Shown here: in pieces, positions 1 through 64,000 of the stretch
Layout of the letters: the number at the start of each line of letters is the position of its first letter
Numbering within the stretch: position 1 is the first letter of the stretch
Origin: Malaciobacter molluscorum LMG 25693
Lineage (GTDB): Bacteria; Campylobacterota; Campylobacteria; Campylobacterales; Arcobacteraceae
NCBI RefSeq assembly: GCF_003544935.1
Contig: NZ_CP032098.1
Location: 1,550,001-1,614,000 of the forward strand
Reading direction: 5' to 3'
DNA: 64,000 nucleotides
Program-made: the position numbers and the translations under genes
The notes under the pieces: generated by a model
Told to the model about the DNA's origin: nothing
The model's input: only the letters and a program-made list of their open reading frames with translations
Databases searched by the model: none

Positions 1-458
1 ATTGTCGATAATTTTAATGCATCAAAATATTTAATATCTTTATATGCAATATTTTTTGGAATAATTCTTGAAGATACATAACTCATAGCAAATAATGGCA
101 TAAGAAGTGTTGTAACATTCATTCCATACTGAGGTAAATCAAATTGTGCAAAAAACAAACCTTGAATTAGTAATCCAAAAGCCAAACCAAAAGCAGTAGG
201 AGCAATTCCAAAAATTAGAAATAGCGTTGAGCCTAAGATTAAGTGAACTTCAGAAACTCCTATAGCATGATGAGGAAAAACTTCAAAAAAAACAAATACT
301 AACATTGTAGTAATTAAACTTTTCACTACAAATGGTAAAATACCACTTTTTTTAATATTATCTAATGCAAACTTTGCAGCAAATCCAAATGAAATAGCAG
401 CCGTACCATAACTTAACACAATTTTTGCACCTTGAACAATTCCTGGTTCTATATGCAT
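1..458 (-). CDS. cbiM: CbiM-type cobalt ECF transporter permease (partial)
   Basis: The reading frame starts at 458 and runs off the left edge of the window, giving 152 residues with no stop. The N-terminus begins MHIEPGIVQG, which fits the CbiM/NikM family, where the amino terminus and His2 bind the metal. Several hydrophobic stretches follow (for example around LITTMLVFVF and FGLLIQGLFF), as expected for the membrane substrate-binding component of an energy-coupling-factor cobalt or nickel importer. It is divergent from the corrin cluster at 741, so cobalt is the likely substrate; nickel cannot be excluded. The ATPase and T components would lie outside the window. Confidence 0.8.
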   Translation of the reverse strand, partial: MHIEPGIVQGAKIVLSYGTAAISFGFAAKFALDNIKKSGILPFVVKSLITTMLVFVFFEVFPHHAIGVSEVHLILGSTLFLIFGIAPTAFGLAFGLLIQGLFFAQFDLPQYGMNVTTLLMPLFAMSYVSSRIIPKNIAYKDIKYFDALKLST

Positions 459-634
459 AAACAATCCTTTTTGATAAATTTAAATTTTTTAATTATTTTT
501 ATTTTTAATTTAATTAATATGATAATAAAAGTAAGATTTCTAAAGTTTTTGGAGGATCTAAAGAGCTTATTTTGTTTTCATAAGCTTTCTTGTGGTATAA
601 ATTATTGTTAGTTTCTACTTTGCATAACTTTATT

Positions 635-674
635 ATTGTCGAGTACATTGCAATTATTGACAATTTAAAGTACT
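635..674. promoter_or_regulatory. nested inverted repeats between cbiM and cbiA
   Basis: In the 282-bp divergent spacer, ATTGTC (635-640) pairs with GACAAT (659-664), and AGTAC (642-646) pairs with GTACT (670-674). This is the only symmetric element I see there and could be an operator for a metal or B12 regulator. I see no B12-box or cobalamin riboswitch. Low certainty. Confidence 0.25.
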
Positions 675-740
675 GTTTTTTATACCCTCTAAGATTTTTC
701 ATAATTAAATTATAGCCAAAAAAAATTATAAAGAAATGAG

Positions 741-2009
741 ATGAACGCATTTATTATATCTTCAATTGCATCCAATCAAGGTAAAACTGTTTTAACAACT
801 TCACTATTGCACTATTTTAAAAAAAGTGTTAGACCTTTTAAAGCTGGACCTGATTATATAGATCCACAATTTCACAAAATAATATGTAATACTGAATCTA
901 TAAATCTTGATACATTCATTATGAATAAAGAACAAGTAAAATGGATTTTTAATAATTACAGTGATAAACAAACTTCAATAGTTGAAGGTGTAATGGGTTT
1001 TTATGATGGAATGGATAAAGGAAGTTCTGCTTATGATATTGGGAAACTTTTAAAAATATCTACAATTTTACTACTTGATGCAAGTGGTTCATATATAACT
1101 ATTAGTGCTGTTTTAAAAGGTTTGAAAACTTATAAAAGTGATAATACAATAAAAGCAATTGTATTAAATAATGTTTCTTCATCTATGCACTTTGAACTAA
1201 TAAAAAAACAAATTTTAAATGATTTTGATGATATAGAAGTTCTAGGTTGGATAAAAAAAGGTTTAGAAACATTAAGTAATACTCACTTAGGATTAGACTT
1301 AAAAAATGTAAAAAAAGACACTTTAGAAAATATATCAAAAGAGGTGTTAGAAAACATTGATATTGAAAAATTAAAAAATATAACTTCTTATAATAAGGAA
1401 GAAAATAATAATTATCCATTTGATAAAATCTCAAAAATAGATAAAAAAGTATCTATTGTAAAAGATGATAATTTTTCATTTTTATACTATGATAACTTAA
1501 AAGTTTTAGAAGAGTTATTTGAAAAAGTGGAAATTATTAACCCTATTAAAGATGAACAAATAAGTAAAGATTCTGATTTTGTATATATTTTAGGTGGTTA
1601 TATAGAAACAGACAAAGCATATGAAAAAATAAAAAATTCAAATAAATTTAAAAAGTCTTTATTAGAACATGTTAAACAAAAAAGGTACGTTTATGCTGAA
1701 TGTGCTGGTTTACTATTTTTATCAAATAGTGTAGATAATAAAAAAATGATGGGTATTTTAAATGCAGGTTTCACACTTACTAATAAAAGAGTAAGACTTG
1801 GATATTATTATTGTAGTAATGGAATAAAAGGTCATGCTTTTCATTATACAAAACCACTTGATACAAAAAATGCAATTGATATTTTAAGTAAAAAAAAGAA
1901 TTCAAAAGGAGAATTAGCAGCTTGGAAAAATGAGAATGTTTATGGAACATATTTACATACAATGTTTAGAAATAATTTAAAAAAATTAAAGGATTACTTT
2001 GGAATTTAA
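741..2009 (+). CDS. cbiA: cobyrinate a,c-diamide synthase CbiA
   Basis: ATP- and glutamine-dependent amidation of the a and c side chains of cob(II)yrinate. The N-terminal half is a dethiobiotin-synthetase-like ATPase with a P-loop (ASNQGKTVLTTS, residues 9-20) and the family motif KAGPDYIDPQFH. The C-terminal half is a class I glutamine amidotransferase: nucleophile Cys in VYAECAGLLFL and catalytic His in YGTYLHTMF. The 422-residue length is slightly short for the family (about 450). It is the first gene of an overlapping cluster; its last codons carry the AAAGGA ribosome-binding site of cbiC. Family assignment is secure. Confidence 0.95.
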   Translation: MNAFIISSIASNQGKTVLTTSLLHYFKKSVRPFKAGPDYIDPQFHKIICNTESINLDTFIMNKEQVKWIFNNYSDKQTSIVEGVMGFYDGMDKGSSAYDIGKLLKISTILLLDASGSYITISAVLKGLKTYKSDNTIKAIVLNNVSSSMHFELIKKQILNDFDDIEVLGWIKKGLETLSNTHLGLDLKNVKKDTLENISKEVLENIDIEKLKNITSYNKEENNNYPFDKISKIDKKVSIVKDDNFSFLYYDNLKVLEELFEKVEIINPIKDEQISKDSDFVYILGGYIETDKAYEKIKNSNKFKKSLLEHVKQKRYVYAECAGLLFLSNSVDNKKMMGILNAGFTLTNKRVRLGYYYCSNGIKGHAFHYTKPLDTKNAIDILSKKKNSKGELAAWKNENVYGTYLHTMFRNNLKKLKDYFGI

Positions 2010-2709
2010 AATAGAACAACCACCAATAAATATAGGCGCAGATATTTCAGTTCGTTCATTTGAGATGATAAATGAAGAGTTAAAAGAGTATGAGAAGATA
2101 AATGAATTTGATGAAGAGCAAAAAGAAGTAATAAGCAGACTTATTCATACAACAACTTGTTTTGATGAAGTTTTAAATAATATTTACTTTTCAAAAGATG
2201 CAATCAAAAAAGTTCAAAACCTTTTATTAAATAAAGCGAAAATCATAGTTGATGTAAATATGATCAAAGTTGGACTTAGCGATTTTTATTTAAAAAAATA
2301 TGAAAATGAAGTTATTTGTTATATTAATGAGCCTTTTACTTATGAAATGGCAGAAAAAAACAAAACTACAAGAAGTTATGCAGCAGTAGTTGAAGCAATC
2401 AAAAGACATAAGGATGAACCACTTGTATTAGCGTGTGGAAATGCTCCAACTTTTATATATGCAACAATAAATACTTTAATTGAACAAAAAGTTGATTTAA
2501 ATAATGTTGCTTTACTACTATTTCCTGTTGGATTTGTTAATGTAGTTGAATCAAAAGCTTATGGAAGAAAGTTTTGTGATACATTTGATGTTGCAGGAAT
2601 TATTATGGAAGGTAGATTTGGAAGCTCAACTATGACAGTTGCTACACTACACGCAATATATAAACTAATAAAAGATTATGACAAGGATGAAAAATATAAT
2701 GGAAAATAA
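1999..2709 (+). CDS. cbiC: cobalt-precorrin-8 methylmutase CbiC
   Basis: Moves the C11 methyl group to C12 to give cobyrinate. The 236-residue protein has the family motifs: the catalytic His in SRLIHTTTCFD, IIVDVNMIKVG, and TTRSYAAV. The start is TTG at 1999, preceded by AAAGGA at 1988-1993, inside the end of cbiA (11-nt overlap), so translation is probably coupled. The next gene starts within its last codons. Confidence 0.95.
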   Translation: MEFKIEQPPINIGADISVRSFEMINEELKEYEKINEFDEEQKEVISRLIHTTTCFDEVLNNIYFSKDAIKKVQNLLLNKAKIIVDVNMIKVGLSDFYLKKYENEVICYINEPFTYEMAEKNKTTRSYAAVVEAIKRHKDEPLVLACGNAPTFIYATINTLIEQKVDLNNVALLLFPVGFVNVVESKAYGRKFCDTFDVAGIIMEGRFGSSTMTVATLHAIYKLIKDYDKDEKYNGK

Positions 2710-3166
2710 AGATGGAAAGCTATATAACACTATGGGAAGTGTTGTAGCTGAAGGGTTTACTTGTAAACCAAAACATTTTGATGCAAACAAACCAATAATG
2801 CACTTAAAAACACAACTTTTCGTATGTACTGATGAAAGATGTGGAAAAGCACACAAAGATAAAGATATTGCTGCAACTTTAAGAGAAGCAATAAAAGAAG
2901 TTAATCTATCAAAAGGTGAAGATAGAATTAAAGTAGTAAGAACAGGATGTTTTGGTGCATGTAGATTTAGAAGTGTTGCAAATATATATGAAAATACAAA
3001 AATAAATGGAAACCCAGGAAATAATGGAGTTTGGCTTAAAAATGTGCATAGATATGATAAAGATAAATGGAAAAGATTGTTTATTGCACTAAAAGATAAT
3101 GTAAGTATTGACTCTTTAGATGAGTTTGAACAAGTACCAATGAGTGACCCAAGTTTTTATAAATAA
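2699..3166 (+). CDS. thioredoxin-fold 2Fe-2S ferredoxin-like protein in the corrin cluster (CbiW-like)
   Basis: About 155 residues from the ATG at 2699, which I prefer over 2678 because AAGGAT lies at 2683-2688 and the overlap with cbiC falls to 11 nt. The core has four cysteines in the pattern of thioredoxin-like [2Fe-2S] ferredoxins: FVCTDERCG, then TGCFGACRF. The rest (GVWLKNVHRYDKDKWKRLF) resembles the stretch that follows the cluster site in such proteins. Placement between cbiC and cbiD, with TAATG coupling to cbiD, implies a redox role in corrin synthesis, for example electron supply to a reductive step or cobalt reduction. Bacillus megaterium cob operons carry a comparable Fe-S gene, cbiW. 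The exact role is inference. Confidence 0.7.
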   Translation: MENKDGKLYNTMGSVVAEGFTCKPKHFDANKPIMHLKTQLFVCTDERCGKAHKDKDIAATLREAIKEVNLSKGEDRIKVVRTGCFGACRFRSVANIYENTKINGNPGNNGVWLKNVHRYDKDKWKRLFIALKDNVSIDSLDEFEQVPMSDPSFYK

Positions 3167-4188
3167 TGGAAAAAAAAGAGTTAAGAAAAGGCTATACAAC
3201 AGGTACACATACTGTTGCATCTTTTAGAAGTTGTTTAGATACGCTTTTAGTTACAAATGAAGCATCTATTACAAAAACAAATAAAATAGATAATGATGAC
3301 TTGGATGTTACAAAAGGTTGTGAGATAGTTGTAAATTTAGACTTTTCAAGTAAAGATTTCTTGCTAAATCCTACTTTTCAAAAAGCACACTATTTTGAAA
3401 GTGGAACAAACAGTTTAGAAATATTTGCAGGTTTGGGAGTTGGAGTTGTAACTAAAAAAGGACTAAAAATCCAACCACCCTACCCAGCAATAAATCCAGC
3501 ACCATTAAATGCAATAAAAGAGTATTTTGATATAAAGACAAAAGATATGGATAATTTGCATTTAAAATGTTGTGTAAGTGTTACAAATGGTCAGGAAATA
3601 GCAAAACAAACAGCAAATTCAAAAGTTGGTGTTTTAGAAGGAATTTCAATACTTGGAACAACAGGAATTGTAAAACCTGTATCTAGTTCTGCTTATATTG
3701 ATTCTGTGAAAATTGAAATAGAGTTTGCAATACAAAATGGATATAATCCAATCTATTTCACACTTGGAAATTCAGCATTTAAAGTAGCTTGTGAAAAATC
3801 AAATGAAGAAGGAATTGTTGAAATAGGAAACTTTGTCTATGACTCTATAAACTTAGCTACTACTTTAAAAGCTAAAGAGGTTATTTTCTTATGTGGTATT
3901 GGAAAAATGACAAAAGTTTATCAAGGATTTAAAAATACTCATAATAGATTTGGAATAATTGATTTTACTCAACTTCAATTAGATATAAAAAAGAATTTGA
4001 ATTATGAGGTTGATATAGAAACAACTCTAACTGTAAAAGGTATCTCCCAAGAACTTGAAAAAGTTGGATTATTAGATGCTTTTTATGAGATGATAACAAA
4101 AAGAGCAAATGAACAAATAAAAAAATGGTTTAAAGATTCAAATGTAAAAGCCATAATATTAGAGCAAAAAGAGGTTTTAGGATGGTAA
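3166..4188 (+). CDS. cbiD: cobalt-precorrin-5B C1-methyltransferase CbiD
   Basis: SAM-dependent methylation at C1 in the anaerobic pathway. It opens with the family signature LRKGYTTGTHTVASF, close to the usual RxGYTTGTCA, and contains GLGVGVVTKKGLKIQPPYPAINPAP and TTGIVKPVS, all typical of CbiD. Length 340 is normal. The ATG overlaps the previous stop by one base (TAATG), and the end overlaps cbiET by 7 nt. CbiD and CbiG mark this as the oxygen-independent route. Confidence 0.95.
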   Translation: MEKKELRKGYTTGTHTVASFRSCLDTLLVTNEASITKTNKIDNDDLDVTKGCEIVVNLDFSSKDFLLNPTFQKAHYFESGTNSLEIFAGLGVGVVTKKGLKIQPPYPAINPAPLNAIKEYFDIKTKDMDNLHLKCCVSVTNGQEIAKQTANSKVGVLEGISILGTTGIVKPVSSSAYIDSVKIEIEFAIQNGYNPIYFTLGNSAFKVACEKSNEEGIVEIGNFVYDSINLATTLKAKEVIFLCGIGKMTKVYQGFKNTHNRFGIIDFTQLQLDIKKNLNYEVDIETTLTVKGISQELEKVGLLDAFYEMITKRANEQIKKWFKDSNVKAIILEQKEVLGW

Positions 4189-5354
4189 CAATAGCAGGAA
4201 ATGGAATGGGAGATTATGATTTTTCAAATTTGAACTTTGATATTTCAAAATTTGACAAAATTATTTGTGACCCAAATTTCAAAGAAGAAGCAAAAAATAT
4301 ATTAAAATTAAAATATAAAGATGCAAAACAGTATTTATTAGATAATTATGACAAAGAAGAGATTTTATATGTAGTTACTGGTTCACCACTGTTTTTTAGT
4401 GCAGGAACGATAATCGCTAAAAGTTTACCAACAAATAGCGTAAAACTGATAAATAATAGCTCTTCAAAAACATACCTTTTAGAGAAATTATTTATTAGTG
4501 AACTTGATGTAGATACTATCTCTTTACATGGAAGAGATAATTTTGATTTGCAAAATTTTTTACAAAACAAATATACTTTTGTAGTTTGTGATAAAAATAC
4601 AATTTCAAGACTGAAAATAGCACTTTCTTATTTTGAGAGTAATAGCATCAAAACTACTATTGGATATAAACTAGGATTTGAAGATGAAGAGATTAAAGAG
4701 ATTGATTTAATTAATTTTGATGAAAATTCAATAGATTTAAATGCACCATTTGTACTTTTGATAAAAAAAGAATTTGAACAAACAAATATAATCAGTGAAG
4801 ATGTAGAGTTTGAAACTGAAAGAGGAATGATTACTAAAAAATATAAAAGACAATTAACTTTACAAAATCTTGATTTAGAACCAAACCAATTATTATGGGA
4901 TATTGGTGCAGGAAGTGGAAGTTGTGCTATTGAAGCTTTTAAAAGATATAAAGTAAAAACTACACTATTTGAAAAAAATGAAACAAGAGTTGAGTTTATA
5001 AAACAAAACTTAAAAAATCACTATGTAACAGAAACTAAACTTTTTGTAGGTGAAGCACAAGAGTATTTTAATACTTTAGAAGAAGTACCTCAAAGAATAT
5101 TTGTAGGAGGAGGTGGAGTTGAAGTTATAAAACAACTTCCAAAATTGTATGAATTACTAGACAATAAAGGAATAATGCTTATAAATGCAATTACATTAAA
5201 ACATCTAAACCTAATGCTTACAGTATTAAATGAAGCAAAAATCGAGTATGAAATACACTCAATTTCACTTACAACATACAAAGGTAAACTAGATTTAGTG
5301 GAGCCTGAGAGACAACTATTTCAAATAAAAATAAACAAAAATGAGGAAGAATAA
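4182..5354 (+). CDS. cbiET: cobalt-precorrin-7 C5,C15-methyltransferase/decarboxylase CbiE-CbiT fusion
   Basis: A 390-residue fusion. Residues 1 to about 195 are a CbiE-type tetrapyrrole methylase (MVTIAGNGMGD at the start, VTGSPLFFSAG further on). From about 205 a CbiT domain follows, with the ERGMITKKYKR signature and the SAM-binding loop LLWDIGAGSGSCAIEAF. Together they methylate C5 and C15 and decarboxylate the C12 acetate. The fused form matches CobL of other bacteria. The GAGGAAG near its stop is the ribosome-binding site for cbiF. Confidence 0.94.
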   Translation: MVTIAGNGMGDYDFSNLNFDISKFDKIICDPNFKEEAKNILKLKYKDAKQYLLDNYDKEEILYVVTGSPLFFSAGTIIAKSLPTNSVKLINNSSSKTYLLEKLFISELDVDTISLHGRDNFDLQNFLQNKYTFVVCDKNTISRLKIALSYFESNSIKTTIGYKLGFEDEEIKEIDLINFDENSIDLNAPFVLLIKKEFEQTNIISEDVEFETERGMITKKYKRQLTLQNLDLEPNQLLWDIGAGSGSCAIEAFKRYKVKTTLFEKNETRVEFIKQNLKNHYVTETKLFVGEAQEYFNTLEEVPQRIFVGGGGVEVIKQLPKLYELLDNKGIMLINAITLKHLNLMLTVLNEAKIEYEIHSISLTTYKGKLDLVEPERQLFQIKINKNEEE

Positions 5355-5355
5355 T

Positions 5356-6096
5356 ATGGTATATTTTATAGGTGCAGGTCCTGGTGATCCTGATTTAGTA
5401 ACTGTAAAAGCTCAAAAAGTACTTCAAAAAGCCAATGCAGTTTTATATACTGGCTCACTAGTTCCAAAAGAAGTTCTTTCTTGGTGTAAAGAAGATGCAA
5501 TTATAAAAGACTCTCAAGGAATGAAATACCCAGAGATTTTCTCTTTTTTAGAAGAGTACAAAGACAAAGTAGTAGCAAGAGTTCATACAGGTGATCCATC
5601 TATTTACTCAACTATTGCTAAACAAATACAATTTTTACAAGAAAAAAGTATATCTTATGAAGTAATTCCAGGAATAACAGCAGCATTTGGGGCAGCAGCT
5701 AGTTTAGGAATTGAATTTACAATTCCAGGTGTTTCTCAAACTATGATCTTAACAAGAATTGAGGGTAAAACTCCAAACCCAGAAAAGTTAGAAAATATTC
5801 TTGCTTGTAAAAACTCATCATTAGTATTTTATCTATCAATTTTACTTCTTAAAAAACTAAAGAAAAAAGCTCTTGAACTTGGATATTCACCAGATACTCC
5901 ATGTTGGGTAGTTGAAAAAGCTACATGGGAAGAAGAATCTATTTATAAAGGAACTATTTCAAATATTGAAGAGCAAGTTTCTCATATTAAGGGTGTTGCA
6001 CTTATTTTATTAGGTGATTTTTTACATCAAGAAGAGACGCAAGAGTCACATTTATATGTGAAACCTCTACAAAAAGAGTTAAAGGCGAATAAATGA
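5356..6096 (+). CDS. cbiF: cobalt-precorrin-4 C11-methyltransferase CbiF
   Basis: SAM-dependent methylation at C11. Tetrapyrrole-methylase signatures are clear: MVYFIGAGPGDPDLVTVKA at the start, VARVHTGDPSIYS, VIPGITAAFGAAASLG. I place the start at the ATG at 5356, two bases after the cbiET stop, because GAGGAAG at 5343-5349 is well spaced from it; an upstream in-frame ATG at 5341 lacks such a site. Length is 246 residues, normal for the family. The end overlaps cbiG in an ATGA. Confidence 0.95.
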   Translation: MVYFIGAGPGDPDLVTVKAQKVLQKANAVLYTGSLVPKEVLSWCKEDAIIKDSQGMKYPEIFSFLEEYKDKVVARVHTGDPSIYSTIAKQIQFLQEKSISYEVIPGITAAFGAAASLGIEFTIPGVSQTMILTRIEGKTPNPEKLENILACKNSSLVFYLSILLLKKLKKKALELGYSPDTPCWVVEKATWEEESIYKGTISNIEEQVSHIKGVALILLGDFLHQEETQESHLYVKPLQKELKANK

Positions 6097-7109
6097 GTAA
6101 ATTAAATATAGCAGTTGTATCTATAAACCAACCAAGTTTAAATAGTGCTTGTAAGTTATTGACTTATTTAGATGATTTTAATGTAGATGTTTATGGAAAA
6201 AAAGATTTAAAACATAATCTTAAAAATCTAATAACTTATGAAAAAATTGATACTGTTTTAAAAGATGGTTGGAAAAAGTATGATGCGATTATTTGTATTT
6301 TAGCTATGGGAATTGTTGTAAGAAAAATTGCTCCACTTTTGGAGAGTAAAGCAACAGACCCAGCAATTATAGTTATGAGTATGGATTTAAGTAAGATTAT
6401 TCCTCTTTTAAGCGGTCATATTGGTGGAGCAAATGAATTAAGTGATTTAATCTCTTCAAGAATTGAAGGATGTATAAACTTTGTATCTACTGCAACTGAC
6501 CAAACAAAAACATTTGCATTTGATATGTTTGCAAAGAAGAATGATCTTGAAATAGAAAACTTAAAATGTTTAGCAAAAATTTCTAATTCTTTATTAAATA
6601 ATAAAAAAGTTGAAGTAAAAACATATGAAAGTATTTTTGAAAAAATTACTCCTAAGAAAAATCTTAAACTAGTGACAGAACAATCAAGTGAATTATGTGT
6701 AAATATAACTCCATTTTCTGATGATAACTTAACTTTAAAACCAAAAGTATTTTTAGGTATGGGATGTAATAGAGATACAAGTTTTGAAGATATAGAAAAA
6801 GCATTTTTTTGGTTTTTAGATAAATATAATCTAAAAAAAGAACAAATAGAAAATATAGCTTCATTTGAAGCTAAAAGTGATGAAAAAGGTCTTTTAGAGT
6901 TTGCTTCTAAATATAACTTTGATATTAAGTTTTATAAAGAAGATGAGATAAACTCACTTCAAGGAGAGTTTAGCCCTTCTCAAGCAACTAAGTTTTTTAA
7001 TCTAAAAGGTGTTGCAGAACCATCTGCAATTTTATATTCAAAATATAAAGAATTAATAATTAAAAAAGAAGTATTTGATAAAAAAATAACAATAGCAGGA
7101 GCAATATAA
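6093..7109 (+). CDS. cbiG: cobalt-precorrin-5A hydrolase CbiG
   Basis: Opens the delta-lactone of cobalt-precorrin-5A and releases the C20 fragment as acetaldehyde, a step specific to the anaerobic route. The N-terminal and middle domains carry MGIVVRKIAPLLESKATDPA and PLLSGHIGGANELS, and the C-terminal domain carries LGMGCNRDTSFEDIEKA and a late KGVAEPSAIL, all typical of CbiG. 338 residues. ATGA overlap with cbiF; the next gene starts two bases after the stop. Confidence 0.94.
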   Translation: MSKLNIAVVSINQPSLNSACKLLTYLDDFNVDVYGKKDLKHNLKNLITYEKIDTVLKDGWKKYDAIICILAMGIVVRKIAPLLESKATDPAIIVMSMDLSKIIPLLSGHIGGANELSDLISSRIEGCINFVSTATDQTKTFAFDMFAKKNDLEIENLKCLAKISNSLLNNKKVEVKTYESIFEKITPKKNLKLVTEQSSELCVNITPFSDDNLTLKPKVFLGMGCNRDTSFEDIEKAFFWFLDKYNLKKEQIENIASFEAKSDEKGLLEFASKYNFDIKFYKEDEINSLQGEFSPSQATKFFNLKGVAEPSAILYSKYKELIIKKEVFDKKITIAGAI

Positions 7110-7110
7110 T

Positions 7111-7896
7111 ATGGCAAAGAGATTATTTATAGTAAGTTCAGGAGCTGGTGGAACTTCTTATATTACACCAGAAGCAAAAAAAGCACTTGAAGAGTGTGAA
7201 GTAGTAGTTTCATATAGTAAATATGCAAGAGAGTTAAAAGAGCTAATTGAGGGTAAAGAGTTATTTACATCTGGAATGACACATGAAATAGAAAGATGTA
7301 ATCAAGCAATTGAGTATGCAAAACAAGGTAAAACTACTTGTATTGTATCAAATGGTGATGCAAATGTATATGGAATGGCAACACTAATAGTTGAAATTAT
7401 GGATGAAAAAGATCTATGGGATGAGGTAGAACTTATTTCTCTTCCTGGTGTTACTTCATTTTTAGCAGCAGCAAGCAAAGCTGGAGCTCCTGTATCTCAA
7501 GATTTTTCTATTATTTCATTATCAGATAGATTAACAGACATAAACCTAATTGATAAAAGAGTTAAAGTAGCACTTGATTGTGATTTTGTATTAGGAATTT
7601 ACAATCCAAAATCTAAAAAAAGAATCAAACCTTACCAAAACTTTTTAAAAGCATTAGAAGATGGATATCAAAATAGAATTGCTATTATTGCTTCAAATGT
7701 GGGAAGAGTTGAAAAAGAACAAATCACAATAACAACAGCACAAGATTTGATAGATCAAGATATAGAACATCCAGCTGTTTCTATGTCTACGTTGATTATA
7801 ATTTGTAATTCAAACTCAAAATTAACAAAAAATAAAAAAGTTTTAACACCAAGAGGATATTTAAATAAATATGAACTTGATGGGGAACTAAAATAA
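7111..7896 (+). CDS. cbiH: cobalt-precorrin-3B C17-methyltransferase CbiH
   Basis: Catalyses C17 methylation with ring contraction. Tetrapyrrole-methylase features: LFIVSSGAGGTSYITPEAKKA, IVSNGDANVYGMA (the common form is SSGDAGVYGMA) and SLPGVTSFLAAASKAGAP, then GIYNPKSKKR. 261 residues, single-domain type, without the Fe-S extension of CbiH60. It is the last gene of the cluster; a strong hairpin overlaps its stop. CbiL (C20 methyltransferase), CbiJ (precorrin-6A reductase) and the cobaltochelatase are not in this block. Confidence 0.94.
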   Translation: MAKRLFIVSSGAGGTSYITPEAKKALEECEVVVSYSKYARELKELIEGKELFTSGMTHEIERCNQAIEYAKQGKTTCIVSNGDANVYGMATLIVEIMDEKDLWDEVELISLPGVTSFLAAASKAGAPVSQDFSIISLSDRLTDINLIDKRVKVALDCDFVLGIYNPKSKKRIKPYQNFLKALEDGYQNRIAIIASNVGRVEKEQITITTAQDLIDQDIEHPAVSMSTLIIICNSNSKLTKNKKVLTPRGYLNKYELDGELK

Positions 7897-7924
7897 AGAT
7901 AAAAGAGTATTTTCTTTTATCTTT
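7895..7924. terminator. bidirectional terminator after cbiH
   Basis: A perfect 11-bp inverted repeat, AAAGATAAAAG (7895-7905) and CTTTTATCTTT (7914-7924), with an 8-nt loop. It overlaps the cbiH stop and the last base pairs of the convergent gene at 7923. T-rich on one strand and A-rich on the other, so it can serve both transcripts. Confidence 0.8.
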
Positions 7925-8633
7925 ATATATGACAACTCAAAATTGACATTGTTGGGTCATATAAATATCTATATCCTCTATAAGCTACATAAATACCAAA
8001 AGCTATAACAACTAATGAAGCTATTTTTATCATCACATTTCTAAGAGAAGTTTGTTTAAAAATAGAGATAAAAAATCCTAAAGAAAACATCGCAGGAAGT
8101 GTACTTAATCCAAACAGAAGCATAACAAACCCACCCCAAAGTGCATTACCTGTACTTGCAGCAGTTATTGCAAAAACATATACAAAACCACAAGGTAAAA
8201 GACCATTTAACATCCCTAAAAGATAAAAACTTGTCAAAGAGTTTGAGCTTATTAAAGATCTAAATGTTTTTTGATAGATTGGTGATTTTGATACGGAGTG
8301 CTCTAAATTTGTTAGAAATTTTATTTTACCACTTAAAGATAACCCAACTAATATCATAAGTGTTCCAGTAACTAAAAGTAAAATACCACTTGTAGTTTTA
8401 TCAAAAGTAACTACACCACCTACATATCCAAATATAAATCCCAAGATTACATAAGTTGTAATTCTTCCAAAAGAGTATAAAACATGAGATAATGCTTGTA
8501 GCTGTTTGCTCCATCCACTTTTTACTTTTGTGCTTGAATATGCTACAACAATTCCTCCACACATTCCAATACAATGCCCAAAAGAGCCTAAAAAAGCTAT
8601 TGTAATAATAGATACTATACTTACTGTTTCCAT
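7923..8633 (-). CDS. COG2836-type (TauE/SafE-related) six-TM membrane protein
   Basis: 236 residues with about six membrane segments. The N-terminal motif GHCIGMCGGIVVAYS is the hallmark of the COG2836 family, often found with cytochrome oxidase maturation or copper genes; a second conserved motif is LLPCGFVYVF. The paired cysteines inside membrane helices suggest metal or thiol handling rather than sulfite export. It follows the NosL gene by one base and is the last gene of the leftward operon that starts near 12184. Copper-related function is inferred from family context and the NosL neighbour. Confidence 0.75.
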   Translation of the reverse strand: METVSIVSIITIAFLGSFGHCIGMCGGIVVAYSSTKVKSGWSKQLQALSHVLYSFGRITTYVILGFIFGYVGGVVTFDKTTSGILLLVTGTLMILVGLSLSGKIKFLTNLEHSVSKSPIYQKTFRSLISSNSLTSFYLLGMLNGLLPCGFVYVFAITAASTGNALWGGFVMLLFGLSTLPAMFSLGFFISIFKQTSLRNVMIKIASLVVIAFGIYVAYRGYRYLYDPTMSILSCHI

Positions 8634-8634
8634 A

Positions 8635-9141
8635 CTATTTATTACCTAAAAGTTTTTGTTTTATATATGGATTAGTTAAGTTTTCACCTCTAATCATATG
8701 CAATATCACTTGATTGAAATCTATAAATCCATCTTGTTTCTTTTCATATGCACCAAAACCATAATGCATAGGAGTATTGGCAACTCTTGTGTACCAAGCT
8801 TTTCTACCATCTATATATTTTTTTGTATCAGTTGCATATACCCAAATAACAGCTTCATTTTTAAACTTAATATGCTCATACCATTTTGACATACAGCCCA
8901 TATCATCAAAAAACCATGTTCGTCCATCAGGCGCTACAACTTGAACAGAGTTAATTTTAGACTCTATTGTCATTCCACATTGACTATCTTGAAAGTGATG
9001 TAATTCTATATCAATTGGTTTTTTATCATAATTCCCAGTATGAATAACAACCATCTTTTTTTGTTCACTCATTGAAATAAATATTACAATTACAATTGCA
9101 ATGATAATAAATATACTCAAAAGGGGTATTAATTTTTTCAT
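8635..9141 (-). CDS. nosL: NosL-family copper-binding protein, membrane anchored
   Basis: NosL proteins are periplasmic Cu(I) carriers, best known for copper delivery to nitrous oxide reductase. This one has the family motifs DSQCGMTI, WFFDDMGCMSKWYEH and ANTPMHYGFGAYE; Cys and adjacent Met-His residues are the reported copper ligands. The likely start is the ATG at 9141, overlapping the previous stop as TAATG, not the upstream in-frame start at 9192; this gives 168 residues. The N-terminus is a plain hydrophobic anchor with no lipobox Cys, unlike typical lipoprotein NosL. No nosZ lies in the window, so the copper client is unknown. Confidence 0.85.
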   Translation of the reverse strand: MKKLIPLLSIFIIIAIVIVIFISMSEQKKMVVIHTGNYDKKPIDIELHHFQDSQCGMTIESKINSVQVVAPDGRTWFFDDMGCMSKWYEHIKFKNEAVIWVYATDTKKYIDGRKAWYTRVANTPMHYGFGAYEKKQDGFIDFNQVILHMIRGENLTNPYIKQKLLGNK

Positions 9142-10106
9142 TATAAGAAAACTCCATTTTTTAAATAATATATAAATACATATAAAGTACAAATTGATAC
9201 AAAAATAGTATTAAAAATTATTGAGTATTTATATGTATAATCTAACTCTTTTTTTATAAGAGATTTTAGCATAAAGGAACTTATTGCATAAAAAACTCCT
9301 AAAAAAAGAGTCGTCCACAACACATAACCTATATAATAATACTCTTTTTGAAGCATACAAAAAGGACATTTATGTGTAGGCAACTCATAAATATAAGTTC
9401 CAAAAAACTCAACAACACTTAAATAAGAAATATATAAAAATAGTATATTTACAATAAATGATAAAAAAGATTGTTTTGAAATATTTGCCATTAAAGTTAA
9501 TAAATAAAATAAATAAAAAAGAATAATAAGTTTACTCGTATCTAAACCAAAAGGTAGTGTACTATTACCTTGTGTACCAAAAATAACTGTACAACAAAGC
9601 ACTAATTCATCCAAAGATATATTTGTAAAATATAATATATCTAAAATATATTCAATTAACGTTATTAAAAATACAAATATAAAAAAGTATAATTTTGTTT
9701 TTATATATGGATAATCCTTTTGTCTTAAATCTTCACTATTTATTATTATCCAAATAGAATTAAAAAATACTATAAATATTTTAAGAGCTAAAAGTTTTAT
9801 TCCATAATCATTTGCATTTATAACTCCTGCTGCACACATTGCTCCAGGAACTATATTTGATAAGTTATCAATAACATATGCAAAATAAGGAATTAAAGCA
9901 ATTTTCACAACTAATGCAAAAAAGATTATAAGCATAACTAAATATGATTTTTTTTCTAACCTATACTGTTTTGGTTTTGTTGAAGTAAAATCCCAATTTT
10001 TAATTATATCAATTGTAAAAAATAGTGCAAAAAACTCTAACAATATAATCAAAGTTTCACTTAATAGATATATTAAAACTTCAGTTGAAAGCAAAACTTC
10101 ATTCAT
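9141..10106 (-). CDS. polytopic membrane protein with HxCxxCM motif, function unknown
   Basis: 321 residues with about eight predicted membrane helices (roughly 8-34, 55-79, 103-123, 138-160, 191-208, 213-236, 257-284, 294-315). I do not recognise a named family. Possible ligand residues sit at membrane boundaries: Cys91 in PGAMCAAGV, the pair Cys171-Cys172, and HKCPFCMLQ (His245, Cys247, Cys250, Met251). The last resembles a thiol-redox or Cu(I) site. It overlaps the ABC ATPase upstream by one base and nosL downstream by one base, so all three are translationally coupled and probably act together. A copper or disulfide role is inference. Confidence 0.6.
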   Translation of the reverse strand: MNEVLLSTEVLIYLLSETLIILLEFFALFFTIDIIKNWDFTSTKPKQYRLEKKSYLVMLIIFFALVVKIALIPYFAYVIDNLSNIVPGAMCAAGVINANDYGIKLLALKIFIVFFNSIWIIINSEDLRQKDYPYIKTKLYFFIFVFLITLIEYILDILYFTNISLDELVLCCTVIFGTQGNSTLPFGLDTSKLIILFYLFYLLTLMANISKQSFLSFIVNILFLYISYLSVVEFFGTYIYELPTHKCPFCMLQKEYYYIGYVLWTTLFLGVFYAISSFMLKSLIKKELDYTYKYSIIFNTIFVSICTLYVFIYYLKNGVFL

Positions 10107-10774
10107 TATAAAATCTGTCCATTTTCCATGTATATTATTTTTGTTATTAGATTACTTTGCTCAAAAATAGAATCATGAGTAGCAATAATTACAGTTTTTG
10201 ATAACTTTTTAAAAATTTGTAATATTTTTAAAAATTTTAAACTATTTTGTTTATCCAGATTTGCAGTTGGTTCATCAAAAAGTAAAATATCAGCATCACA
10301 TACTAAAGCTCTTGCTATTGCAACTCTTTGTTTTTCTCCACCACTTAAATTAGATACTAATTCATCTTTTTTATGTTTTATGTTTGCAATATCTAAAACA
10401 TTTAAAATTTTTTCATCTAATTGTTTATTATTTAAATTTTGGGGAATTAAAGAAATCATGATATTTTGATAAACATTTAAAGAATTTATCAAATTAAAAT
10501 CTTGAAAAACATATCCTATTTTTTTATTTCGGAAATTTGAAGCATGTAAATCAGGCAACTTCGCAACATGTTCTTTATCTACTATAATATCACCACTTGT
10601 AGGCTTTTGTAAACTTGAAATAATAGATAAAAGTGTAGATTTTCCACTTCCACTTACACCTTTTAATAAAACTATTTCCTCTTTGTTAATTAAGAAATTA
10701 ATATTATTTAGAGCAATAAACTCATTTTTTTTATGTTGGTTATATATTTTATAAAGGTTTTTTACTTCTATCAT
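10106..10774 (-). CDS. LolD/MacB-type ABC transporter ATPase
   Basis: 222 residues, a single nucleotide-binding domain. Walker A is GVSGSGKSTLLS, the Q-loop is VFQDFNL, the signature is NLSGGEKQRVAIARAL, Walker B is ILLFDEPTANLD, and the switch His is in IATHDS. It is of the LolD/MacB subfamily, which works with FtsX-like permeases in moving lipoproteins or peptides or in periplasmic mechanotransmission rather than classic import. The start overlaps the permease stop by 4 nt (ATGA). Confidence 0.9.
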   Translation of the reverse strand: MIEVKNLYKIYNQHKKNEFIALNNINFLINKEEIVLLKGVSGSGKSTLLSIISSLQKPTSGDIIVDKEHVAKLPDLHASNFRNKKIGYVFQDFNLINSLNVYQNIMISLIPQNLNNKQLDEKILNVLDIANIKHKKDELVSNLSGGEKQRVAIARALVCDADILLFDEPTANLDKQNSLKFLKILQIFKKLSKTVIIATHDSIFEQSNLITKIIYMENGQIL

Positions 10775-11949
10775 TTTATACTCTTTATTACATCAACAGT
10801 TGCTATTTTCCAAACAGGAACTAAAATTACACATAAAAATGGAATTACAAAAAAAATAAATATTGTAATAATTGAACCTAAAGATACATATGGGGTAAAT
10901 TCATATGATATATCTAAATTTGAATATCCTAAAAATATATTTATTAAAAATGGTGCTTTTACTAAAAATACATAAATAAAAGCAAAAATAATTCCAAAAC
11001 TAAAAGAAAAAAATGCAACTAAAAAGTTTTCTAATACTTTCAATTTTAAAATATCTTTTATACTCCATCCAACTGCTTTTAATATAGCAATTTCTTTTTT
11101 ATCACTTGAATTTATCATCGAATATCTTTGATAAAGTATTAATAAAAAAGTAAGAATTACTACAATATACAAAATTAAAAATAATCCACCTTTATAGTTA
11201 AATAGATTTAAAAAATGCGATTTCACATCTTTTTTAGATAAAACTCTTAAGTTATCATCTAATAATATTAATTGCACTTTTATATTTTCTTTTTCTAACT
11301 CATTTGGCACATTTAAAGCAATATCTGTTGCTTTAAACTCCCCAATACCTAGAATAATCTTTGCTAACTCTTTTGGCATAATTATCATATCATTTGATAA
11401 AAGAGAAGTTTTTGCATCTAAACTATCATAAATCTCTACTTCTACTGATTCGCCCAATGCTGTTGTAAAAAAATAGCTATTGTCATATTTGTATTTATCA
11501 AAAAGTTTTTTTACTCCATTACCTATAATCATATACTCTTTTTGTAAAAACTTCTTCATATCAAGATTTTTGATTAAAACAGATAGATTTTTATTATTTT
11601 GTTCTTCAAAAAAATCCACACCAACAATAGTAAAACTTTGTTTTAAAGCTTTAAAATAGTATTTTCCATAAACTCTTGTAGTTACTTTATTTACTCCAAG
11701 AATAGATTCTATTTTATCTACTAAATTGGTATTAATATCTATAACTTGCCCTGCTTTCATTTTTTGAACAATAAAATCAGGTTGAGAATCAATTGAATTT
11801 AAAACATCTTTAGAAATAGAATTAGAAATAAAATTCACACTTGCAAGAATAAATACTAATATTGTTGAGATTATAAAAATTGAGATGTGTTTACTTTTAT
11901 GTGTAAAAAGAAGTAAAAATAAAAAATTATAAAAAGACTTATTGAACAT
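10771..11949 (-). CDS. FtsX/MacB-type ABC transporter permease
   Basis: 392 residues with the MacB layout: one N-terminal membrane helix (about 22-45), a large periplasmic domain (about 46-260), then three C-terminal helices (about 263-285, 312-338, 355-385). The cytoplasmic coupling segment KKEIAILKAVGWSIKDILKLK is characteristic. Pairs with the ATPase at 10106. With NosL downstream, the pair may move or energise a copper-handling step; that is inference. It overlaps the small membrane protein upstream by 11 nt. Confidence 0.85.
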   Translation of the reverse strand: MFNKSFYNFLFLLLFTHKSKHISIFIISTILVFILASVNFISNSISKDVLNSIDSQPDFIVQKMKAGQVIDINTNLVDKIESILGVNKVTTRVYGKYYFKALKQSFTIVGVDFFEEQNNKNLSVLIKNLDMKKFLQKEYMIIGNGVKKLFDKYKYDNSYFFTTALGESVEVEIYDSLDAKTSLLSNDMIIMPKELAKIILGIGEFKATDIALNVPNELEKENIKVQLILLDDNLRVLSKKDVKSHFLNLFNYKGGLFLILYIVVILTFLLILYQRYSMINSSDKKEIAILKAVGWSIKDILKLKVLENFLVAFFSFSFGIIFAFIYVFLVKAPFLINIFLGYSNLDISYEFTPYVSLGSIITIFIFFVIPFLCVILVPVWKIATVDVIKSIK

Positions 11950-12184
11950 ATATAAAATCCCTATGTGTTGTCTGTTTATTAAATAAATAAGCTCTATTTT
12001 GTATTTGATTACTATCTTCTTGATAACTATTTGAAAAGTAAATATTTAAATTCTTTGTTAAATTTGTTATGGCATTTAGTTGATTTTGTTTTGATTGATT
12101 ATTGTAATTATATGAGTAATAAAAAATAAAAGAAAACCCTAAGAATATAGTAAAAAATATAATAAAAAAAACTTTATAAATCAT
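11939..12184 (-). CDS. small single-TM membrane protein, function unknown
   Basis: 81 residues: one N-terminal hydrophobic segment (about 3-25) followed by a polar, Asn/Gln-rich periplasmic tail. No family recognised. It is the first gene of the nosL/ABC operon and overlaps the permease by 11 nt, which supports it as a real gene. It could be a small accessory subunit of the transporter. Confidence 0.55.
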   Translation of the reverse strand: MIYKVFFIIFFTIFLGFSFIFYYSYNYNNQSKQNQLNAITNLTKNLNIYFSNSYQEDSNQIQNRAYLFNKQTTHRDFIYVQ

Positions 12185-12210
12185 ATTGTTATCTTATTTA
12201 AAAATTAGTA

Positions 12211-12239
12211 AAAAAAAGCTTCACTTATAAAAGTGAAGC
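12211..12239 (-). terminator. terminator hairpin inside the leader of the nosL/ABC operon (possible attenuator)
   Basis: A perfect 9-bp stem, GCTTCACTT (12218-12226) and AAGTGAAGC (12231-12239), with a 4-nt loop. Read on the minus strand it is followed by seven T residues (12217-12211), a textbook intrinsic terminator. It lies between the predicted promoter (-10 at 12286-12291) and the first gene (12184), and no other minus-strand gene ends here. Confidence 0.75.
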
Positions 12240-12285
12240 AATCTTGATATATAAAAAAGTAGTAGTATCTATTTATTCTTAAAAA

Positions 12286-12317
12286 ATTATACACACACAA
12301 TGTTAAGTAAGTGTTAA
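12286..12317 (-). promoter_or_regulatory. promoter and direct-repeat operator of the nosL/ABC operon
   Basis: On the minus strand an extended -10, TGTGTATAAT, has its hexamer at 12291-12286, predicting a start near 12279. Upstream, GTTAA occurs on the plus strand at 12302-12306 and again at 12313-12317, an 11-bp period that overlaps the -35 position. That layout suits a response-regulator-type activator. Confidence 0.5.
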
Positions 12318-12352
12318 TTTTGTTTTTTAAACTTCTTTTTTTGTGAAATTAT

Positions 12353-12358
12353 TATAAT
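12353..12358 (+). promoter_or_regulatory. -10 box of the HAD phosphatase gene
   Basis: TATAAT 30 bp upstream of the ATG at 12388, on the opposite strand from the nosL operon promoter, so the two genes are transcribed divergently. Confidence 0.5.
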
Positions 12359-12387
12359 ATAGGCAAAAATAACAATAAAGAGTAAAA

Positions 12388-13011
12388 ATGAGATTAATTA
12401 TGTTTGATATGGATGGAACTTTAGTAAATAGTTCTTTTGCCATTACAAATACAATAAACTATGTAAGAGAAAATATTGGATTAAATAAATTAGAATCAAA
12501 ATTTATACTAGAAAACCTTAATAACCCTTCTATTAATTCTGCTGAATTTTTTTATGAAACTCCTGAATTTACAGAAGAACAAGTAATATTATTTGAAGAG
12601 TATTATAATAAACACTGTATAAGTGATTTAGAATTATATGATGGAATAGAAAAATTAATCAATGATTTAAAAAATGATTTTATACTTGCAGTTGCAACAA
12701 ATTCAAATTCGACTTATGCTAAAAAAATGCTAGAACACGTTGGTATTGCACAACATTTTCCTACAATATTAGGGTATGATAATGTTTCAAATCCAAAACC
12801 TCACCCAGAAATGATTGAAAAAATACTTAATAAACATAATATTTTAAATATTAATGCACAAATGATAGGAGATAGTCATAAAGATACTATGGCTGCAACA
12901 AAAGCTGGAGTTGATTCATTATTAGTTAACTGGGGATTTACAGATCATAAAGAAGATGCAATTCAAACAATACAAGAACTAGAACAGAAAATAATAGAAA
13001 AATTTAATTAA
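12388..13011 (+). CDS. HAD-family phosphatase, phosphoglycolate phosphatase-like
   Basis: 207 residues with all four HAD motifs: nucleophile Asp in MFDMDGTLVNS, ATNSN, the Lys in NPKPHPEM, and MIGDSHKDTMAATKAG. The helical cap inserted after motif I places it with the Gph/PGMB-type C1-cap phosphatases. The substrate cannot be read from sequence; phosphoglycolate or another small sugar phosphate is likely. Monocistronic, with its own -10. Confidence 0.8.
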   Translation: MRLIMFDMDGTLVNSSFAITNTINYVRENIGLNKLESKFILENLNNPSINSAEFFYETPEFTEEQVILFEEYYNKHCISDLELYDGIEKLINDLKNDFILAVATNSNSTYAKKMLEHVGIAQHFPTILGYDNVSNPKPHPEMIEKILNKHNILNINAQMIGDSHKDTMAATKAGVDSLLVNWGFTDHKEDAIQTIQELEQKIIEKFN

Positions 13012-13370
13012 TTTATATTTTTCTAACACTTTTTTATGAGTTAAATATTAAAATTTCTTTTCATTAACAACATTCTCATATTAAAATTATTTTTAAATAA
13101 AAATCATTAAAATTATAAATATAAAAAAATAACAATTCAAAATATATTAAATTATTAATTTCAATTAAAATGTCAAATTAATGTATAAAAAAACATTTAA
13201 ACAATTATTTTATGGAAAGTAGTTATTGTATTTAATTTTATTTAAAGAATAAATGACACTATATATATGAGTTTTATATTAAAATAAAATTCCTTAAATT
13301 ATAAATTCTCATAATAAAGTTATATTTTAATTATATTTCTGCTACAATTCTTTAAAATTTGGGAGGGATT
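13012..13370. other. AT-rich non-coding stretch upstream of the first chemoreceptor
   Basis: About 360 bp, extremely AT-rich, with no plausible ORF or RNA gene. Near its right end TACAAT (13343-13348, in TGCTACAAT) is a likely extended -10, and GGGAGGG at 13361-13367 is the ribosome-binding site of the receptor gene. I see nothing else. Confidence 0.5.
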
Positions 13371-15338
<1,968 letters not shown>

Positions 15339-15386
15339 AGTTCTCTCCATTATCTTATTAACTACATAAATTCTTATAAAAACTTA

Positions 15387-17327
15387 TTATTCAATAAATT
15401 TTTTTTCTTCTACATCCTCTAAAATTTTACTAGCAATTTTTTCTGTTTCAATTGCTATATCATTTGTTTGATTTGCTACACTTGCATTCTTTTGTGTTTG
15501 TTGATCTAAATCATTAATTGTATCATTGATTTGTTCTATTCCTGTTCTTTGTTCTTTACTTGAAACTTCAACATCACTAATTAATCTTAGTGTTTCATCA
15601 ATATTTGATTTTAATTCATTATACCCTTTTATCATCTCTGAAGATATTGATTTACCTTCATTTGCTCCTAATGTTGCATTTTCTACAAGTTCTTTGATCT
15701 CTTTTGCAGCTTCTGCACTTCTTGAAGCTAGGTTTCGCACTTCAGCTGCAACTACTGCAAATCCTTTTCCTGCTTCACCTGCTGTTGCTGCTTCTACTGC
15801 TGCATTTAAACTTAAAATATTTGTTTGGAATGCTATTTGATCAATTACTGTTATTGCTTCTGCAATGGCTTGTGTTTGTTCATTTATACTATCCATTGAT
15901 ACACTTGTTTTATTTGCTAAACTTTCACCTAAATCAACAGAAGAAGATACTTTATTAGCAACTTGAACCATTTTTGAAATATTTTCAGAATTACTTACAA
16001 CATTTGAAGTTATCTCTTCTAATGCTGCTGCTGTTTCTTCTAAACTTGAAGCTGATTCATTTGATGCTGTATTTAAAATAGTTACTGTATTTAATAAATT
16101 ATGTGAATTTTCTCTTAAATTAATTCCACTTTTTTTATTTTGAACTAACATATCATTAATTGTATCAGCTAAAGAATTTAAAGCTCTTGCAACTTGTCCT
16201 GTTGGATTATGTAATCTATAAGTAAAATTCATATTTTGAAACTCATTAAGTGCTTTTTCCACTTCATCGAAATTATCATTAACATTATCAGAAATAGACT
16301 GAAGCATTTTATTTAGATTAACTTTTAATTCTTCTAAACTTTTATTTTTTGTCTTAAATTCAACTCTGTTTTTTACATGTCCATTATTAACTTCTGAAAC
16401 AATTTGTTTTACATTTTCAATTAACTTATTATCATCTTCTATAAGTTTATTTGTTTGTTCAATATTTGTATTTATAAGATTAGCCATATGACCAATTTCA
16501 TCATTTGTATTTAAAGAAATTTTTTCAACAGAGTCTTTTTCTTTATTTAAATATTTAAAAAAGTCTAATAATCCAGTTTGAAAAATACTTAAAGGCTTTG
16601 ATATTTGACTATTAATAAAAAATATTACTAATATAGAAATTAATACAATTACTATTAAAGAAATAAAAACAATACCAATAATTGTTGAATCAATTCTATC
16701 TTTTGCATCTTTTTTCATCAATTCAATATTTGCATCAATTTCATCAGTATATGCACCTGTTCCTACCATCCAATTCCATGGCTCAAAACTCATTGCATAA
16801 CCAAGTTTATCATAAGATTTAGTGCTTCCTGGTTTTTGATAATCAAAAACAACTAATCCACCACCATTTTTGGCAGCTTTAATCAATTCTTTAATTTGAT
16901 AAACACCATTTTTACTTTTCAAATTTATTAAATTTTTACCTACTAAACTAGGTTTAACACCTAAAGATAAAACGGTACCTTCATAATCATAAACATAAAA
17001 ATATCCACTTTTTGCATATCTTAATTTTGATATTTCATTTAATGCTTCTTGTTTTAATTTTTTTTCTAAAGCTTGAGTTTGTTCTTTTGTTTCTAATTGT
17101 GAAAACTTACTATATTGAGTATTAATAACACTTAAGGCAAGTTCTGTGAAAGATTTCAATTCTCTTTCTGCAGCTTTATAAGCTCTTTTTTTATAATCTG
17201 AAATATTGTTATTTGCTAAATCATTGATCTCATATATAGATTTTGTAGAGATTGCAATAGCAACAATAAAAACAACTACAATTGTAAAAGCTAATAACTT
17301 ACCTTTTATTGAAAATTTATTTTTCAT
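15387..17327 (-). CDS. methyl-accepting chemotaxis protein with single Cache sensor domain
   Basis: 646 residues. TM1 (about 10-28), a periplasmic sCache_2-type sensor (about 40-205; motifs [19 protein letters not shown] and [18 protein letters not shown]), TM2 (about 212-236), HAMP, a second HAMP-like linker, and the signalling domain. Such sensors usually bind small organic acids; the ligand here is unknown. It ends EEKKFIE and lacks the aromatic pentapeptide of its neighbour. The ribosome-binding site AAGGGAAG lies just upstream of the ATG. Convergent with the other receptor and sharing a 128-bp perfect repeat with it. Confidence 0.92.
15733..15860 (-). repeat. 128-bp inverted repeat, copy 2 (partner at 14748-14875)
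   Basis: Second copy, within the minus-strand receptor gene; see the copy at 14748. Identity extends to synonymous positions, unlike the rest of the two genes. Confidence 0.9.
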
Positions 17328-17668
17328 ATTTTCTTCCCTTAATTTTCTAAATTTTAATTATTTTTTAATAATCTTATAATATATACTATTAAAACTTAAT
17401 AATTTATTCTAAACTTTAAATAGTTATTTTTAAATAATTATAAAAAATCTCTTATTATTTATTTTCTATTAGCTATAAAATAAGAATAATTTTTCTTATA
17501 AATATTTACTAAAATAAGCTATAATTATAACTAATTAAAAAAATATATTTACTTTATTGATAATATTATTACTTATATATAATCATTACTTTTTTATTAT
17601 TTTCTTAAATATTTTATTATTTATTTAGTTATATTTTATTAAAATTTCATTATTCAAAAGGAGAATAT
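17328..17668. other. AT-rich divergent spacer between chemoreceptor and cupin gene
   Basis: About 340 bp with no ORF, RNA gene or clear repeat. It must hold the promoters of both flanking genes; many TATAAT-like strings prevent a confident choice. AAGGAG precedes the cupin ATG. Confidence 0.5.
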
Positions 17669-18094
17669 ATGAAAAAAATTACGTTATTAATTTTGTTATC
17701 TTTATTCCAATATGCTTTTGCACATGGAACAGATAAAGGAATAAAAGTAGAAACAGTTGTTAAGGCAACTAAAAGTTGGAATGGAGATAAACTACCAGAC
17801 TATACAAAAGGTAAACCTCAAATTACTATTTTAAAAATCACTATTGCACCACATACAAAATTACCTTGGCATAAACATCCTTATATAAATGCGGGAGTAT
17901 TATTAAAAGGTCATTTAACTGTACATAGTGCAAATAATAAAGTATTAAAAATGAAAGCTGGTGATCCAATTGTTGAACTAGTAAATAAATCTCATTATGG
18001 TATTAATGAATATGATGAACCAGCAGTTATAATGGTTTTTTATGCAGGTGAACTTAATAAACCTGTGACTGTACTTGATAAAACAAGAAAATAA
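17669..18094 (+). CDS. periplasmic cupin-domain protein
   Basis: 141 residues with a clear signal peptide (KKITLLILLSLFQYAFA, cleavage before HGTDK). The cupin core is PWHKHPYINAGVLLKGHLTV and then AGDPIVELVNKSHYGINEYD, giving possible metal ligands His in HKH and the later His. A secreted single-domain cupin; small-molecule binding or a dioxygenase-like role is possible but unproven. Stands alone, followed by a strong hairpin. Confidence 0.75.
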   Translation: MKKITLLILLSLFQYAFAHGTDKGIKVETVVKATKSWNGDKLPDYTKGKPQITILKITIAPHTKLPWHKHPYINAGVLLKGHLTVHSANNKVLKMKAGDPIVELVNKSHYGINEYDEPAVIMVFYAGELNKPVTVLDKTRK

Positions 18095-18101
18095 TTTTTT
18101 G

Positions 18102-18142
18102 ACTTTGTATATTTTTCTATAAATATGAAAAATATACAAAGT
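18102..18142. terminator. bidirectional terminator between cupin and histidine kinase genes
   Basis: A perfect 16-bp inverted repeat: ACTTTGTATATTTTTC (18102-18117) and its complement at 18127-18142, with a 9-nt loop. Located between convergent genes. Confidence 0.75.
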
Positions 18143-18166
18143 AACTTAAACTTAAAATGATTTATT

Positions 18167-19039
18167 TTAGAGAAGTTGTTTTTTTAAATTTAGTTCTACT
18201 CTTGTAGCATTTTCTAAAGGAATTATATTTATAACTATTTTATTTTTATCACAAAAATCTTTTACTATGTTAAGTCCTAAGCCAAAACCATTTTGAGAAC
18301 TATCTTCTTGAAAAAATCTATCAAATAAATAAAAAAGATGTTTTGTATCTATACTTTTTCCACTATTTTCTATATAAAGTATTGAATTATTATCTATTCC
18401 TATATTTATATATCCATTTTTTTTATTATATTTAATTGCATTTGATAATAAATTATCAATAACTTTTGTAAATCCATTTTTATCACTTTTAATAACTAAT
18501 TGTGAATTTACTTCTTTATTAATAGAAATATTTTCATTTTGTCTTATATCTTCAATTTTATCTAAACTATGTTCTATAATTTCATCTAAATGAAATGAAT
18601 CATTTTCTATATGATCAATCTCTTTTTTTATACTATATTCCATATCTTCATAAAGTTTAAGTAGATCATTTGAAGCTTTTGCTATTCTTTCTAATCTTTT
18701 TAATGCTTTTTCATCTGATATTTTTCTTTGTAACATTTGCGTATTTAGAATAATAGTAGAAACAGGAATATTTAATTCATGTATCGTCTCTTTTACTGTC
18801 TTAGTTAAATTTTCATTACTTTTAAATAGAGGATTTAAAATACTTTTACTTAAAAATAAAAAGAGTAAAAGAGCAAAAAATACCAAAGGTAAAACTATAA
18901 AAAGAAAATTGTCTTTATTTAATCCAAAATAAGTAATCAATACATAATTAAAAAACAAAACTAATACATTTACGAATACAAATATAATTGATAAAGAGAT
19001 TAAAAAATCTTTTGCTTTAGAGTTCAAGTTTATATCCAA
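18167..19039 (-). CDS. sensor histidine kinase without a periplasmic sensor domain
   Basis: 290 residues. Two membrane helices (about 14-36 and 43-63) joined by only a few residues, so sensing must be in the membrane or by a partner. The H-box is KETIHELNIPVST, followed by the N-box DNLLSNAIKYN and G-box NGFGLGLNIVKDF. Autophosphorylates and passes phosphate to the regulator at 19017. The start is TTG at 19039 or possibly a second TTG four codons later, which is better spaced from the GGAT upstream; both overlap the regulator gene, so the pair is coupled. Confidence 0.88.
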   Translation of the reverse strand: MDINLNSKAKDFLISLSIIFVFVNVLVLFFNYVLITYFGLNKDNFLFIVLPLVFFALLLFLFLSKSILNPLFKSNENLTKTVKETIHELNIPVSTIILNTQMLQRKISDEKALKRLERIAKASNDLLKLYEDMEYSIKKEIDHIENDSFHLDEIIEHSLDKIEDIRQNENISINKEVNSQLVIKSDKNGFTKVIDNLLSNAIKYNKKNGYINIGIDNNSILYIENSGKSIDTKHLFYLFDRFFQEDSSQNGFGLGLNIVKDFCDKNKIVINIIPLENATRVELNLKKQLL

Positions 19040-19676
19040 TTCCTTTTATATTTTTTATCTTATCTTTTCCTATGATTTTTTTTAAATTATTTATATATAC
19101 TCTAATTGAACCTTCACTATATTCTTCACTTGTAGTCCATAATTTAGAAATAATCATGTCTTTTGTTACAATTGAATCTTTTTGTTCTAAAAACAACTCT
19201 AATAAAAATACAATTTTTATAGGTATATTTAAATCTTCACCATTATTATAAACTCTTTTTGTAGAAGGATTAAAAATAATACTATCAGAAATATTTATCT
19301 CTTTTAATATTTTTCCACATCTTTTTAAAATAGATTTTATTCTTAAATTTAACTCATTTAAATCAACTGGCTTTTTTATATAATCATCACAACCACAAGA
19401 GAAGCCATTTTCCAATGTTTGTTTATCTTTATATGAAGTAAGATATATTGCTGGTGTTTCATCTCCACTTTCTCTTAATTGAGATAAAAGTTCTAATCCA
19501 TTAATTTTAGGAACATTTATATCTAATAAGTAAAGATCATAATTATTTTCATAATTCAAATCAAGTGCTTTTTGTCCATCAGAGGCAATATCCACATAAT
19601 AGTCTTCTTCTTCTAAAAAATCTTCTAATGTTTGAGCAAAAAGCTCATCATCTTCCAAAACTAAAATTTTATTCAT
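19017..19676 (-). CDS. OmpR-family response regulator
   Basis: 219 residues. Receiver domain (1 to about 120) with the acidic pair in VLEDDELF, the phospho-acceptor Asp in YLLDINVPKING, and the Lys in DDYIKKPVD. The C-terminal winged helix (about 130-219) ends with IRVYINNLKKIIGKDKIKNIKGIGYKLEL-type recognition and wing elements. First gene of the kinase pair. Divergent from the Na/Pi transporter at 19783, which may be a target; that is inference from position. Confidence 0.92.
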   Translation of the reverse strand: MNKILVLEDDELFAQTLEDFLEEEDYYVDIASDGQKALDLNYENNYDLYLLDINVPKINGLELLSQLRESGDETPAIYLTSYKDKQTLENGFSCGCDDYIKKPVDLNELNLRIKSILKRCGKILKEINISDSIIFNPSTKRVYNNGEDLNIPIKIVFLLELFLEQKDSIVTKDMIISKLWTTSEEYSEGSIRVYINNLKKIIGKDKIKNIKGIGYKLEL

Positions 19677-19743
19677 TGTTACTTTCTTTAAAAAAATATT
19701 AATAATTTTATCAAAACAAGACTTATTTAATAAAATTTATTGT

Positions 19744-19749
19744 TATAAT
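19744..19749 (+). promoter_or_regulatory. -10 box of the Na/Pi transporter gene
   Basis: TATAAT placing the transcript start near 19756. This makes the TTG at 19768 an unlikely start and supports the ATG at 19783 with TAGGAA just upstream. Confidence 0.5.
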
Positions 19750-19782
19750 ATATGGATAAACTAGATTTTGTTAGGAATATAC

Positions 19783-21552
19783 ATGATTAAAAACCTAGGT
19801 ATTATTATACTTTTCTTATTTTTAGGATATGTTGTTATTTCACAAGAAAATATAAAAATTATTTTTTCAGGAATTGCAATCTTTCTAATTGGTATGTATT
19901 TTATGGAAGATGGATTTAAACTATTTTCAGGAAGTGTTTTAGAAAATATTCTACAAAGATTTACAAGTAATCTTTTTAAGTCAATTACTACTGGTTTCTT
20001 TGCTACAACACTTGTACAAAGTTCATCTTTAATATCTGTAATAGTAATATCTTTCTTATCTGTTGAATTACTTACATTAACTCAAGGTATAGGAGTTATT
20101 TTTGGTTCAAATTTAGGAAGTACAACTACAGCTTGGATTGTTTCTGCATTAGGTTTAAATATAAAAATTTCTTTATTTGCAATGCCCATGATTATATTTG
20201 GTGCTATTTTTAGATTTATGAATGGAAATACATATAAAGGTATAGGAAATATACTTTTAGGTTTAGGTTTTATATTTCTTGGTATTTCTTATATGAAAGA
20301 CGGTTTCGAAACATTAAAAGATTCAATAGACTTAGCTTCATTTGCAATGGATGGTTTTTTAGGTCTAATTGTATATATAATAATTGGAGCCGTTGCTACA
20401 GTAGTTATTCAATCAAGTGGTGCAACTATGGCTATTATTATTACAGCTTTAAGTTCAGGAAGTATAATTTATATAAATGCACTTGCTCTTGCAATTGGTG
20501 CAAATGTAGGTACTACCGTTACTGCAATTATTGGTTCATTAACTTCAAATGAAAATGGAAAAAGATTAGCTCTTGCTCACCTTATTTTTAATATCATTAC
20601 TGCTTTAGTTGCTGTTATATTTCTTCATTATATAAAAGATTTAGTAGATTATATATCTCCTTATTTTAATATTGATTCAACTAACTATAGTATGAAGCTT
20701 GCACTATTTCATACAATTTTTAATATTCTAGGTATTTTATTAGTTGCGCCTTTTATAAATATAATAGTAGTAATTTCAGAGAAACTTATTAAGAAAAAAG
20801 TATCTAAATACTCAAAACCAAAATATCTATTACAATCAAATATAAATATTCCAAATGCATCAATGTTATCAATAAAAAAAGAGTGTATTAACTTATATGA
20901 AAACTGTCAAAAAGCTATGCTTCATGCACTTAATTTTCATACAACGAATTTAAAAACAAAAGAAGATTTAAAAATTGCTCTAACAAAAGATATAAAGAAA
21001 ATAGATACAAATATAGACGAAATATATCAAAATAATTTAAAATCATTATATAGTGAAATCATTAGATATTCAACCTTTGCACAAGAACATATGACAAGTA
21101 GTTTTCAATTAAAAAAAGTTGGTGACTTTAAAAGATGTTCTAAACTAATAATAGAAGTGCTAAAAGATATTAGAGATATACAAAGAAATGTAAATTTTTA
21201 TTTAAAAAGTAAAAATGAATATATAAAAAAAGAGTATAATATTTTAAGAGAAGAGTTAGCAACTATATTAATTGATATAAACTATTTAGATAATGATGAA
21301 TTAAGTGAAGTAGAAAAATTAACTCAAATTGAGATGATAAAAGAGTTATTAAATAAAAATGATCTTTCAAATAGTGAAAAAATTGATGTTTTAATTAGAG
21401 AAGATAAAATTAAAGCAACAATGGCAACATCACTTATAAATGATAGTGCATCTGTATATACAATACAGAAAAATTTAGTTGAAATAGCAACTTTATTATT
21501 TATAAAAGATGAACTAATCAAAGAAATAGGAGAACAAACAAATGCCTCTTAA
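19783..21552 (+). CDS. Na/Pi-cotransporter family protein with PhoU-like C-terminal domain
   Basis: 589 residues from the ATG at 19783. The membrane part (1 to about 320) has the duplicated NptA core with QSS motifs: TTLVQSSSLISVIVISFL and VATVVIQSSGATMAII, each followed by a GSNLGSTTTAW or GANVGTTVTAI loop. The C-terminal 250 residues are helical and PhoU-like. Family members take up phosphate with sodium, though some may carry other anions. It overlaps the following coiled-coil gene by 11 nt and sits divergent from a two-component system. Confidence 0.88.
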   Translation: MIKNLGIIILFLFLGYVVISQENIKIIFSGIAIFLIGMYFMEDGFKLFSGSVLENILQRFTSNLFKSITTGFFATTLVQSSSLISVIVISFLSVELLTLTQGIGVIFGSNLGSTTTAWIVSALGLNIKISLFAMPMIIFGAIFRFMNGNTYKGIGNILLGLGFIFLGISYMKDGFETLKDSIDLASFAMDGFLGLIVYIIIGAVATVVIQSSGATMAIIITALSSGSIIYINALALAIGANVGTTVTAIIGSLTSNENGKRLALAHLIFNIITALVAVIFLHYIKDLVDYISPYFNIDSTNYSMKLALFHTIFNILGILLVAPFINIIVVISEKLIKKKVSKYSKPKYLLQSNINIPNASMLSIKKECINLYENCQKAMLHALNFHTTNLKTKEDLKIALTKDIKKIDTNIDEIYQNNLKSLYSEIIRYSTFAQEHMTSSFQLKKVGDFKRCSKLIIEVLKDIRDIQRNVNFYLKSKNEYIKKEYNILREELATILIDINYLDNDELSEVEKLTQIEMIKELLNKNDLSNSEKIDVLIREDKIKATMATSLINDSASVYTIQKNLVEIATLLFIKDELIKEIGEQTNAS

Positions 21553-21769
21553 AGAACTAATTTTAAAAGTGAAAAACTTTTTAAAAGATGAAGACCTTGA
21601 TGAAATAAAAAAAAGTAAAGTTATTGAAATATTAGAAGAATTAATACAAAAAAAACAAAAACTAAAAAAACATATAAGAGATTGTGAAAATAAAAAGAAA
21701 AAACAAGAGCTTCAAGAAAAACTTGAAGCTGTTAAAAAGTTAATAAAAAAGACAAAAAAACTTATTTAA
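21542..21769 (+). CDS. small lysine-rich coiled-coil protein
   Basis: 75 residues, almost wholly charged helix (about 25 Lys), predicted coiled coil from about residue 25 to the end. No family recognised. Overlaps the transporter gene by 11 nt, with GGAG just upstream of its ATG, so it is probably translated and coupled. It may bind the PhoU-like domain or nucleic acid; unknown. Its end overlaps trmL on the other strand. Confidence 0.6.
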   Translation: MPLKELILKVKNFLKDEDLDEIKKSKVIEILEELIQKKQKLKKHIRDCENKKKKQELQEKLEAVKKLIKKTKKLI

Positions 21770-21789
21770 AAGCTTTAAAATTTTGTCTT
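21749..21789. terminator. weak hairpin across the convergent ends
   Basis: AAGACAAAA (21749-21757) pairs with TTTTGTCTT (21781-21789) over a 23-nt loop, spanning the stop codons of the two convergent genes. Possible bidirectional terminator; long loop lowers confidence. Confidence 0.35.
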
Positions 21790-22226
21790 AATGCTTCATA
21801 TGCAACAATAGATACAGAGTTTGCTAAATTTAGGCTTCTTGCTTCATTTGTCATAGGGATTGTAATGCAACCTTTTTCATTTTTAGTAAGTAAACTTTCT
21901 GGTAAACCAGCATCCTCTCTTCCAAAGTAGAAGTAGTCACCCTCTTTAAACTCTTGATCAAAGTAAACTTTTTTTGTTTTTGTTGTTGCAAAAAAATGTC
22001 TATTACTTAATGGATTCTTTTGCCAAAACTCCTCAATATTTTCATACTCATAAACTTCTAAATCATACCAATAATCAAGCCCTGCTCTTCTTACTTGTTT
22101 TTCAGTAATATCACCAAAACCATAAGGTTTTATCAAATGTAACTTACAATTTAATGCAAAAGCTAATCTTCCTATTGTACCGACATTTCCTGGAATTCTT
22201 GGTTCATGTAAAACTATATTAAACAT
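21762..22226 (-). CDS. trmL: tRNA (cytidine/uridine-2'-O-)-methyltransferase TrmL
   Basis: 154 residues, a minimal SPOUT methylase that modifies the wobble base of leucine tRNAs using SAM. Motifs: LHEPRIPGNVGTIGRLA near the start, FGREDAGLPESLL, and the knot motif IPMTNEARSLNLANSVSIVAYEALRQ. Length and motifs match TrmL/YibK well. Stands 16 bp downstream of the WG-like gene. Confidence 0.93.
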   Translation of the reverse strand: MFNIVLHEPRIPGNVGTIGRLAFALNCKLHLIKPYGFGDITEKQVRRAGLDYWYDLEVYEYENIEEFWQKNPLSNRHFFATTKTKKVYFDQEFKEGDYFYFGREDAGLPESLLTKNEKGCITIPMTNEARSLNLANSVSIVAYEALRQNFKAFK

Positions 22227-22242
22227 TATAATTTATTCCTAA

Positions 22243-22791
22243 TTATTTTAATAACTTTGAAACTTCTTCAAAAGTAGTATTTTCTTTTAATAGAAGTTCA
22301 CCTTTTAAATTCATAAGATTACATACTCCTCCACGATAGAAAAAATGTTCACCATCTTTTATTTTTTTTATGCCATTATTACATACAATTGCTTTTTTGT
22401 TATAAAATCTTGTCGCATAAAAAAAGTTTGTAGGAAGTATTATTTTTAAGTCTTTATTTACATATGAAATTTTATTATTGATAATTACTCTTGCTAACTT
22501 ATTTTCATCAAAATAATCACATCCATTATCAAATGGAACAGCTTGAAAAGAAGTTCCATTTTTATGATAATAGTAAGTTTTTTTTGATACATAAATACAA
22601 GTTAAATTATCATAAAATTTTATATTTGACTTATGATATTGTTTTATTTGAAGCTTTTGATTTTTGTCTATTTTTGCACAATCATTAAAAGCTGTTAATA
22701 ATTCATCATCTTTAATACTAGAATATAAGCATTTTTCCCATGCATAAATATTAGAAAAGAAAAATAATAAAACTAGTATTATTCGTATCAT
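22243..22791 (-). CDS. secreted protein with degenerate WG-like repeats
   Basis: 182 residues with a signal peptide (MIRIILVLLFFFSNIYA, cleavage before WEKC). The mature part has strand-rich segments such as ARVIINNKISYVNKDLKIILP that resemble WG beta-repeats, with six cysteines that could form disulfides. No specific function known. It overlaps the purU stop by 4 nt. Confidence 0.5.
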   Translation of the reverse strand: MIRIILVLLFFFSNIYAWEKCLYSSIKDDELLTAFNDCAKIDKNQKLQIKQYHKSNIKFYDNLTCIYVSKKTYYYHKNGTSFQAVPFDNGCDYFDENKLARVIINNKISYVNKDLKIILPTNFFYATRFYNKKAIVCNNGIKKIKDGEHFFYRGGVCNLMNLKGELLLKENTTFEEVSKLLK

Positions 22792-23624
22792 AAAACTACT
22801 GTTTTATTTTTATGTACAAATACCTTATCATCAAGCAGTAATTGAAAAGCATTATATAAAACAACTTTTTCTACATTTCTTCCTGCATTTCTCATCTCTT
22901 GCCATGAATAAGTATGATCAACTCTTACAACATCTTGTGCAATAATTGGACCTTCATCTAAATCATCAGTAACATAATGTGCTGTTGCACCAATAATTTT
23001 CACTCCTCTTTCATATGCTTGTTTATATGGGTTTGCACCAATAAATGCTGGTAAAAAAGAGTGATGAATATTTAAAACTTTTTTAGGAAATGTTTTTACA
23101 AAATTTGGAGTTAATATTCTCATATATTTTGCAAGAACAATAAGTTCAGGATCAAACTCTTGAATCTTTTCAATAAGTTTAACTTCATGTTCTTCTCTAT
23201 TTAAACCCTCTGCACTAATACAATAAAAAGGTATTCCAAATTTTTCTACTAAATCACCTAAATGCTCATGATTTGCAATAACTGCTTTTATATTTGCATT
23301 TAAGTCTCCATCAAAATATCTAATAAGTAAATCACCTAAAACATGTGATTCTTTTGTAGCTAAAATAACTACATCTTTATTTTCTTTTTCATTTAATTTT
23401 ATCGTAGAATTTAAAGGTAAAACCTCTTGTAATTCTTTTAAAAGAATTGTTTTTTTTACATCTCCAGTAATTACAGTTCTCATAAAAAATTTTTTAGTTT
23501 CTGGGTCAACGTATTCTGAGTTTTGTTCTATATTTAAGTGATTTGCAAAAAGAACTTTTGAGATATTGTAAACAAGTCCTTTATCATCTGTAGTATCTAT
23601 TAAAAGTATGTACTCTTTCATCAT
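22788..23624 (-). CDS. purU: formyltetrahydrofolate deformylase PurU
   Basis: Hydrolyses 10-formyl-THF to THF and formate. 278 residues: an N-terminal ACT domain (about 5-80; LLIDTTDDKGLVYNISKVLF) and a formyltransferase-like catalytic domain with LAKYMRILTPNFV, NIHHSFLPAFIGANPYKQAYERG and the catalytic Asp in YVTDDLDEGPIIAQ. Two ATG codons at the start; AGGA is better spaced from the second. A long hairpin lies immediately upstream. Convergence of C1 flux and purine synthesis is the known role. Confidence 0.95.
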   Translation of the reverse strand: MMKEYILLIDTTDDKGLVYNISKVLFANHLNIEQNSEYVDPETKKFFMRTVITGDVKKTILLKELQEVLPLNSTIKLNEKENKDVVILATKESHVLGDLLIRYFDGDLNANIKAVIANHEHLGDLVEKFGIPFYCISAEGLNREEHEVKLIEKIQEFDPELIVLAKYMRILTPNFVKTFPKKVLNIHHSFLPAFIGANPYKQAYERGVKIIGATAHYVTDDLDEGPIIAQDVVRVDHTYSWQEMRNAGRNVEKVVLYNAFQLLLDDKVFVHKNKTVVL

Positions 23625-23631
23625 CGTCCTA

Positions 23632-23665
23632 GTATTATTCTCATTTTTTGTGATGAGAATAATAC
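23632..23665 (-). terminator. hairpin between malic enzyme and purU
   Basis: A perfect 13-bp inverted repeat, GTATTATTCTCAT (23632-23644) and ATGAGAATAATAC (23653-23665), with an 8-nt loop. It follows the malic enzyme gene but has no T-tract and abuts the purU ribosome-binding site, so it may also influence purU translation. Confidence 0.5.
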
Positions 23666-23693
23666 CATTTTCTTGATTAATAGATAATTGAAA

Positions 23694-24950
23694 TTATACC
23701 ATTGTTGCTAATTTTTGTCTATATGCTTCTAAATCAAAATCTTTAATTCTTGCAACACCAGTTTCTACTGCTGCATTTGCTACGGCTGATGATACTTCAA
23801 CCATAAGTCTTTTATCAAAAGGAATTGGAATAATATATTCTCTTCCATAAGATAAATCACCAAAAGATTCTTTTAATTCAGGAGTTAAAGGCTGTTTTGC
23901 TAAATCAGCAATTGCTCTAGCTGCTGCCATTTTCATAGTCATATTAATTTTTCTAGTTTGTACATCTAATGCACCTCTAAAAATAAAAGGGAAACCAAGA
24001 ACATTATTTACTTGATTAGGGAAGTCACTTCTTCCTGTACCTACTATCGCTTTAGGTTTAACTTCTCTTACATCTTCAGGAAAGATTTCAGGAGTTGGAT
24101 TTGCTAATGCAAAAATAATAGGCTCTTCACTCATAAGTGCTATATGCTCTTTTGTGAATGTACCAGGTCTTGAAAGTCCAAGAACCATGTCAGCATCAGT
24201 AAAAGCTTCTTCCATAGTTAAAGCTTCATCAATCATAAAATCTTTTTTATATTTATTTAAATCTTTTCTACCTTTATGAATAACTCCTTTAGAATCACAC
24301 ATAATTAAGTTTTTAACTCCAAGTTCTTTATACATTGTAGAACAAGCAGTGGCGGAAGCACCAGCACCTACAACTACAACTTTCATATCTTCAATCTTTT
24401 TCCCCATCATTTCACTTGCATTTATAAGACCTGCACTTGTAATAATTGCAGTTCCATGTTGATCATCATGCATAACTGGGATGTTTAATTCCTCAATTAA
24501 TCTTCTCTCAATTTCAAAACATTCAGGTGATTTAATATCCTCTAAATTAATTCCACCAAATGTAGGTGCGATTGCTTTTACAGCTTCACAAAACTTATCA
24601 ATATCTTTTGCATCAATTTCAATATCAAAAGAATCAACAGCTGCGAATTTTTTAAATAATACAGCTTTACCTTCCATTACTGGTTTAGATGCTAATGCAC
24701 CAATATCTCCTAGGCCTAATACAGCTGTACCATTTGAAATAACTGCTACTAGATTTCTTTTTGCAGTATATTCATATGCTAATTCTGGCTCTCTTCGTAT
24801 CTCTTCACAAGGGTGCGCAACACCTGGTGAATAAGCCATAGATAAGTCTCTTTGTGAATTTAATTCAGTAGTTGTTGCAATTGCAACTTTTCCTGGATTT
24901 GGACTTCTGTGATATTCTAAAGCTTCTTCTTTAGTAACTTTAACGCTCAT
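23694..24950 (-). CDS. maeB: NAD(P)-dependent malic enzyme, short form
   Basis: Oxidative decarboxylation of malate to pyruvate. 418 residues from the second Met (24950), which has AGGAAGG nine bases upstream; the longer frame starts at 24968. Motifs: ALEYHRSPNPGK, SMAYSPGVAHPCEEI, the metal site MHDDQHGTAIITSAGL and the nucleotide fold VVVGAGASATACS. It lacks the C-terminal phosphotransacetylase domain of E. coli MaeB, as is usual in this phylum. Links the C4 and C3 pools. Confidence 0.93.
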   Translation of the reverse strand: MSVKVTKEEALEYHRSPNPGKVAIATTTELNSQRDLSMAYSPGVAHPCEEIRREPELAYEYTAKRNLVAVISNGTAVLGLGDIGALASKPVMEGKAVLFKKFAAVDSFDIEIDAKDIDKFCEAVKAIAPTFGGINLEDIKSPECFEIERRLIEELNIPVMHDDQHGTAIITSAGLINASEMMGKKIEDMKVVVVGAGASATACSTMYKELGVKNLIMCDSKGVIHKGRKDLNKYKKDFMIDEALTMEEAFTDADMVLGLSRPGTFTKEHIALMSEEPIIFALANPTPEIFPEDVREVKPKAIVGTGRSDFPNQVNNVLGFPFIFRGALDVQTRKINMTMKMAAARAIADLAKQPLTPELKESFGDLSYGREYIIPIPFDKRLMVEVSSAVANAAVETGVARIKDFDLEAYRQKLATMV

Positions 24951-25113
24951 CTCTCTAACCTTCCTCATTGATTTTGAAGCGCAATTGTAACAAATCGAAA
25001 CTTAATTTTATAAAAATTTTATAAAAATTCTCTATTTTTTATGTACTTAAGTTTGTTTTTAATGAAATTATACATAAATATGACATATTAATTACATTAA
25101 TTATAAATATAAG

Positions 25114-25785
25114 TCAATCTTTTAATTCTATAATTCCTGCAAATCTCCCTGTCTTTTTTGATTTTCTATAAGAAAAATAATCATCACCACAACATTTAGT
25201 ACAATAATCTGATATTTTTATATCTTTTATACCTACATTATTTAGTTGCATTTTATTTATACCTTGTAAATCAATATTCCTATTATTTACAAACTGTTCT
25301 GAAAAAGAAGTTTTAACTATATTTACTAACTCTTCACTTACTTCATAACAACATTTTTGTATAGAAGGTCCTAAAATTGCTTTTATATCTTTTACTTCAC
25401 AATTAAACTTTTTTATCATTTTTAAGGCAGTTTTTGAAGCTATATTTAAAAATGTAGAATTTCTACCTGCATGAATAGTTGCAATAACTTCTCGTTTTTC
25501 ATCATACAATAGTATAGGAATACAATCAGCAACCATCACCATAATAGGTAAATTTTTTTCATTAGTTATTAAAGCATCACAATCATCAATTAAAAAGCCA
25601 CTGTTTTTATTAACTATTTTAATACTATCTTTATGCACTTGATTCATATATCTAAGATTTTCCATAGAAAAAGAGTATTTATTCTTTAATTTTTCTCTAT
25701 TTTTTTCAACATTTAAAATTTTATCACCCACATGGAAAGCTAAATTTCCATCATTTTTATTTGTAAAAACTTTTAAAATAGCCAT
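25114..25785 (-). CDS. pgeF: peptidoglycan editing factor PgeF (YfiH family)
   Basis: 223 residues. Conserved metal-site segments: NQVHKDSIKIV, MVADCIPILLYD, ATIHAGRNSTFLNIA (HAGWRG in most members) and LGPSIQKCCYEVS. YfiH proteins were named polyphenol oxidases but act to remove misincorporated L-Ser muropeptides. Its HAG motif lacks the usual WRG, a mild divergence. Monocistronic; divergent from aroE. Confidence 0.85.
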   Translation of the reverse strand: MAILKVFTNKNDGNLAFHVGDKILNVEKNREKLKNKYSFSMENLRYMNQVHKDSIKIVNKNSGFLIDDCDALITNEKNLPIMVMVADCIPILLYDEKREVIATIHAGRNSTFLNIASKTALKMIKKFNCEVKDIKAILGPSIQKCCYEVSEELVNIVKTSFSEQFVNNRNIDLQGINKMQLNNVGIKDIKISDYCTKCCGDDYFSYRKSKKTGRFAGIIELKD

Positions 25786-25882
25786 AAAATAAACCTTTTA
25801 AACTAATTTAAAAAAATAATTTAAATTATTTAATAAAATATTATAATATTTTTGATAAAATCACGTCCTTAAAAGGTGAATA

Positions 25883-26701
25883 ATGTCAAATAATATTTTA
25901 AATAACACGCAAGTATTTGCGATTTTTGGAGATCCAGTAGAACACTCAAAATCGCCACAAATGCATAATAGTGCATTTGAATACTTAAATATTGATGCCG
26001 TGTATAAAAAGCATCATTTAAAAGATGGTAAAAAATTAAAAGAAGAGTTTTTAAATAATTTATATAATGGTGCAAACATCACAGTTCCACATAAAGAACA
26101 AGCTTTTAAACAAGCTGATGAAGTAATAGGAATAGCAAATAAAATACAAGCAGTTAATACATATATAAAAAAAGATGATAAAGTAATAGCTTATAATACA
26201 GATGCAGCTGGTTTCTTAAAAGCTATAGAAAGCTTTGGTGAAATTAAAAAAGTCCTTATTTTAGGTGCTGGTGGAACTTCAAAAGCAATTGCACTTGCTC
26301 TACAAGAAGAAGGCAAAGAAGTAGTTGTAGTAAATAGAAGTGAATCAAAACTTAATTTTTTTAAAGAAAATAATATCAAATGCTACTCTTGGAAAAATTT
26401 TAGACTTGATTATTTTGACTTAGTTGTAAACTCAACAAGTGCAGGATTAAAAGATGATAAACTTCCAATGAATAAATCTCAACTAGAAAATATCTTTTTG
26501 AATTCATCATATGCGTTTGACTGCATATATGGTAAAGAAACTCCATTTTTGGCACTTGCAAAAAAAGAGGGACTAGAAACAAAAGATGGTGAAGATATGC
26601 TTCTTTATCAAGGTGTTTTAGCATTCGAATATTTTACAAATACAAAAATAGATTCAAAAACTATTGAAATAATGAGAAAAGCACTTAAAGAAGAAAATTA
26701 A
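25883..26701 (+). CDS. aroE: shikimate dehydrogenase AroE
   Basis: NADPH-dependent reduction of 3-dehydroshikimate. 272 residues with FGDPVEHSKSPQMHNSAF, NGANITVPHKEQAF (catalytic Lys), AYNTDAAGFLKA and the dinucleotide fold VLILGAGGTSKAIALAL, then VNRSE. Start supported by AAGGTG upstream. The stop lies in a perfect palindrome shared with the convergent regulator gene. Confidence 0.95.
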   Translation: MSNNILNNTQVFAIFGDPVEHSKSPQMHNSAFEYLNIDAVYKKHHLKDGKKLKEEFLNNLYNGANITVPHKEQAFKQADEVIGIANKIQAVNTYIKKDDKVIAYNTDAAGFLKAIESFGEIKKVLILGAGGTSKAIALALQEEGKEVVVVNRSESKLNFFKENNIKCYSWKNFRLDYFDLVVNSTSAGLKDDKLPMNKSQLENIFLNSSYAFDCIYGKETPFLALAKKEGLETKDGEDMLLYQGVLAFEYFTNTKIDSKTIEIMRKALKEEN

Positions 26702-26712
26702 TTTTCTTCTTT
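26687..26712. terminator. bidirectional terminator aroE / YheO-type regulator
   Basis: A 26-bp perfect palindrome: AAAGAAGAAAAT (26687-26698) and its complement at 26701-26712, including the aroE stop and the end of the convergent gene. A/T flanks on both sides suit termination of both transcripts. Confidence 0.7.
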
Positions 26713-27358
26713 ATCTTTTCCCTTTTATTGCATCCAAATAACTATACACAGTTACTTTTGAAACACCCATAAAGTTTGCAACTTTATCTATGGAACCTTT
26801 TACTAAAAAAATACCTTTCTCATCCATAAATTTAATAATCTCTAAACTTTTTTTTCTTGTTAGTTTTTCATTATTTTTAACTGTATTTTTAAATATCTGC
26901 TCGATGATATTATCAAGTGTACTCATAATATCTTGATCAAGTATATATTCTTCTTGTTTTTTCATATCTTCAGTTGAAGATGTATTTCCCAAAAATCCTT
27001 GTAATTCTTCTTGTAAAAGATGAGATAAAGTCAAATCATAATTAAGACATAGCATACCTATTACTTCATCTTTTTCATTTCGTATCAAAGCTGATGAAGA
27101 TTTTATTTTTTTACCATCATGTGTCTCAAAAAAATAATTGACAACATAATCATCTTTAAAATCTTTATTAAGTAAAACCATTTTGATAAGATGATCAAAA
27201 CTTTGCCCAACTTTTCTTCCTGTAACTTCACCATTTGCTGCATAAACTACAGAATTTTGAGGTTGTGTTAAATCATGCAATACAACTTCACAATTTTTTC
27301 CAAAAGTTTTTACAATTAAATTTGCGATAGGGATATAAGCTTTAAGAATTGAATTCAT
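26711..27358 (-). CDS. YheO/DauR-type transcriptional regulator (PAS-like plus HTH)
   Basis: 215 residues from the ATG at 27358, which has AAGGAGA upstream; the earlier frame start at 27391 lacks one. N-terminal YheO-like PAS sensor (about 5-115; EVVLHDLTQPQNSVVYAANGEVTGRKVG) and a C-terminal helix-turn-helix (SIDKVANFMGVSKVTVYSYLDAI). DauR, a relative, controls D-arginine catabolism. It leads no other gene; the next three upstream genes (PLP enzyme, RidA) point to control of an amino acid or imine catabolic operon. It is the last gene of that leftward operon. Confidence 0.82.
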   Translation of the reverse strand: MNSILKAYIPIANLIVKTFGKNCEVVLHDLTQPQNSVVYAANGEVTGRKVGQSFDHLIKMVLLNKDFKDDYVVNYFFETHDGKKIKSSSALIRNEKDEVIGMLCLNYDLTLSHLLQEELQGFLGNTSSTEDMKKQEEYILDQDIMSTLDNIIEQIFKNTVKNNEKLTRKKSLEIIKFMDEKGIFLVKGSIDKVANFMGVSKVTVYSYLDAIKGKR

Positions 27359-27407
27359 AAAAAGTCTCCTTCTTAAAATGTAATATATCAAAAAAATACT
27401 AAATTAT

Positions 27408-28502
27408 TTAGTGGTCAGATTTCAACCCTGCTCCACACATTGAAATTAAACAATCACTTAAACTTTCATTATCTTTACAATATTGTAAATAAGCAGCATA
27501 TGAAGCAGCTGTTGTATGCTCACAATAAATTCCTTTTGACGCAAGTATTTCTCTACTTCTAATAATATTATCTTCTGGTGCAATTATTGTCTTTACGTTA
27601 TACTTATAAATATATTCTAAAATCTCTTCTGCTCTCATAGGAACACCAATTGCTATACCTTCAGCTAATGTAGGTTTTGAAATTACTTTAGAAAGTTTTA
27701 ATTCACTGTTTTTTGTAGCTAACACAAAAGGAGAACAATATTCACTTTGTATTGCATATATATTTGGCATTGTTTCAATCAACTCACTTTCAAGTAATTC
27801 TTCTAAAGCTTTAATAACACCAATAAATAAAGTTCCATTTCCTAAAGGAACAAATATATTTTTAGGAATTCTATTTAATTGTTCATATACTTCATAAATA
27901 TATGTTTTTGTTCCTTCATAAAAAAATGGATTATAAACATGATTTGCATAATATTTTTTCTCTTCAATAACTTTATTTCTACAAATATCTGCACAATCAT
28001 CTCTTGAACCAGGTGTAATATTTACTTTTGCATTATGTGATCTAATCATATTTATTTTTTTAGGTGAAGTTCCTTCAGGAACAAATATTTCGCACTTTAT
28101 ATTGGCTTTTGCACAATATGCAGCAACACTATTTCCTGCATTTCCACTACTATCTTGAACTACACTTTTTACTCCAATTGATTTACAATGAGAAATTAAC
28201 ATAGCTGCACCTCTATCTTTAAAAGATAATGTAGGCATAAAATAATCCATTTTTAATAATACATTTTCATCAAATCTAATTATTGGAGTCATTCCCTCTC
28301 CTAGAGTAATATCTTTCCAACTATCATCTATAATTGGCATAAACTTTCTATAACGAAATAGACCCCATGTATTTTTATCTACAAGTTTTAGATCAAATTT
28401 TGGTGCATGAAATTTCAATTTCCATAATCCACCACAATCACATTTTGATTTTAGAGATGTTACATCTTCTATTTTTTTACATTTACTACAAATATATTTC
28501 AT
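27408..28502 (-). CDS. threonine synthase-like fold II PLP enzyme with N-terminal zinc ribbon
   Basis: 364 residues. N-terminal zinc ribbon CSKC...CDCGG, then a fold-type II PLP domain: LGEGMTPIIRF, the PLP Lys in TLSFKDRGAAML, the substrate loop QDSSGNAGNSVAAYCA and the glycine-rich PLP-phosphate loop VPLGNGTLFIG. Annotated relatives are threonine synthase-like. Placement beside RidA and a YheO-type regulator suggests a beta-elimination enzyme that makes reactive enamines, rather than the biosynthetic ThrC. The substrate is unknown. Confidence 0.75.
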   Translation of the reverse strand: MKYICSKCKKIEDVTSLKSKCDCGGLWKLKFHAPKFDLKLVDKNTWGLFRYRKFMPIIDDSWKDITLGEGMTPIIRFDENVLLKMDYFMPTLSFKDRGAAMLISHCKSIGVKSVVQDSSGNAGNSVAAYCAKANIKCEIFVPEGTSPKKINMIRSHNAKVNITPGSRDDCADICRNKVIEEKKYYANHVYNPFFYEGTKTYIYEVYEQLNRIPKNIFVPLGNGTLFIGVIKALEELLESELIETMPNIYAIQSEYCSPFVLATKNSELKLSKVISKPTLAEGIAIGVPMRAEEILEYIYKYNVKTIIAPEDNIIRSREILASKGIYCEHTTAASYAAYLQYCKDNESLSDCLISMCGAGLKSDH

Positions 28503-28515
28503 TTAATACTCCTTT

Positions 28516-28890
28516 TTAACAAGATGCAATAACATCAACTTCTACTTTAAATCCAAAATGAAGTTTTGATAAGGTTGCAATAGTACGAGCAGGTGTGTGC
28601 TTTTGGAAAAAATCACTATATATACTATCAACAATAGCCCATTTATCTAAATCATTAATGTAAATATTTACTTTTAAAACCTTTTCTTTACAAGATCCTG
28701 CTTCTTGTAGAATTAATTCTATATTATTTAGTATTTGTTTTAATTCATCTTGCATTGTTCCAAATTTTTTTTCACCATTATTTGGATCAATTGAAAATTG
28801 TCCTGACAAATAGACTCTACCCTCATCTACAACAGCCAATGCGTAATGACCATTTGCTTTTAAGTTTTTTACTTTTTTTATTATTTTCAA
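28516..28890 (-). CDS. RidA-family enamine/imine deaminase
   Basis: 124 residues with the Rid core: VYLSGQFSIDPNNGE, VLKVNIYINDLDKWAIVDSIYSDFF and the Arg of HTPARTIAT that binds the substrate carboxylate. RidA hydrolyses 2-aminoacrylate and similar enamines released by PLP eliminases, which fits the adjacent PLP gene 13 bp downstream. First gene of the leftward operon. Confidence 0.88.
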   Translation of the reverse strand: MKIIKKVKNLKANGHYALAVVDEGRVYLSGQFSIDPNNGEKKFGTMQDELKQILNNIELILQEAGSCKEKVLKVNIYINDLDKWAIVDSIYSDFFQKHTPARTIATLSKLHFGFKVEVDVIASC

Positions 28891-28919
28891 AGTTTTTCCT
28901 TTTTGATTATATTTTTAAT

Positions 28920-28969
28920 TATATAATTTTTTATATATATTGTCAATTTTATATAATTTTTTATATATA
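28920..28969. promoter_or_regulatory. two identical 20-bp palindromic repeats in the RidA/GGT divergent spacer
   Basis: The same 20-mer, beginning TATATAATTTTTTATATA, occurs at 28920-28939 and 28950-28969, period 30 bp (about three helical turns). Each contains TATATAA-TTTT-TTATATA, an inverted repeat. They lie in the 227-bp spacer 28891-29117, just upstream of the RidA gene start. Possible operators of the YheO-type regulator, although extreme AT content makes chance repeats more likely than usual. Confidence 0.45.
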
Positions 28970-29117
28970 AAATTATAAATATTTATAATTTTTTTGAATA
29001 AAAATCATAATTTATAAATAAAATTTATATAAAACTATAAAAATGATTGCTATTATTATATTTATTTTTATTCTTTAGCAGCTTTTAAAAGCATAAAAAC
29101 AATAAATAGGATGAGAA

Positions 29118-30713
29118 ATGTCTAATTTACCTTTAACTCAAAAATCAAAAAATGCCATGGTAGTATCTCCACATCATGCAGCTTCTGATGCAGGATTAGA
29201 AATATTAAAAAAAGGAGGAAATGCAATTGAAGCAACAATAGCAATTGCCTCATCATTAGCAATACACTATCCTCATATGACAGGAATTGGTGGTGATGCA
29301 TTTTGGTTAATATATGACCCAGAAGAAGGTGTAAGTTTTATTGAAGGCTCTGGTTATTCAGGCTTTGATGTAAATATGAATTTATATAAAGATTTGAAAA
29401 CAATCCCATTTAGAGGAAAACTTGCAGCAAATAGTGTTGCAGGTGCTGTTTCATCATGGGATTTAGCTTATAAAAAAAGTAAAGAAATCTGGCAGGGTAA
29501 AATTGATAGTTCTATTCTTGTTCAGGAGGCTGTAAATTCTGCATATGAAGGAATTGTTGTAACACAATCTTTACATGATACATTAAAAGAGAAAAAAAAT
29601 GAATTAATAAAAGATTCTTGCTTTGCAGAAATATATTATCCAAATAATGAAGTACCTAAAATTGGTGAATTATTAGTCCAAGAAAAACTTGGAAAAACTA
29701 TTAAGATTTTAGGAGAAAAAGGTTTTGATGATTTTTACAAAGGAAATATAGCTAAAGATATTGCAGATGATTTTAAAGTAAAAGAGGGTTTAATAACAAA
29801 AAATGATTTAGAAAAACATAATGCGAAATGGCAAAAACCTTTACAAGTAAAAACAAGCAATGCAAAAATATTTAATGCTTCTGCTCCAACACAAGGAGTT
29901 GCTTCACTTATGATTATTGGTTTATTTGATAGATGGGTAAAAAAACTTCCTAAAAAGGACTCTTCAGATCATATTCATTTACTTGTTGAAGCAACAAAGA
30001 TTGCTTTTAAACATAGAAATAAGATGAGTACAGCAGCAACTTCACAAGAGTTACAAGCATGGCTAGAACCAGCATATTTAGATAAATTAAGTGAAGAAAT
30101 AGATTTTCAAAAAGCTGCACCTTGGGGTGAAAATACAGCACCAGGAGATACAACTTGGTTTGGAGCAATAGATTCAAAAGGAAGAGTTGTAAGTGCAATT
30201 CAAAGTATTTATCATGAATTTGGAAGTGGGTTTACTCTTCCTAAAACTGGTATTGTTTGGCAAAATAGAGGTTGCAGTTTTTCTCTAGATTCAACACATA
30301 TTCAATCTTTAGAACCTCATAAGAAACCTTTTCATACCTTAAATCCAGCAATTGCGCTTTTTGATGATGGAAGAGTTATGGCTTATGGAACAATGGGAGG
30401 AGATGGACAGCCTCAAACACAAGCTGCAATTTTTACAAGATATGCATATTATGATGAAGATTTACAAACATCAATAAATAATCCAAGATGGTTATTAGGT
30501 AGAACTTGGGGCAATTCCTCACAAAGTTTAAAATTAGAATCAAGATTTGACGATGAAATCATTGAATACTTAAAACAAAAAGGTCATGATGTTGAGATTT
30601 TAGGAGAACTAGATTCTGCTGTTGGACATGCTGGTGCGTTAGTTTATTATCCATCAAAAAAAATACTAGGTGCATTTGACCCAAGAAGTGATGGAAAAGC
30701 TTCAAACTTTTAA
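29118..30713 (+). CDS. gamma-glutamyltransferase-family Ntn hydrolase
   Basis: 531 residues. N-terminal MVVSPHHAASDAGLEILKKGGNAIEATIA and HYPHMTGIGGDAFWLIYD; the self-processing Thr is in APGDTTWFGAIDSKGRVV, where classical GGTs have TTHYSVVD. No signal peptide, so cytoplasmic, unlike the periplasmic glutathione-cleaving Ggt. This type (YwrD, and HpxW oxamate amidohydrolase) can act on amides other than glutathione. Followed 18 bp later by a TauE-type exporter and divergent from the PLP/RidA operon. Confidence 0.82.
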   Translation: MSNLPLTQKSKNAMVVSPHHAASDAGLEILKKGGNAIEATIAIASSLAIHYPHMTGIGGDAFWLIYDPEEGVSFIEGSGYSGFDVNMNLYKDLKTIPFRGKLAANSVAGAVSSWDLAYKKSKEIWQGKIDSSILVQEAVNSAYEGIVVTQSLHDTLKEKKNELIKDSCFAEIYYPNNEVPKIGELLVQEKLGKTIKILGEKGFDDFYKGNIAKDIADDFKVKEGLITKNDLEKHNAKWQKPLQVKTSNAKIFNASAPTQGVASLMIIGLFDRWVKKLPKKDSSDHIHLLVEATKIAFKHRNKMSTAATSQELQAWLEPAYLDKLSEEIDFQKAAPWGENTAPGDTTWFGAIDSKGRVVSAIQSIYHEFGSGFTLPKTGIVWQNRGCSFSLDSTHIQSLEPHKKPFHTLNPAIALFDDGRVMAYGTMGGDGQPQTQAAIFTRYAYYDEDLQTSINNPRWLLGRTWGNSSQSLKLESRFDDEIIEYLKQKGHDVEILGELDSAVGHAGALVYYPSKKILGAFDPRSDGKASNF

Positions 30714-30731
30714 AATAAGGAAATTTTTTAT

Positions 30732-31538
30732 ATGAATGAATTATTAATTTTAATACCAATATTATTAGGAAGTGGTATCATTGCTGGTTTATTAGCTGGT
30801 CTTCTTGGTGTAGGAGGTGGAATTGTTATAGTTCCTATGTTATACCATATTTTTATGTATATGCATATTGATATTTCTATTGCAATGCCTTTAGCAATTG
30901 GTACATCACTATCTACAATAGTAGTAACATCAATAATTTCAGCAAGATCTCACCACAAAAAAGGTGGTATTGATTGGGAATTATCTAAAAGATGGATTCC
31001 TTTTGTTATATTTGGTGTTTTATTAGGAACAATATCATCAAAATTTATAGATGGATCAAATTTAAAATTTATGTTTGGAGTTTTACTTTTAATAATATCT
31101 ATAAATATGATTGTTAGTAGTTTTAAAACATTAGTAATATCAAATGAACTTCCAGGAAAATTTAGACAATCTATTTTTGCTACATTATTAGGTGGTTTTG
31201 CTTCTATGTTAGGAATTGGAGGAGGAACACTTATGGTTCCTTTATTAACTTTGTTCTCTTTCCCAATTCATAGAGCTGTAAGCACAGCATCAATTTTTGG
31301 TCTAATTATTAGTGTACCTGCAACAATAAGTTATATTATTATAGGATGGAATATAGAAAATTTGCCTATAGCATCAACTGGTTATGTTAATTGGATTGCT
31401 TTCATTATTTTAGTACCTATGACTATGTTTTTTGCTCCATTTGGAGTAAAATTAGCTTATAAACTAAATGTAAAACAATTAAAAATTGCATTTGCAGTAT
31501 TTTTGGCTTGTGTAGGATTAAAAATGGTATTGGTTTAA
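30732..31538 (+). CDS. TauE/SafE-family membrane transporter
   Basis: 268 residues, about eight helices in two repeats, each opening with the family's glycine-rich motif: GLLAGLLGVGGGIVIVPML and GGFASMLGIGGGTLMVPLL. TauE-type proteins move sulfite, sulfoacetate or other organic anions. Coupled with the GGT-family gene, it may export or import the product or substrate of that enzyme. The stop codon lies in a long palindrome. Confidence 0.85.
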   Translation: MNELLILIPILLGSGIIAGLLAGLLGVGGGIVIVPMLYHIFMYMHIDISIAMPLAIGTSLSTIVVTSIISARSHHKKGGIDWELSKRWIPFVIFGVLLGTISSKFIDGSNLKFMFGVLLLIISINMIVSSFKTLVISNELPGKFRQSIFATLLGGFASMLGIGGGTLMVPLLTLFSFPIHRAVSTASIFGLIISVPATISYIIIGWNIENLPIASTGYVNWIAFIILVPMTMFFAPFGVKLAYKLNVKQLKIAFAVFLACVGLKMVLV

Positions 31539-31550
31539 ACCAATACCATT
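31523..31550. terminator. 28-bp perfect palindrome, bidirectional terminator
   Basis: 14-bp arms meeting at 31536/31537, starting AATGGTATTGG and ending CCAATACCATT. It includes the last four codons and stop of the TauE-type gene and precedes the end of the convergent foldase gene. Confidence 0.7.
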
Positions 31551-31561
31551 AGAAGATAGTA

Positions 31562-32461
31562 TTATTTATTTACTATTTTTATAGTTGCTTTATCTTTTAA
31601 TTCTTTGATTTTATTTATTGCCCAAGATTTTACACTTTTTTGAATATATTCATTTTTTACTTTAGTTTTAACGCCTTCAAATGTACTTTTATATTCTGGA
31701 ATATCATTTAACACATAAAATATCTCATATCCAAAATCTGTTTTAATAGGAGTAGTTGAGAAGTAACCTCTCTTTTTATCTTTTAAAATTGGTTTTAATT
31801 TAGCATTTAATACAGAAATTGGCATTTTACCTAAATAACCATGATTATTTTTTGTTGGTGCTAATGAGTATTTTTTTGCTTGAATAGAAAATTCTTGTAG
31901 TTTATCTTTTGCTTTTTCCAAACTATTTATAATTTGAATTGCTAAACTCTTTTTTTCAACAACAATACTTAATAACTCAATCTGAGCTGGAGTATCATAT
32001 TTAAATTTATTACTATAATAGTAATTTTTTAACTCTTTATCACTTGGTTTCATATTCTCAGCTTTTTTATCCAATAAAAAATCAAATGTAAACAATCCTT
32101 TTTTACTCTCTAACTGCTCTTTTGTGTAACCTTTGATTGTTTTTTCTTTTACTATATCTGCTAAACTTGATTTATCACTATTTTTTTTCTTATCTGCACC
32201 TGAACTTAATATATGGGTTAATACCTTTTTATATTTTTCATCATTCACAACATCAGTTGATAAAGCATAATCACTTGCTAATTTTTTCTCAATTAATTTA
32301 TTTATAATACTCTGTTGTATTTTTTTATCTAACGTCTTAAAGTTTTTTGGTGCAACTTCTGTTGTTATATTTTCACCATTTACAATAGCTAATACATCAC
32401 TTGCATAAGTTGATGAGATAAGTGCTGATGCTATAACTATATTACTAATAATCTTTTTCAC
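31562..32461 (-). CDS. periplasmic peptidyl-prolyl isomerase / chaperone (PEB4-SurA-like)
   Basis: 299 residues with a signal peptide (KKIISNIVIASALISSTYA, cleavage before SDVL). Helical N-terminal SurA-like region, then a parvulin domain (about 155-265; NNHGYLGKMPISVLNAKL and TDFGYEIFYVL). PEB4 of Campylobacter, a homologue by layout, folds outer-membrane proteins. Start is GTG at 32461, with AAGGAT five bases upstream. It follows the haoCA terminator. Confidence 0.85.
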   Translation of the reverse strand: MKKIISNIVIASALISSTYASDVLAIVNGENITTEVAPKNFKTLDKKIQQSIINKLIEKKLASDYALSTDVVNDEKYKKVLTHILSSGADKKKNSDKSSLADIVKEKTIKGYTKEQLESKKGLFTFDFLLDKKAENMKPSDKELKNYYYSNKFKYDTPAQIELLSIVVEKKSLAIQIINSLEKAKDKLQEFSIQAKKYSLAPTKNNHGYLGKMPISVLNAKLKPILKDKKRGYFSTTPIKTDFGYEIFYVLNDIPEYKSTFEGVKTKVKNEYIQKSVKSWAINKIKELKDKATIKIVNK

Positions 32462-32522
32462 TCTACATCCTTTAAAAATATTTATATATATAAACTTTCT
32501 ATTTACATATAAAAATATTTAA

Positions 32523-32548
32523 ATAGAAGGAAGTTTCCCTCCTTCTAT
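32523..32548 (-). terminator. terminator of haoCA
   Basis: ATAGAAGGA (32523-32531) and TCCTTCTAT (32540-32548), a 9-bp perfect stem with an 8-nt loop, followed on the minus strand by TTTAAATATTTTT. Confidence 0.7.
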
Positions 32549-32562
32549 CAAATTAAATCTGA

Positions 32563-33912
32563 TTAATCTTCGATTTTACCTGATTTAATTCTTTTATCAT
32601 AAATTAATTTAAGTTCTCTAATATCTTGTTGAACTTCAAATACACCATGCCAGTGAGCATAATCAGGAGCACCCATTAATGCACCTTGTCTCATTCTTCT
32701 ACCTTCATGATGCCATAAATGATACCAGATTTTAAATGCTTTATCAGACCATTTGTCTTTATGCATTAAACCTTTTTTAGTTAATTCATCTATCATTTTT
32801 TTAGCATCTGTTGCATATGTATTATATAATTTTACATGTTTATCTGCCATTGTGAAGAAATTTTTCGTATGTGTTTTTGTATGACAAGATGCACATACTT
32901 GTTCCATTTCACTTCTTGCTGCTTTACTACCTTTTGGATGTCCAGCTAATGCATTACCTTTAGTTATTTTTCCATTTTCATAATCAGCTACAACAGTTTC
33001 ATACCCACCATCTCTTGTTTTAGAAATAGGTGCCCAAATATTCCATTTCAATCTTTTACTTACATTGTGAGTTGTTTTTAAATCACCAATACCACTCATA
33101 TGACAAGTAGCACAAGTTGGTGCTCTATAATCACCTGGTTCCCATGCATCTGGAGCAGAATCATATTTCCATTTACTACCTTCTGCATTAAAGATATGTC
33201 CATGCATTGAATTATTATAGATTTCAATATCTGGATGATCAGGTCCTAAGTGACATGATGCGCATGCTGCAGGTTTTCTTGCTTCTTCAATAGAAAATTT
33301 ATGTCCAGAGTGACATGATTTACAATTACCTACTCCACCATCAGGATAAACATTCCCAATACCATAATTTGGCCAAGTCTCAGCAGTTGGTCTTTTATCT
33401 TTGTCTAATTTAATAATAGAACCATGACATTGCATACATCCAGTTGCTTCAGGTGAATGTTTGAAATCTTTATGATCTCTACCCTCAAAATGTTGCATTA
33501 ATGATTGCATACCTTTTTTAGCTTTTACTTGAATTGCTGCTCTTGCATGACCACTTTGATGAAACTCTTTTACTTCGTTAGGGTGACATCTTTCACATGT
33601 TTTTGGACTAACTAGAGCAGATACAAATATTTCTGTACCTTTTATACCTTTACAGTTTTGCGCTGCCATTGGATTATCTTTTTTAACACTATGACAATCA
33701 ATACAACTTACACCAACGTGTCCATGTCTACTCTCTTTCCAATCATTAACATGACCAGGAGTCATTTTAGCATGACATTCAACACAACTTTTTCCTGCAT
33801 CAGTAAGACCACGATTAACTTTTAAAGTTTTAACATTTGTAACATCTCCTACATTTGCTGCAAATGCTGTAAGTCCTAATGCAAGAAATATAAATAATAT
33901 TCTTTTTAACAT
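32563..33912 (-). CDS. haoA: octaheme cytochrome c of the epsilonproteobacterial hydroxylamine oxidoreductase type, HaoA
   Basis: 449 residues from the second in-frame start (33912), which has AAGGAAG upstream; the longer frame begins at 33957. Signal peptide LKRILFIFLALGLTAFA. Eight CxxCH haem sites at about residues 43, 70, 106, 159, 197, 217, 267 and 340, and the HAO-like C-terminal block WYHLWHHEGRRMRQGALMGAPDY. Epsilon-type Hao proteins are thought to work as reductases (nitrite to ammonium or hydroxylamine) because they lack the tyrosine cross-link of nitrifier HAO. Electron donor is the adjacent HaoC. Whether the Tyr is absent here needs an alignment. Confidence 0.9.
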   Translation of the reverse strand: MLKRILFIFLALGLTAFAANVGDVTNVKTLKVNRGLTDAGKSCVECHAKMTPGHVNDWKESRHGHVGVSCIDCHSVKKDNPMAAQNCKGIKGTEIFVSALVSPKTCERCHPNEVKEFHQSGHARAAIQVKAKKGMQSLMQHFEGRDHKDFKHSPEATGCMQCHGSIIKLDKDKRPTAETWPNYGIGNVYPDGGVGNCKSCHSGHKFSIEEARKPAACASCHLGPDHPDIEIYNNSMHGHIFNAEGSKWKYDSAPDAWEPGDYRAPTCATCHMSGIGDLKTTHNVSKRLKWNIWAPISKTRDGGYETVVADYENGKITKGNALAGHPKGSKAARSEMEQVCASCHTKTHTKNFFTMADKHVKLYNTYATDAKKMIDELTKKGLMHKDKWSDKAFKIWYHLWHHEGRRMRQGALMGAPDYAHWHGVFEVQQDIRELKLIYDKRIKSGKIED

Positions 33913-33937
33913 TTTACTTCCTTTTTGTGTATCAAAT

Positions 33938-34483
33938 TTATTTTTTAATATAATCACCTAATATATGGTGACCAACATTCTTATGACATTCAACGCATTT
34001 TTTGTCTGTTCGTTTCTCAAAATACTCTTTGTGTGCTACAAAGGCTTTAGTATTTCCTGTTGTTGCATTTTCTAAGTTTGTATGACAACTCATACAACCT
34101 GTATCAAAAACAAAACGTTTTGCATGTTTTCTCTTCTCTTCCCAATCAATAGACTTAGGATCTCCAAAGTTTTGTACTCTAAAATCATGTAAGCCTGTTC
34201 TTGCTTTCTCAAAAAGATAATTAGCAAGTGAATCGTGAGGTAAATGACAATCAACACATTTTGCTTGCACTCCATTTGCATTTTTCCCACCGTGAGCATC
34301 AAGATAATACGAATCAGCCATAGGCTGCATTGTATGACACACAGTACAAAATTTGTCGTCTGAAGTTTTGTGTACCCCAACTGCTACACCAAAGGAGAAA
34401 AGTAGACCTATAATACCACCTAAGACAAATATTCCTATAATGAACCATATAGATTTAGCTTTTTTTTCCGTATTACGGGACAT
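33938..34483 (-). CDS. haoC: NapC/NirT/NrfH-family tetraheme cytochrome c, HaoC
   Basis: 181 residues: cytoplasmic start, one membrane anchor (about 12-34; IWFIIGIFVLGGIIGLLFSF), then four CxxCH sites (CTVCH, CVDCH, CMSCH, CVECH). Membrane quinol dehydrogenase that passes electrons to HaoA in the periplasm. AGGAG sits ahead of the ATG. Its 5' leader is unusually long (about 365 nt from the predicted promoter). Confidence 0.92.
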   Translation of the reverse strand: MSRNTEKKAKSIWFIIGIFVLGGIIGLLFSFGVAVGVHKTSDDKFCTVCHTMQPMADSYYLDAHGGKNANGVQAKCVDCHLPHDSLANYLFEKARTGLHDFRVQNFGDPKSIDWEEKRKHAKRFVFDTGCMSCHTNLENATTGNTKAFVAHKEYFEKRTDKKCVECHKNVGHHILGDYIKK

Positions 34484-34855
34484 AAAAACTCCTATTTTTA
34501 TAACTTCGATTAATCAAAGTAAAAAGATGATATTTAAATCATCAAACTTAAAATTCATTCATCAAATAAATAAATTTTGTTAACTTCTTCCATTATTTAC
34601 TTAATATAAATACCAATAAAAAACTCCTCCTTTAAACAAGTATGCTTATATAAAAATTTAATATTAAAATATTAAATTATATTTAGCTTCCTTCTAAAAT
34701 GTGTTACTAGTCCTCTAAAACTAAACTTTAGATATTAAATAGATTATCAATAGAAGATAATTCTATTTTTAAGTAATACATATTTTCTTTATAAATAGTA
34801 ATTATTATTTAAATTTTTCATTAATTTAAAAAATTAATATTATATAAAGATTACT
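34484..34855 (-). other. long haoC leader, no established gene
   Basis: About 370 bp between the predicted haoC promoter and its start. Contents I can see: a strong SD-like AAAGGAGGAG at 34633-34624 with two micro-ORFs (described separately), a short GATGAT...ATCATC hairpin with T-tract (plus-strand 34527-34544), and an 18-bp near-palindrome at 34503-34520 just before the haoC ribosome-binding site. Confidence 0.5.
34555..34633 (-). other. two coupled micro-ORFs with strong Shine-Dalgarno in the haoC leader
   Basis: AAAGGAGGAG at 34633-34624 is the strongest ribosome-binding sequence I noticed here. Seven bases on, TTG (34616) opens a seven-residue frame, MVFILSK, whose TAA overlaps the ATG (34593) of a 12-residue frame, MEEVNKIYLFDE, ending at 34555. 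No separate SD for the second. Could be leader peptides or remnants; unproven. Confidence 0.3.
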
Positions 34856-34897
34856 ATTTTAGCTAAAAGAATAAATAAAAAAATTGACCAAAGTCAA
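34856..34897 (-). promoter_or_regulatory. haoC promoter with Crp/Fnr-type palindrome
   Basis: TTGACCAAAGTCAA at 34884-34897 is a perfect TTGAC-N4-GTCAA palindrome of the Crp/Fnr family. On the minus strand TAAAAT follows after 22 nt (34861-34856), which puts the site centre at -41.5 from a start near 34849: the class II activator position. An alternative -10, TATAAT, lies at 34844-34839. Confidence 0.6.
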
Positions 34898-34977
34898 AAA
34901 AATGATTTTTATTTAAAAAAAGTTAAAATTAAAATATAGATATTTTATTAAGTTTTATTTAATTTTTATAAGAAGAG

Positions 34978-34994
34978 GAGGCACTAAGTGCCTC
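34978..34994 (-). terminator. terminator of thiI
   Basis: GAGGCACT (34978-34985) and AGTGCCTC (34987-34994), 11 bp downstream of the thiI stop; followed on the minus strand by CTCTTCTTATAAAAA, a moderate T-tract. The most GC-rich hairpin in the region. Confidence 0.65.
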
Positions 34995-35004
34995 TATTAA
35001 AAGA

Positions 35005-36480
35005 TTATTTTTCTTTAGGTCTATATACTTTGATATTTGTATAGTTTTCAGAGTCTCTTAAATATTGTCCATGTAATTGGCTTAATATACCTTTATCACA
35101 ATATAAAAGATATTCTTTTTCTAAAGGAAGTTTTTTAAACTCTTTTTTTAGATTATAAAAAGGGATTTTTAATATTTCAACATCTGCTATTTCAAGACAG
35201 TTTTGTCCTTGTCTTATATCTATGATAGTATAGTTTTTACCTGCTATGTCGTTTACAACTTCAAGTTGCCCTACTTCATCATTGATATTATCAACCATTT
35301 TATCGACATAAGTCTCTTTTGAATTTTCAATTGCTTTATCTAATACAGAATAATCAAACTTCTTAGCTTCTTGCTCCATCTTATCAAAAGAACCGTGAGT
35401 TACTGGATTTTTAGATATTACACCACAGTATTCAGGCATAGTTTCTGCAAATCTTCTTGTTCCAATATTTTCTGCAATATCAATAATTTCAGGTTTATTC
35501 ATAGTACAAAGAGGTCTTAATACTAATTTTTTTGTAACTTGGTCAATTAGTGCAAGATTTCTTAATGTTTGACTCGATACTTGAGCAATACTTTCACCTG
35601 TCATTATTGCGTCTATTTTCATATTATCAGCTATTTTACTTGCAGCCATAAACATAAGTCTTTTTAAAGTAACACCCATATAAGACTCATTTGTTGATCT
35701 AAAAATTTCAGTTACTACATCTTCAAATGGAACAGAGATAAAAGAGACTCTATGTGAAGAACCAAACTTATTCCATAAATAATAAGCTACTTGTTTTACT
35801 CCAATTTCATGAGCTACTCCACCAAGATTGAAGAAAATAAAATGAGTTTTTACTCCTCTTTTCATAGTAAGATAACTAGCAACTGTAGAATCAAACCCAC
35901 CTGACATTAAAGATAAAATACTACCTTGTGTTCCTATAGGAAAACCACCTAAACCTTTATGTCGATAAGTAATTATATTTAACTGTTTTTCTATTAGTTC
36001 TAAATTAATAGTAACTTCTGCATCCTTTAATTTCACACCTTTTGTGTCATTATTAGCAAGCATATAACCACCAACAGTTTGTTCTATGTTAGTTGATTTA
36101 AATTCATGTGTACCAGATCTTTTTGCTCTTACAACAAATGTTTTACCTTCTATTTCACCTCCCATAAATTCATTTACTTTTACTTTTATTTCATCTAAAG
36201 TTGAAACATTATCAATTTGAATAGCCTCTAAAACTAACTCTACTCCAGGAGTTTGTATAAGTTTTTGTCTTACTTCATCTACAACTTCAATTGCACATAC
36301 AACTTCAACTTTATCAAAAAACTTTTTTATTGTAATATCTTCTGAGATTTTGTCCATCAAGCTTTTGATATTATTATAGATTTGATTTATCATTTGTCTT
36401 TTTGCTTTTGTCCCTTTTATCATAACTTCAGGGAAAAATTTAACGATAAATTTTTGTGTTTTTAACTGCGTTTTGTCCAT
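35005..36480 (-). CDS. thiI: tRNA 4-thiouridine synthase ThiI with rhodanese domain
   Basis: 491 residues: N-terminal NFLD and THUMP domains (about 60-170), PP-loop ATPase with LMSGGFDSTVASYL, and a C-terminal rhodanese domain with the persulfide Cys in LLYCDKGILSQ. It transfers sulfur to U8 of tRNA and, with the rhodanese domain, can supply thiazole synthesis. Length is close to the E. coli enzyme (482). Monocistronic. Confidence 0.94.
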   Translation of the reverse strand: MDKTQLKTQKFIVKFFPEVMIKGTKAKRQMINQIYNNIKSLMDKISEDITIKKFFDKVEVVCAIEVVDEVRQKLIQTPGVELVLEAIQIDNVSTLDEIKVKVNEFMGGEIEGKTFVVRAKRSGTHEFKSTNIEQTVGGYMLANNDTKGVKLKDAEVTINLELIEKQLNIITYRHKGLGGFPIGTQGSILSLMSGGFDSTVASYLTMKRGVKTHFIFFNLGGVAHEIGVKQVAYYLWNKFGSSHRVSFISVPFEDVVTEIFRSTNESYMGVTLKRLMFMAASKIADNMKIDAIMTGESIAQVSSQTLRNLALIDQVTKKLVLRPLCTMNKPEIIDIAENIGTRRFAETMPEYCGVISKNPVTHGSFDKMEQEAKKFDYSVLDKAIENSKETYVDKMVDNINDEVGQLEVVNDIAGKNYTIIDIRQGQNCLEIADVEILKIPFYNLKKEFKKLPLEKEYLLYCDKGILSQLHGQYLRDSENYTNIKVYRPKEK

Positions 36481-36628
36481 AAATTGAAAACCTTATTTAT
36501 TTTATACGCGCAATTATAACATAAGTGTTTTAAGGTTAAATATTTAATCAAAAAAATAGTAAGTATTTAGTATTATACATCACTTTTAAAACTATTAAAA
36601 ATATTAAAAATATTAAAGGATTTTTAAC

Positions 36629-37255
36629 TTGAAGAAAAGAAATCATATAAAAAAAATATCAGATTACGCAATCGTTGGTGGACTTGGAGCACTTTTAGTT
36701 ACAGGTTTAGTTGGTTGTCAAGATAAAAATAATAATCAACAAACAGAAGATTCAGCTTTTACAAATGCTTCTAAAAAACAAAATGCTTTTGTTGTTATAG
36801 AAGAATTACCTAATAAAGCTGGATATAAAATTGTAGATGAATTTCCAGCAAATAAAACTACAATTGTACTTAGAAAACCTGATGGAAGTGAAAGAATCCT
36901 AACACAAGAAGAGATTGATAAACTTGTAAAGCAAGAAGCTGCAAAAATTGATGCAGGTACTTCACCACTTACAAATCCAGAAATGTCAAATGGTTCAATG
37001 GGTCTTGGAGGGGTATTATTATCTTCAATCGCAGGAGCGATGATTGGTTCATGGATAGGAAATAAACTATTTAATAATCAAAATTATCAAAACCAAAGAA
37101 GAACTCAATATAAATCACCTCAAACATATACAAGATCTCAAGATTCATTTAAAAAAAGTGCTAGCTCTACAAATAGAACTAGTTCAACTAAAAAAAGTGG
37201 ATTTTTTGGAAGCAAGTCTTCATCGTCAACTTCTAGAAGTTTTTTTGGTGGATAA
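36629..37255 (+). CDS. UPF0323-family lipoprotein
   Basis: 208 residues from a TTG start, with AAAGGA eight bases upstream. The N-terminus has a long basic and hydrophobic stretch ending in a lipobox-like LVTGLVGC (Cys30), then a conserved globular part ([24 protein letters not shown]). A glycine-rich segment (about 125-150) and a long Ser/Lys-rich tail ending FFGG follow. Homologues in Campylobacter and Helicobacter are uncharacterised. It lies 3 bp before the glutathionylspermidine-synthase-like gene, an order I recall from Campylobacter. Confidence 0.75.
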
Positions 37256-37258
37256 TAA

Positions 37259-38437
37259 ATGAACTTAAGAAAATTAAAACCTTTAACAAATGAATATTTA
37301 GACTCAATAGGTTTTGTATGGCATACAGATGAAGATCAAACTTCATATATTGCTAATGAAGTAATTGAAATAACTGAAGAGGAAGCTAATGCATATTATG
37401 AAGCCGCAAATGAACTTTATGATATGTTTTGTGAAGCAGGTGATTATGTGATTGAAAATAATCTCTTTCATGAATTAAATATACCTTTTAATTTAGTTGA
37501 TATTATAAAACAATCATGGGAAGATGATGTTCATTGGCACCTTTATTCAAGATTTGACTTAGCTGGTGGAATTGATGGTAAACCTATTAAATTAATAGAA
37601 TTTAATGCTGATACTCCAACTTCTTTATTTGAAACAGCTATTATTCAATGGGCTTTATTAAAAGCAAATAATCTAAATGAATCTGGCCAATTTAATAATT
37701 TATACGAAGCATTAAAAGATAATTTTAAAAGAATTATTACACTAGATAGTGATGTTGAAAAATTTGAGCAATATTATAAAGAATTAGGTTGGAAAATACT
37801 TTTTTCTTCTATAAGTGGCTCTAGTGAAGATGAAAATACAACTAGACTTTTACAACATATTGCAACAGAAGCTGGTTTTAATACAGATTTTGAATATATT
37901 GATAAAGTTGAATTTAGTGATGATGGCATTTTTGCAAATGACAAAAGTTTTGAATTTTGGTTCAAACTTATTCCTTGGGAAGATATAGCAATTGATGAAA
38001 GTGAACTTGCACTACTTTTAACAGAAATGATAGAAAATAAAAAAGCGATTATTTTCAATCCAGCTTATACACTAATGTTCCAATCAAAAGGATTTATGAA
38101 AATTCTTTGGGATTTATATCCAGAACATCCTCTATTATTAGAAACATCTTTTGAGCCTTTAGAAGGTAAAAAACAAGTAGAAAAAAGATGTTTTGGTAGA
38201 GAAGGTGCGAACACTAAAATCATAAATGCAGATAATTCTATTGATGTTGAAACTGATGGTGAATATGAAGGACATAAAGCAATTTATCAAGAGTATGTAG
38301 ATTTTCCACAAGATGAACAAGGAAACTATTATCAAGCAGGTGTATTTTATGCATATGAAGCTTGTGCTCTAGGTTTTAGAAGAGGTGGTAAAATACTAAA
38401 TAATATGTCAAAATTTGTAGGACATATAATCAAATAA
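37259..38437 (+). CDS. glutathionylspermidine synthase-family ATP-grasp protein
   Basis: 392 residues of the GSP_synth type: SRFDLAGGIDGKPIKLIEFNADTPTSLFETA near the middle, FNPAYTLMFQSKGFMKILWDLYPEHPLLLET, and a late EGHKAIYQEYVDFP plus GVFYAYEACALGFRRGG. Such C-N ligases join a carboxylate to an amine using ATP; bacterial members outside Enterobacteria lack the amidase half and the true substrates are unknown. Probably co-transcribed with the UPF0323 lipoprotein; a strong terminator follows. Confidence 0.85.
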   Translation: MNLRKLKPLTNEYLDSIGFVWHTDEDQTSYIANEVIEITEEEANAYYEAANELYDMFCEAGDYVIENNLFHELNIPFNLVDIIKQSWEDDVHWHLYSRFDLAGGIDGKPIKLIEFNADTPTSLFETAIIQWALLKANNLNESGQFNNLYEALKDNFKRIITLDSDVEKFEQYYKELGWKILFSSISGSSEDENTTRLLQHIATEAGFNTDFEYIDKVEFSDDGIFANDKSFEFWFKLIPWEDIAIDESELALLLTEMIENKKAIIFNPAYTLMFQSKGFMKILWDLYPEHPLLLETSFEPLEGKKQVEKRCFGREGANTKIINADNSIDVETDGEYEGHKAIYQEYVDFPQDEQGNYYQAGVFYAYEACALGFRRGGKILNNMSKFVGHIIK

Positions 38438-38464
38438 GTTAAAGATTTAATTCTTTAACTTATT
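38433..38464. terminator. bidirectional terminator
   Basis: A perfect 13-bp inverted repeat, AATAAGTTAAAGA (38433-38445) and its complement at 38452-38464, with a 6-nt loop, overlapping the ends of the two convergent genes. Confidence 0.75.
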
Positions 38465-38929
38465 ATCTTCATTTTCAATATGCTCTAATAACTTTTTAAA
38501 ACTCTTTTCAATTAATTTAAAATTTTTAATAGATAAAACAGGAGTATGACTTAATCTATCTTTTGGTTTAAATCTTCTTCTTGTTGAATCTCTAATATCA
38601 ATAACATCACCAATAAGAACAATATCAAAAGCCCCAGTTTTGCCAATAAATCCTATATTTAAAGGAATATAATACTCTCTTTCATTTTTTATATTATAAA
38701 AAATAGCTTCATTCCTAAGCATAACATACTCTAAAGGAGCATCAATAGTACAACCAAATGAATTAGATTTATTAAAAATTATCTTTTTAATATTTTCTAC
38801 ATTTATAATAGATTTTTTTAATCTTTTTTGTACTTTTTTATACATAAATTTCCATAAAAAAGAATCAATTTGTTTTGAGCCATCTAAATAATATAAAGGC
38901 TCTTCATCTATATAATATATATTATTCAA
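38447..38929 (-). CDS. conserved hypothetical protein downstream of lpxK
   Basis: 160 residues, soluble, no signal peptide. Features: an aromatic-rich start (NNIYYIDEEPLYYLDG), a basic helix (MYKKVQKRLKKS), and a strand-rich core (YYIPLNIGFIGKTGAFDIVLIGDVIDIRD). I do not recognise the family. It lies 5 bp after lpxK in the nadE operon, so it may relate to envelope or lipid A metabolism; that is only context. Confidence 0.5.
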   Translation of the reverse strand: MNNIYYIDEEPLYYLDGSKQIDSFLWKFMYKKVQKRLKKSIINVENIKKIIFNKSNSFGCTIDAPLEYVMLRNEAIFYNIKNEREYYIPLNIGFIGKTGAFDIVLIGDVIDIRDSTRRRFKPKDRLSHTPVLSIKNFKLIEKSFKKLLEHIENEDNKLKN

Positions 38930-38934
38930 AACAA

Positions 38935-39915
38935 TTAACCTTTATAACTATTTATATAATCATCTAATGGTTTAAAATCTACTTTTTCATAATCAATTTC
39001 TAATTCTAAATCCATTAAATATATATCTTCTAAATCGAATTGTTGTAGTTTTACAAAATCTTTTCGTGTTGTAATAATTGCATATTCAGCATACTCGTTT
39101 TTTATTTTATCTATATCATCTTTTGTAAAAATATGATGATCTTCAAAAGCTTCCATTTTTACATTTTTAGGTAAATAATCTAATAATCTTTTTGGTTTTG
39201 AAATTGCAGTTAATAATAATAATTTATGAGGTAAAACATTTACTCTCTTTTCATTTAAACTATATGAAACAAATCTTTTAAAACCTTTACCTTCTTGAAG
39301 TTGTATTTGAGCAAAGGTATAAAACATTTTAGGTTCTCTATATCCACCACTTGGTAAACAAAATATATTAGTAGGTTCATCTTTTGGTCTAATTAAAATA
39401 TCAAACTTATTTATGTTATATTTAGAAAATCCATCATCTAAAAATACAATTTTACAACCTAGTTCTTGAGCTTTTTTTATAGCATCTACTCTATTTTCAC
39501 TAACTATAATAGTTGCTCTTGACAAAGTTTTTGCTAAAAGCATGGCCTCATCACCACTAGTTTTAATATCTTCTAAAATTTTTCCATTTCTTGAAATAAT
39601 AAATAAACCTTTTGATTGTCTACCATATCCTCTTAAAATAACACAAACATTTTCATAATTCTTTGCTAAAGCTATTGTCAAAGGAGTTTTTCCACTTCCA
39701 CCAACTATAAGATTCCCTATACTAATTACAGGTACATTAAAACTAATTGGTCTTGAGAAGCCTCTTCTTAATAGAATTATTATTAAATAAATAAGAGAAA
39801 AAGGTAGAAGAAAAAATGAAATTATTCTTTGGAAGGTATTTGGATAGAAGAGATAATCTTCTATCCATAAAAAAATTCTTTGTCTCAATCTATATCCACT
39901 CAGAAGCAACTTCAA
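38935..39915 (-). CDS. lpxK: tetraacyldisaccharide 4'-kinase LpxK
   Basis: Phosphorylates the lipid A disaccharide at the 4' position at the inner membrane. 326 residues: an N-terminal membrane helix (about 30-50), Walker A in VISIGNLIVGGSGKTPLTI, RGYGRQSKG, GDEAMLLAKTL, and VFLDDGFSKYNI. TTG start at 39915 overlaps the upstream aminotransferase gene by 26 bp. Neighbourhood with nadE is common in this phylum. Confidence 0.92.
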   Translation of the reverse strand: MKLLLSGYRLRQRIFLWIEDYLFYPNTFQRIISFFLLPFSLIYLIIILLRRGFSRPISFNVPVISIGNLIVGGSGKTPLTIALAKNYENVCVILRGYGRQSKGLFIISRNGKILEDIKTSGDEAMLLAKTLSRATIIVSENRVDAIKKAQELGCKIVFLDDGFSKYNINKFDILIRPKDEPTNIFCLPSGGYREPKMFYTFAQIQLQEGKGFKRFVSYSLNEKRVNVLPHKLLLLTAISKPKRLLDYLPKNVKMEAFEDHHIFTKDDIDKIKNEYAEYAIITTRKDFVKLQQFDLEDIYLMDLELEIDYEKVDFKPLDDYINSYKG

Positions 39916-41032
39916 TTATATTATCACAAATATAATTTACATCATCATCTGTTAATGCAGGATACATAGGTATCGATAAAATTTGTTGATAAGAAGTTAA
40001 AGCTGCTGGGAATTCAGTAATTTTAATTGAATATTTATTTTTATAATAACTCAATAAATGTAATGGGATATAATGTAACCCTGTTGAAATACCTCTTTCT
40101 TTTAATGCTCTTGCAAAAGCATCTCTATTTCTAGAAATTTTAATTATAAAGTGATTAAATACATGTTCATCTTTTGCTTTAGGAACAGAAACATGTTTTA
40201 CACCTGATAATCTATCTGTATATATTTTTGCAATTTCTCTTCTTCTTTTAATAAATTTATTTGTTTTTTGAAGTTGTGCTAAAGAAAATGCTGCATCTAA
40301 TTCACTCATATCATATTTATGACCAATATCAACAACATCATAAATATAATCTAAGTTTCCAAAATCATCATATGTAGTTGTAATAGCATGTGTTCGAAGT
40401 AATCTAGCTCTATTTGCTATTTCTTCATTATTTGTCACAATAAGACCTGATCTACTTAATGCATGTTTACCATTTGATGGGTTTGTTGAGAAGATTGTCA
40501 TATCTGCTCTTAAACTTCCTACCGTCTCATCTTTATAAGTAACTCCAAGTGCAGCAGTTGCATCTTCAATTAAAATAATTTTATATTTTTCACAAATATC
40601 ATATAATCTATCTAAATCTGGTGTTTGGCCAGCAATAAATGAGATAATTGCACCTCTTAATTTTTTTGATTTGTTCTCTTCAAGTGCTTTTTCAAACTTA
40701 TTTAAATCAATATTCATATCTTCAGTATTAATATCAATAAAAATAGGTTCTGCATCAAAATGTCTTACTACTTCTGGAATATTAACAAAAGAGTTTACTG
40801 ACATTAAAATCTTGTCACCTCTTTTTAATTTTATAGAACTTAGTGCTAAGTGTATTGCAGAAGTAGAATTACAAGTTGCAATTGCATGTTTTGCTCCTAC
40901 AAATTTTGCCATGTTTTCTTCAAGTTCTAATACCTTGAAGCCCTCTTTTTTTGAATTTGATTCTAATACTGTTTTTATTTGTTTTAACTCTTCTTCATTA
41001 ACAGAAGAGCTATAAAATGAGATTTCTTTCAT
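39890..41032 (-). CDS. DegT/DnrJ/EryC1-family PLP aminotransferase
   Basis: 380 residues. Family motifs: ATCNSTSAIHLALSSIKL, MSVNSFVNIPEVVRHFDAEPIFIDI, ILIEDATAALGVTYKD, then TIFSTNPSNGKHALSRSGLI, where the Lys is the likely PLP anchor. The C-terminal part has GLHYIPLHLLSYY and SIPMYPALTDDDVNYI. Members transaminate nucleotide-linked keto-sugars for surface glycans. Placement between nadE and lpxK suggests a glycan or lipid A sugar role, unproven. Confidence 0.88.
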   Translation of the reverse strand: MKEISFYSSSVNEEELKQIKTVLESNSKKEGFKVLELEENMAKFVGAKHAIATCNSTSAIHLALSSIKLKRGDKILMSVNSFVNIPEVVRHFDAEPIFIDINTEDMNIDLNKFEKALEENKSKKLRGAIISFIAGQTPDLDRLYDICEKYKIILIEDATAALGVTYKDETVGSLRADMTIFSTNPSNGKHALSRSGLIVTNNEEIANRARLLRTHAITTTYDDFGNLDYIYDVVDIGHKYDMSELDAAFSLAQLQKTNKFIKRRREIAKIYTDRLSGVKHVSVPKAKDEHVFNHFIIKISRNRDAFARALKERGISTGLHYIPLHLLSYYKNKYSIKITEFPAALTSYQQILSIPMYPALTDDDVNYICDNIIEVASEWI

Positions 41033-41035
41033 ATA

Positions 41036-41797
41036 TTAACTCCATTGTATTTTTGCTATTACAGGTAACTTACCTTTAAATTCATTAGCTTTTATTTTAT
41101 AATTCAGCATGTCAATTAACTTCTCTTCATAACCTAAATCTAATAGTTCTTCTTTTGATTTTTTTTCATCAACCATTAATTTTAAAACATCATCCATTTG
41201 CTTATAAGTATATCCAAGTTCGTCTTCATCAGTTTGACCTTCCCATAAATCTGCACTTGGTTTTTTAGTTAAAATTTCATCAATTACACCTAAATATTGA
41301 CCAAAAGCATATTCATCACTTTTATACATTTGTCCTATTGGATTAATTGCGCATGCAATATCTCCAAAAATTGTTCCATAACCTAATAAAAGTTCACTTT
41401 TATTTGATGTTCCAACTATAATAGATGAATCTCTTGAAGATATATCATATAAAACTGACATTCTAACTCTTGCTGAATAGTTACCAATTCTTAATTTATC
41501 ATCGTTCATATTATCTATATATGCATTAATCATAGGTGATATATCTACAATTTCATAAGATATATCAAATTTTTCACATAATTTTTTTGCATCATCAATA
41601 CTACTCTTGCTAGAAAACTGAGAAGGCATAAGTACGCAACTCATGTGATCTCCAAAAGCTTGTTTACAAAGGATTGCAACAATTGCTGAATCCAACCCAC
41701 CCGATAGACCTACAGTTACTCTTTTTAAACCAGTCTTTTCAACTTCGTCTCTTAAAAACTTTAATAATTGTTGTTCTATATCGTTCCAGTTAATCAA
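41036..41797 (-). CDS. nadE: NH3-dependent NAD synthetase NadE
   Basis: Amidates deamido-NAD using ammonia and ATP. 253 residues: PP-loop VGLSGGLDSAIVAIL, VGTSNKSELLLGYGTIFGD, and KKPSADLWEGQTDEDELGYTY, all diagnostic. No glutaminase domain. TTG start at 41797 with AAAGGAT upstream. Confidence 0.95.
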   Translation of the reverse strand: MINWNDIEQQLLKFLRDEVEKTGLKRVTVGLSGGLDSAIVAILCKQAFGDHMSCVLMPSQFSSKSSIDDAKKLCEKFDISYEIVDISPMINAYIDNMNDDKLRIGNYSARVRMSVLYDISSRDSSIIVGTSNKSELLLGYGTIFGDIACAINPIGQMYKSDEYAFGQYLGVIDEILTKKPSADLWEGQTDEDELGYTYKQMDDVLKLMVDEKKSKEELLDLGYEEKLIDMLNYKIKANEFKGKLPVIAKIQWS

Positions 41798-41815
41798 TTT
41801 TTATCCTTTGATAAA

Positions 41816-42034
41816 TTATATCTTATCTTTTTTTGTTTTTTCATAAAGCTTGTCTAAAAAATCTAAACTAGTTTTAGAAATATTACGTTTTTTAACCTCT
41901 AAATCAGATTTTATAGAATTAAGTTCATCAACTTCAAAATATTGTAAAAAATTTGGATTTATATCAATACTATCCTCTTCATTTACAACTATTAACTTTT
42001 TTATCTCTTCTATTAATTGTTTTTTTTCTTCCAT
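41816..42034 (-). CDS. small acidic hypothetical protein
   Basis: 72 residues, highly charged, helical, no membrane segment. Overlaps the BFD-like gene stop by one base (TAATG-type coupling) and precedes nadE by 18 bp. Not recognised; real by position and coupling. Confidence 0.55.
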   Translation of the reverse strand: MEEKKQLIEEIKKLIVVNEEDSIDINPNFLQYFEVDELNSIKSDLEVKKRNISKTSLDFLDKLYEKTKKDKI

Positions 42035-42261
42035 TATTTCTTTAATTTATCCAATATTTGAGTCAGATATAACTGCATTTTCTCTTCACCTATATCATAA
42101 CTTGAATCTCTACAACATTTACAAGCAGTGCCTGCATCAGTTATTTTTCCTAAATCTTCTAATGTCGTAGCACCTCTTTGTTCTATAGCATAAACAATTT
42201 CACCTAAAGTAACTTTATGACAATTACATACTTCAAAAGAATGTGTAAATTTTTTTGCCAT
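42034..42261 (-). CDS. BFD-like [2Fe-2S]-binding protein
   Basis: 75 residues. Four cysteines in the BFD/NifU-middle pattern: VCNCHKVTLGEIVYAI and then ACKCCRD (Cys-x-Cys and Cys-x-x-Cys spacing), with GATTLEDLGKITDAGTAC between. Such domains carry a [2Fe-2S] cluster for electron transfer to ferritins or reductases. Between a DnaJ-like gene and a hypothetical; specific partner unknown. Confidence 0.82.
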   Translation of the reverse strand: MAKKFTHSFEVCNCHKVTLGEIVYAIEQRGATTLEDLGKITDAGTACKCCRDSSYDIGEEKMQLYLTQILDKLKK

Positions 42262-43017
42262 CTAAATCCCTCTAGATTTTTTTATTAGTTCATATGCTTG
42301 ATTTATCTCTTGTAACTTTGTTGTCGCTTCATCTATAATATTTTGACTAGCTCCTTGCCCTGCAATAATATCAGGATGATGTCTTTTAACTAAACTTCTA
42401 TACTTTTTCTTGATAGTATTATTATCATCTTCTTTTGAAGCTTCTAATACTTCATATGCTTTATCTAAAGATAAAGATTCATTTTCTTTTTGTTTCTTGT
42501 AAAACATTTCAAAAGCATTTACTAATCTTTCAAAATCGACTCTTTTAATTTTCAGTGCATTTGAGATGTCCTCAGTTATCATTAATTCAGTATTTGAAAA
42601 ATCTCCATCGATAAACGCAAGATTTAATAAATACTCCATTATTTTAACTCTTTTTTCATAATTATTACTTGTTAAATTGTATAAATTTTTACATACTTCA
42701 ATAGTATTATCAAAACTTGATTTCTCTTTATTATATATTTCTTTTAATTTTTCTCTAATTTCTTCTTCATTTTTAAAGTGTCTTGAAATATCACCTAAAG
42801 TATGTTTTATTAGTTGAGCCTCAAGTTCACTTACTTGACCATCTGCTTTAGCTACTTTTGCCATCAAAGCAACTAATAGTCCAGCTTCATGTTGCATTAA
42901 GTCACCATCAAATTCTTCTTTCATTTTTAAATTTATATTTACAAATTTTTCTGTCTTATAATTTTTTGATATTAAAAATAAAATAAAGCCTACAATAAGT
43001 AAAAATAAAAACTTCAT
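42262..43017 (-). CDS. djlA: DjlA-like membrane co-chaperone (TerB plus J domain)
   Basis: 251 residues: one N-terminal membrane anchor (about 3-19), a TerB-like helical domain (about 45-180; LMAKVAKADGQVSELEAQLI and LAFIDGDFSNTELM), and a C-terminal J domain with the HPD motif in YRSLVKRHHPDIIAG. Activates DnaK at the membrane. First gene of the leftward operon running to 38447; no intergenic space before the BFD-like gene. Confidence 0.88.
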   Translation of the reverse strand: MKFLFLLIVGFILFLISKNYKTEKFVNINLKMKEEFDGDLMQHEAGLLVALMAKVAKADGQVSELEAQLIKHTLGDISRHFKNEEEIREKLKEIYNKEKSSFDNTIEVCKNLYNLTSNNYEKRVKIMEYLLNLAFIDGDFSNTELMITEDISNALKIKRVDFERLVNAFEMFYKKQKENESLSLDKAYEVLEASKEDDNNTIKKKYRSLVKRHHPDIIAGQGASQNIIDEATTKLQEINQAYELIKKSRGI

Positions 43018-43114
43018 TAGTAATTTCCTTTAAATAAATTATTTATTAATAGAAGATTTTATCAAAAATTAGGTAAAATCTTTTCTTTTAAGATAAATAT
43101 TTGGAGAATTTATT

Positions 43115-43558
43115 ATGTTTGGAATGGGCTTTTTTGAAATATTACTAGTTGCAGTAATTGCTATTATTGCACTTGGACCTGAAAAACTACCAAAAGCTAT
43201 GGTTGAAGTAGCAAAATTTATGAAAAAATTCAAATCTGGTTTAGATGATGCAAAATCAACAATAGATAATGAATTAAATATATCTGAGATGAGAGAAGAA
43301 GCAAATAAATTTAAAGCTCAAATTGAAGATGCAAAGTCATCTGTAAATAATAATATGAATTTAGGACTTAATGATATTATGAATGATGACAATGATAATT
43401 CTAAAAAAGAAGATACTAAAGAAGTACCTTTGAAAAAAGAAAAATCAAAAAAGAAAAAGAAAAAAGTTGAACAAGAAGAGATAAAAGAAGAAAAAACTGA
43501 TGCTGCTGATAAATTTAAAGTAAATTTTGAAGAAGCTGATAAAAAGGAAAATAAGTAA
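43115..43558 (+). CDS. tatB: Sec-independent translocase protein TatB
   Basis: 147 residues: the short membrane helix with the FG-x-G and ALGPEKLP signature (MGFFEILLVAVIAIIALGPEKLPKAM), an amphipathic helix, and a long Lys/Glu-rich tail. Forms the twin-arginine substrate receptor with TatC, whose ATG overlaps its last base (TAATG). TatA is not in the window. Confidence 0.92.
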   Translation: MFGMGFFEILLVAVIAIIALGPEKLPKAMVEVAKFMKKFKSGLDDAKSTIDNELNISEMREEANKFKAQIEDAKSSVNNNMNLGLNDIMNDDNDNSKKEDTKEVPLKKEKSKKKKKKVEQEEIKEEKTDAADKFKVNFEEADKKENK

Positions 43559-44331
43559 TGCTTGATGATTTAAAACCTCATATTGCTGATCTAAGAAAAA
43601 GACTAATTAATTCAGTAATTGCTTTAGTTATTGGTTTTTTTGTATGTTTTTTCTTTTATGAACCTATTTTAGAATGGATGATGGTTCCAGTTGAAGCAGT
43701 ATTACCTCCAAATTCCCAAATGGTTGCAGTTGAAGTTCAAGAAACATTTTTCACAGCACTTAAAGTTGCATTTTTTTCTGGATTTATATTAACGCTACCA
43801 ATTATTTTTTGGCAAGTTTGGCTATTTTTAGCTCCAGGATTATATGATCATGAAAAAAAATTAGTTTTTCCTTTTGTATTTTTTGGAACATTAATGTTTT
43901 TAATTGGTGGTGCATTTGCTTATTATGTTGTAATTCCATATGGTTTTGAATTTCTAATAAATTTTGGTTCAGCTGTTGTAACAGTTTTACCAAGTATTGG
44001 TAAATATGTTGGATTTTTCACAAAACTACTATTTGGATTTGGAGTTGCATTTGAATTGCCAGTTATTACATTTTTCTTAGCAAAAATTGGTCTTGTAACA
44101 GATAGAATGTTAAAGGATTATTTTAAATATGCTGTAGTAATTATATTTATTGTTGCTTCACTTTTAACTCCTCCTGATGTATTAACTCAATTTTTAATGG
44201 CAGGACCACTAATCATACTTTATATTGTTTCAATATATATTGCAAAAGTATTTAATCCCGAAACAGACTTAGATGAAGATGATGACGAAGACGAAGAAGA
44301 CGATGAAGATGAGGATAATGAAAAAAAATAA
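43558..44331 (+). CDS. tatC: Sec-independent translocase protein TatC
   Basis: 257 residues with six helices. N-terminal HIADLRKRLINSV, EVQETFFTALKVAFFSGFI and FGVAFELPVITFFLAKIGL are typical, as is SLLTPPDVLTQF. It recognises the twin-arginine signal. The C-terminus is an unusual run of about 17 Asp/Glu (from about residue 239), encoded by a repetitive GAT/GAA stretch that overlaps the start of queA. Confidence 0.94.
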   Translation: MLDDLKPHIADLRKRLINSVIALVIGFFVCFFFYEPILEWMMVPVEAVLPPNSQMVAVEVQETFFTALKVAFFSGFILTLPIIFWQVWLFLAPGLYDHEKKLVFPFVFFGTLMFLIGGAFAYYVVIPYGFEFLINFGSAVVTVLPSIGKYVGFFTKLLFGFGVAFELPVITFFLAKIGLVTDRMLKDYFKYAVVIIFIVASLLTPPDVLTQFLMAGPLIILYIVSIYIAKVFNPETDLDEDDDEDEEDDEDEDNEKK

Positions 44332-45352
44332 ATTAGATCCATTGAAAACTTCAAGCTATGATTATAATCTACCCAAAGAACTTATAGCAACACAACCAGT
44401 AAGTCCAGCAGATAAAGCTAGACTTTTGGTTTATGATAGAAAAAATGATAAAATTACACATACAACTTTTAAAAAACTTCTTGATTTTATTCCAAATGAT
44501 GTTTCTATCTTTTTAAATGATACAAAAGTAATAAAAGCAAGAATTTTTGGAACTAAACAATCTGGTGGAAAAATAGAATTACTTATGAATAAACCACTTT
44601 TTATGAATAGATTTTTAGTAATGATAAGAGGAAAAGTAAAAATTGGTACTATTTTAAATTTTGAAGAAAATTTAAGTGCAAAAGTATTAGAGATAAATGA
44701 AGATGGAACAAGAGTTGTAAAGTTTTTTGAAAATAATAAAGAGTTAGAGTTTTTAGAATTAGTTGAAATTCTGAACAAAATAGGACATCTTCCTTTACCT
44801 CCATATATGAATAGAGAAGATAAAGAAGAAGATAATAAAAATTATCAAACTCTATTTGCTAAAAATTATGGAGCAGTTGCAGCACCAACGGCTTCATTGC
44901 ATTTTACACCAGAATTACTAAAGAAACTTGAAGATAAATTTAATATAGAATATTTAACTTTGCATGTGGGAGCAGGAACTTTTAAGCCTGTTGATGTAGA
45001 AGATATTTTAAATCATCCAATGCATAGTGAATATTTTGAGATTTCTGCAAAAGCAAAAAAAGAACTTGATAACGCAAAAAAAGTTCTTGCAGTGGGAACG
45101 ACAGTTACAAGAACAGTAGAATATTATGCAAGAACAAATAAAATTCAAGGAGAGTGTGATTTATTTTTAAATCCATCTAATACTCCTATAAAAGTTGATC
45201 ATTTACTAACAAATTTTCATTTGCCTAAATCAACTTTAATTATGTTAATTGCCTCATTTGTAGGATTAGAGAAAACATTAGAAATATATGAAGAAGCTAT
45301 AAAAGAAAAATATAGATTTTACTCTTATGGTGATGGAATGCTAATAATTTAA
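44318..45352 (+). CDS. queA: S-adenosylmethionine:tRNA ribosyltransferase-isomerase QueA
   Basis: Makes epoxyqueuosine in tRNA by transferring ribose from SAM. Core motifs: YDYNLPKELIATQPVSPADKARLLVYDR, FLNDTKVIKARIFG, VGAGTFKPV and the SAM/ribose region. The start is uncertain: the ATG at 44318 gives 344 residues, with GAGGAT very close; a TTG at 44342 would give the usual KTSxxDYxLP N-terminus; an ATG at 44273 lies in the acidic tail of tatC and is unlikely. Overlaps tatC. Confidence 0.93.
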   Translation: MKKNKLDPLKTSSYDYNLPKELIATQPVSPADKARLLVYDRKNDKITHTTFKKLLDFIPNDVSIFLNDTKVIKARIFGTKQSGGKIELLMNKPLFMNRFLVMIRGKVKIGTILNFEENLSAKVLEINEDGTRVVKFFENNKELEFLELVEILNKIGHLPLPPYMNREDKEEDNKNYQTLFAKNYGAVAAPTASLHFTPELLKKLEDKFNIEYLTLHVGAGTFKPVDVEDILNHPMHSEYFEISAKAKKELDNAKKVLAVGTTVTRTVEYYARTNKIQGECDLFLNPSNTPIKVDHLLTNFHLPKSTLIMLIASFVGLEKTLEIYEEAIKEKYRFYSYGDGMLII

Positions 45353-45363
45353 GGATGAACTAT

Positions 45364-46107
45364 ATGCCAAAATACGTACTATTTGACACAGAAACAACAG
45401 GAAATCAAGAAGAAGATAAGATTATTCAATTTGGAGCAATGATAGTTGAACAAAATGGAAGTTTAACTTGTTATGATGAATTGTGTTATACTCAAGAACC
45501 AATAAAACTTGAAGCTATGGAAGTTCATAACATAACTCCAAATATGATAGAAGGTAAACCTAAGGCTACTGAAACAGAGTTTTATAAAAAACTTATCGAA
45601 TTAAACAATGAAGAGAACTATTTAATTGCACATAATATAAATTTTGACTTAGGTATGATTCAAAAAGAAGGTTTTGAAAATAAATATCAATTAATCGATA
45701 CATTAAGATGTGCGAAACATCTTTTTCCTCAAATGCCTTATCATAGATTACAGTATTTAAGATATGCATTAGAATTATACAAAGTTGAAGAACAAGAAGC
45801 CAAAAAGAATGATATTATTATCAAAGCACATGATGCTATTGGTGATGTTTTAGTAATGAAACTATTTTTATCAAAATTAGTTAAAGAGTGTAGAAATCAA
45901 TATTCAGATTATAATCCAATGGAAAAACTTGCAGAACTTACAAAAACACCTGTATTTATCAATACTTTTAAATTTGGTAAATATAAAGGCAAAGAAGTTA
46001 TAGAAGTTGCAAAAGAAGATGCTGGTTACTTAAATTGGATGCGTTCAAATCTTGATTTGGATGAGGACTTAAAATATACTTTAGATAAAGTTTTATCTTC
46101 TTTATAA
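45364..46107 (+). CDS. DnaQ-like DEDDh 3'-5' exonuclease with ExoX-type C-terminus
   Basis: 247 residues from the ATG at 45364, which is well spaced from AAGGATG; an upstream ATG at 45355 sits on that site. Exo I motif VLFDTETTGNQEEDKIIQFG, Exo II AHNINFDLGMIQKEG and Exo III HDAIGDVLVMKLF. The tail NTFKFGKYKGKEVIEVAKEDAGYLNWM resembles the extension of exonuclease X-like proteins. Probably repair or nucleotide-end processing; not the replicative epsilon subunit. Confidence 0.85.
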   Translation: MPKYVLFDTETTGNQEEDKIIQFGAMIVEQNGSLTCYDELCYTQEPIKLEAMEVHNITPNMIEGKPKATETEFYKKLIELNNEENYLIAHNINFDLGMIQKEGFENKYQLIDTLRCAKHLFPQMPYHRLQYLRYALELYKVEEQEAKKNDIIIKAHDAIGDVLVMKLFLSKLVKECRNQYSDYNPMEKLAELTKTPVFINTFKFGKYKGKEVIEVAKEDAGYLNWMRSNLDLDEDLKYTLDKVLSSL

Positions 46108-46117
46108 AATTCTTTAC

Positions 46118-46148
46118 AAAGATAACAAATTAATCTTTTGTTATCTTT
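46118..46148 (+). terminator. terminator of the tatBC-queA-exonuclease operon
   Basis: A perfect 12-bp stem, AAAGATAACAAA (46118-46129) and its complement at 46137-46148, with a 7-nt loop. Confidence 0.75.
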
Positions 46149-46233
46149 ACTAAAAGTATCCCATTAATTTCATATAAGTTTCATTTACTTTTTTTTATAA
46201 TGGTAAATTCAAAAAAAGACACAAGGGTAGAAT

Positions 46234-47589
46234 TTGAATCATTTTTCAAGAATAGGTTTTATTTTAGCAGCTGCTGGTTCAGCTGTCGGTTTAGGTAATA
46301 TATGGAAATTTCCATATATTACAGGAGAATATGGTGGGGGAGCTTTCGTTTTAGTATATCTTTTAGCTATTGTTTTTATTGGTTTATCTGTATTCTTAGC
46401 AGAAGCAGTAATAGGACAAAATGCTCAAGCTGATATTGCAACTGCATTTATTAAAACATCAAAGTCTAAAAATAAGAATTGGAAGTTTGCAGGATTTATG
46501 ATCATTGCAGGATTAATAATTCTTTCATTTTATTCAGTTGTTTTAGGTTGGATTTTAAACTATATATTTACATCTTTTGGAAATTTACCAACAACACCTG
46601 AAGTTGCAGGAAAAGCATTTAATGATTTACTTGGGAAAAATATAACAGGACAAATCATTTTTCATACGATAATTGCAGGAACTGTTATATTTATTGTTTT
46701 AAAGGGAATAAAAGCAGGTATAGAAAAAATAAATCTAATTTTAATGCCATTGTTAGCAATTATTTTAATTGGTCTATTAATTTATGCATTAACTTTAGAT
46801 AGTTTTTCTCAAGCAATTTCTTTTATGTTTTCTCCCAATTGGGCTAAAATAGATAGTGATGCATTGCTTGCAGCATTGGGGCAAGCTTTCTTTACACTAT
46901 CTTTAGGTGTTGGTACAATTTTAACTTATTCAGCTTCGTTGCCAAGAAAAGTTAATTTTGTTAAATCTTCTATAATGGTAGCAATTGTTGATACTGCAAT
47001 TGCTATTATTGCAGGATTAATAATATTCTCTTTTCTTTTTGAAGCAGGAGCAAAAAGTACAGATGGTCCAGGACTTGTATTCATATCTTTACCTGTAATA
47101 TTTTCTGGTTGGGGAATGCTAGGTCATTTTATTTCAGTTTCTTTTTTTATAGCACTTGTATTTGCAGGAATTACATCAGCTGTATCAATGATAGAACCAG
47201 CACTTAAGTTTTTTACAGATAGATTTGGTATGACAAGATTAAAAGCGACTATTATTTGTGGTACTTTTTTCTATGTATTTGGTATTATTGCCCTACTTTC
47301 AATGACAGGAGAATACAAAGCTATATTAACAGTATTTGGGAAAAATGCATTTGATTGGATGGATTTTATTACTTCATCATTTATGATGCCACTTGCAGCA
47401 ATATTAACTTGTGTATTTTTAGGTTATTTTGTTGATAAAGAATTATTAAAAAGAATTTTTACAACACATGTATCAGAAACATTTTTTAATATTTGGTATA
47501 ACCTAATTAAATTTTTAGTACCAATTGCAATCACTATTTTATTATTAAATAAATTAGGTATTTTAGATTATTTACAAAAAAATATATAA
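46234..47589 (+). CDS. neurotransmitter:sodium symporter (NSS) family transporter
   Basis: 451 residues, about 11-12 helices. TM1 carries the NSS signature GFILAAAGSAVGLGNIWKFPYITGEYGGGAF (sodium and substrate site). Bacterial members (LeuT, MhsT type) import amino acids; the substrate is not predictable. TTG start at 46234 with AAGGG upstream and a TATAAT near 46195. Monocistronic. Confidence 0.93.
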   Translation: MNHFSRIGFILAAAGSAVGLGNIWKFPYITGEYGGGAFVLVYLLAIVFIGLSVFLAEAVIGQNAQADIATAFIKTSKSKNKNWKFAGFMIIAGLIILSFYSVVLGWILNYIFTSFGNLPTTPEVAGKAFNDLLGKNITGQIIFHTIIAGTVIFIVLKGIKAGIEKINLILMPLLAIILIGLLIYALTLDSFSQAISFMFSPNWAKIDSDALLAALGQAFFTLSLGVGTILTYSASLPRKVNFVKSSIMVAIVDTAIAIIAGLIIFSFLFEAGAKSTDGPGLVFISLPVIFSGWGMLGHFISVSFFIALVFAGITSAVSMIEPALKFFTDRFGMTRLKATIICGTFFYVFGIIALLSMTGEYKAILTVFGKNAFDWMDFITSSFMMPLAAILTCVFLGYFVDKELLKRIFTTHVSETFFNIWYNLIKFLVPIAITILLLNKLGILDYLQKNI

Positions 47590-47608
47590 AGGTTTTTACC
47601 TTTATATA
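47583..47608. terminator. bidirectional terminator NSS transporter / comEC
   Basis: TATATAAAGG (47583-47592) and CCTTTATATA (47599-47608), 10-bp perfect stem with a TTTTTA loop, containing the stop codons of both convergent genes. Confidence 0.75.
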
Positions 47609-48840
47609 TAAATATAGATAAAAAATAAAACAATTAAAATATTTAATACTATAAAAAATATCTTTTTATATACAGACAGTAAAGAAATCAAACTATAAAA
47701 AATCACAAAAGATAAACTTACGCTCACATCATAACTACTTATATCAAAATAGAACAATCTAATCAAATATTCATCAAACAATCCACCATAACCAATCATG
47801 TGCAAAAATAACATCACTGGATAAAATATAGTAAAAAGTAAAGTAACTAAAAAAGACAGAAGTTGTGCATATGAAGTTATAGAAAAAAAATAGTGAATAA
47901 AAGGATTCATAGCTAAAAATATCCATATATTAAAAAATATAAATATAAATATTTTTGATTTATATTTAAAATAATACAAAAAAAGATATACATAAAAAAC
48001 ACCAACAATAGAAAACCATAAAGATAAAGAAAACAAATATTTGGGATTAAAAGAGATAATTAATATTAATGTAAAAAATAGTGTATTAAAAGATAAAACT
48101 TTTATATTATTTCTTAGAAAAAATATACCTAAAATAAACATAAGAAAAGCTCTTAAAAAAGATGGAACAAAATCAATAACCACTAAATATAGTAATAAAA
48201 ATATAGAACATACCATAAGTAAATCAAACTTTATATTACGATAATTAAAATATTTACTATGAAATGGTTTATAAATAAAAAAAAGTAAATTATAAATAAA
48301 GAAACAAAATAAACCTAAATGAAATCCAGATATTGCAATGAGATGAGATATTCCAACCTTAGAAAAATATTCTCTTAAATTCATAGATATTGGTATTGCT
48401 AGAAATATTGCTTGAAAAAACTCATTAATAGTTTTATTTGTATGTTGTTTTGATATTTTCAAAGATAAAAAAGAGTTAATAGTTTTACTATTTTGTTTTT
48501 TTGTAATAAATAGTGTTTTTACAAAAAATCCTTTTATATAATCATAAAAATTTATATATTTACTTATAAAAAGAACTTCTAAAAAATCATTCTTTTTAAA
48601 ATCTTTTCTAGTTCTTGTATAAAAAATAAAATTATTACTTTTTAATTTCAGAATTTTGAATTGTTTTTTATTATAAATATTTAATACTCTTGCTTTAGTA
48701 GAAAAAACATCGTCAACTATTAACTTTTTATAATTGTCATACTCTTTTATACTATTAAAACAAAAAATCACAAATAAAAAAATGGTTATAACAAAAAAAT
48801 CTTTTGAGTTTTTTAGTAAACTATTACTCTCTATATTCAT
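47602..48840 (-). CDS. comEC: ComEC/Rec2-family competence protein
   Basis: 412 residues, about ten helices. The Competence-domain motif is VGISHLIAISGFHLGLF. The protein lacks the C-terminal metallo-beta-lactamase domain and has only a short OB-like N-terminal part, as in other Campylobacterota. Carries single-stranded DNA across the inner membrane in natural transformation. Composition is extremely Phe/Ile/Tyr-rich. Confidence 0.88.
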   Translation of the reverse strand: MNIESNSLLKNSKDFFVITIFLFVIFCFNSIKEYDNYKKLIVDDVFSTKARVLNIYNKKQFKILKLKSNNFIFYTRTRKDFKKNDFLEVLFISKYINFYDYIKGFFVKTLFITKKQNSKTINSFLSLKISKQHTNKTINEFFQAIFLAIPISMNLREYFSKVGISHLIAISGFHLGLFCFFIYNLLFFIYKPFHSKYFNYRNIKFDLLMVCSIFLLLYLVVIDFVPSFLRAFLMFILGIFFLRNNIKVLSFNTLFFTLILIISFNPKYLFSLSLWFSIVGVFYVYLFLYYFKYKSKIFIFIFFNIWIFLAMNPFIHYFFSITSYAQLLSFLVTLLFTIFYPVMLFLHMIGYGGLFDEYLIRLFYFDISSYDVSVSLSFVIFYSLISLLSVYKKIFFIVLNILIVLFFIYIYI

Positions 48841-48863
48841 AAGAAAAGTATAACAAGAAAGTA

Positions 48864-48883
48864 TTTAAAAAATAATTTTTAAA
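48864..48883 (-). terminator. weak A/T hairpin after the diguanylate cyclase gene
   Basis: TTTAAAAA (48864-48871) and TTTTTAAA (48876-48883) can pair just downstream of the GGDEF gene on the minus strand. All A/T, so low confidence. Confidence 0.3.
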
Positions 48884-48884
48884 A

Positions 48885-50306
48885 TTATCTATATCTTATG
48901 TGATTTTTTCCGTTTCTTTTAACTTCATATAAAAAAGAATCTGCTTTATGTAAAATTTTATCAATATTATTTGTCTCTTTATTATCACTAATTCCAAAAC
49001 TAGCAGTAAAATTAAAAAATCTATTTTTGTCTAATATTATCTTACTCTCTTCTGTCTCTTTTCTAATTGCCTCAACTTTTTGAATAACTTCTTTCGTAGA
49101 AATATCACTAAATGCTATCACAAACTCTTCTCCACCTATTCTTGCACATAAGTCATTATGCGTAATATGCTTTTTTAGTATGGAAGCAAACTTTTTAAGA
49201 ACTATATCTCCAATATCATGAGTATATTTATCATTTATTTGTTTAAAATTATCAACATCAATCATTACAATATGAACTAATTCTCTTCTAAAAATTGTAT
49301 CTTTTAATAATTTTTGTACTTTTATAAAAAAGCTTCTTCTGTTATCTATTTTTGTTAGAAAATCTTTATAAGCTAATTCATGCAATTCTTTATTTGATTG
49401 TTTTAACTCTTTAGTTCTTCTTTGAACATCTCTTTCCAATTTTTCAGTATAACTTTTTGTTATTATTTGATACCTATAAGACATATAAAATATTATTGCC
49501 AAAACTATTGATATTATTATGTTAAATATAAATGTTGTCTCTTTTCCTTGAACAATATAGTCTCTGTAATTAGAAACTTTTAATGTAGTTATATAATTAT
49601 TATTTGCATCTATAAATTCTAAGTAATTATCTATAAAACTATTATCTTCAATTATTTTATATTTTACTTTCATATTATTAAATTCTAGCTCACCATCAGG
49701 AGAAATAATTTTTTCTTTAACTAAATTTATAAATTGAAAACTTCTATTTGTAAATGACTTAATTGTATTATTTAATAATTTTGCAACATAGAGATTTCCC
49801 ACTTTTTTGCCAGTATGGTTAGTTTTTAAGACAGAAGATTTTATAACATAAAAAATATTTTTATCAATAGTTATAATTGTACTTGCTTCGTCTTTATTAA
49901 GAAATAATTTTTTAGTTTCATTAAAAAGCGTTTTTATAGTGTCATTTTTTTTACAGTCACAAAATTTAATAACATTGTCATTATCAGTATAAATAAAAAA
50001 ATCTAAAGATAATATTTTTAATGACTCTACACTATTTCTAAAGTCTCTTTTTTGAAAGTTTGGCTTTTTGCCTTGTAAGAAATTATATGCATCATCCCAT
50101 TTACTATAAGTATGAATAGTCGAGTTTAAAAATTGAGATTGAATACTTATATTCTTTACTAAATTTTTAATATCTTTTTTATTATGTATTGTTTCAATTG
50201 ATACATAATTATCCACTAAATATTTATGACTAAAGATATAAATAACATATAATAAAATAAAAAAAACACTTAAAAAAATAAGTTTAAGTTTTGTTCTTTT
50301 AAACAT
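48885..50306 (-). CDS. membrane diguanylate cyclase with CHASE4 sensor
   Basis: 473 residues: TM1 (about 9-29), periplasmic CHASE4-type sensor (about 35-255; the HTYSKWDDAYNFLQG motif is characteristic), TM2 (about 260-282), short coiled linker, and a C-terminal GGDEF domain (about 310-473) with an intact active site RIGGEEFVIAF. Expected to make c-di-GMP in response to a periplasmic signal. No EAL domain. Confidence 0.92.
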   Translation of the reverse strand: MFKRTKLKLIFLSVFFILLYVIYIFSHKYLVDNYVSIETIHNKKDIKNLVKNISIQSQFLNSTIHTYSKWDDAYNFLQGKKPNFQKRDFRNSVESLKILSLDFFIYTDNDNVIKFCDCKKNDTIKTLFNETKKLFLNKDEASTIITIDKNIFYVIKSSVLKTNHTGKKVGNLYVAKLLNNTIKSFTNRSFQFINLVKEKIISPDGELEFNNMKVKYKIIEDNSFIDNYLEFIDANNNYITTLKVSNYRDYIVQGKETTFIFNIIISIVLAIIFYMSYRYQIITKSYTEKLERDVQRRTKELKQSNKELHELAYKDFLTKIDNRRSFFIKVQKLLKDTIFRRELVHIVMIDVDNFKQINDKYTHDIGDIVLKKFASILKKHITHNDLCARIGGEEFVIAFSDISTKEVIQKVEAIRKETEESKIILDKNRFFNFTASFGISDNKETNNIDKILHKADSFLYEVKRNGKNHIRYR

Positions 50307-50386
50307 ACATAAGCCTTAAAATAGAGAACAGTATTGTATTATAATTTATTTAAATAAATATTAAACAAAATAGTAAAGAAAAAAAG

Positions 50387-50408
50387 AAGAAAAATAATTA
50401 TTTTTCTT
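50387..50408 (-). terminator. terminator of the rraA-ovoA operon
   Basis: A 22-bp perfect palindrome centred at 50397/50398 that includes the ovoA stop; T-rich downstream on the minus strand. Confidence 0.65.
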
Positions 50409-52494
50409 TTTTCTTCCAAACACTCATTTGAGAAACTGTATGTTGAAATTTTCTTGATGTTTCTTTTATTACAAATGGTACATCAATTAGATCAAGTAAT
50501 TCAAATCTATCTTCTAAATTATCTTTTAATGTTTCAATTGTTTTTATCTCTTTATTGTCTTTATAAAAACCACCTAACCAATTACTTTTTGGAGTATATT
50601 CTTCTAACCACGTGTAAGGAGATAAAATTACAAGTAAACCATTTTCTTTGACTCTATTTGGAATATCATCTAAGAATTTTTGTGGATAATATAATCTATC
50701 TATTAAATTTGAGCAAAAAATCAAATTATATCCACTATATAGACTCTTTAAGTTACAAGCATCACCTTGCATAAATTCTACTTTATTTTTAATATTCTCA
50801 AGTCCAAGTTTACTTAATGACACTTTTTTATCATCAAATAGTTCACCTTCAACTCTTACTTTATAAGTTAAATTTTCATATTTTTTTAGTTTTACTCCAA
50901 CATTAATAAAATTAGCACTAAAATCAATTCCTAAAACTTTATCAAAAGTTTTTGCCAACTCAAAAGTACTTCTACCAACAGAACAACCTAAATCTAATGC
51001 ACTGTTTGTATTAATATTTTTTAAATAAGGTTTTAATAACTCTACAGATTTTTTTGGAAAATTTTCTACATTAAAAAACTCTTTTCCATAATGAAACTCA
51101 CAATACTGAGAAATTAATTCATCTGTTTCATATACATTATCATTTAATTTAGTTCTAAACTCATTATCTGATTTTACATACCTAAAACCTGCATGTTGAA
51201 AAAAATGTTTTCTAAATGCATATCTTGCACTTTTTAAGATTTCATTTCCTAAAGAGATAAAAGAACCGCCCTTTATTAAAGCATGTCTATCATCAAAAGT
51301 TGGAGTAGTAAAATCGTCATATGCATTATGTGTTTTAAAATCATCAAATGGATACATAGGAGTAATACTCCATTGCCATACATTTCCTTTTACATCATAA
51401 AAATTATCAAAACTATACATATCAACAGGTGTTTGATTGAAATATTTAAAGCCAATATTTGCATCTTTATTTTGTGCATCAACATAATCATAAAGTCTAT
51501 AATATTCATCTTCTGTTGGTAATCTTACTTCAAAACCTAATTTCTCACTTTTATATTTACAAAAAGCTTCAGCTTCATAAACATTTATATCAACAGGATA
51601 ATTTAAAGGTAAAGGAACAATATTACTTATTTGTCTTAAATAATACTCATCATCTTTTTTTATCCAAAATGTTGGCATTTTTGCTTGTGTAAAATCGAGC
51701 CATTTTAAACCATCTTTCGAAAAATATTTTAATTTTGAATATCCTTTATCTTTTACAAATTCTAAAAATTCTCCATTTGATACAAGATATTTACTAGCTT
51801 TAAAATCTTTTATTGTTGCTTTATGATAAGAAAATTCATTATCCCAACCGTAAAATATAGGATTTTTTCTATCTTTTTGAAGTATAACTTCTCCACCTTT
51901 TACATCAATTAATTCATTTTGAGGATATTGTTTACTATATTTAGTAATGTAAAGGAAAGGTTCTTCTTCAATAAAGTGAGAAATATTTAATTCTCTTAAT
52001 AATACAGATGATGTCTCTATATGTATATTTTCATGTTCTATCCCCATTAAAATAATCCACATAGGACTATCCCAATTTATTGGCATTGTAAACTGTATAT
52101 TATCAATAACATTTAATACAACTTCTTTTACCTCATCTCTATATTTTTTTACCTCATCAAACTCTGGCCAAGTATAATTTTTATTATTTAAATCATCCCA
52201 ACTCATTTCATCTACACCAATTGCAAATATTGATTCAAAGTTTTTATTTACTCTTTTTGATATTATCTTACTAACCATAAGTTTATTTATAAAAAAAGTT
52301 GCAGTATGTCCATAATAAAATATCAAAGGATGTCTTAGTCTATTTGGTTGTTTATATATTGATTTTTTATCTTTTAATAAATCAAATAGTTTTTCATCTA
52401 ATTCATAAGTTTGAAGAAAATATTTTTTTATTTCTTCTCTTTTTCCTTCAATTGTTCCTTCTTGTAAATTTATGGTATCTGCTCTAAAATTCAT
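50398..52494 (-). CDS. ovoA: 5-histidylcysteine sulfoxide synthase / 4-thiohistidine N-methyltransferase OvoA
   Basis: 698 residues with the three-part OvoA layout: a DinB-like iron-binding domain (H-x3-H-x-E as His154, His158, Glu160 in EHENIHIETS, plus RHPLIFYYGHTATFF), a formylglycine-enzyme-like domain (about 190-425; DVKGNVWQWS and HALIKGGSF), and a C-terminal SAM methyltransferase (about 455-698; ALDLGCSVGRSTFELA). Joins Cys to C5 of His with oxygen and later methylates the imidazole, giving ovothiol A. Last gene of a four-gene operon; the lyase OvoB is not evident in the window. Confidence 0.93.
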   Translation of the reverse strand: MNFRADTINLQEGTIEGKREEIKKYFLQTYELDEKLFDLLKDKKSIYKQPNRLRHPLIFYYGHTATFFINKLMVSKIISKRVNKNFESIFAIGVDEMSWDDLNNKNYTWPEFDEVKKYRDEVKEVVLNVIDNIQFTMPINWDSPMWIILMGIEHENIHIETSSVLLRELNISHFIEEEPFLYITKYSKQYPQNELIDVKGGEVILQKDRKNPIFYGWDNEFSYHKATIKDFKASKYLVSNGEFLEFVKDKGYSKLKYFSKDGLKWLDFTQAKMPTFWIKKDDEYYLRQISNIVPLPLNYPVDINVYEAEAFCKYKSEKLGFEVRLPTEDEYYRLYDYVDAQNKDANIGFKYFNQTPVDMYSFDNFYDVKGNVWQWSITPMYPFDDFKTHNAYDDFTTPTFDDRHALIKGGSFISLGNEILKSARYAFRKHFFQHAGFRYVKSDNEFRTKLNDNVYETDELISQYCEFHYGKEFFNVENFPKKSVELLKPYLKNINTNSALDLGCSVGRSTFELAKTFDKVLGIDFSANFINVGVKLKKYENLTYKVRVEGELFDDKKVSLSKLGLENIKNKVEFMQGDACNLKSLYSGYNLIFCSNLIDRLYYPQKFLDDIPNRVKENGLLVILSPYTWLEEYTPKSNWLGGFYKDNKEIKTIETLKDNLEDRFELLDLIDVPFVIKETSRKFQHTVSQMSVWKKKEK

Positions 52495-52504
52495 AATATC
52501 CCTT

Positions 52505-54706
52505 TTATTTTATAGTTTCTAAAAATTCAATTTTATATTTTTGTGAAAACATTTTGTATAGATTAATTATCTGTTTATGTTCATTTTCATCCATAGAATT
52601 CCAATGATTCTTCAATTTATTTATATCATTATCTATATTTTTATTAGATAAGATTTTAGAAATAATATTTTCAATTAATAACATTCCCAATCTTTTAATA
52701 GATGAAGTTTCATCAAGTATTTTTATACCCTCACTTGTCATATTCTCAACTTCTATAATCTCTTTTTCATTTAAATTCTGTTTTGTTAATATATTTAATG
52801 CTTGATTATGTAATACAACAGGCATTTCATCTCTATCTCCAACAGAAGATTTTAAACTTATACCAATTGCACCTAATTTAATAGATTTATTTATAATTTC
52901 ACCATTTTTAACTTCATTTAATTTATACATCAATCTATAAGCAATTGAGATATTTACAAATGTAGCACCATATTCAAAAGCTCCTAAAGTTGGAATAGCT
53001 AAACATTTTTTATAATTTAATATAGCAAGTTCAAAATCCTCTTCCCACTCTGCATAATTTGCTTTTATATTATAATAATGCCATAGCCATAATGGTTCAT
53101 TATCTTCATTGTGTAAAAACAGTAACTCTTTTAGTTTAGCAATACACTTTATACCCTCTTCTTTTTTATTTATATCTCTTTGACTTACAATAATCCAAGC
53201 TTTTCTTTGAAAATATCTAACTTGTGAATCTGCTGGTTTTTGATTTGTACTTAATGGCATTGAAGAGGGTAAACTACTATATGCTTTATCAAATTGTCCC
53301 ATTCTTTCATATAATGAGCACAAATTAACAGCATATTTATTTGGGTTTATTTGGTATAAATAATTTACAATTAATAAAGCTTGATTAAAATGTCCATTTC
53401 TTTCAAATAAAAAAATAAGTTTATTTAAAGCATCTATTGATATTTTTCTATAAATAGAGTTATTTGTTATATCAAAATTGTCAATATTGGAAGAATCAAA
53501 CATCAAACTTGCAATATCAAACCAATATAAATCTATAAGCTCATATTGTTGCTTTTCATATACTGTATCAATAAACTTTTCTAAGATAATTAAATATCTC
53601 TTTTCATCTAAAACAACATCTTTTACATAATAAAAAAGAATCAATAAAGATATTGGATTGTTAAAGTTTTTTACACAACTTTCTATATGATTTCTTAGAT
53701 GATAAGATAATCTTTTTTGTTCATCTTCTAAACTTTGTACTTTTACATTAGAAGTAAGATAAATTTGTAAAGACTTTTCTTGTCTTAAAAAACAAAAATC
53801 ATCAAAGCTTCTATTTATAAAGTTTTGAAACCCTGAGATTAACTGTGTATTATTAGCTTTTGTATCTTCTAAAAAGTTTCTTCCACAATACTCAAATAAC
53901 TCTAAAGATATAAATCTATTTTTATCCTCTTTTATTATTAAAGAAGAGCTAAGTTGCAATAGTTTAAAAAGTTTTTGCTCTTTATTTGATAAAAGTAAAT
54001 CTACACTATCATCTTCAAAAAAGTTTTTCTCTTTTTGAATATAAATATTTAAACACTCTAATTTTTTTAATCTTTTTTCAACAGTTTTTACTTGGTCATT
54101 TCTTACATAAAAATCTATACTTATAAATCTTTTTAATAAAGCTTTTATAACTATTTTCCAAAACCAATGTTCACTTGTAAGTAAATCAACATTATAAATA
54201 TTTACTTTTGTTTTTTTATCTATTGAACCTAACATCAAAGATAATCTTTTTAATCTTCTTGTATCTTTATTAAACCAAGATAATAAAAACTCCTTAAATT
54301 GAGAACTTTCCCCATCTAAGATTGAAGGCATCATTACTAAACCTATAAAAAATAAAGCTACAAAAAAAAGTGAAACAGTATCGTTTAGGCTCCATGAAAA
54401 AGGCATTTCAAAAAGAATTTTTTTTGAAATATCTTCATATATTGAAGCTGAGATTATTGCAAACATAATTACAAGTACAGAAATCAAGGAGAATATAAAA
54501 GAGGATATTTTTTTACTTATATTATAAAAAGAAGCTGAGTTTTTACAAACTTTAGAAAGATTTGATTCAAAACTATCTATTGTATCTGTATTTATATATG
54601 TGATATTTAAACAATTTTGCTCTTTTGAAACTATATCATCTACTTTTGTTTTTCTTGAAGTATTATTTAAAGAAGATGTAATAATATTACAATTACTTTT
54701 GTTCAT
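52505..54706 (-). CDS. large membrane protein with TPR-like C-terminal region, function unknown
   Basis: About 733 residues from the ATG at 54706, which has GAGGGT upstream; the longer frame starts with GTG at 54712. An N-terminal soluble segment, two membrane helices (about 70-92 and 110-130), a middle region with LSLMLGSIDKKTKVNIYNVD, then long helical repeats (from about 350; FNQALLIVNYLYQINPNKYAVNLCSLYERMGQFDKAY reads as TPR). No enzyme motif seen. Overlaps the GGCT gene and sits 10 bp before ovoA, so it is co-expressed with thiol enzymes. Scaffold or sensor role is a guess. Confidence 0.6.
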   Translation of the reverse strand: MNKSNCNIITSSLNNTSRKTKVDDIVSKEQNCLNITYINTDTIDSFESNLSKVCKNSASFYNISKKISSFIFSLISVLVIMFAIISASIYEDISKKILFEMPFSWSLNDTVSLFFVALFFIGLVMMPSILDGESSQFKEFLLSWFNKDTRRLKRLSLMLGSIDKKTKVNIYNVDLLTSEHWFWKIVIKALLKRFISIDFYVRNDQVKTVEKRLKKLECLNIYIQKEKNFFEDDSVDLLLSNKEQKLFKLLQLSSSLIIKEDKNRFISLELFEYCGRNFLEDTKANNTQLISGFQNFINRSFDDFCFLRQEKSLQIYLTSNVKVQSLEDEQKRLSYHLRNHIESCVKNFNNPISLLILFYYVKDVVLDEKRYLIILEKFIDTVYEKQQYELIDLYWFDIASLMFDSSNIDNFDITNNSIYRKISIDALNKLIFLFERNGHFNQALLIVNYLYQINPNKYAVNLCSLYERMGQFDKAYSSLPSSMPLSTNQKPADSQVRYFQRKAWIIVSQRDINKKEEGIKCIAKLKELLFLHNEDNEPLWLWHYYNIKANYAEWEEDFELAILNYKKCLAIPTLGAFEYGATFVNISIAYRLMYKLNEVKNGEIINKSIKLGAIGISLKSSVGDRDEMPVVLHNQALNILTKQNLNEKEIIEVENMTSEGIKILDETSSIKRLGMLLIENIISKILSNKNIDNDINKLKNHWNSMDENEHKQIINLYKMFSQKYKIEFLETIK

Positions 54707-55265
54707 TAACACCCTCTTTTGCTAATTTATTTTGAATTGGATCTGAGAATTTATATGTTCCTTCCTTTAATTCAAAAGGAAAATTACTTAAAGTTTGTTG
54801 TTTATACTCTTTTACAAACTCATCATCATAATTTTCAAATGAATTAGTTAATATATCAATATACTTAGATGCTATAACACAATTTGTATTAGTTTTTTTT
54901 GCAATTTTTTCTTCATTTGTTGTCATAAAAGTAATTATATCTTCATCAAGAGTCATATTAATTACATTCTTTTTATCTATAATAATATTTGAATAATTTT
55001 TTTCTCTTAATTTTAATAACTCTAATTCATCTTCTGTAATTTTTACAACTACCCCATTTGCATAAGAGTTTTCATCTTTTTGTAAATTTAAAAAAACAGT
55101 ATTAACTTGTTTTTCATCATCAAAATCAACAACTTCTATTGCATTCCAAACTTTTTTTAAACCTTTTATTTTTACAGGTATTAAATCTTTATATGAGATT
55201 TTTCTTTTAAAAGATTTTTGTGCACTATTTAAATTAATCAATGAGCCGTATCCAAATAAATACAT
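54693..55265 (-). CDS. gamma-glutamylcyclotransferase-like protein
   Basis: 190 residues. N-terminal YLFGYGSLIN is the GGCT substrate loop, and the catalytic Glu is Glu88 in LKLREKNYS. Members cyclise gamma-glutamyl groups, in some cases from glutathione or related thiols. Overlaps RraA upstream by one base and the TPR gene downstream by 14 bp. In an ovothiol operon it may act on a gamma-glutamyl thiol, which is inference. Confidence 0.78.
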   Translation of the reverse strand: MYLFGYGSLINLNSAQKSFKRKISYKDLIPVKIKGLKKVWNAIEVVDFDDEKQVNTVFLNLQKDENSYANGVVVKITEDELELLKLREKNYSNIIIDKKNVINMTLDEDIITFMTTNEEKIAKKTNTNCVIASKYIDILTNSFENYDDEFVKEYKQQTLSNFPFELKEGTYKFSDPIQNKLAKEGVNEQK

Positions 55266-55744
55266 TATATTAACTTCTCTCTTGTAATTACTATTCCATC
55301 TTCATCTATATAAATATAATCACCATTATTTATAATAACATTATCTATATCTAACTTGCAGCCTATTTGAGCATCAGTCTCTTTATGATATTTTCGAGGA
55401 CATGTTCCTTTTGCATAAATTGCAATATCAAAATCTTTTAAGTTTTTTGTATCTCTAACATATCCATTAATTACAATTCCACTATATTTATTATCATATG
55501 CATATTTTGTAAGATTATCTTCAACTACTGCATAATATTGCATCTGAACATCTACAACTACAACTTTGCCTTCACCACTTACATCTTTTAATAGCTTTAT
55601 TAAATCTTTATTGTGTTTATCTAATTTAACAGTTATTATTTCGCCTTCACATTTTTTTAAACCACCATAAGATTTAAAATCAGCTCCTAAAATATCAACC
55701 TTATCAAAATGATTATCACAAATATCAGCTGTAAAAAAGTTCAT
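55265..55744 (-). CDS. RraA-family protein (4-hydroxy-4-methyl-2-oxoglutarate aldolase-like)
   Basis: 159 residues with the RraA fold: FFTADICDNHFDKVD at the start, VVVVDVQM, and the Arg in VINGYVRDTKNL. A later TCPRKYH is closer to the HMG/CHA aldolases than to E. coli RraA, which regulates RNase E. So either a pyruvate-releasing aldolase or a regulator. First gene of the ovoA operon, with AAGGAG before the ATG. Confidence 0.75.
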   Translation of the reverse strand: MNFFTADICDNHFDKVDILGADFKSYGGLKKCEGEIITVKLDKHNKDLIKLLKDVSGEGKVVVVDVQMQYYAVVEDNLTKYAYDNKYSGIVINGYVRDTKNLKDFDIAIYAKGTCPRKYHKETDAQIGCKLDIDNVIINNGDYIYIDEDGIVITREKLI

Positions 55745-55867
55745 ATTATTCTCCTTTTAAAAAATCAAACTAATTAATTATATTTTACTTATCTTAAATT
55801 TAACCAAAATTAGATACCATTTTTACCTCACAGAATAATTACACACAAAATAAAATTAGGTATATAT

Positions 55868-56275
55868 ATGAAAGTAGTAACAGGAGTAGTAGGTAATGAT
55901 ATACATGTTGTTGCAAATCGACTAATCGAAATATCATTACAAGCAAGAGGGTTTGAAGTATTTAATTTGGGAGTTAATACTTACTTAGAAGAGTTTATAG
56001 ACGCAGTTATAGAAACAAATGCCGATATATTATTAATATCATCGTTAAACGGTGAAGCAGAAGGCTGGTGTAGAGAGCTAAATATCTTAAAATCGAAATA
56101 CAAATCTTTAAAAGATGTTATATTTATGCTAGGTGGAAACTTAGCAGTGGGAGAAGCAAAAACTGAAGATATTATTCCAAAGTTTAAAAACTATGGATTT
56201 GATTTAGTTTTTCACCAAGTAGATTTAAACACAGGTTTAGATGAATTAGAAAAATATGTTAAGCTAAAAAGATGA
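55868..56275 (+). CDS. B12-binding small subunit of a glutamate/methylaspartate mutase type enzyme
   Basis: 135 residues, the size and layout of GlmS/MutS, the cobalamin-binding subunit of glutamate mutase. Cobalamin motif GNDIHVVANRL (D-x-H-x-x-A; Asp11, His13, with Ala in place of the usual Gly), then ISSLNGEAEGW and MLGGNLAVGEA, all aligning with known GlmS. No large catalytic subunit (GlmE) follows; instead a tail of an adenylation domain. Therefore an orphan subunit, possibly non-functional or working with a distant partner. Confidence 0.85.
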   Translation: MKVVTGVVGNDIHVVANRLIEISLQARGFEVFNLGVNTYLEEFIDAVIETNADILLISSLNGEAEGWCRELNILKSKYKSLKDVIFMLGGNLAVGEAKTEDIIPKFKNYGFDLVFHQVDLNTGLDELEKYVKLKR

Positions 56276-56475
56276 ATTTACTGCAAGAAGAAAGAGAAAT
56301 AATTGTTCAAAATGAGATAGCGAATAATGAAATCATTTTTGAATTAAAAAAGCACTTAGCTACATATATGATACCAAGTAAAATATTTTACAAAAAATCA
56401 TTACCTTTAGTTCCTAGTGATAGAAATAAAATCAATAAAGAAATTTTAAAAGAAGATATTATAAATAATATATAA
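56272..56475 (+). pseudogene. C-terminal remnant of an AMP-ligase (adenylation domain)
   Basis: 67 codons, ATGA overlap with the B12-subunit gene. The residues IFELKKHLATYMIPSKIFY and LPLVPSDRNKINKEIL match the last 50 or so residues of nonribosomal-type adenylation domains (LPxYMIPxK and the catalytic-Lys motif NGKIDRK). The rest of the ligase is missing. Most likely a deletion joined the 5' gene to the tail of a once-neighbouring gene and removed everything between. A small protein in its own right is less likely. Confidence 0.65.
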
Positions 56476-56519
56476 ATGTTACCTTTAGAAATAATGTTTT
56501 CTTAAATTTCTTTTAATTT

Positions 56520-56561
56520 TTGATATAAATCAAAGAGTTAAAAGTAATTTTTATATACAAT
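56520..56561 (+). promoter_or_regulatory. Fnr-type operator and -10 box of the cytochrome c553 gene
   Basis: TTGATATAAATCAA (56520-56533) is a perfect TTGAT-N4-ATCAA Fnr-family site. TACAAT at 56556-56561 follows after 22 nt, placing the operator centre at -41.5 of a start near 56568, the class II position. Confidence 0.7.
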
Positions 56562-56591
56562 AACAGAAATAAATTTGAGAGGATTGTTAAT

Positions 56592-56879
56592 ATGAAAAAA
56601 ATTTTAATCGCTACTTCACTTTTCGCATGTGCAGTATTTGCTGCTGATGGAGCTACATTATATAAAAAATGTGCTACTTGTCATGGAATAAATGGAGAAA
56701 AACAAGCTTTAGGTAAAAGTAAAGTTATAAAAGATTTATCAAAAGCTGAATTCATTAATGCTATGAAAGGTTACAAAGCAGGAACTTATGGTGGACCAAT
56801 GAAAGGTTTAATGAAAGGTCAAGTTGCTTCTTTAAGTGATGCTGATATTGAAGCATTAGCTAATCACATAGCAAAATAA
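56592..56879 (+). CDS. periplasmic class I cytochrome c (c553-like)
   Basis: 95 residues with a signal peptide (KKILIATSLFACAVFA, cleavage before ADGA). Haem site CATCH at residues 27-31; Met-rich MKGLMKGQ region supplies the sixth ligand. Small electron carrier for terminal oxidases or reductases. GAGAGGAT precedes the ATG; Fnr-type operator upstream. Confidence 0.93.
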   Translation: MKKILIATSLFACAVFAADGATLYKKCATCHGINGEKQALGKSKVIKDLSKAEFINAMKGYKAGTYGGPMKGLMKGQVASLSDADIEALANHIAK

Positions 56880-56901
56880 CAACTAGTTTTCTAGTTGTTA
56901 T
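56876..56901. terminator. bidirectional terminator cytochrome c553 / GGDEF
   Basis: ATAACAACTAG (56876-56886) and CTAGTTGTTAT (56891-56901), an 11-bp perfect stem with a TTTT loop, including the cytochrome stop codon. Confidence 0.75.
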
Positions 56902-57749
56902 ACATTATAAACTTCTATTCTATCTCTGCCTTTTTTCTTAGCATCAAATACAGCTTCATCAGCTTTTTTTATCATTATATCTTTATTTTTCCAATCATTA
57001 AAAAAAGAAACACCCATGCTAACTGTTACACTAATTGAACGAGTTGGATGAAAAATCTTTTGATATTTTATATCTTCTTTTAATTTTAATAAATTTTCAA
57101 GTAAATACTCTTTTTTACAAAAACAAAGTATTATAAATTCTTCTCCTCCAAATCTATAAACTTCACCATTTAATATTTTGGCATATTCTTTTAGCTTTTG
57201 GGCGATATAAACTAATACTTTGTCTCCATAATCATGTCCAAAGTTATCATTTATTCCTTTGAATCTATCAGCATCTATAAATACTGTATTCAAAATATTT
57301 ACATTATTCTGATTTATATATATATTTAAATCATTTTCCATTTTTCTTCTATTATAAACTTGAGTTAAATGATCTTTATTTATATTATCTTCTAATTGTG
57401 CTTTTTCTCTTAATAACTGTTCAATTAAAGTATCTTTATAATCTTCTTCAATATCTGTATTTCTTTGTTCAAATATTTTACCAAGTTTAAACTCAAATTG
57501 GTTATTTTTTGTATTATAATCAATATTTTTACATTCAATGACAATTGATGGTTTATCTTCACCTAAACCATTTGTTAATTTTATTTTATCAACTTGTTTT
57601 ATTGAATAACGAATTTTATCATTAATTATTGTAGGTTCAATTAACTCTTTTTTCCAATATTGTGTAGTATCTTTTTTTAATATAGTTACTCTTTTTAATA
57701 ATATATCTTCAAATAAGTTTTTATCTATGGAAATCTTATACATAATCAA
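56898..57749 (-). CDS. soluble GGDEF-domain diguanylate cyclase
   Basis: 283 residues. No membrane segment. An N-terminal region of about 110 residues of unrecognised type (strand-rich; ITILKKDTTQYWKKELIEP-like) may be a sensor. Coiled linker then GGDEF (about 125-283) with the active loop RFGGEEFIILCF. TTG start at 57749 or ATG at 57743; neither has a clear ribosome-binding site. Confidence 0.88.
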   Translation of the reverse strand: MIMYKISIDKNLFEDILLKRVTILKKDTTQYWKKELIEPTIINDKIRYSIKQVDKIKLTNGLGEDKPSIVIECKNIDYNTKNNQFEFKLGKIFEQRNTDIEEDYKDTLIEQLLREKAQLEDNINKDHLTQVYNRRKMENDLNIYINQNNVNILNTVFIDADRFKGINDNFGHDYGDKVLVYIAQKLKEYAKILNGEVYRFGGEEFIILCFCKKEYLLENLLKLKEDIKYQKIFHPTRSISVTVSMGVSFFNDWKNKDIMIKKADEAVFDAKKKGRDRIEVYNV

Positions 57750-57837
57750 ATATTAACACTAAAATACTTAATTATTTACCTTCTAAAAACTAAGCATATG
57801 ATACAATCTATACTTAATTTTTAGAAAAGGTTTCATA

Positions 57838-59124
57838 TTGAATTTAAAAACAGTTTTTTTTATTATATTTATTACTATATTTTTTAGTGCATGTGTTCAT
57901 AAAAATGTTCAAATATCAGACTTAAAAGATTACTCACAAAATCCCAAAAACTATCTATCAAAAAACTTAAATTTTAATAATCAACAAAAAGAGGATAACT
58001 ATTTTAATAAAAAATATTTTAGTGTTTGGACAAATCCTAAAATATCTATATCTAAGAAAGTCGCAACTTGGGGATTTGATTATAAAAAAAGAGAAATCTA
58101 TTTACAAAATTTTTCAAGAGCAACTAAACAATGGTTTGATAAACAAATAGAAAATTCAAATTTTGATGAATTTAAAAAAGCATCAAAAAAAGCAATTGTG
58201 ATAAAAAATAGTGCATTAAAAGTATTTCCTACAATACAAATGATGTTTTATAATCCATATAAAGCAGGAGAAGGTTTTCCTTTTGATTATAATCAAAATT
58301 CACAAATAAAGATCAATACTCCCATTTTAATATCACATTTTTCAAAAGATAAAGCTTGGGCATTTATAAAATCAGCTTCTGTTTTTGGCTGGATAAAAGT
58401 TGATAATATTGCATTTGTTGATAAAAACTTCATAAAAGAGTTCATGACAAATAATTATTATATTGCAACAAAAGATAAATTTAATATATATGATAATTTT
58501 TATATAGAAAAAATACAATTAGGAACAATTTTCCCTAAAAAAGAAAATAGATATATAGTTGCAAAAAAAGATTTAAATCATAACGCTTATATAGAATATA
58601 TTTCAATTGATACAAAAAATATTGATAAGAAACCATTAATTTTTAATGCAAAAAATATATCAAAAGTTGCTTCACAATTAATTGGTGAACAATACGGCTG
58701 GGGAGGTATTTTTAACTTTAGAGATTGCTCTAGCTTCACTCAAGATTTTTTTAGTGTATTTGGTAAATATCTAGAAAGAAACTCTTCAAAACAGTTAAAT
58801 AATGGTAGATATATAAATATAAAAAATCTAACAAATCAAAAGAAAAAAGAATTTATAATAAAAAATGCAAAACCTTTTAAAACATTAATTCATCTACCTG
58901 GGCATATCATGCTTTATATTGGAAGTAAAAAAGATGAACCATTAGTTATGCACAATGTTTGGGGTGTAAAAACAAGAGTTTTTTTTAATACTAAAGGAAG
59001 AAATATAATAGGAAAAAATATAATAAGCACTTTAGATTTTGGAAAAGAGTTACAAACATATGATGATACAAAAAATGTACTAGACAAAATAGAAAGTATT
59101 GTAATTTTAGATGAAAAAAGATAA
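57838..59124 (+). CDS. NlpC/P60-family lipoprotein with SH3 domains
   Basis: 428 residues from a TTG start with AAAAGG upstream. Lipoprotein signal peptide with lipobox FFSAC. The N-terminal and middle parts resemble the SH3 and stabilising domains of the NLPC_P60 group (KAWAFIKSASVFGWIKVDNIAF), and the C-terminal part is the NlpC/P60 domain: Cys in YGWGGIFNFRDCSSFTQDFF, His in LPGHIMLYIG, and a third polar residue nearby. Cuts peptidoglycan stem peptides; lipid-anchored. Followed by a bidirectional terminator. Confidence 0.88.
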   Translation: MNLKTVFFIIFITIFFSACVHKNVQISDLKDYSQNPKNYLSKNLNFNNQQKEDNYFNKKYFSVWTNPKISISKKVATWGFDYKKREIYLQNFSRATKQWFDKQIENSNFDEFKKASKKAIVIKNSALKVFPTIQMMFYNPYKAGEGFPFDYNQNSQIKINTPILISHFSKDKAWAFIKSASVFGWIKVDNIAFVDKNFIKEFMTNNYYIATKDKFNIYDNFYIEKIQLGTIFPKKENRYIVAKKDLNHNAYIEYISIDTKNIDKKPLIFNAKNISKVASQLIGEQYGWGGIFNFRDCSSFTQDFFSVFGKYLERNSSKQLNNGRYINIKNLTNQKKKEFIIKNAKPFKTLIHLPGHIMLYIGSKKDEPLVMHNVWGVKTRVFFNTKGRNIIGKNIISTLDFGKELQTYDDTKNVLDKIESIVILDEKR

Positions 59125-59142
59125 GTATTTTACTTATCTTTT
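59116..59142. terminator. bidirectional terminator NlpC/P60 / RND
   Basis: AAAAGATAAGT (59116-59126) and ACTTATCTTTT (59132-59142), 11-bp perfect stem with ATTTT loop, spanning both stop codons. Confidence 0.75.
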
Positions 59143-62100
59143 AAATATATAAGCCTATAAACCATAGGAACATAATAAAGATTTAAGATAGTTGCCCATA
59201 ATATTCCAAATCCTAAAGCAATAGCCATTGGTTGTAAAACTAAAGCTTGTCCTGTAGCAAAAAATATCAATGAACTTAAACCTAAAACAGTTGTAATAGA
59301 AGTAAGTAAAATAGGTCTAAGTCTTAAAAGAGCTTGTTCTTCTAACTCTTTTAAATCTTTTGCTTTTTTTATAAAATCCATCATAATAATACCGTCATTT
59401 ACTATAACTCCAGCAAGTCCTACTACACCTATAAGTCCTGGCATCGTAAGATTTATACCCATTAGCAAATGTCCTACTAAAACTCCTAAAATAGATAAAG
59501 GAATTGTACTTATTATAATCAAAGGTTTAAGCATTGAATCAAACATCCATACAAGAGCAATAAAAATAAGTATTATCGCAATAATTGCAGCTTCTCCCAT
59601 CTCTTTTTGAACTTTGGCATTCTCCTCTTGTTCACCTTTTATATCTATTGATACTTCTTTTGATAAAGCATCTAATAAAGGATTTAACTGCTCATAAACA
59701 TCTGAAGATGTAACTTTTGAGATAGAAGCTGTTACACTTACAATTCTTTTATTATTTTCTTTAAATATTTGAGAATATGCAGGAACTTTTATAAAATCTG
59801 CAACATCTTTTAATAATACTTTTTGTCCTGTATTTAATGCAATCTCAAAATCATTTAAACTTGTTAACATATCTTTATGTAAACTTTGAAAAACTATTTC
59901 AACTATTCCTTTTTTATCAAACATCTTAGAGTATGTAGCTTTTGAATAAAAAGGTTTTAATTGATTTAAAATCATCTGTTCATCAACACCTATTTGTTGT
60001 CCATATTTATTCACTTTAAATTTAAGTTCAAAATTACCTAAAAGTGCATCATCTGCAATATTTGAAACACCTTTTATTGAAGACAATTTCTCTTCTATTT
60101 GTTTTACAACTTTTTGAACTTTTTTATTTTCTCCAGAGATTGCAAGTTCTATATCATTTTTAACAATACCTGCTTTAGGTGTAAATATTTTCAATTCATC
60201 AAATTTAGATGTATCAATATTTTTATTTATAATTTTTTTTATTCTCTCTTCTAGTATTTGAGCACTATTTACTCTTATCATATCTGTACTATCATATTTT
60301 GGTGATAAAAAAGGATTTATATATTTATCAAAGAAGTTTTGAGGTGCTCTTTCTTTTAAATTTACAAACGTTTGAAAATAGAACTCTTCATTTATTGGTT
60401 GGTTTTTACCATCAAGTTTCATACCAATTACTGAAGTTACTGAACTTACTTCTGTTTTCATATCTAATTTTTCAGTTAATAACTTTTCTATTTCAAAAAC
60501 AATTTGTTCAGTTTGTTCAATCTTTTTTCCAACTCCAACAGAACCATTGATATAGATTTGAGTTGTATCAAATGTTGGTAAAAACTGGAACTTTATAGTT
60601 TTAAAAAGAATAAAAGTTAAAACTAATATACCCACAATCATGATAAGTAAAGTTAAATATCTACCTTTTAAAAAAAAGTGTAAGATTTTTGAATAGAGTC
60701 TTTTATTAAAATCCCAAACTTTATGAGATTTTCTTTTTTCATCACTTACTTTTAAAATCTGCATTGAATGTAAAGGCAAAAATAAAAATGCTTCAAAAAG
60801 AGATGATAATAAAAGTATTGTAATCATAATAGGAAGAATTTGCATAAATTTACCAGTCTCTCCACTCATAATCAAAATAGGTAAAAAGGCAAAAATAGTA
60901 GTTGCAGTTGCAGTTAATACAGCAGGATACATTTCATAAGCACCATCAAGAGCAGCTTCAAATCTACTTTTTCCCATTTCCATATGTCTATAGATATTTT
61001 CACCTACTACTATAGCTTCATCAACTAACATACCTAAAGCAATCAATGCACCAAGAAGTGAAATCATATTTAAACTATACCCTAAATACTCAGCACCAAT
61101 TAAACCTATCATAAAAGAAGTTGGTATTCCAATAGCAATAACTATTGCTATTCTCACATTAATAAAAAATAATAATGCAATAAATAGTAATATAAGTCCA
61201 AATAAAATATTTGATACAACTGTATTCAACCTATTTTTAATCCAAATAGAAGTATCAATATAAGTATCAAATTCAATATCAGGATAAATTTGTTCATAAT
61301 CTTTTGATATTTGTTTTATCTTTTTAACAAGTTCAATTGAATCACCTTCAAAACCTTTATTTACTCCAATAGCTATATTTCTTTTTGCATCATAATGTGA
61401 AATTGTATTTACATCTTCAAACTGATAGCTAACTTCTGCTATATCTTTTAAATATATCTTTTTTGTATTTATATTTAAAATAATATTTTTTATATTATTT
61501 ATATCTTTTTCACCATTGAAGGTACTTAAATAGTAATGTCTTTTAGTATCTTTTATAATACCAACAGGAAAAATTGAACTTATTTTAGATACTGCATTTA
61601 TCACATCAACTTTATTTAAACCTAAAGCTTTTATTTTATCTTCATTAAAAACAACTAAAAGTTGTTTATCTGTTTTACTAAAAACAGTAACTTCTGATAG
61701 ATCTTTTAATTGCATTATTGTTGATTTTACATCATCTGCAATATCTAATAATTGTTCTTTTGTTTTAGAGTTATTTTTAGAGAATAAAGATACCGTAATT
61801 AAAGGAAAAGTATATTCAAGTGTTTTAACAGTAGGTTCATCCATATCTGTAGGAAGATTTGTTTTTATTTGAGTTATAATATCTTTAACATCATCAACTA
61901 CTAAATTTGGATTTTCACCATCTTTTAAATCAACTTGAATAGTAAAAAAACCATTTTTAATAGTAGAACTTATCTTTTTTGCTTCACTTAATCCTAATAG
62001 TTCATCTTCTATATCTTCCACTGCAATTTTATCTAAAAGATCAGAACTAGCACCAGCATATGTTCCATTTATAATAACAGCATCAAGTGAAGCTGGAGGG

Positions 62101-62216
62101 AAAATCTCTTTTGAAATATTTAAATATGAAAAAATTGATAGAACAAATAAAAAAAACAGTAGCATATGATTTAATACTGGTTTTCTTAAAAAAAACTCTA
62201 TCAATGACTTTATCAT
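59130..62216 (-). CDS. RND-family efflux/transport permease
   Basis: 1028 residues, about 12 helices with two large periplasmic loops. TM4 carries LGMLVDEAIVVGENIYRH and the second half has GVVGLAGVIVNDGIIMMDF, the AcrB/HAE1 signature. N-terminal YLNISKEIFPPASLDAVIINGTYAGAS is typical. No membrane-fusion or outer-membrane partner is adjacent; the gene is coupled by a 4-nt overlap to the ftsL-like gene instead. Drug, lipid or metal substrate unknown. Confidence 0.92.
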   Translation of the reverse strand: MIKSLIEFFLRKPVLNHMLLFFLFVLSIFSYLNISKEIFPPASLDAVIINGTYAGASSDLLDKIAVEDIEDELLGLSEAKKISSTIKNGFFTIQVDLKDGENPNLVVDDVKDIITQIKTNLPTDMDEPTVKTLEYTFPLITVSLFSKNNSKTKEQLLDIADDVKSTIMQLKDLSEVTVFSKTDKQLLVVFNEDKIKALGLNKVDVINAVSKISSIFPVGIIKDTKRHYYLSTFNGEKDINNIKNIILNINTKKIYLKDIAEVSYQFEDVNTISHYDAKRNIAIGVNKGFEGDSIELVKKIKQISKDYEQIYPDIEFDTYIDTSIWIKNRLNTVVSNILFGLILLFIALLFFINVRIAIVIAIGIPTSFMIGLIGAEYLGYSLNMISLLGALIALGMLVDEAIVVGENIYRHMEMGKSRFEAALDGAYEMYPAVLTATATTIFAFLPILIMSGETGKFMQILPIMITILLLSSLFEAFLFLPLHSMQILKVSDEKRKSHKVWDFNKRLYSKILHFFLKGRYLTLLIMIVGILVLTFILFKTIKFQFLPTFDTTQIYINGSVGVGKKIEQTEQIVFEIEKLLTEKLDMKTEVSSVTSVIGMKLDGKNQPINEEFYFQTFVNLKERAPQNFFDKYINPFLSPKYDSTDMIRVNSAQILEERIKKIINKNIDTSKFDELKIFTPKAGIVKNDIELAISGENKKVQKVVKQIEEKLSSIKGVSNIADDALLGNFELKFKVNKYGQQIGVDEQMILNQLKPFYSKATYSKMFDKKGIVEIVFQSLHKDMLTSLNDFEIALNTGQKVLLKDVADFIKVPAYSQIFKENNKRIVSVTASISKVTSSDVYEQLNPLLDALSKEVSIDIKGEQEENAKVQKEMGEAAIIAIILIFIALVWMFDSMLKPLIIISTIPLSILGVLVGHLLMGINLTMPGLIGVVGLAGVIVNDGIIMMDFIKKAKDLKELEEQALLRLRPILLTSITTVLGLSSLIFFATGQALVLQPMAIALGFGILWATILNLYYVPMVYRLIYLKDK

Positions 62217-62467
62217 TTTTTCTCTTCAAGTGATTTTATTATCAAAGAATCTACAATTTGATTTTTAAATTTCATATCTTCTAATTGTTGTGCTAAAAAT
62301 CGGTTTTCTTCTTTTAAAGATGTATAATGTGCATATAATTTATTTACATCTTTACTCACGTAATATATATTATTTCTTAAATATATTTTTGGCATATATA
62401 ACACAAGGCTTACAATTAAAATTGAAAATGCGATAAATATCGAATTTTTAGCATTAAGTTTAATCAA
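62213..62467 (-). CDS. FtsL-like septal membrane protein
   Basis: 84 residues: short cytoplasmic start, one membrane helix (about 9-28), and a periplasmic coiled coil (SKDVNKLYAHYTSLKEENRFLAQQLEDM). Sequence is weakly conserved, but position directly after rsmH (8-nt overlap) is the classic location of ftsL. It would act with FtsB/FtsQ in the divisome. Confidence 0.65.
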   Translation of the reverse strand: MIKLNAKNSIFIAFSILIVSLVLYMPKIYLRNNIYYVSKDVNKLYAHYTSLKEENRFLAQQLEDMKFKNQIVDSLIIKSLEEKK

Positions 62468-63362
62468 ACTTAAAAATCCTTAACTTTGAACTTCTACTTC
62501 TTGGGTTTTGTTTAATCTCATCTTTTGATGGAGTAATTGGTTTTTTAGTTATGATTTTACCTAAAGCATGATTATTCCCACAAGTACATTTAAATGCTTC
62601 AGATGGACAAATACAAGATTTAGTCCATTTTTTAAAAAATTTTTTAACAATTCTGTCTTCTAATGAATGAAATGAAATGATTGCAATAATACAATCTTTT
62701 GGTTTGATTTGTTCTATTGACTCAAATAATCGTCTTAATACTCCAAGTTCATCATTTACTTCTATTCTTATTGCTTGAAAAGGAAGAGTTGCTGGATGAA
62801 TTTTACCTTTATGCATTTTTTTAGATAAAAATTCTGCTAACTCTTTTGAGGAATTAAAAGGTCTATTATTAACTATTAAAGAAGCTACTTTTTTATATTC
62901 TCTTACTTCGCCATACTCTTTAAAAATATTTTCCAAATCTTCTTGAGAATAATTATTTACAACGACACTTGCATCAAGTGTTTGAGTTTGATCCATTCGC
63001 ATATCTAAAGTATCACTTTCAAAACCAAAACCTCTTTGTAGTTTATCAAGTTGTAAAGATGATACTCCAATATCTGCTAATATACCTTTAATATTATAAT
63101 CTTTAAATTTATTTAAAACGTGTTCAAAATTTCCTTTATTAAAAATAACCCTACTTTCAAACTCTTTTAATCTTTGTTTTGAAAAAGCTAAAGCTTCATC
63201 ATCTTGGTCATTACATATTAACTTTATATTTTTATTTTGAGAAATTAAGCCAGAACTATGTCCAGCAAAACCAGTAGTACAATCTATTATATATCCATCA
63301 GTTATATCATTAAAAGATTCAAGTGTCTGTTCATATAAGACGGGAACGTGTGGAACATCCAT
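62460..63362 (-). CDS. rsmH: 16S rRNA (cytosine1402-N4)-methyltransferase RsmH
   Basis: 300 residues. MDVPHVPVLYEQTLESF at the start, SAM-binding YIIDCTTGFAGHSSGL, ADIGVSSLQLDKLQRGFGF, TLPFQAIRIEVNDELGVL and IIAIISFHSLEDRIVKKFFK, all RsmH signatures, then a Cys-rich CICPSEAFKCTCG. Methylates C1402 in the ribosomal P site. First gene of the rsmH-ftsL-RND unit. Confidence 0.95.
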   Translation of the reverse strand: MDVPHVPVLYEQTLESFNDITDGYIIDCTTGFAGHSSGLISQNKNIKLICNDQDDEALAFSKQRLKEFESRVIFNKGNFEHVLNKFKDYNIKGILADIGVSSLQLDKLQRGFGFESDTLDMRMDQTQTLDASVVVNNYSQEDLENIFKEYGEVREYKKVASLIVNNRPFNSSKELAEFLSKKMHKGKIHPATLPFQAIRIEVNDELGVLRRLFESIEQIKPKDCIIAIISFHSLEDRIVKKFFKKWTKSCICPSEAFKCTCGNNHALGKIITKKPITPSKDEIKQNPRSRSSKLRIFKFD

Positions 63363-63423
63363 TAAAAAGGTCCTTATTTAATTTTATATATAATACCTAA
63401 ATTTTAATTTAAGGTATTTTAAA

Positions 63424-64000
63424 ATGACAGATAAAAATGTAATTGATTTATTAAGTAACTTATCATTAACTATGTTTAGAAAAAACTTTTTTGGTATTTA
63501 TCATGGAGCTATATCTGCAAAAGTTGATCATAATTCATTTATTATAAATACATCAGATGCAATCTTTGATGAGATGACTGAAAAATCTTTTTGTCATTTA
63601 AGTACAACAAAACAAGATTACAGATGGAATGAAGCAAGTATTGAAGCTCATATTCATGCAACTATATATAATAATATACATGAAGCAAAATATATAGCAT
63701 TTGGTATGCCTATTTTTACAACTGCCTATACACTTGATCATAATAAGATTATTTTTGATGATTATTTTGGTAAAACAACTTTTGGACAAATAGATGTAAT
63801 TGATCCAGGTGATTATAACACTTGGTATGATAGGAATGCACTAGAAATCACAAAATATCTAAAAGAAAACAATACAAGAATTATGGTAATAAAAGGTGTT
63901 GGAACATATGTTTATGATAGGGATATTAATGAGCTAGTAAAGAGAGTTGCAATCCTAGAAAATAGCTGCAGATTGATAAGTATTAGGTCTTCATATAGTT
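63424..64000 (+). CDS. class II aldolase/adducin family protein (partial)
   Basis: Starts at the ATG at 63424 and runs off the right edge; 192 residues seen. Class II aldolase features: NFFGIYHGAISAKVD (GNISAR region), SIEAHIHATIYNNI (metal His), and TYVYDRDINELVKRVAILE. These enzymes are zinc aldolases or epimerases on small sugar phosphates. AAGG lies upstream. Divergent from rsmH. Confidence 0.75.
   Translation, partial: MTDKNVIDLLSNLSLTMFRKNFFGIYHGAISAKVDHNSFIINTSDAIFDEMTEKSFCHLSTTKQDYRWNEASIEAHIHATIYNNIHEAKYIAFGMPIFTTAYTLDHNKIIFDDYFGKTTFGQIDVIDPGDYNTWYDRNALEITKYLKENNTRIMVIKGVGTYVYDRDINELVKRVAILENSCRLISIRSSYS

Follow-up and report, generated by a model that had tools for sequence, protein, structure and literature searches.

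Which enzyme does a NosL-like protein serve in a genome that has no recognizable nitrous oxide reductase? The question is raised by six genes on the minus strand of the window, by which we mean the whole 64,000-nucleotide stretch of DNA, from a marine Arcobacter-type bacterium, analyzed here (Table 1). All six open reading frames listed by the first-pass annotation were recovered. Its remark that nosZ, nosD, and nosFY are missing stands for nosZ in the whole source genome, where TIGR04246 has zero matches, and for nosD and nosFY among the eight genes between 7.1 and 13.0 kb compared with Pfam. We propose that this set is a free-standing version, or orphan, of a NosL-ABC copper-handover module and that it serves the cbb3 oxidase, a tentative reading that we place just short of evenly balanced.

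Table 1. The six genes of the locus, with positions in the window
Gene product	Position	Strand	Remarks
Small single-TM protein, 81 aa, gene 1	11939..12184	-	C-terminal F-[VI]-Y motif in common with mcc-cluster counterparts
FtsX/MacB-type ABC permease, 392 aa	10771..11949	-	PF02687, E 3e-11
LolD/FtsE-type ABC ATPase, 222 aa	10106..10774	-	PF00005, E 4e-36
321-aa 8-TM protein	9141..10106	-	five invariant Cys, three loops, one face
NosL-like protein, N-terminal TM anchor, CxM motif	8635..9141	-	ATG start at 9141
SafE/DsbD_2-type membrane protein, C-terminal ILSCHI tail	7923..8633	-	PF13386, E 2.9e-49

Gene content of the locus

Overlaps of 1 to 11 nt had been described along the whole set. They hold at the four upstream junctions (small protein/FtsX, 11 nt; FtsX/LolD, 4 nt; LolD/321-aa gene, 1 nt; 321-aa gene/NosL, 1 nt, provided that NosL starts at the ATG of Table 1), whereas NosL and SafE are separated by a 1-nt gap. 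An upstream TTG at 9192 was proposed by the ORF listing as an alternative NosL start. Counterparts of the small protein measure 61 to 62 aa in mcc clusters and 62 aa in the Wolinella-like locus L183, and an ORF with the F-[VI]-Y motif is found at 34 of 59 testable named loci. The LolD-like ATPase reaches 176.4 bits against a LolD equivalog cutoff of 307.75 and also misses the FtsE cutoff, while the permease reaches 29.7 bits against a LolCE cutoff of 362.45. Because these scores are much too low, we reject Lol-type lipoprotein export (LolCDE). A defense system was also rejected, as PADLOC matches only the ATPase and exclusively through generic AAA/ABC models.

The 321-aa protein has no Pfam family, and a Pfam search of 75 relatives gave scattered weak matches only. 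Its predicted model (pLDDT, 90.3) agrees with the eight-TM topology initially read from the sequence, and the GAMC, CC, and HxCPFC motifs pointed out at that stage are all present and conserved: none of the 52 distinct relatives departs from the five Cys, M90, H245, or P248. Fold searches with the whole and C-half models retrieved nothing matching at E ≤ 0.001, the VIA rows being helical bundles of a generic kind, with Z reaching 12.8 and 10.3, and as far as these predicted models go the family is without a recognized fold. The fold listings held no rows for DsbB, VKOR, or other thiol oxidases, and a fold of this type may still be present. We take the CPFCMLQ stretch to be similar to the CxxC motifs of DsbB and VKOR. 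DsbB homology is unsupported, since hhalign of the 321-aa profile against a single DsbB-like protein gave a probability of 0.2%, with 14 motif columns aligned. An internal duplication was likewise discarded (half versus half profile probability, 0.3%), and a PDB sequence search with the profile yielded nothing useful.

The NosL-like protein of the window has no Pfam match at E ≤ 1 and was also missed by the genome-wide search. PF05573 (NosL) matches 17 of the 26 aligned family members at E ≤ 1 (best, 1.6e-6), the window protein not being among the 17, and we thus name it NosL because of its family members and not by its own match. A TM anchor in place of a lipobox had been claimed, and indeed the N-terminal TM segment has no Cys; by eye, a lipobox-like Cys is visible in two NosL relatives, at L137 and L151. 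C55 and M57 of the CxM motif are invariant in all 26 aligned members. PMC6530538 describes NosL as a chaperone that supplies Cu(I) to CuZ, with CxM as the proposed Cu(I) site, and we propose the CxM of the window protein as a predicted copper motif. A PDB sequence search with the NosL profile gave nothing useful. The last gene, previously assigned to the COG2836 type, is a DsbD_2 protein (168.1 bits against a PF13386 cutoff of 24.9), which we take to be COG2836-like. SafE has six TM segments by eye and could be a CcdA-like electron carrier, and a reading of its loops places the Cys-His tail putatively in the periplasm.

Distribution of the module and its orphan class

Of 397 Campylobacterota genomes, 161 carry the core, which consists of the small TM protein, FtsX, the LolD-like ATPase, and the 8-TM Cys protein, and the 321-aa family is present in 34 of 68 sampled genera. 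The first-pass annotation had suggested looking for homologues of the 321-aa protein and for co-occurrence with NosL, and both were found. Gene order is conserved far above chance. Of the 80 named relatives, 79 were compared, the other being skipped on account of a split gene; LolD lies directly upstream of the 321-aa gene at 70 of 74 testable named loci, FtsX upstream at 66 of 69, and NosL downstream at 62 of 77. Among 101 Arcobacteraceae, 68 carry both the core and an anchored NosL, 4 the core only, 1 NosL only, and 28 neither (P = 1e-19, uncorrected for ancestry, as are all co-occurrence statistics here). In several genera of this family the core and NosL are at separate sites, and the coupling is observed even when they are unlinked.

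The source genome has a second copy of the module inside an mcc sulfite reductase cluster, with mccA 419 kb from the window copy. Every sampled genome with a close MccA (55/55) carries the 321-aa family, and 48 of these 55 have a listed family copy 9.4 to 13.3 kb from mccA. Against our reading, only 7 of 41 genomes with second-tier MccA-like proteins carry the family, and among the copies listed none lies within 20 kb. All eight second-tier proteins that were looked at keep two Cys, presumably the equivalents of the MccA Cu ligands. MccA was rejected as the client of the window copy, because it has its own linked copy and because genome G051 carries the orphan module with no MccA or NosZ match. 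G051 is the counterpart of the named relative L073, Malaciobacter halophilus, which also has the orphan module. Of 127 genomes with NosZ, 102 contain the 321-aa family (Fisher, 5e-29, uncorrected for ancestry), and nosZ and the family share one stretch at L029, L040, L056, L140, and L199 to L202. Within Arcobacteraceae, the core has no association with NosZ (P = 0.19). This, together with the absence of NosZ from the source genome, led us to reject NosZ as the client as well.

The window copy belongs to an orphan class. In 33 of the 101 Arcobacteraceae, the core and anchored NosL are accompanied by neither NosZ nor MccA. No client gene was seen next to the orphan copies, whose recurrent neighbors are housekeeping genes, and in the tree the window copy clusters with its genus-mates, one of which carries the module at the same cobJ/HAD site. 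The system had been put forward as new. The module itself is already part of mcc and some nos clusters, and what is new here is the orphan class, along with evidence that points to the cbb3 oxidase as its client.

SafE, its Cys-His tail, and the cbb3 oxidase

SafE is nearly universal (191 of 200 genomes), and within Arcobacteraceae its tail is coupled to NosL. The tail Cys is present in all 35 NosL-positive genomes read (of 69) and in none of the 26 NosL-negative genomes with SafE; a 27th, with a broken safE, is also tailless. Both states are found within five genera, and the Cys is replaced by Ala in G040 and by Ser in G039 and G031. Two genomes (G006 and G238) have NosL and a tailed SafE with the core absent. 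Outside Arcobacteraceae, 25 genomes have a copy away from nosZ and mccA, 9 of them without a full-length SafE match. One of the nine, G153, turned out on reading to have its copy in a cluster of the mcc type. Among the other eight, G205, G218, G239, G258, and G275, all f10 genomes, combine core and NosL with a tailless SafE, G267 has the core and a tailless SafE with no adjacent single NosL, and G270 and G288 have a SafE with a different Cys-rich tail. In addition, G157 and G212 have a cco-linked SafE with other Cys-rich tails, the 321-aa family being absent. A phylum-wide pairing of tail and NosL was dropped because of exceptions outside Arcobacteraceae, in Sulfurospirillum-type genomes.

CcoN is present in 35 of 35 SafE-positive genomes chosen for the comparison and in 1 of the 9 SafE-negative ones, the exception (G273) having CcoN and no SafE. 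At 9 of 20 chosen loci SafE lies near ccoN, with ccoNOP adjacency in several families, and in the three f8 genomes picked for a CH tail the tailed SafE is always near ccoN, the module being elsewhere. By both co-occurrence and ccoNOP synteny, which are indirect, SafE looks like a candidate assembly factor for cbb3. Many cbb3-bearing genomes have no module, including 6 of 10 other Arcobacteraceae (G014, G027, G038, G049, G053, and G061), and the module is therefore at most an optional route for cbb3.

In the mechanism we favor, the anchored NosL would hold Cu(I) at its periplasmic CxM site, and the 8-TM protein would use its five periplasmic Cys with Met and His either to accept Cu(I) or to set the thiol redox state. 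FtsX, the LolD-type ATPase, and the small protein would power the transfer by ATP-driven periplasmic movement. In the Arcobacteraceae orphan class, SafE would be the partner. Its Cys-His tail would trade either electrons or Cu(I) with NosL, and the job of SafE may be assembly of the cbb3 CuB center. Here we infer copper as the cargo, the direction of transfer, the role of ATP, and cbb3 as the client. The copper delivery suggested at the outset is thus the right kind of function, with copper presumed, and the client then called unknown now has one testable candidate in the cbb3 oxidase. On a broader scale, it is possible, if rather doubtful, that one ATP-driven NosL-FtsX/LolD-8TM platform inserts copper, as an interchangeable unit, into three unrelated enzymes (N2O reductase, heme-copper sulfite reductase, and cbb3), with specificity given by a partner chaperone and with SafE, the cbb3 partner in Arcobacteraceae, gaining or losing its Cys-His docking tail with NosL.

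The orphan module might instead load copper into some other, unrecognized enzyme or a general periplasmic store, the SafE link then reflecting common copper handling. This would suit the housekeeping neighbors of orphan copies with no client gene beside them, the 33 Arcobacteraceae with core and anchored NosL in which NosZ and MccA are absent, and the f10 genomes with a tailless SafE. However, SafE follows CcoN (35/35 versus 1/9) and lies near ccoN in several families, and we consider this explanation unlikely, although worth keeping in view. We find it distinctly improbable that the locus is a thiol-redox machine whose true job is to keep cytochrome c or copper-site thiols reduced, with electrons exported by SafE in the manner of CcdA/DsbD, handed on by the 8-TM protein via CPFC and CC, and NosL taking the reductant. 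The resemblance of CPFCMLQ to DsbB/VKOR CxxC motifs, the PF13386 assignment of SafE, and the five invariant Cys speak for such a relay, but the DsbB-like comparison came to 0.2% over 14 columns, and the absence of SafE goes with that of CcoN in 8 of 9 genomes. The CxM of NosL is, moreover, a proposed Cu(I) site (PMC6530538).

That the locus is what remains after a nos or mcc cluster was lost, retained by drift, might be imagined from the presence of the same module in such clusters, yet its reading frames are intact, its invariant residues are kept, separate parts are co-retained, and the window copy clusters with genus-mates, one at the same cobJ/HAD site. We regard decay of this kind as very improbable. 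The cbb3 oxidase is the main oxygen-respiring enzyme of microaerophiles, and the copper route to its CuB is partly known. If our preferred reading as an orphan copper-handover module for cbb3 is right, a widespread unnamed membrane family would link CuB loading to the maturation of N2O reductase and sulfite reductase, and hypothetical genes of climate-relevant nos clusters would be assigned a role. The SafE tail offers a one-residue test, with natural Cys-to-Ala and Cys-to-Ser variants in genomes without an anchored NosL.

Comparison with known systems

Like the NosDFY-NosL machine of N2O reductase, the window locus combines an ABC transporter with a NosL copper chaperone. It differs in its permease, which is of the FtsX type by Pfam, and in that no NosD occurs among the eight genes scanned; to our knowledge, NosDFY has no counterpart of the 8-TM Cys protein. 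In Campylobacterota nos clusters with an insertion, too, an ABC permease, an ATPase, and hypothetical genes adjoin NosL (PMC4794192). The Sulfurospirillum cavolei cluster is drawn there with five unnamed inserted genes, which, because of their order, are probably the same module. In contrast, the source genome has no NosZ, and the Arcobacteraceae core shows no association with it. The CcoGHIS/Sco/PCuAC assembly route of Campylobacter jejuni would share the proposed client, CuB of CcoN; the terms NosL, DsbD, and Cj1493 are absent from the available text of that study (PMC8267372).

The mcc clusters share with the window the run small TM-FtsX-LolD-like-8-TM Cys protein-NosL (both forms are present in the source genome, one in the window and one as L026/L046). 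In L183, the order is mccABCD-ccsBA-Sel1-double NosL-small-FtsX-LolD-317-NosL. The accessory genes of Wolinella-type sulfite reducers were reportedly named mccE-L by Kern et al. in 2011. The window copy differs in having no mccA, mccBCD, ccsBA, Sel1, or double NosL; it has SafE instead, and the mcc copies form a single group in the tree (98/95) that does not include it.

The six genes and their partners in Arcobacteraceae

All six coupled genes described in the first-pass annotation prove intact in the 2.80-Mb, single-contig genome, in which the window spans G000:C1:1550001-1614000. Read from the neighboring HAD hydrolase gene, the order is small TM protein, FtsX, LolD, 321-aa protein (these four being the core), NosL and SafE. 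Pfam families are found for FtsX, ABC_tran and DsbD_2, while the small protein, the 321-aa protein and NosL have no significant Pfam family of their own; the last owes its name to its relatives, since PF05573 is matched by 17 of the 26 aligned members and none departs from the CxM motif. Among named relatives of the 321-aa gene, that of Malaciobacter halophilus is the closest (83%).

The eight-TM topology proposed for the 321-aa protein is borne out by a confident AlphaFold2 model (75 sequences; pLDDT 90.3, pTM 0.87). M90-C91, C171-C172, H245-x-C247-P248-x-C250 and Q253 are invariant in 52 distinct relatives. In the model, the Cys loops (TM2-3, 4-5, and 6-7) lie on one face, shared with both termini, and as a weak hint this face may be periplasmic, since its loops carry 2 Lys+Arg versus 6 on the opposite face. 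We take the CPFC..Q motif to be reminiscent of DsbB/VKOR; profile comparison of the family with one DsbB-like protein did not support DsbB kinship. No Pfam family was found for the 321-aa protein (no match for the window protein, only scattered weak matches for 75 relatives), fold searches with the whole model and its C-terminal half gave no match at E<=0.001, and a structural second look at the models found only generic helical bundles.

The supposed pairing of this family with NosL holds up well. Among 101 Arcobacteraceae, 68 genomes have both the core and an anchored NosL (with an N-terminal TM segment; profile A3, at least 194 bits), 4 the core only, 1 NosL only and 28 neither (p=1e-19, association tests treating genomes irrespective of ancestry), whereas core and NosZ show no association in the same genomes (33/39/9/20 in the same order, p=0.19). 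Three core-only genomes (G030, G064, and G099) also have no detectable SafE, which suggests assembly gaps, and the fourth, G040, has its core solely within an mcc cluster. In two Aliarcobacter-like genomes (G010 and G087), NosL-SafE still adjoin the same HAD gene, and the core sits beside dksA/truD-like genes (named by eye). The orphan class, to which the window copy belongs, is a working unit in Arcobacteraceae.

Locations of the features discussed (L, fetched loci; G, sampled genomes)
Feature	Coordinates	Remarks
Six-gene module	window 7923-12184	minus strand
cobJ-like tetrapyrrole methylase gene		downstream of the six genes, convergent
HAD hydrolase gene		upstream of the six genes, divergent
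mcc respiratory sulfite-reductase cluster	L046:1991-4102 and L026 (G000:C1:1966528-1980102)	window genome; complete
Detached two-domain NosL	L027:9612-10727 (G000:C1 about 0.818 Mb)	window genome; 371 aa
Two nosZ pieces	L184 (G260:C1:868001-887000)	Wolinella-like genome; ~1.3 kb apart
mcc-type run	L289 (G153:C1:867001-875000)	G153
TonB-dependent receptor genes	L242:4052-6136, L243:11163-13256, L203:10008-11951, L204:10558-12375, L083:10317-11915	Pfam; directly adjoin tailed SafE

Sulfite reductase, nos, and orphan settings

A second family copy in the window genome (50% identity to the window copy) lies within the mcc cluster, ordered mccA-B-C-D-ccsBA-Sel1-Sel1-double NosL-small-FtsX-LolD-317-NosL; the mccA product is octaheme with CX15CH, and an apparent two-component system lies beside the cluster. 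Gene order is nearly the same in a Wolinella-like genome (2.11 Mb, with nosZ split in two). Under the names mccE-L, reportedly given to eight genes of the mcc cluster by Kern et al. in 2011, the 317-aa protein would presumably be MccK. The window genome also encodes a detached two-domain NosL. Of 59 named loci that could be tested, 45 have a relative of it just upstream of the module's FtsX, so that the detached gene may represent a first gene missing from the module.

MccA matches occur in 96 of 397 Campylobacterota genomes, divided by score into 55 at >=985 bits and 41 at <=662 bits. The 321 family is present in all 55 of the former, with a copy 9.4-13.3 kb from mccA in 48 among the copies listed; six others have a family position not among these, and one has mccA at a contig end. 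Only 7 of the 41 second-tier genomes carry the family, none within 20 kb among the copies listed. Both Cys positions that we take as equivalents of the copper ligands are kept in 8/8 second-tier proteins examined. These MccA-like octaheme proteins (L185-L192) reach 44-48% in local alignments, and CX15CH is absent in the 8 examined. In both inspected clusters (L187 and L191), a gene for a ~690-aa protein, with rhodanese and multiheme matches in L187, stands beside the MccA-like gene, and the module is absent. G153 has an mcc-type run (ccsBA, Sel1, double NosL, FtsX, LolD, 317, NosL) and no MccA match at E<=1e-80.

NosZ is found in 127 of the 397 genomes, 102 of them also with the 321 family (p=5e-29). 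Among 150 copies listed, 25 have nosZ no more than 25 kb away and no mccA nearby, and 77 are orphan (neither gene within the distance limits on the same contig), a count inflated by contig breaks, at least one (G153) really being mcc-type. A study of Sulfurospirillum cavolei describes a five-gene insertion between nosL and nosY of its nos clusters (permease, ATPase, three hypotheticals; PMC4794192). In a 79-row tree, the mcc copies fall into a single group (98/95); the window copy sits with its genus-mates. Two copies in MAGs labelled Krumholzibacteria (L130 and L133) have Campylobacterota-like gene order, and the label is probably a binning error.

SafE, its Cys tail, and cbb3 oxidase

Nearly all sampled Campylobacterota (191 of 200) encode SafE, mostly as a single copy, as do 96 of 101 Arcobacteraceae. 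At 20 selected loci outside Arcobacteraceae, SafE is near ccoN in 9 (as its direct neighbor or separated from it by a two-component pair), adjoins NosL in 4 and does neither in 7. Across 44 selected genomes, CcoN is present in 35/35 with SafE versus 1/9 without (the exception being G273). This points to a SafE-cbb3 link, whose basis is synteny plus co-occurrence only.

In named loci, all 31 SafE proteins encoded downstream of the 321 gene at a distance of 300-900 nt have C-[HC] in the C-terminal tail. The Arcobacteraceae survey covered 62 SafE proteins from 61 genomes: a tailed SafE is present in 35/35 genomes with anchored NosL (of 69 such genomes), and tail Cys occur in 0/26 without it. Only one NosL-minus genome with SafE is not among these 26; in this 27th genome, G031, the gene is broken and likewise lacks the tail Cys. 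G009 has a tailless second SafE and a tailed one, and the second SafE of G020 is tailed, beside NosL. Both states are found within genera g1, g6, g11, g12, and g19, the tail Cys being replaced by Ala in G040 and by Ser in G039 and G031.

In family f8, three genomes picked for a full-length SafE match (G112, G150, and G154) encode a CH-tailed SafE ~2.4-2.8 kb from ccoN, with an orphan module at another site; G128, of the genus of G112, is without module and tail Cys. Across 191 genomes, full-length matches are enriched with the 321 family (23/28 versus 40/163). They are missing in 23/25 genomes with nos/mcc-linked copies only, and present in 16/25 with an unlinked copy and 5/13 with a position not among the copies listed. 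The 9 genomes with an unlinked copy and no full-length match were read one by one. One of them, G153, has the mcc-type run. Five Sulfurospirillum-type (f10) genomes (G205, G218, G239, G258, and G275) have the core, a NosL and a tailless SafE; in G267, no single NosL adjoins the core; in G270 and G288, SafE ends in a longer Cys-rich tail of a different kind. G157 and G212, without the 321 family, also have a cco-linked SafE with a Cys-rich end. Cys-rich tails of such different kinds (e.g., HHCH, or repeated CG/KC motifs) are seen in L229, L230, L300, and L304, the first two beside ccoN. As these exceptions among the genomes read show, SafE can carry a Cys tail where the module is absent; tight coupling of NosL and tail is shown for Arcobacteraceae only, with a hint of it in f8. 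At five loci in three families, TonB-dependent receptor genes adjoin tailed SafE, a hint of metal or metallophore uptake.

A proposed copper route to cbb3

Three links are seen in Arcobacteraceae: SafE goes with cbb3, its tail with NosL, and NosL with the core. Read most simply, these would form a chain from the core through NosL and the SafE tail to cbb3 assembly. Since NosL has been established as a Cu(I) chaperone (PMC6530538), copper is the probable cargo, with CuB of CcoN as its probable destination. Against this chain, most second-tier MccA-like genomes dispense with the module, many cbb3 genomes lack it, and G006 and G238 have NosL and a tailed SafE with no core match. The exceptions to the joint occurrence of anchored NosL and tail Cys lower our confidence in cbb3 as the client, which we now hold tentatively at just short of an even call, and slightly raise two rivals; they also slightly lower the odds, already below even, of an exchangeable platform serving N2O reductase, sulfite reductase and cbb3. 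SafE is possibly a CcdA-like electron carrier.

In the titles and abstract openings listed (subscription papers being outside reach), we found neither the module described as a unit nor NosL or SafE tied to cbb3 in Campylobacterota. For C. jejuni, an account of cbb3 assembly in which the terms DsbD, NosL and Cj1493 are absent gives CcoGIS, PCuAC and Sco as known copper factors (PMC8267372).
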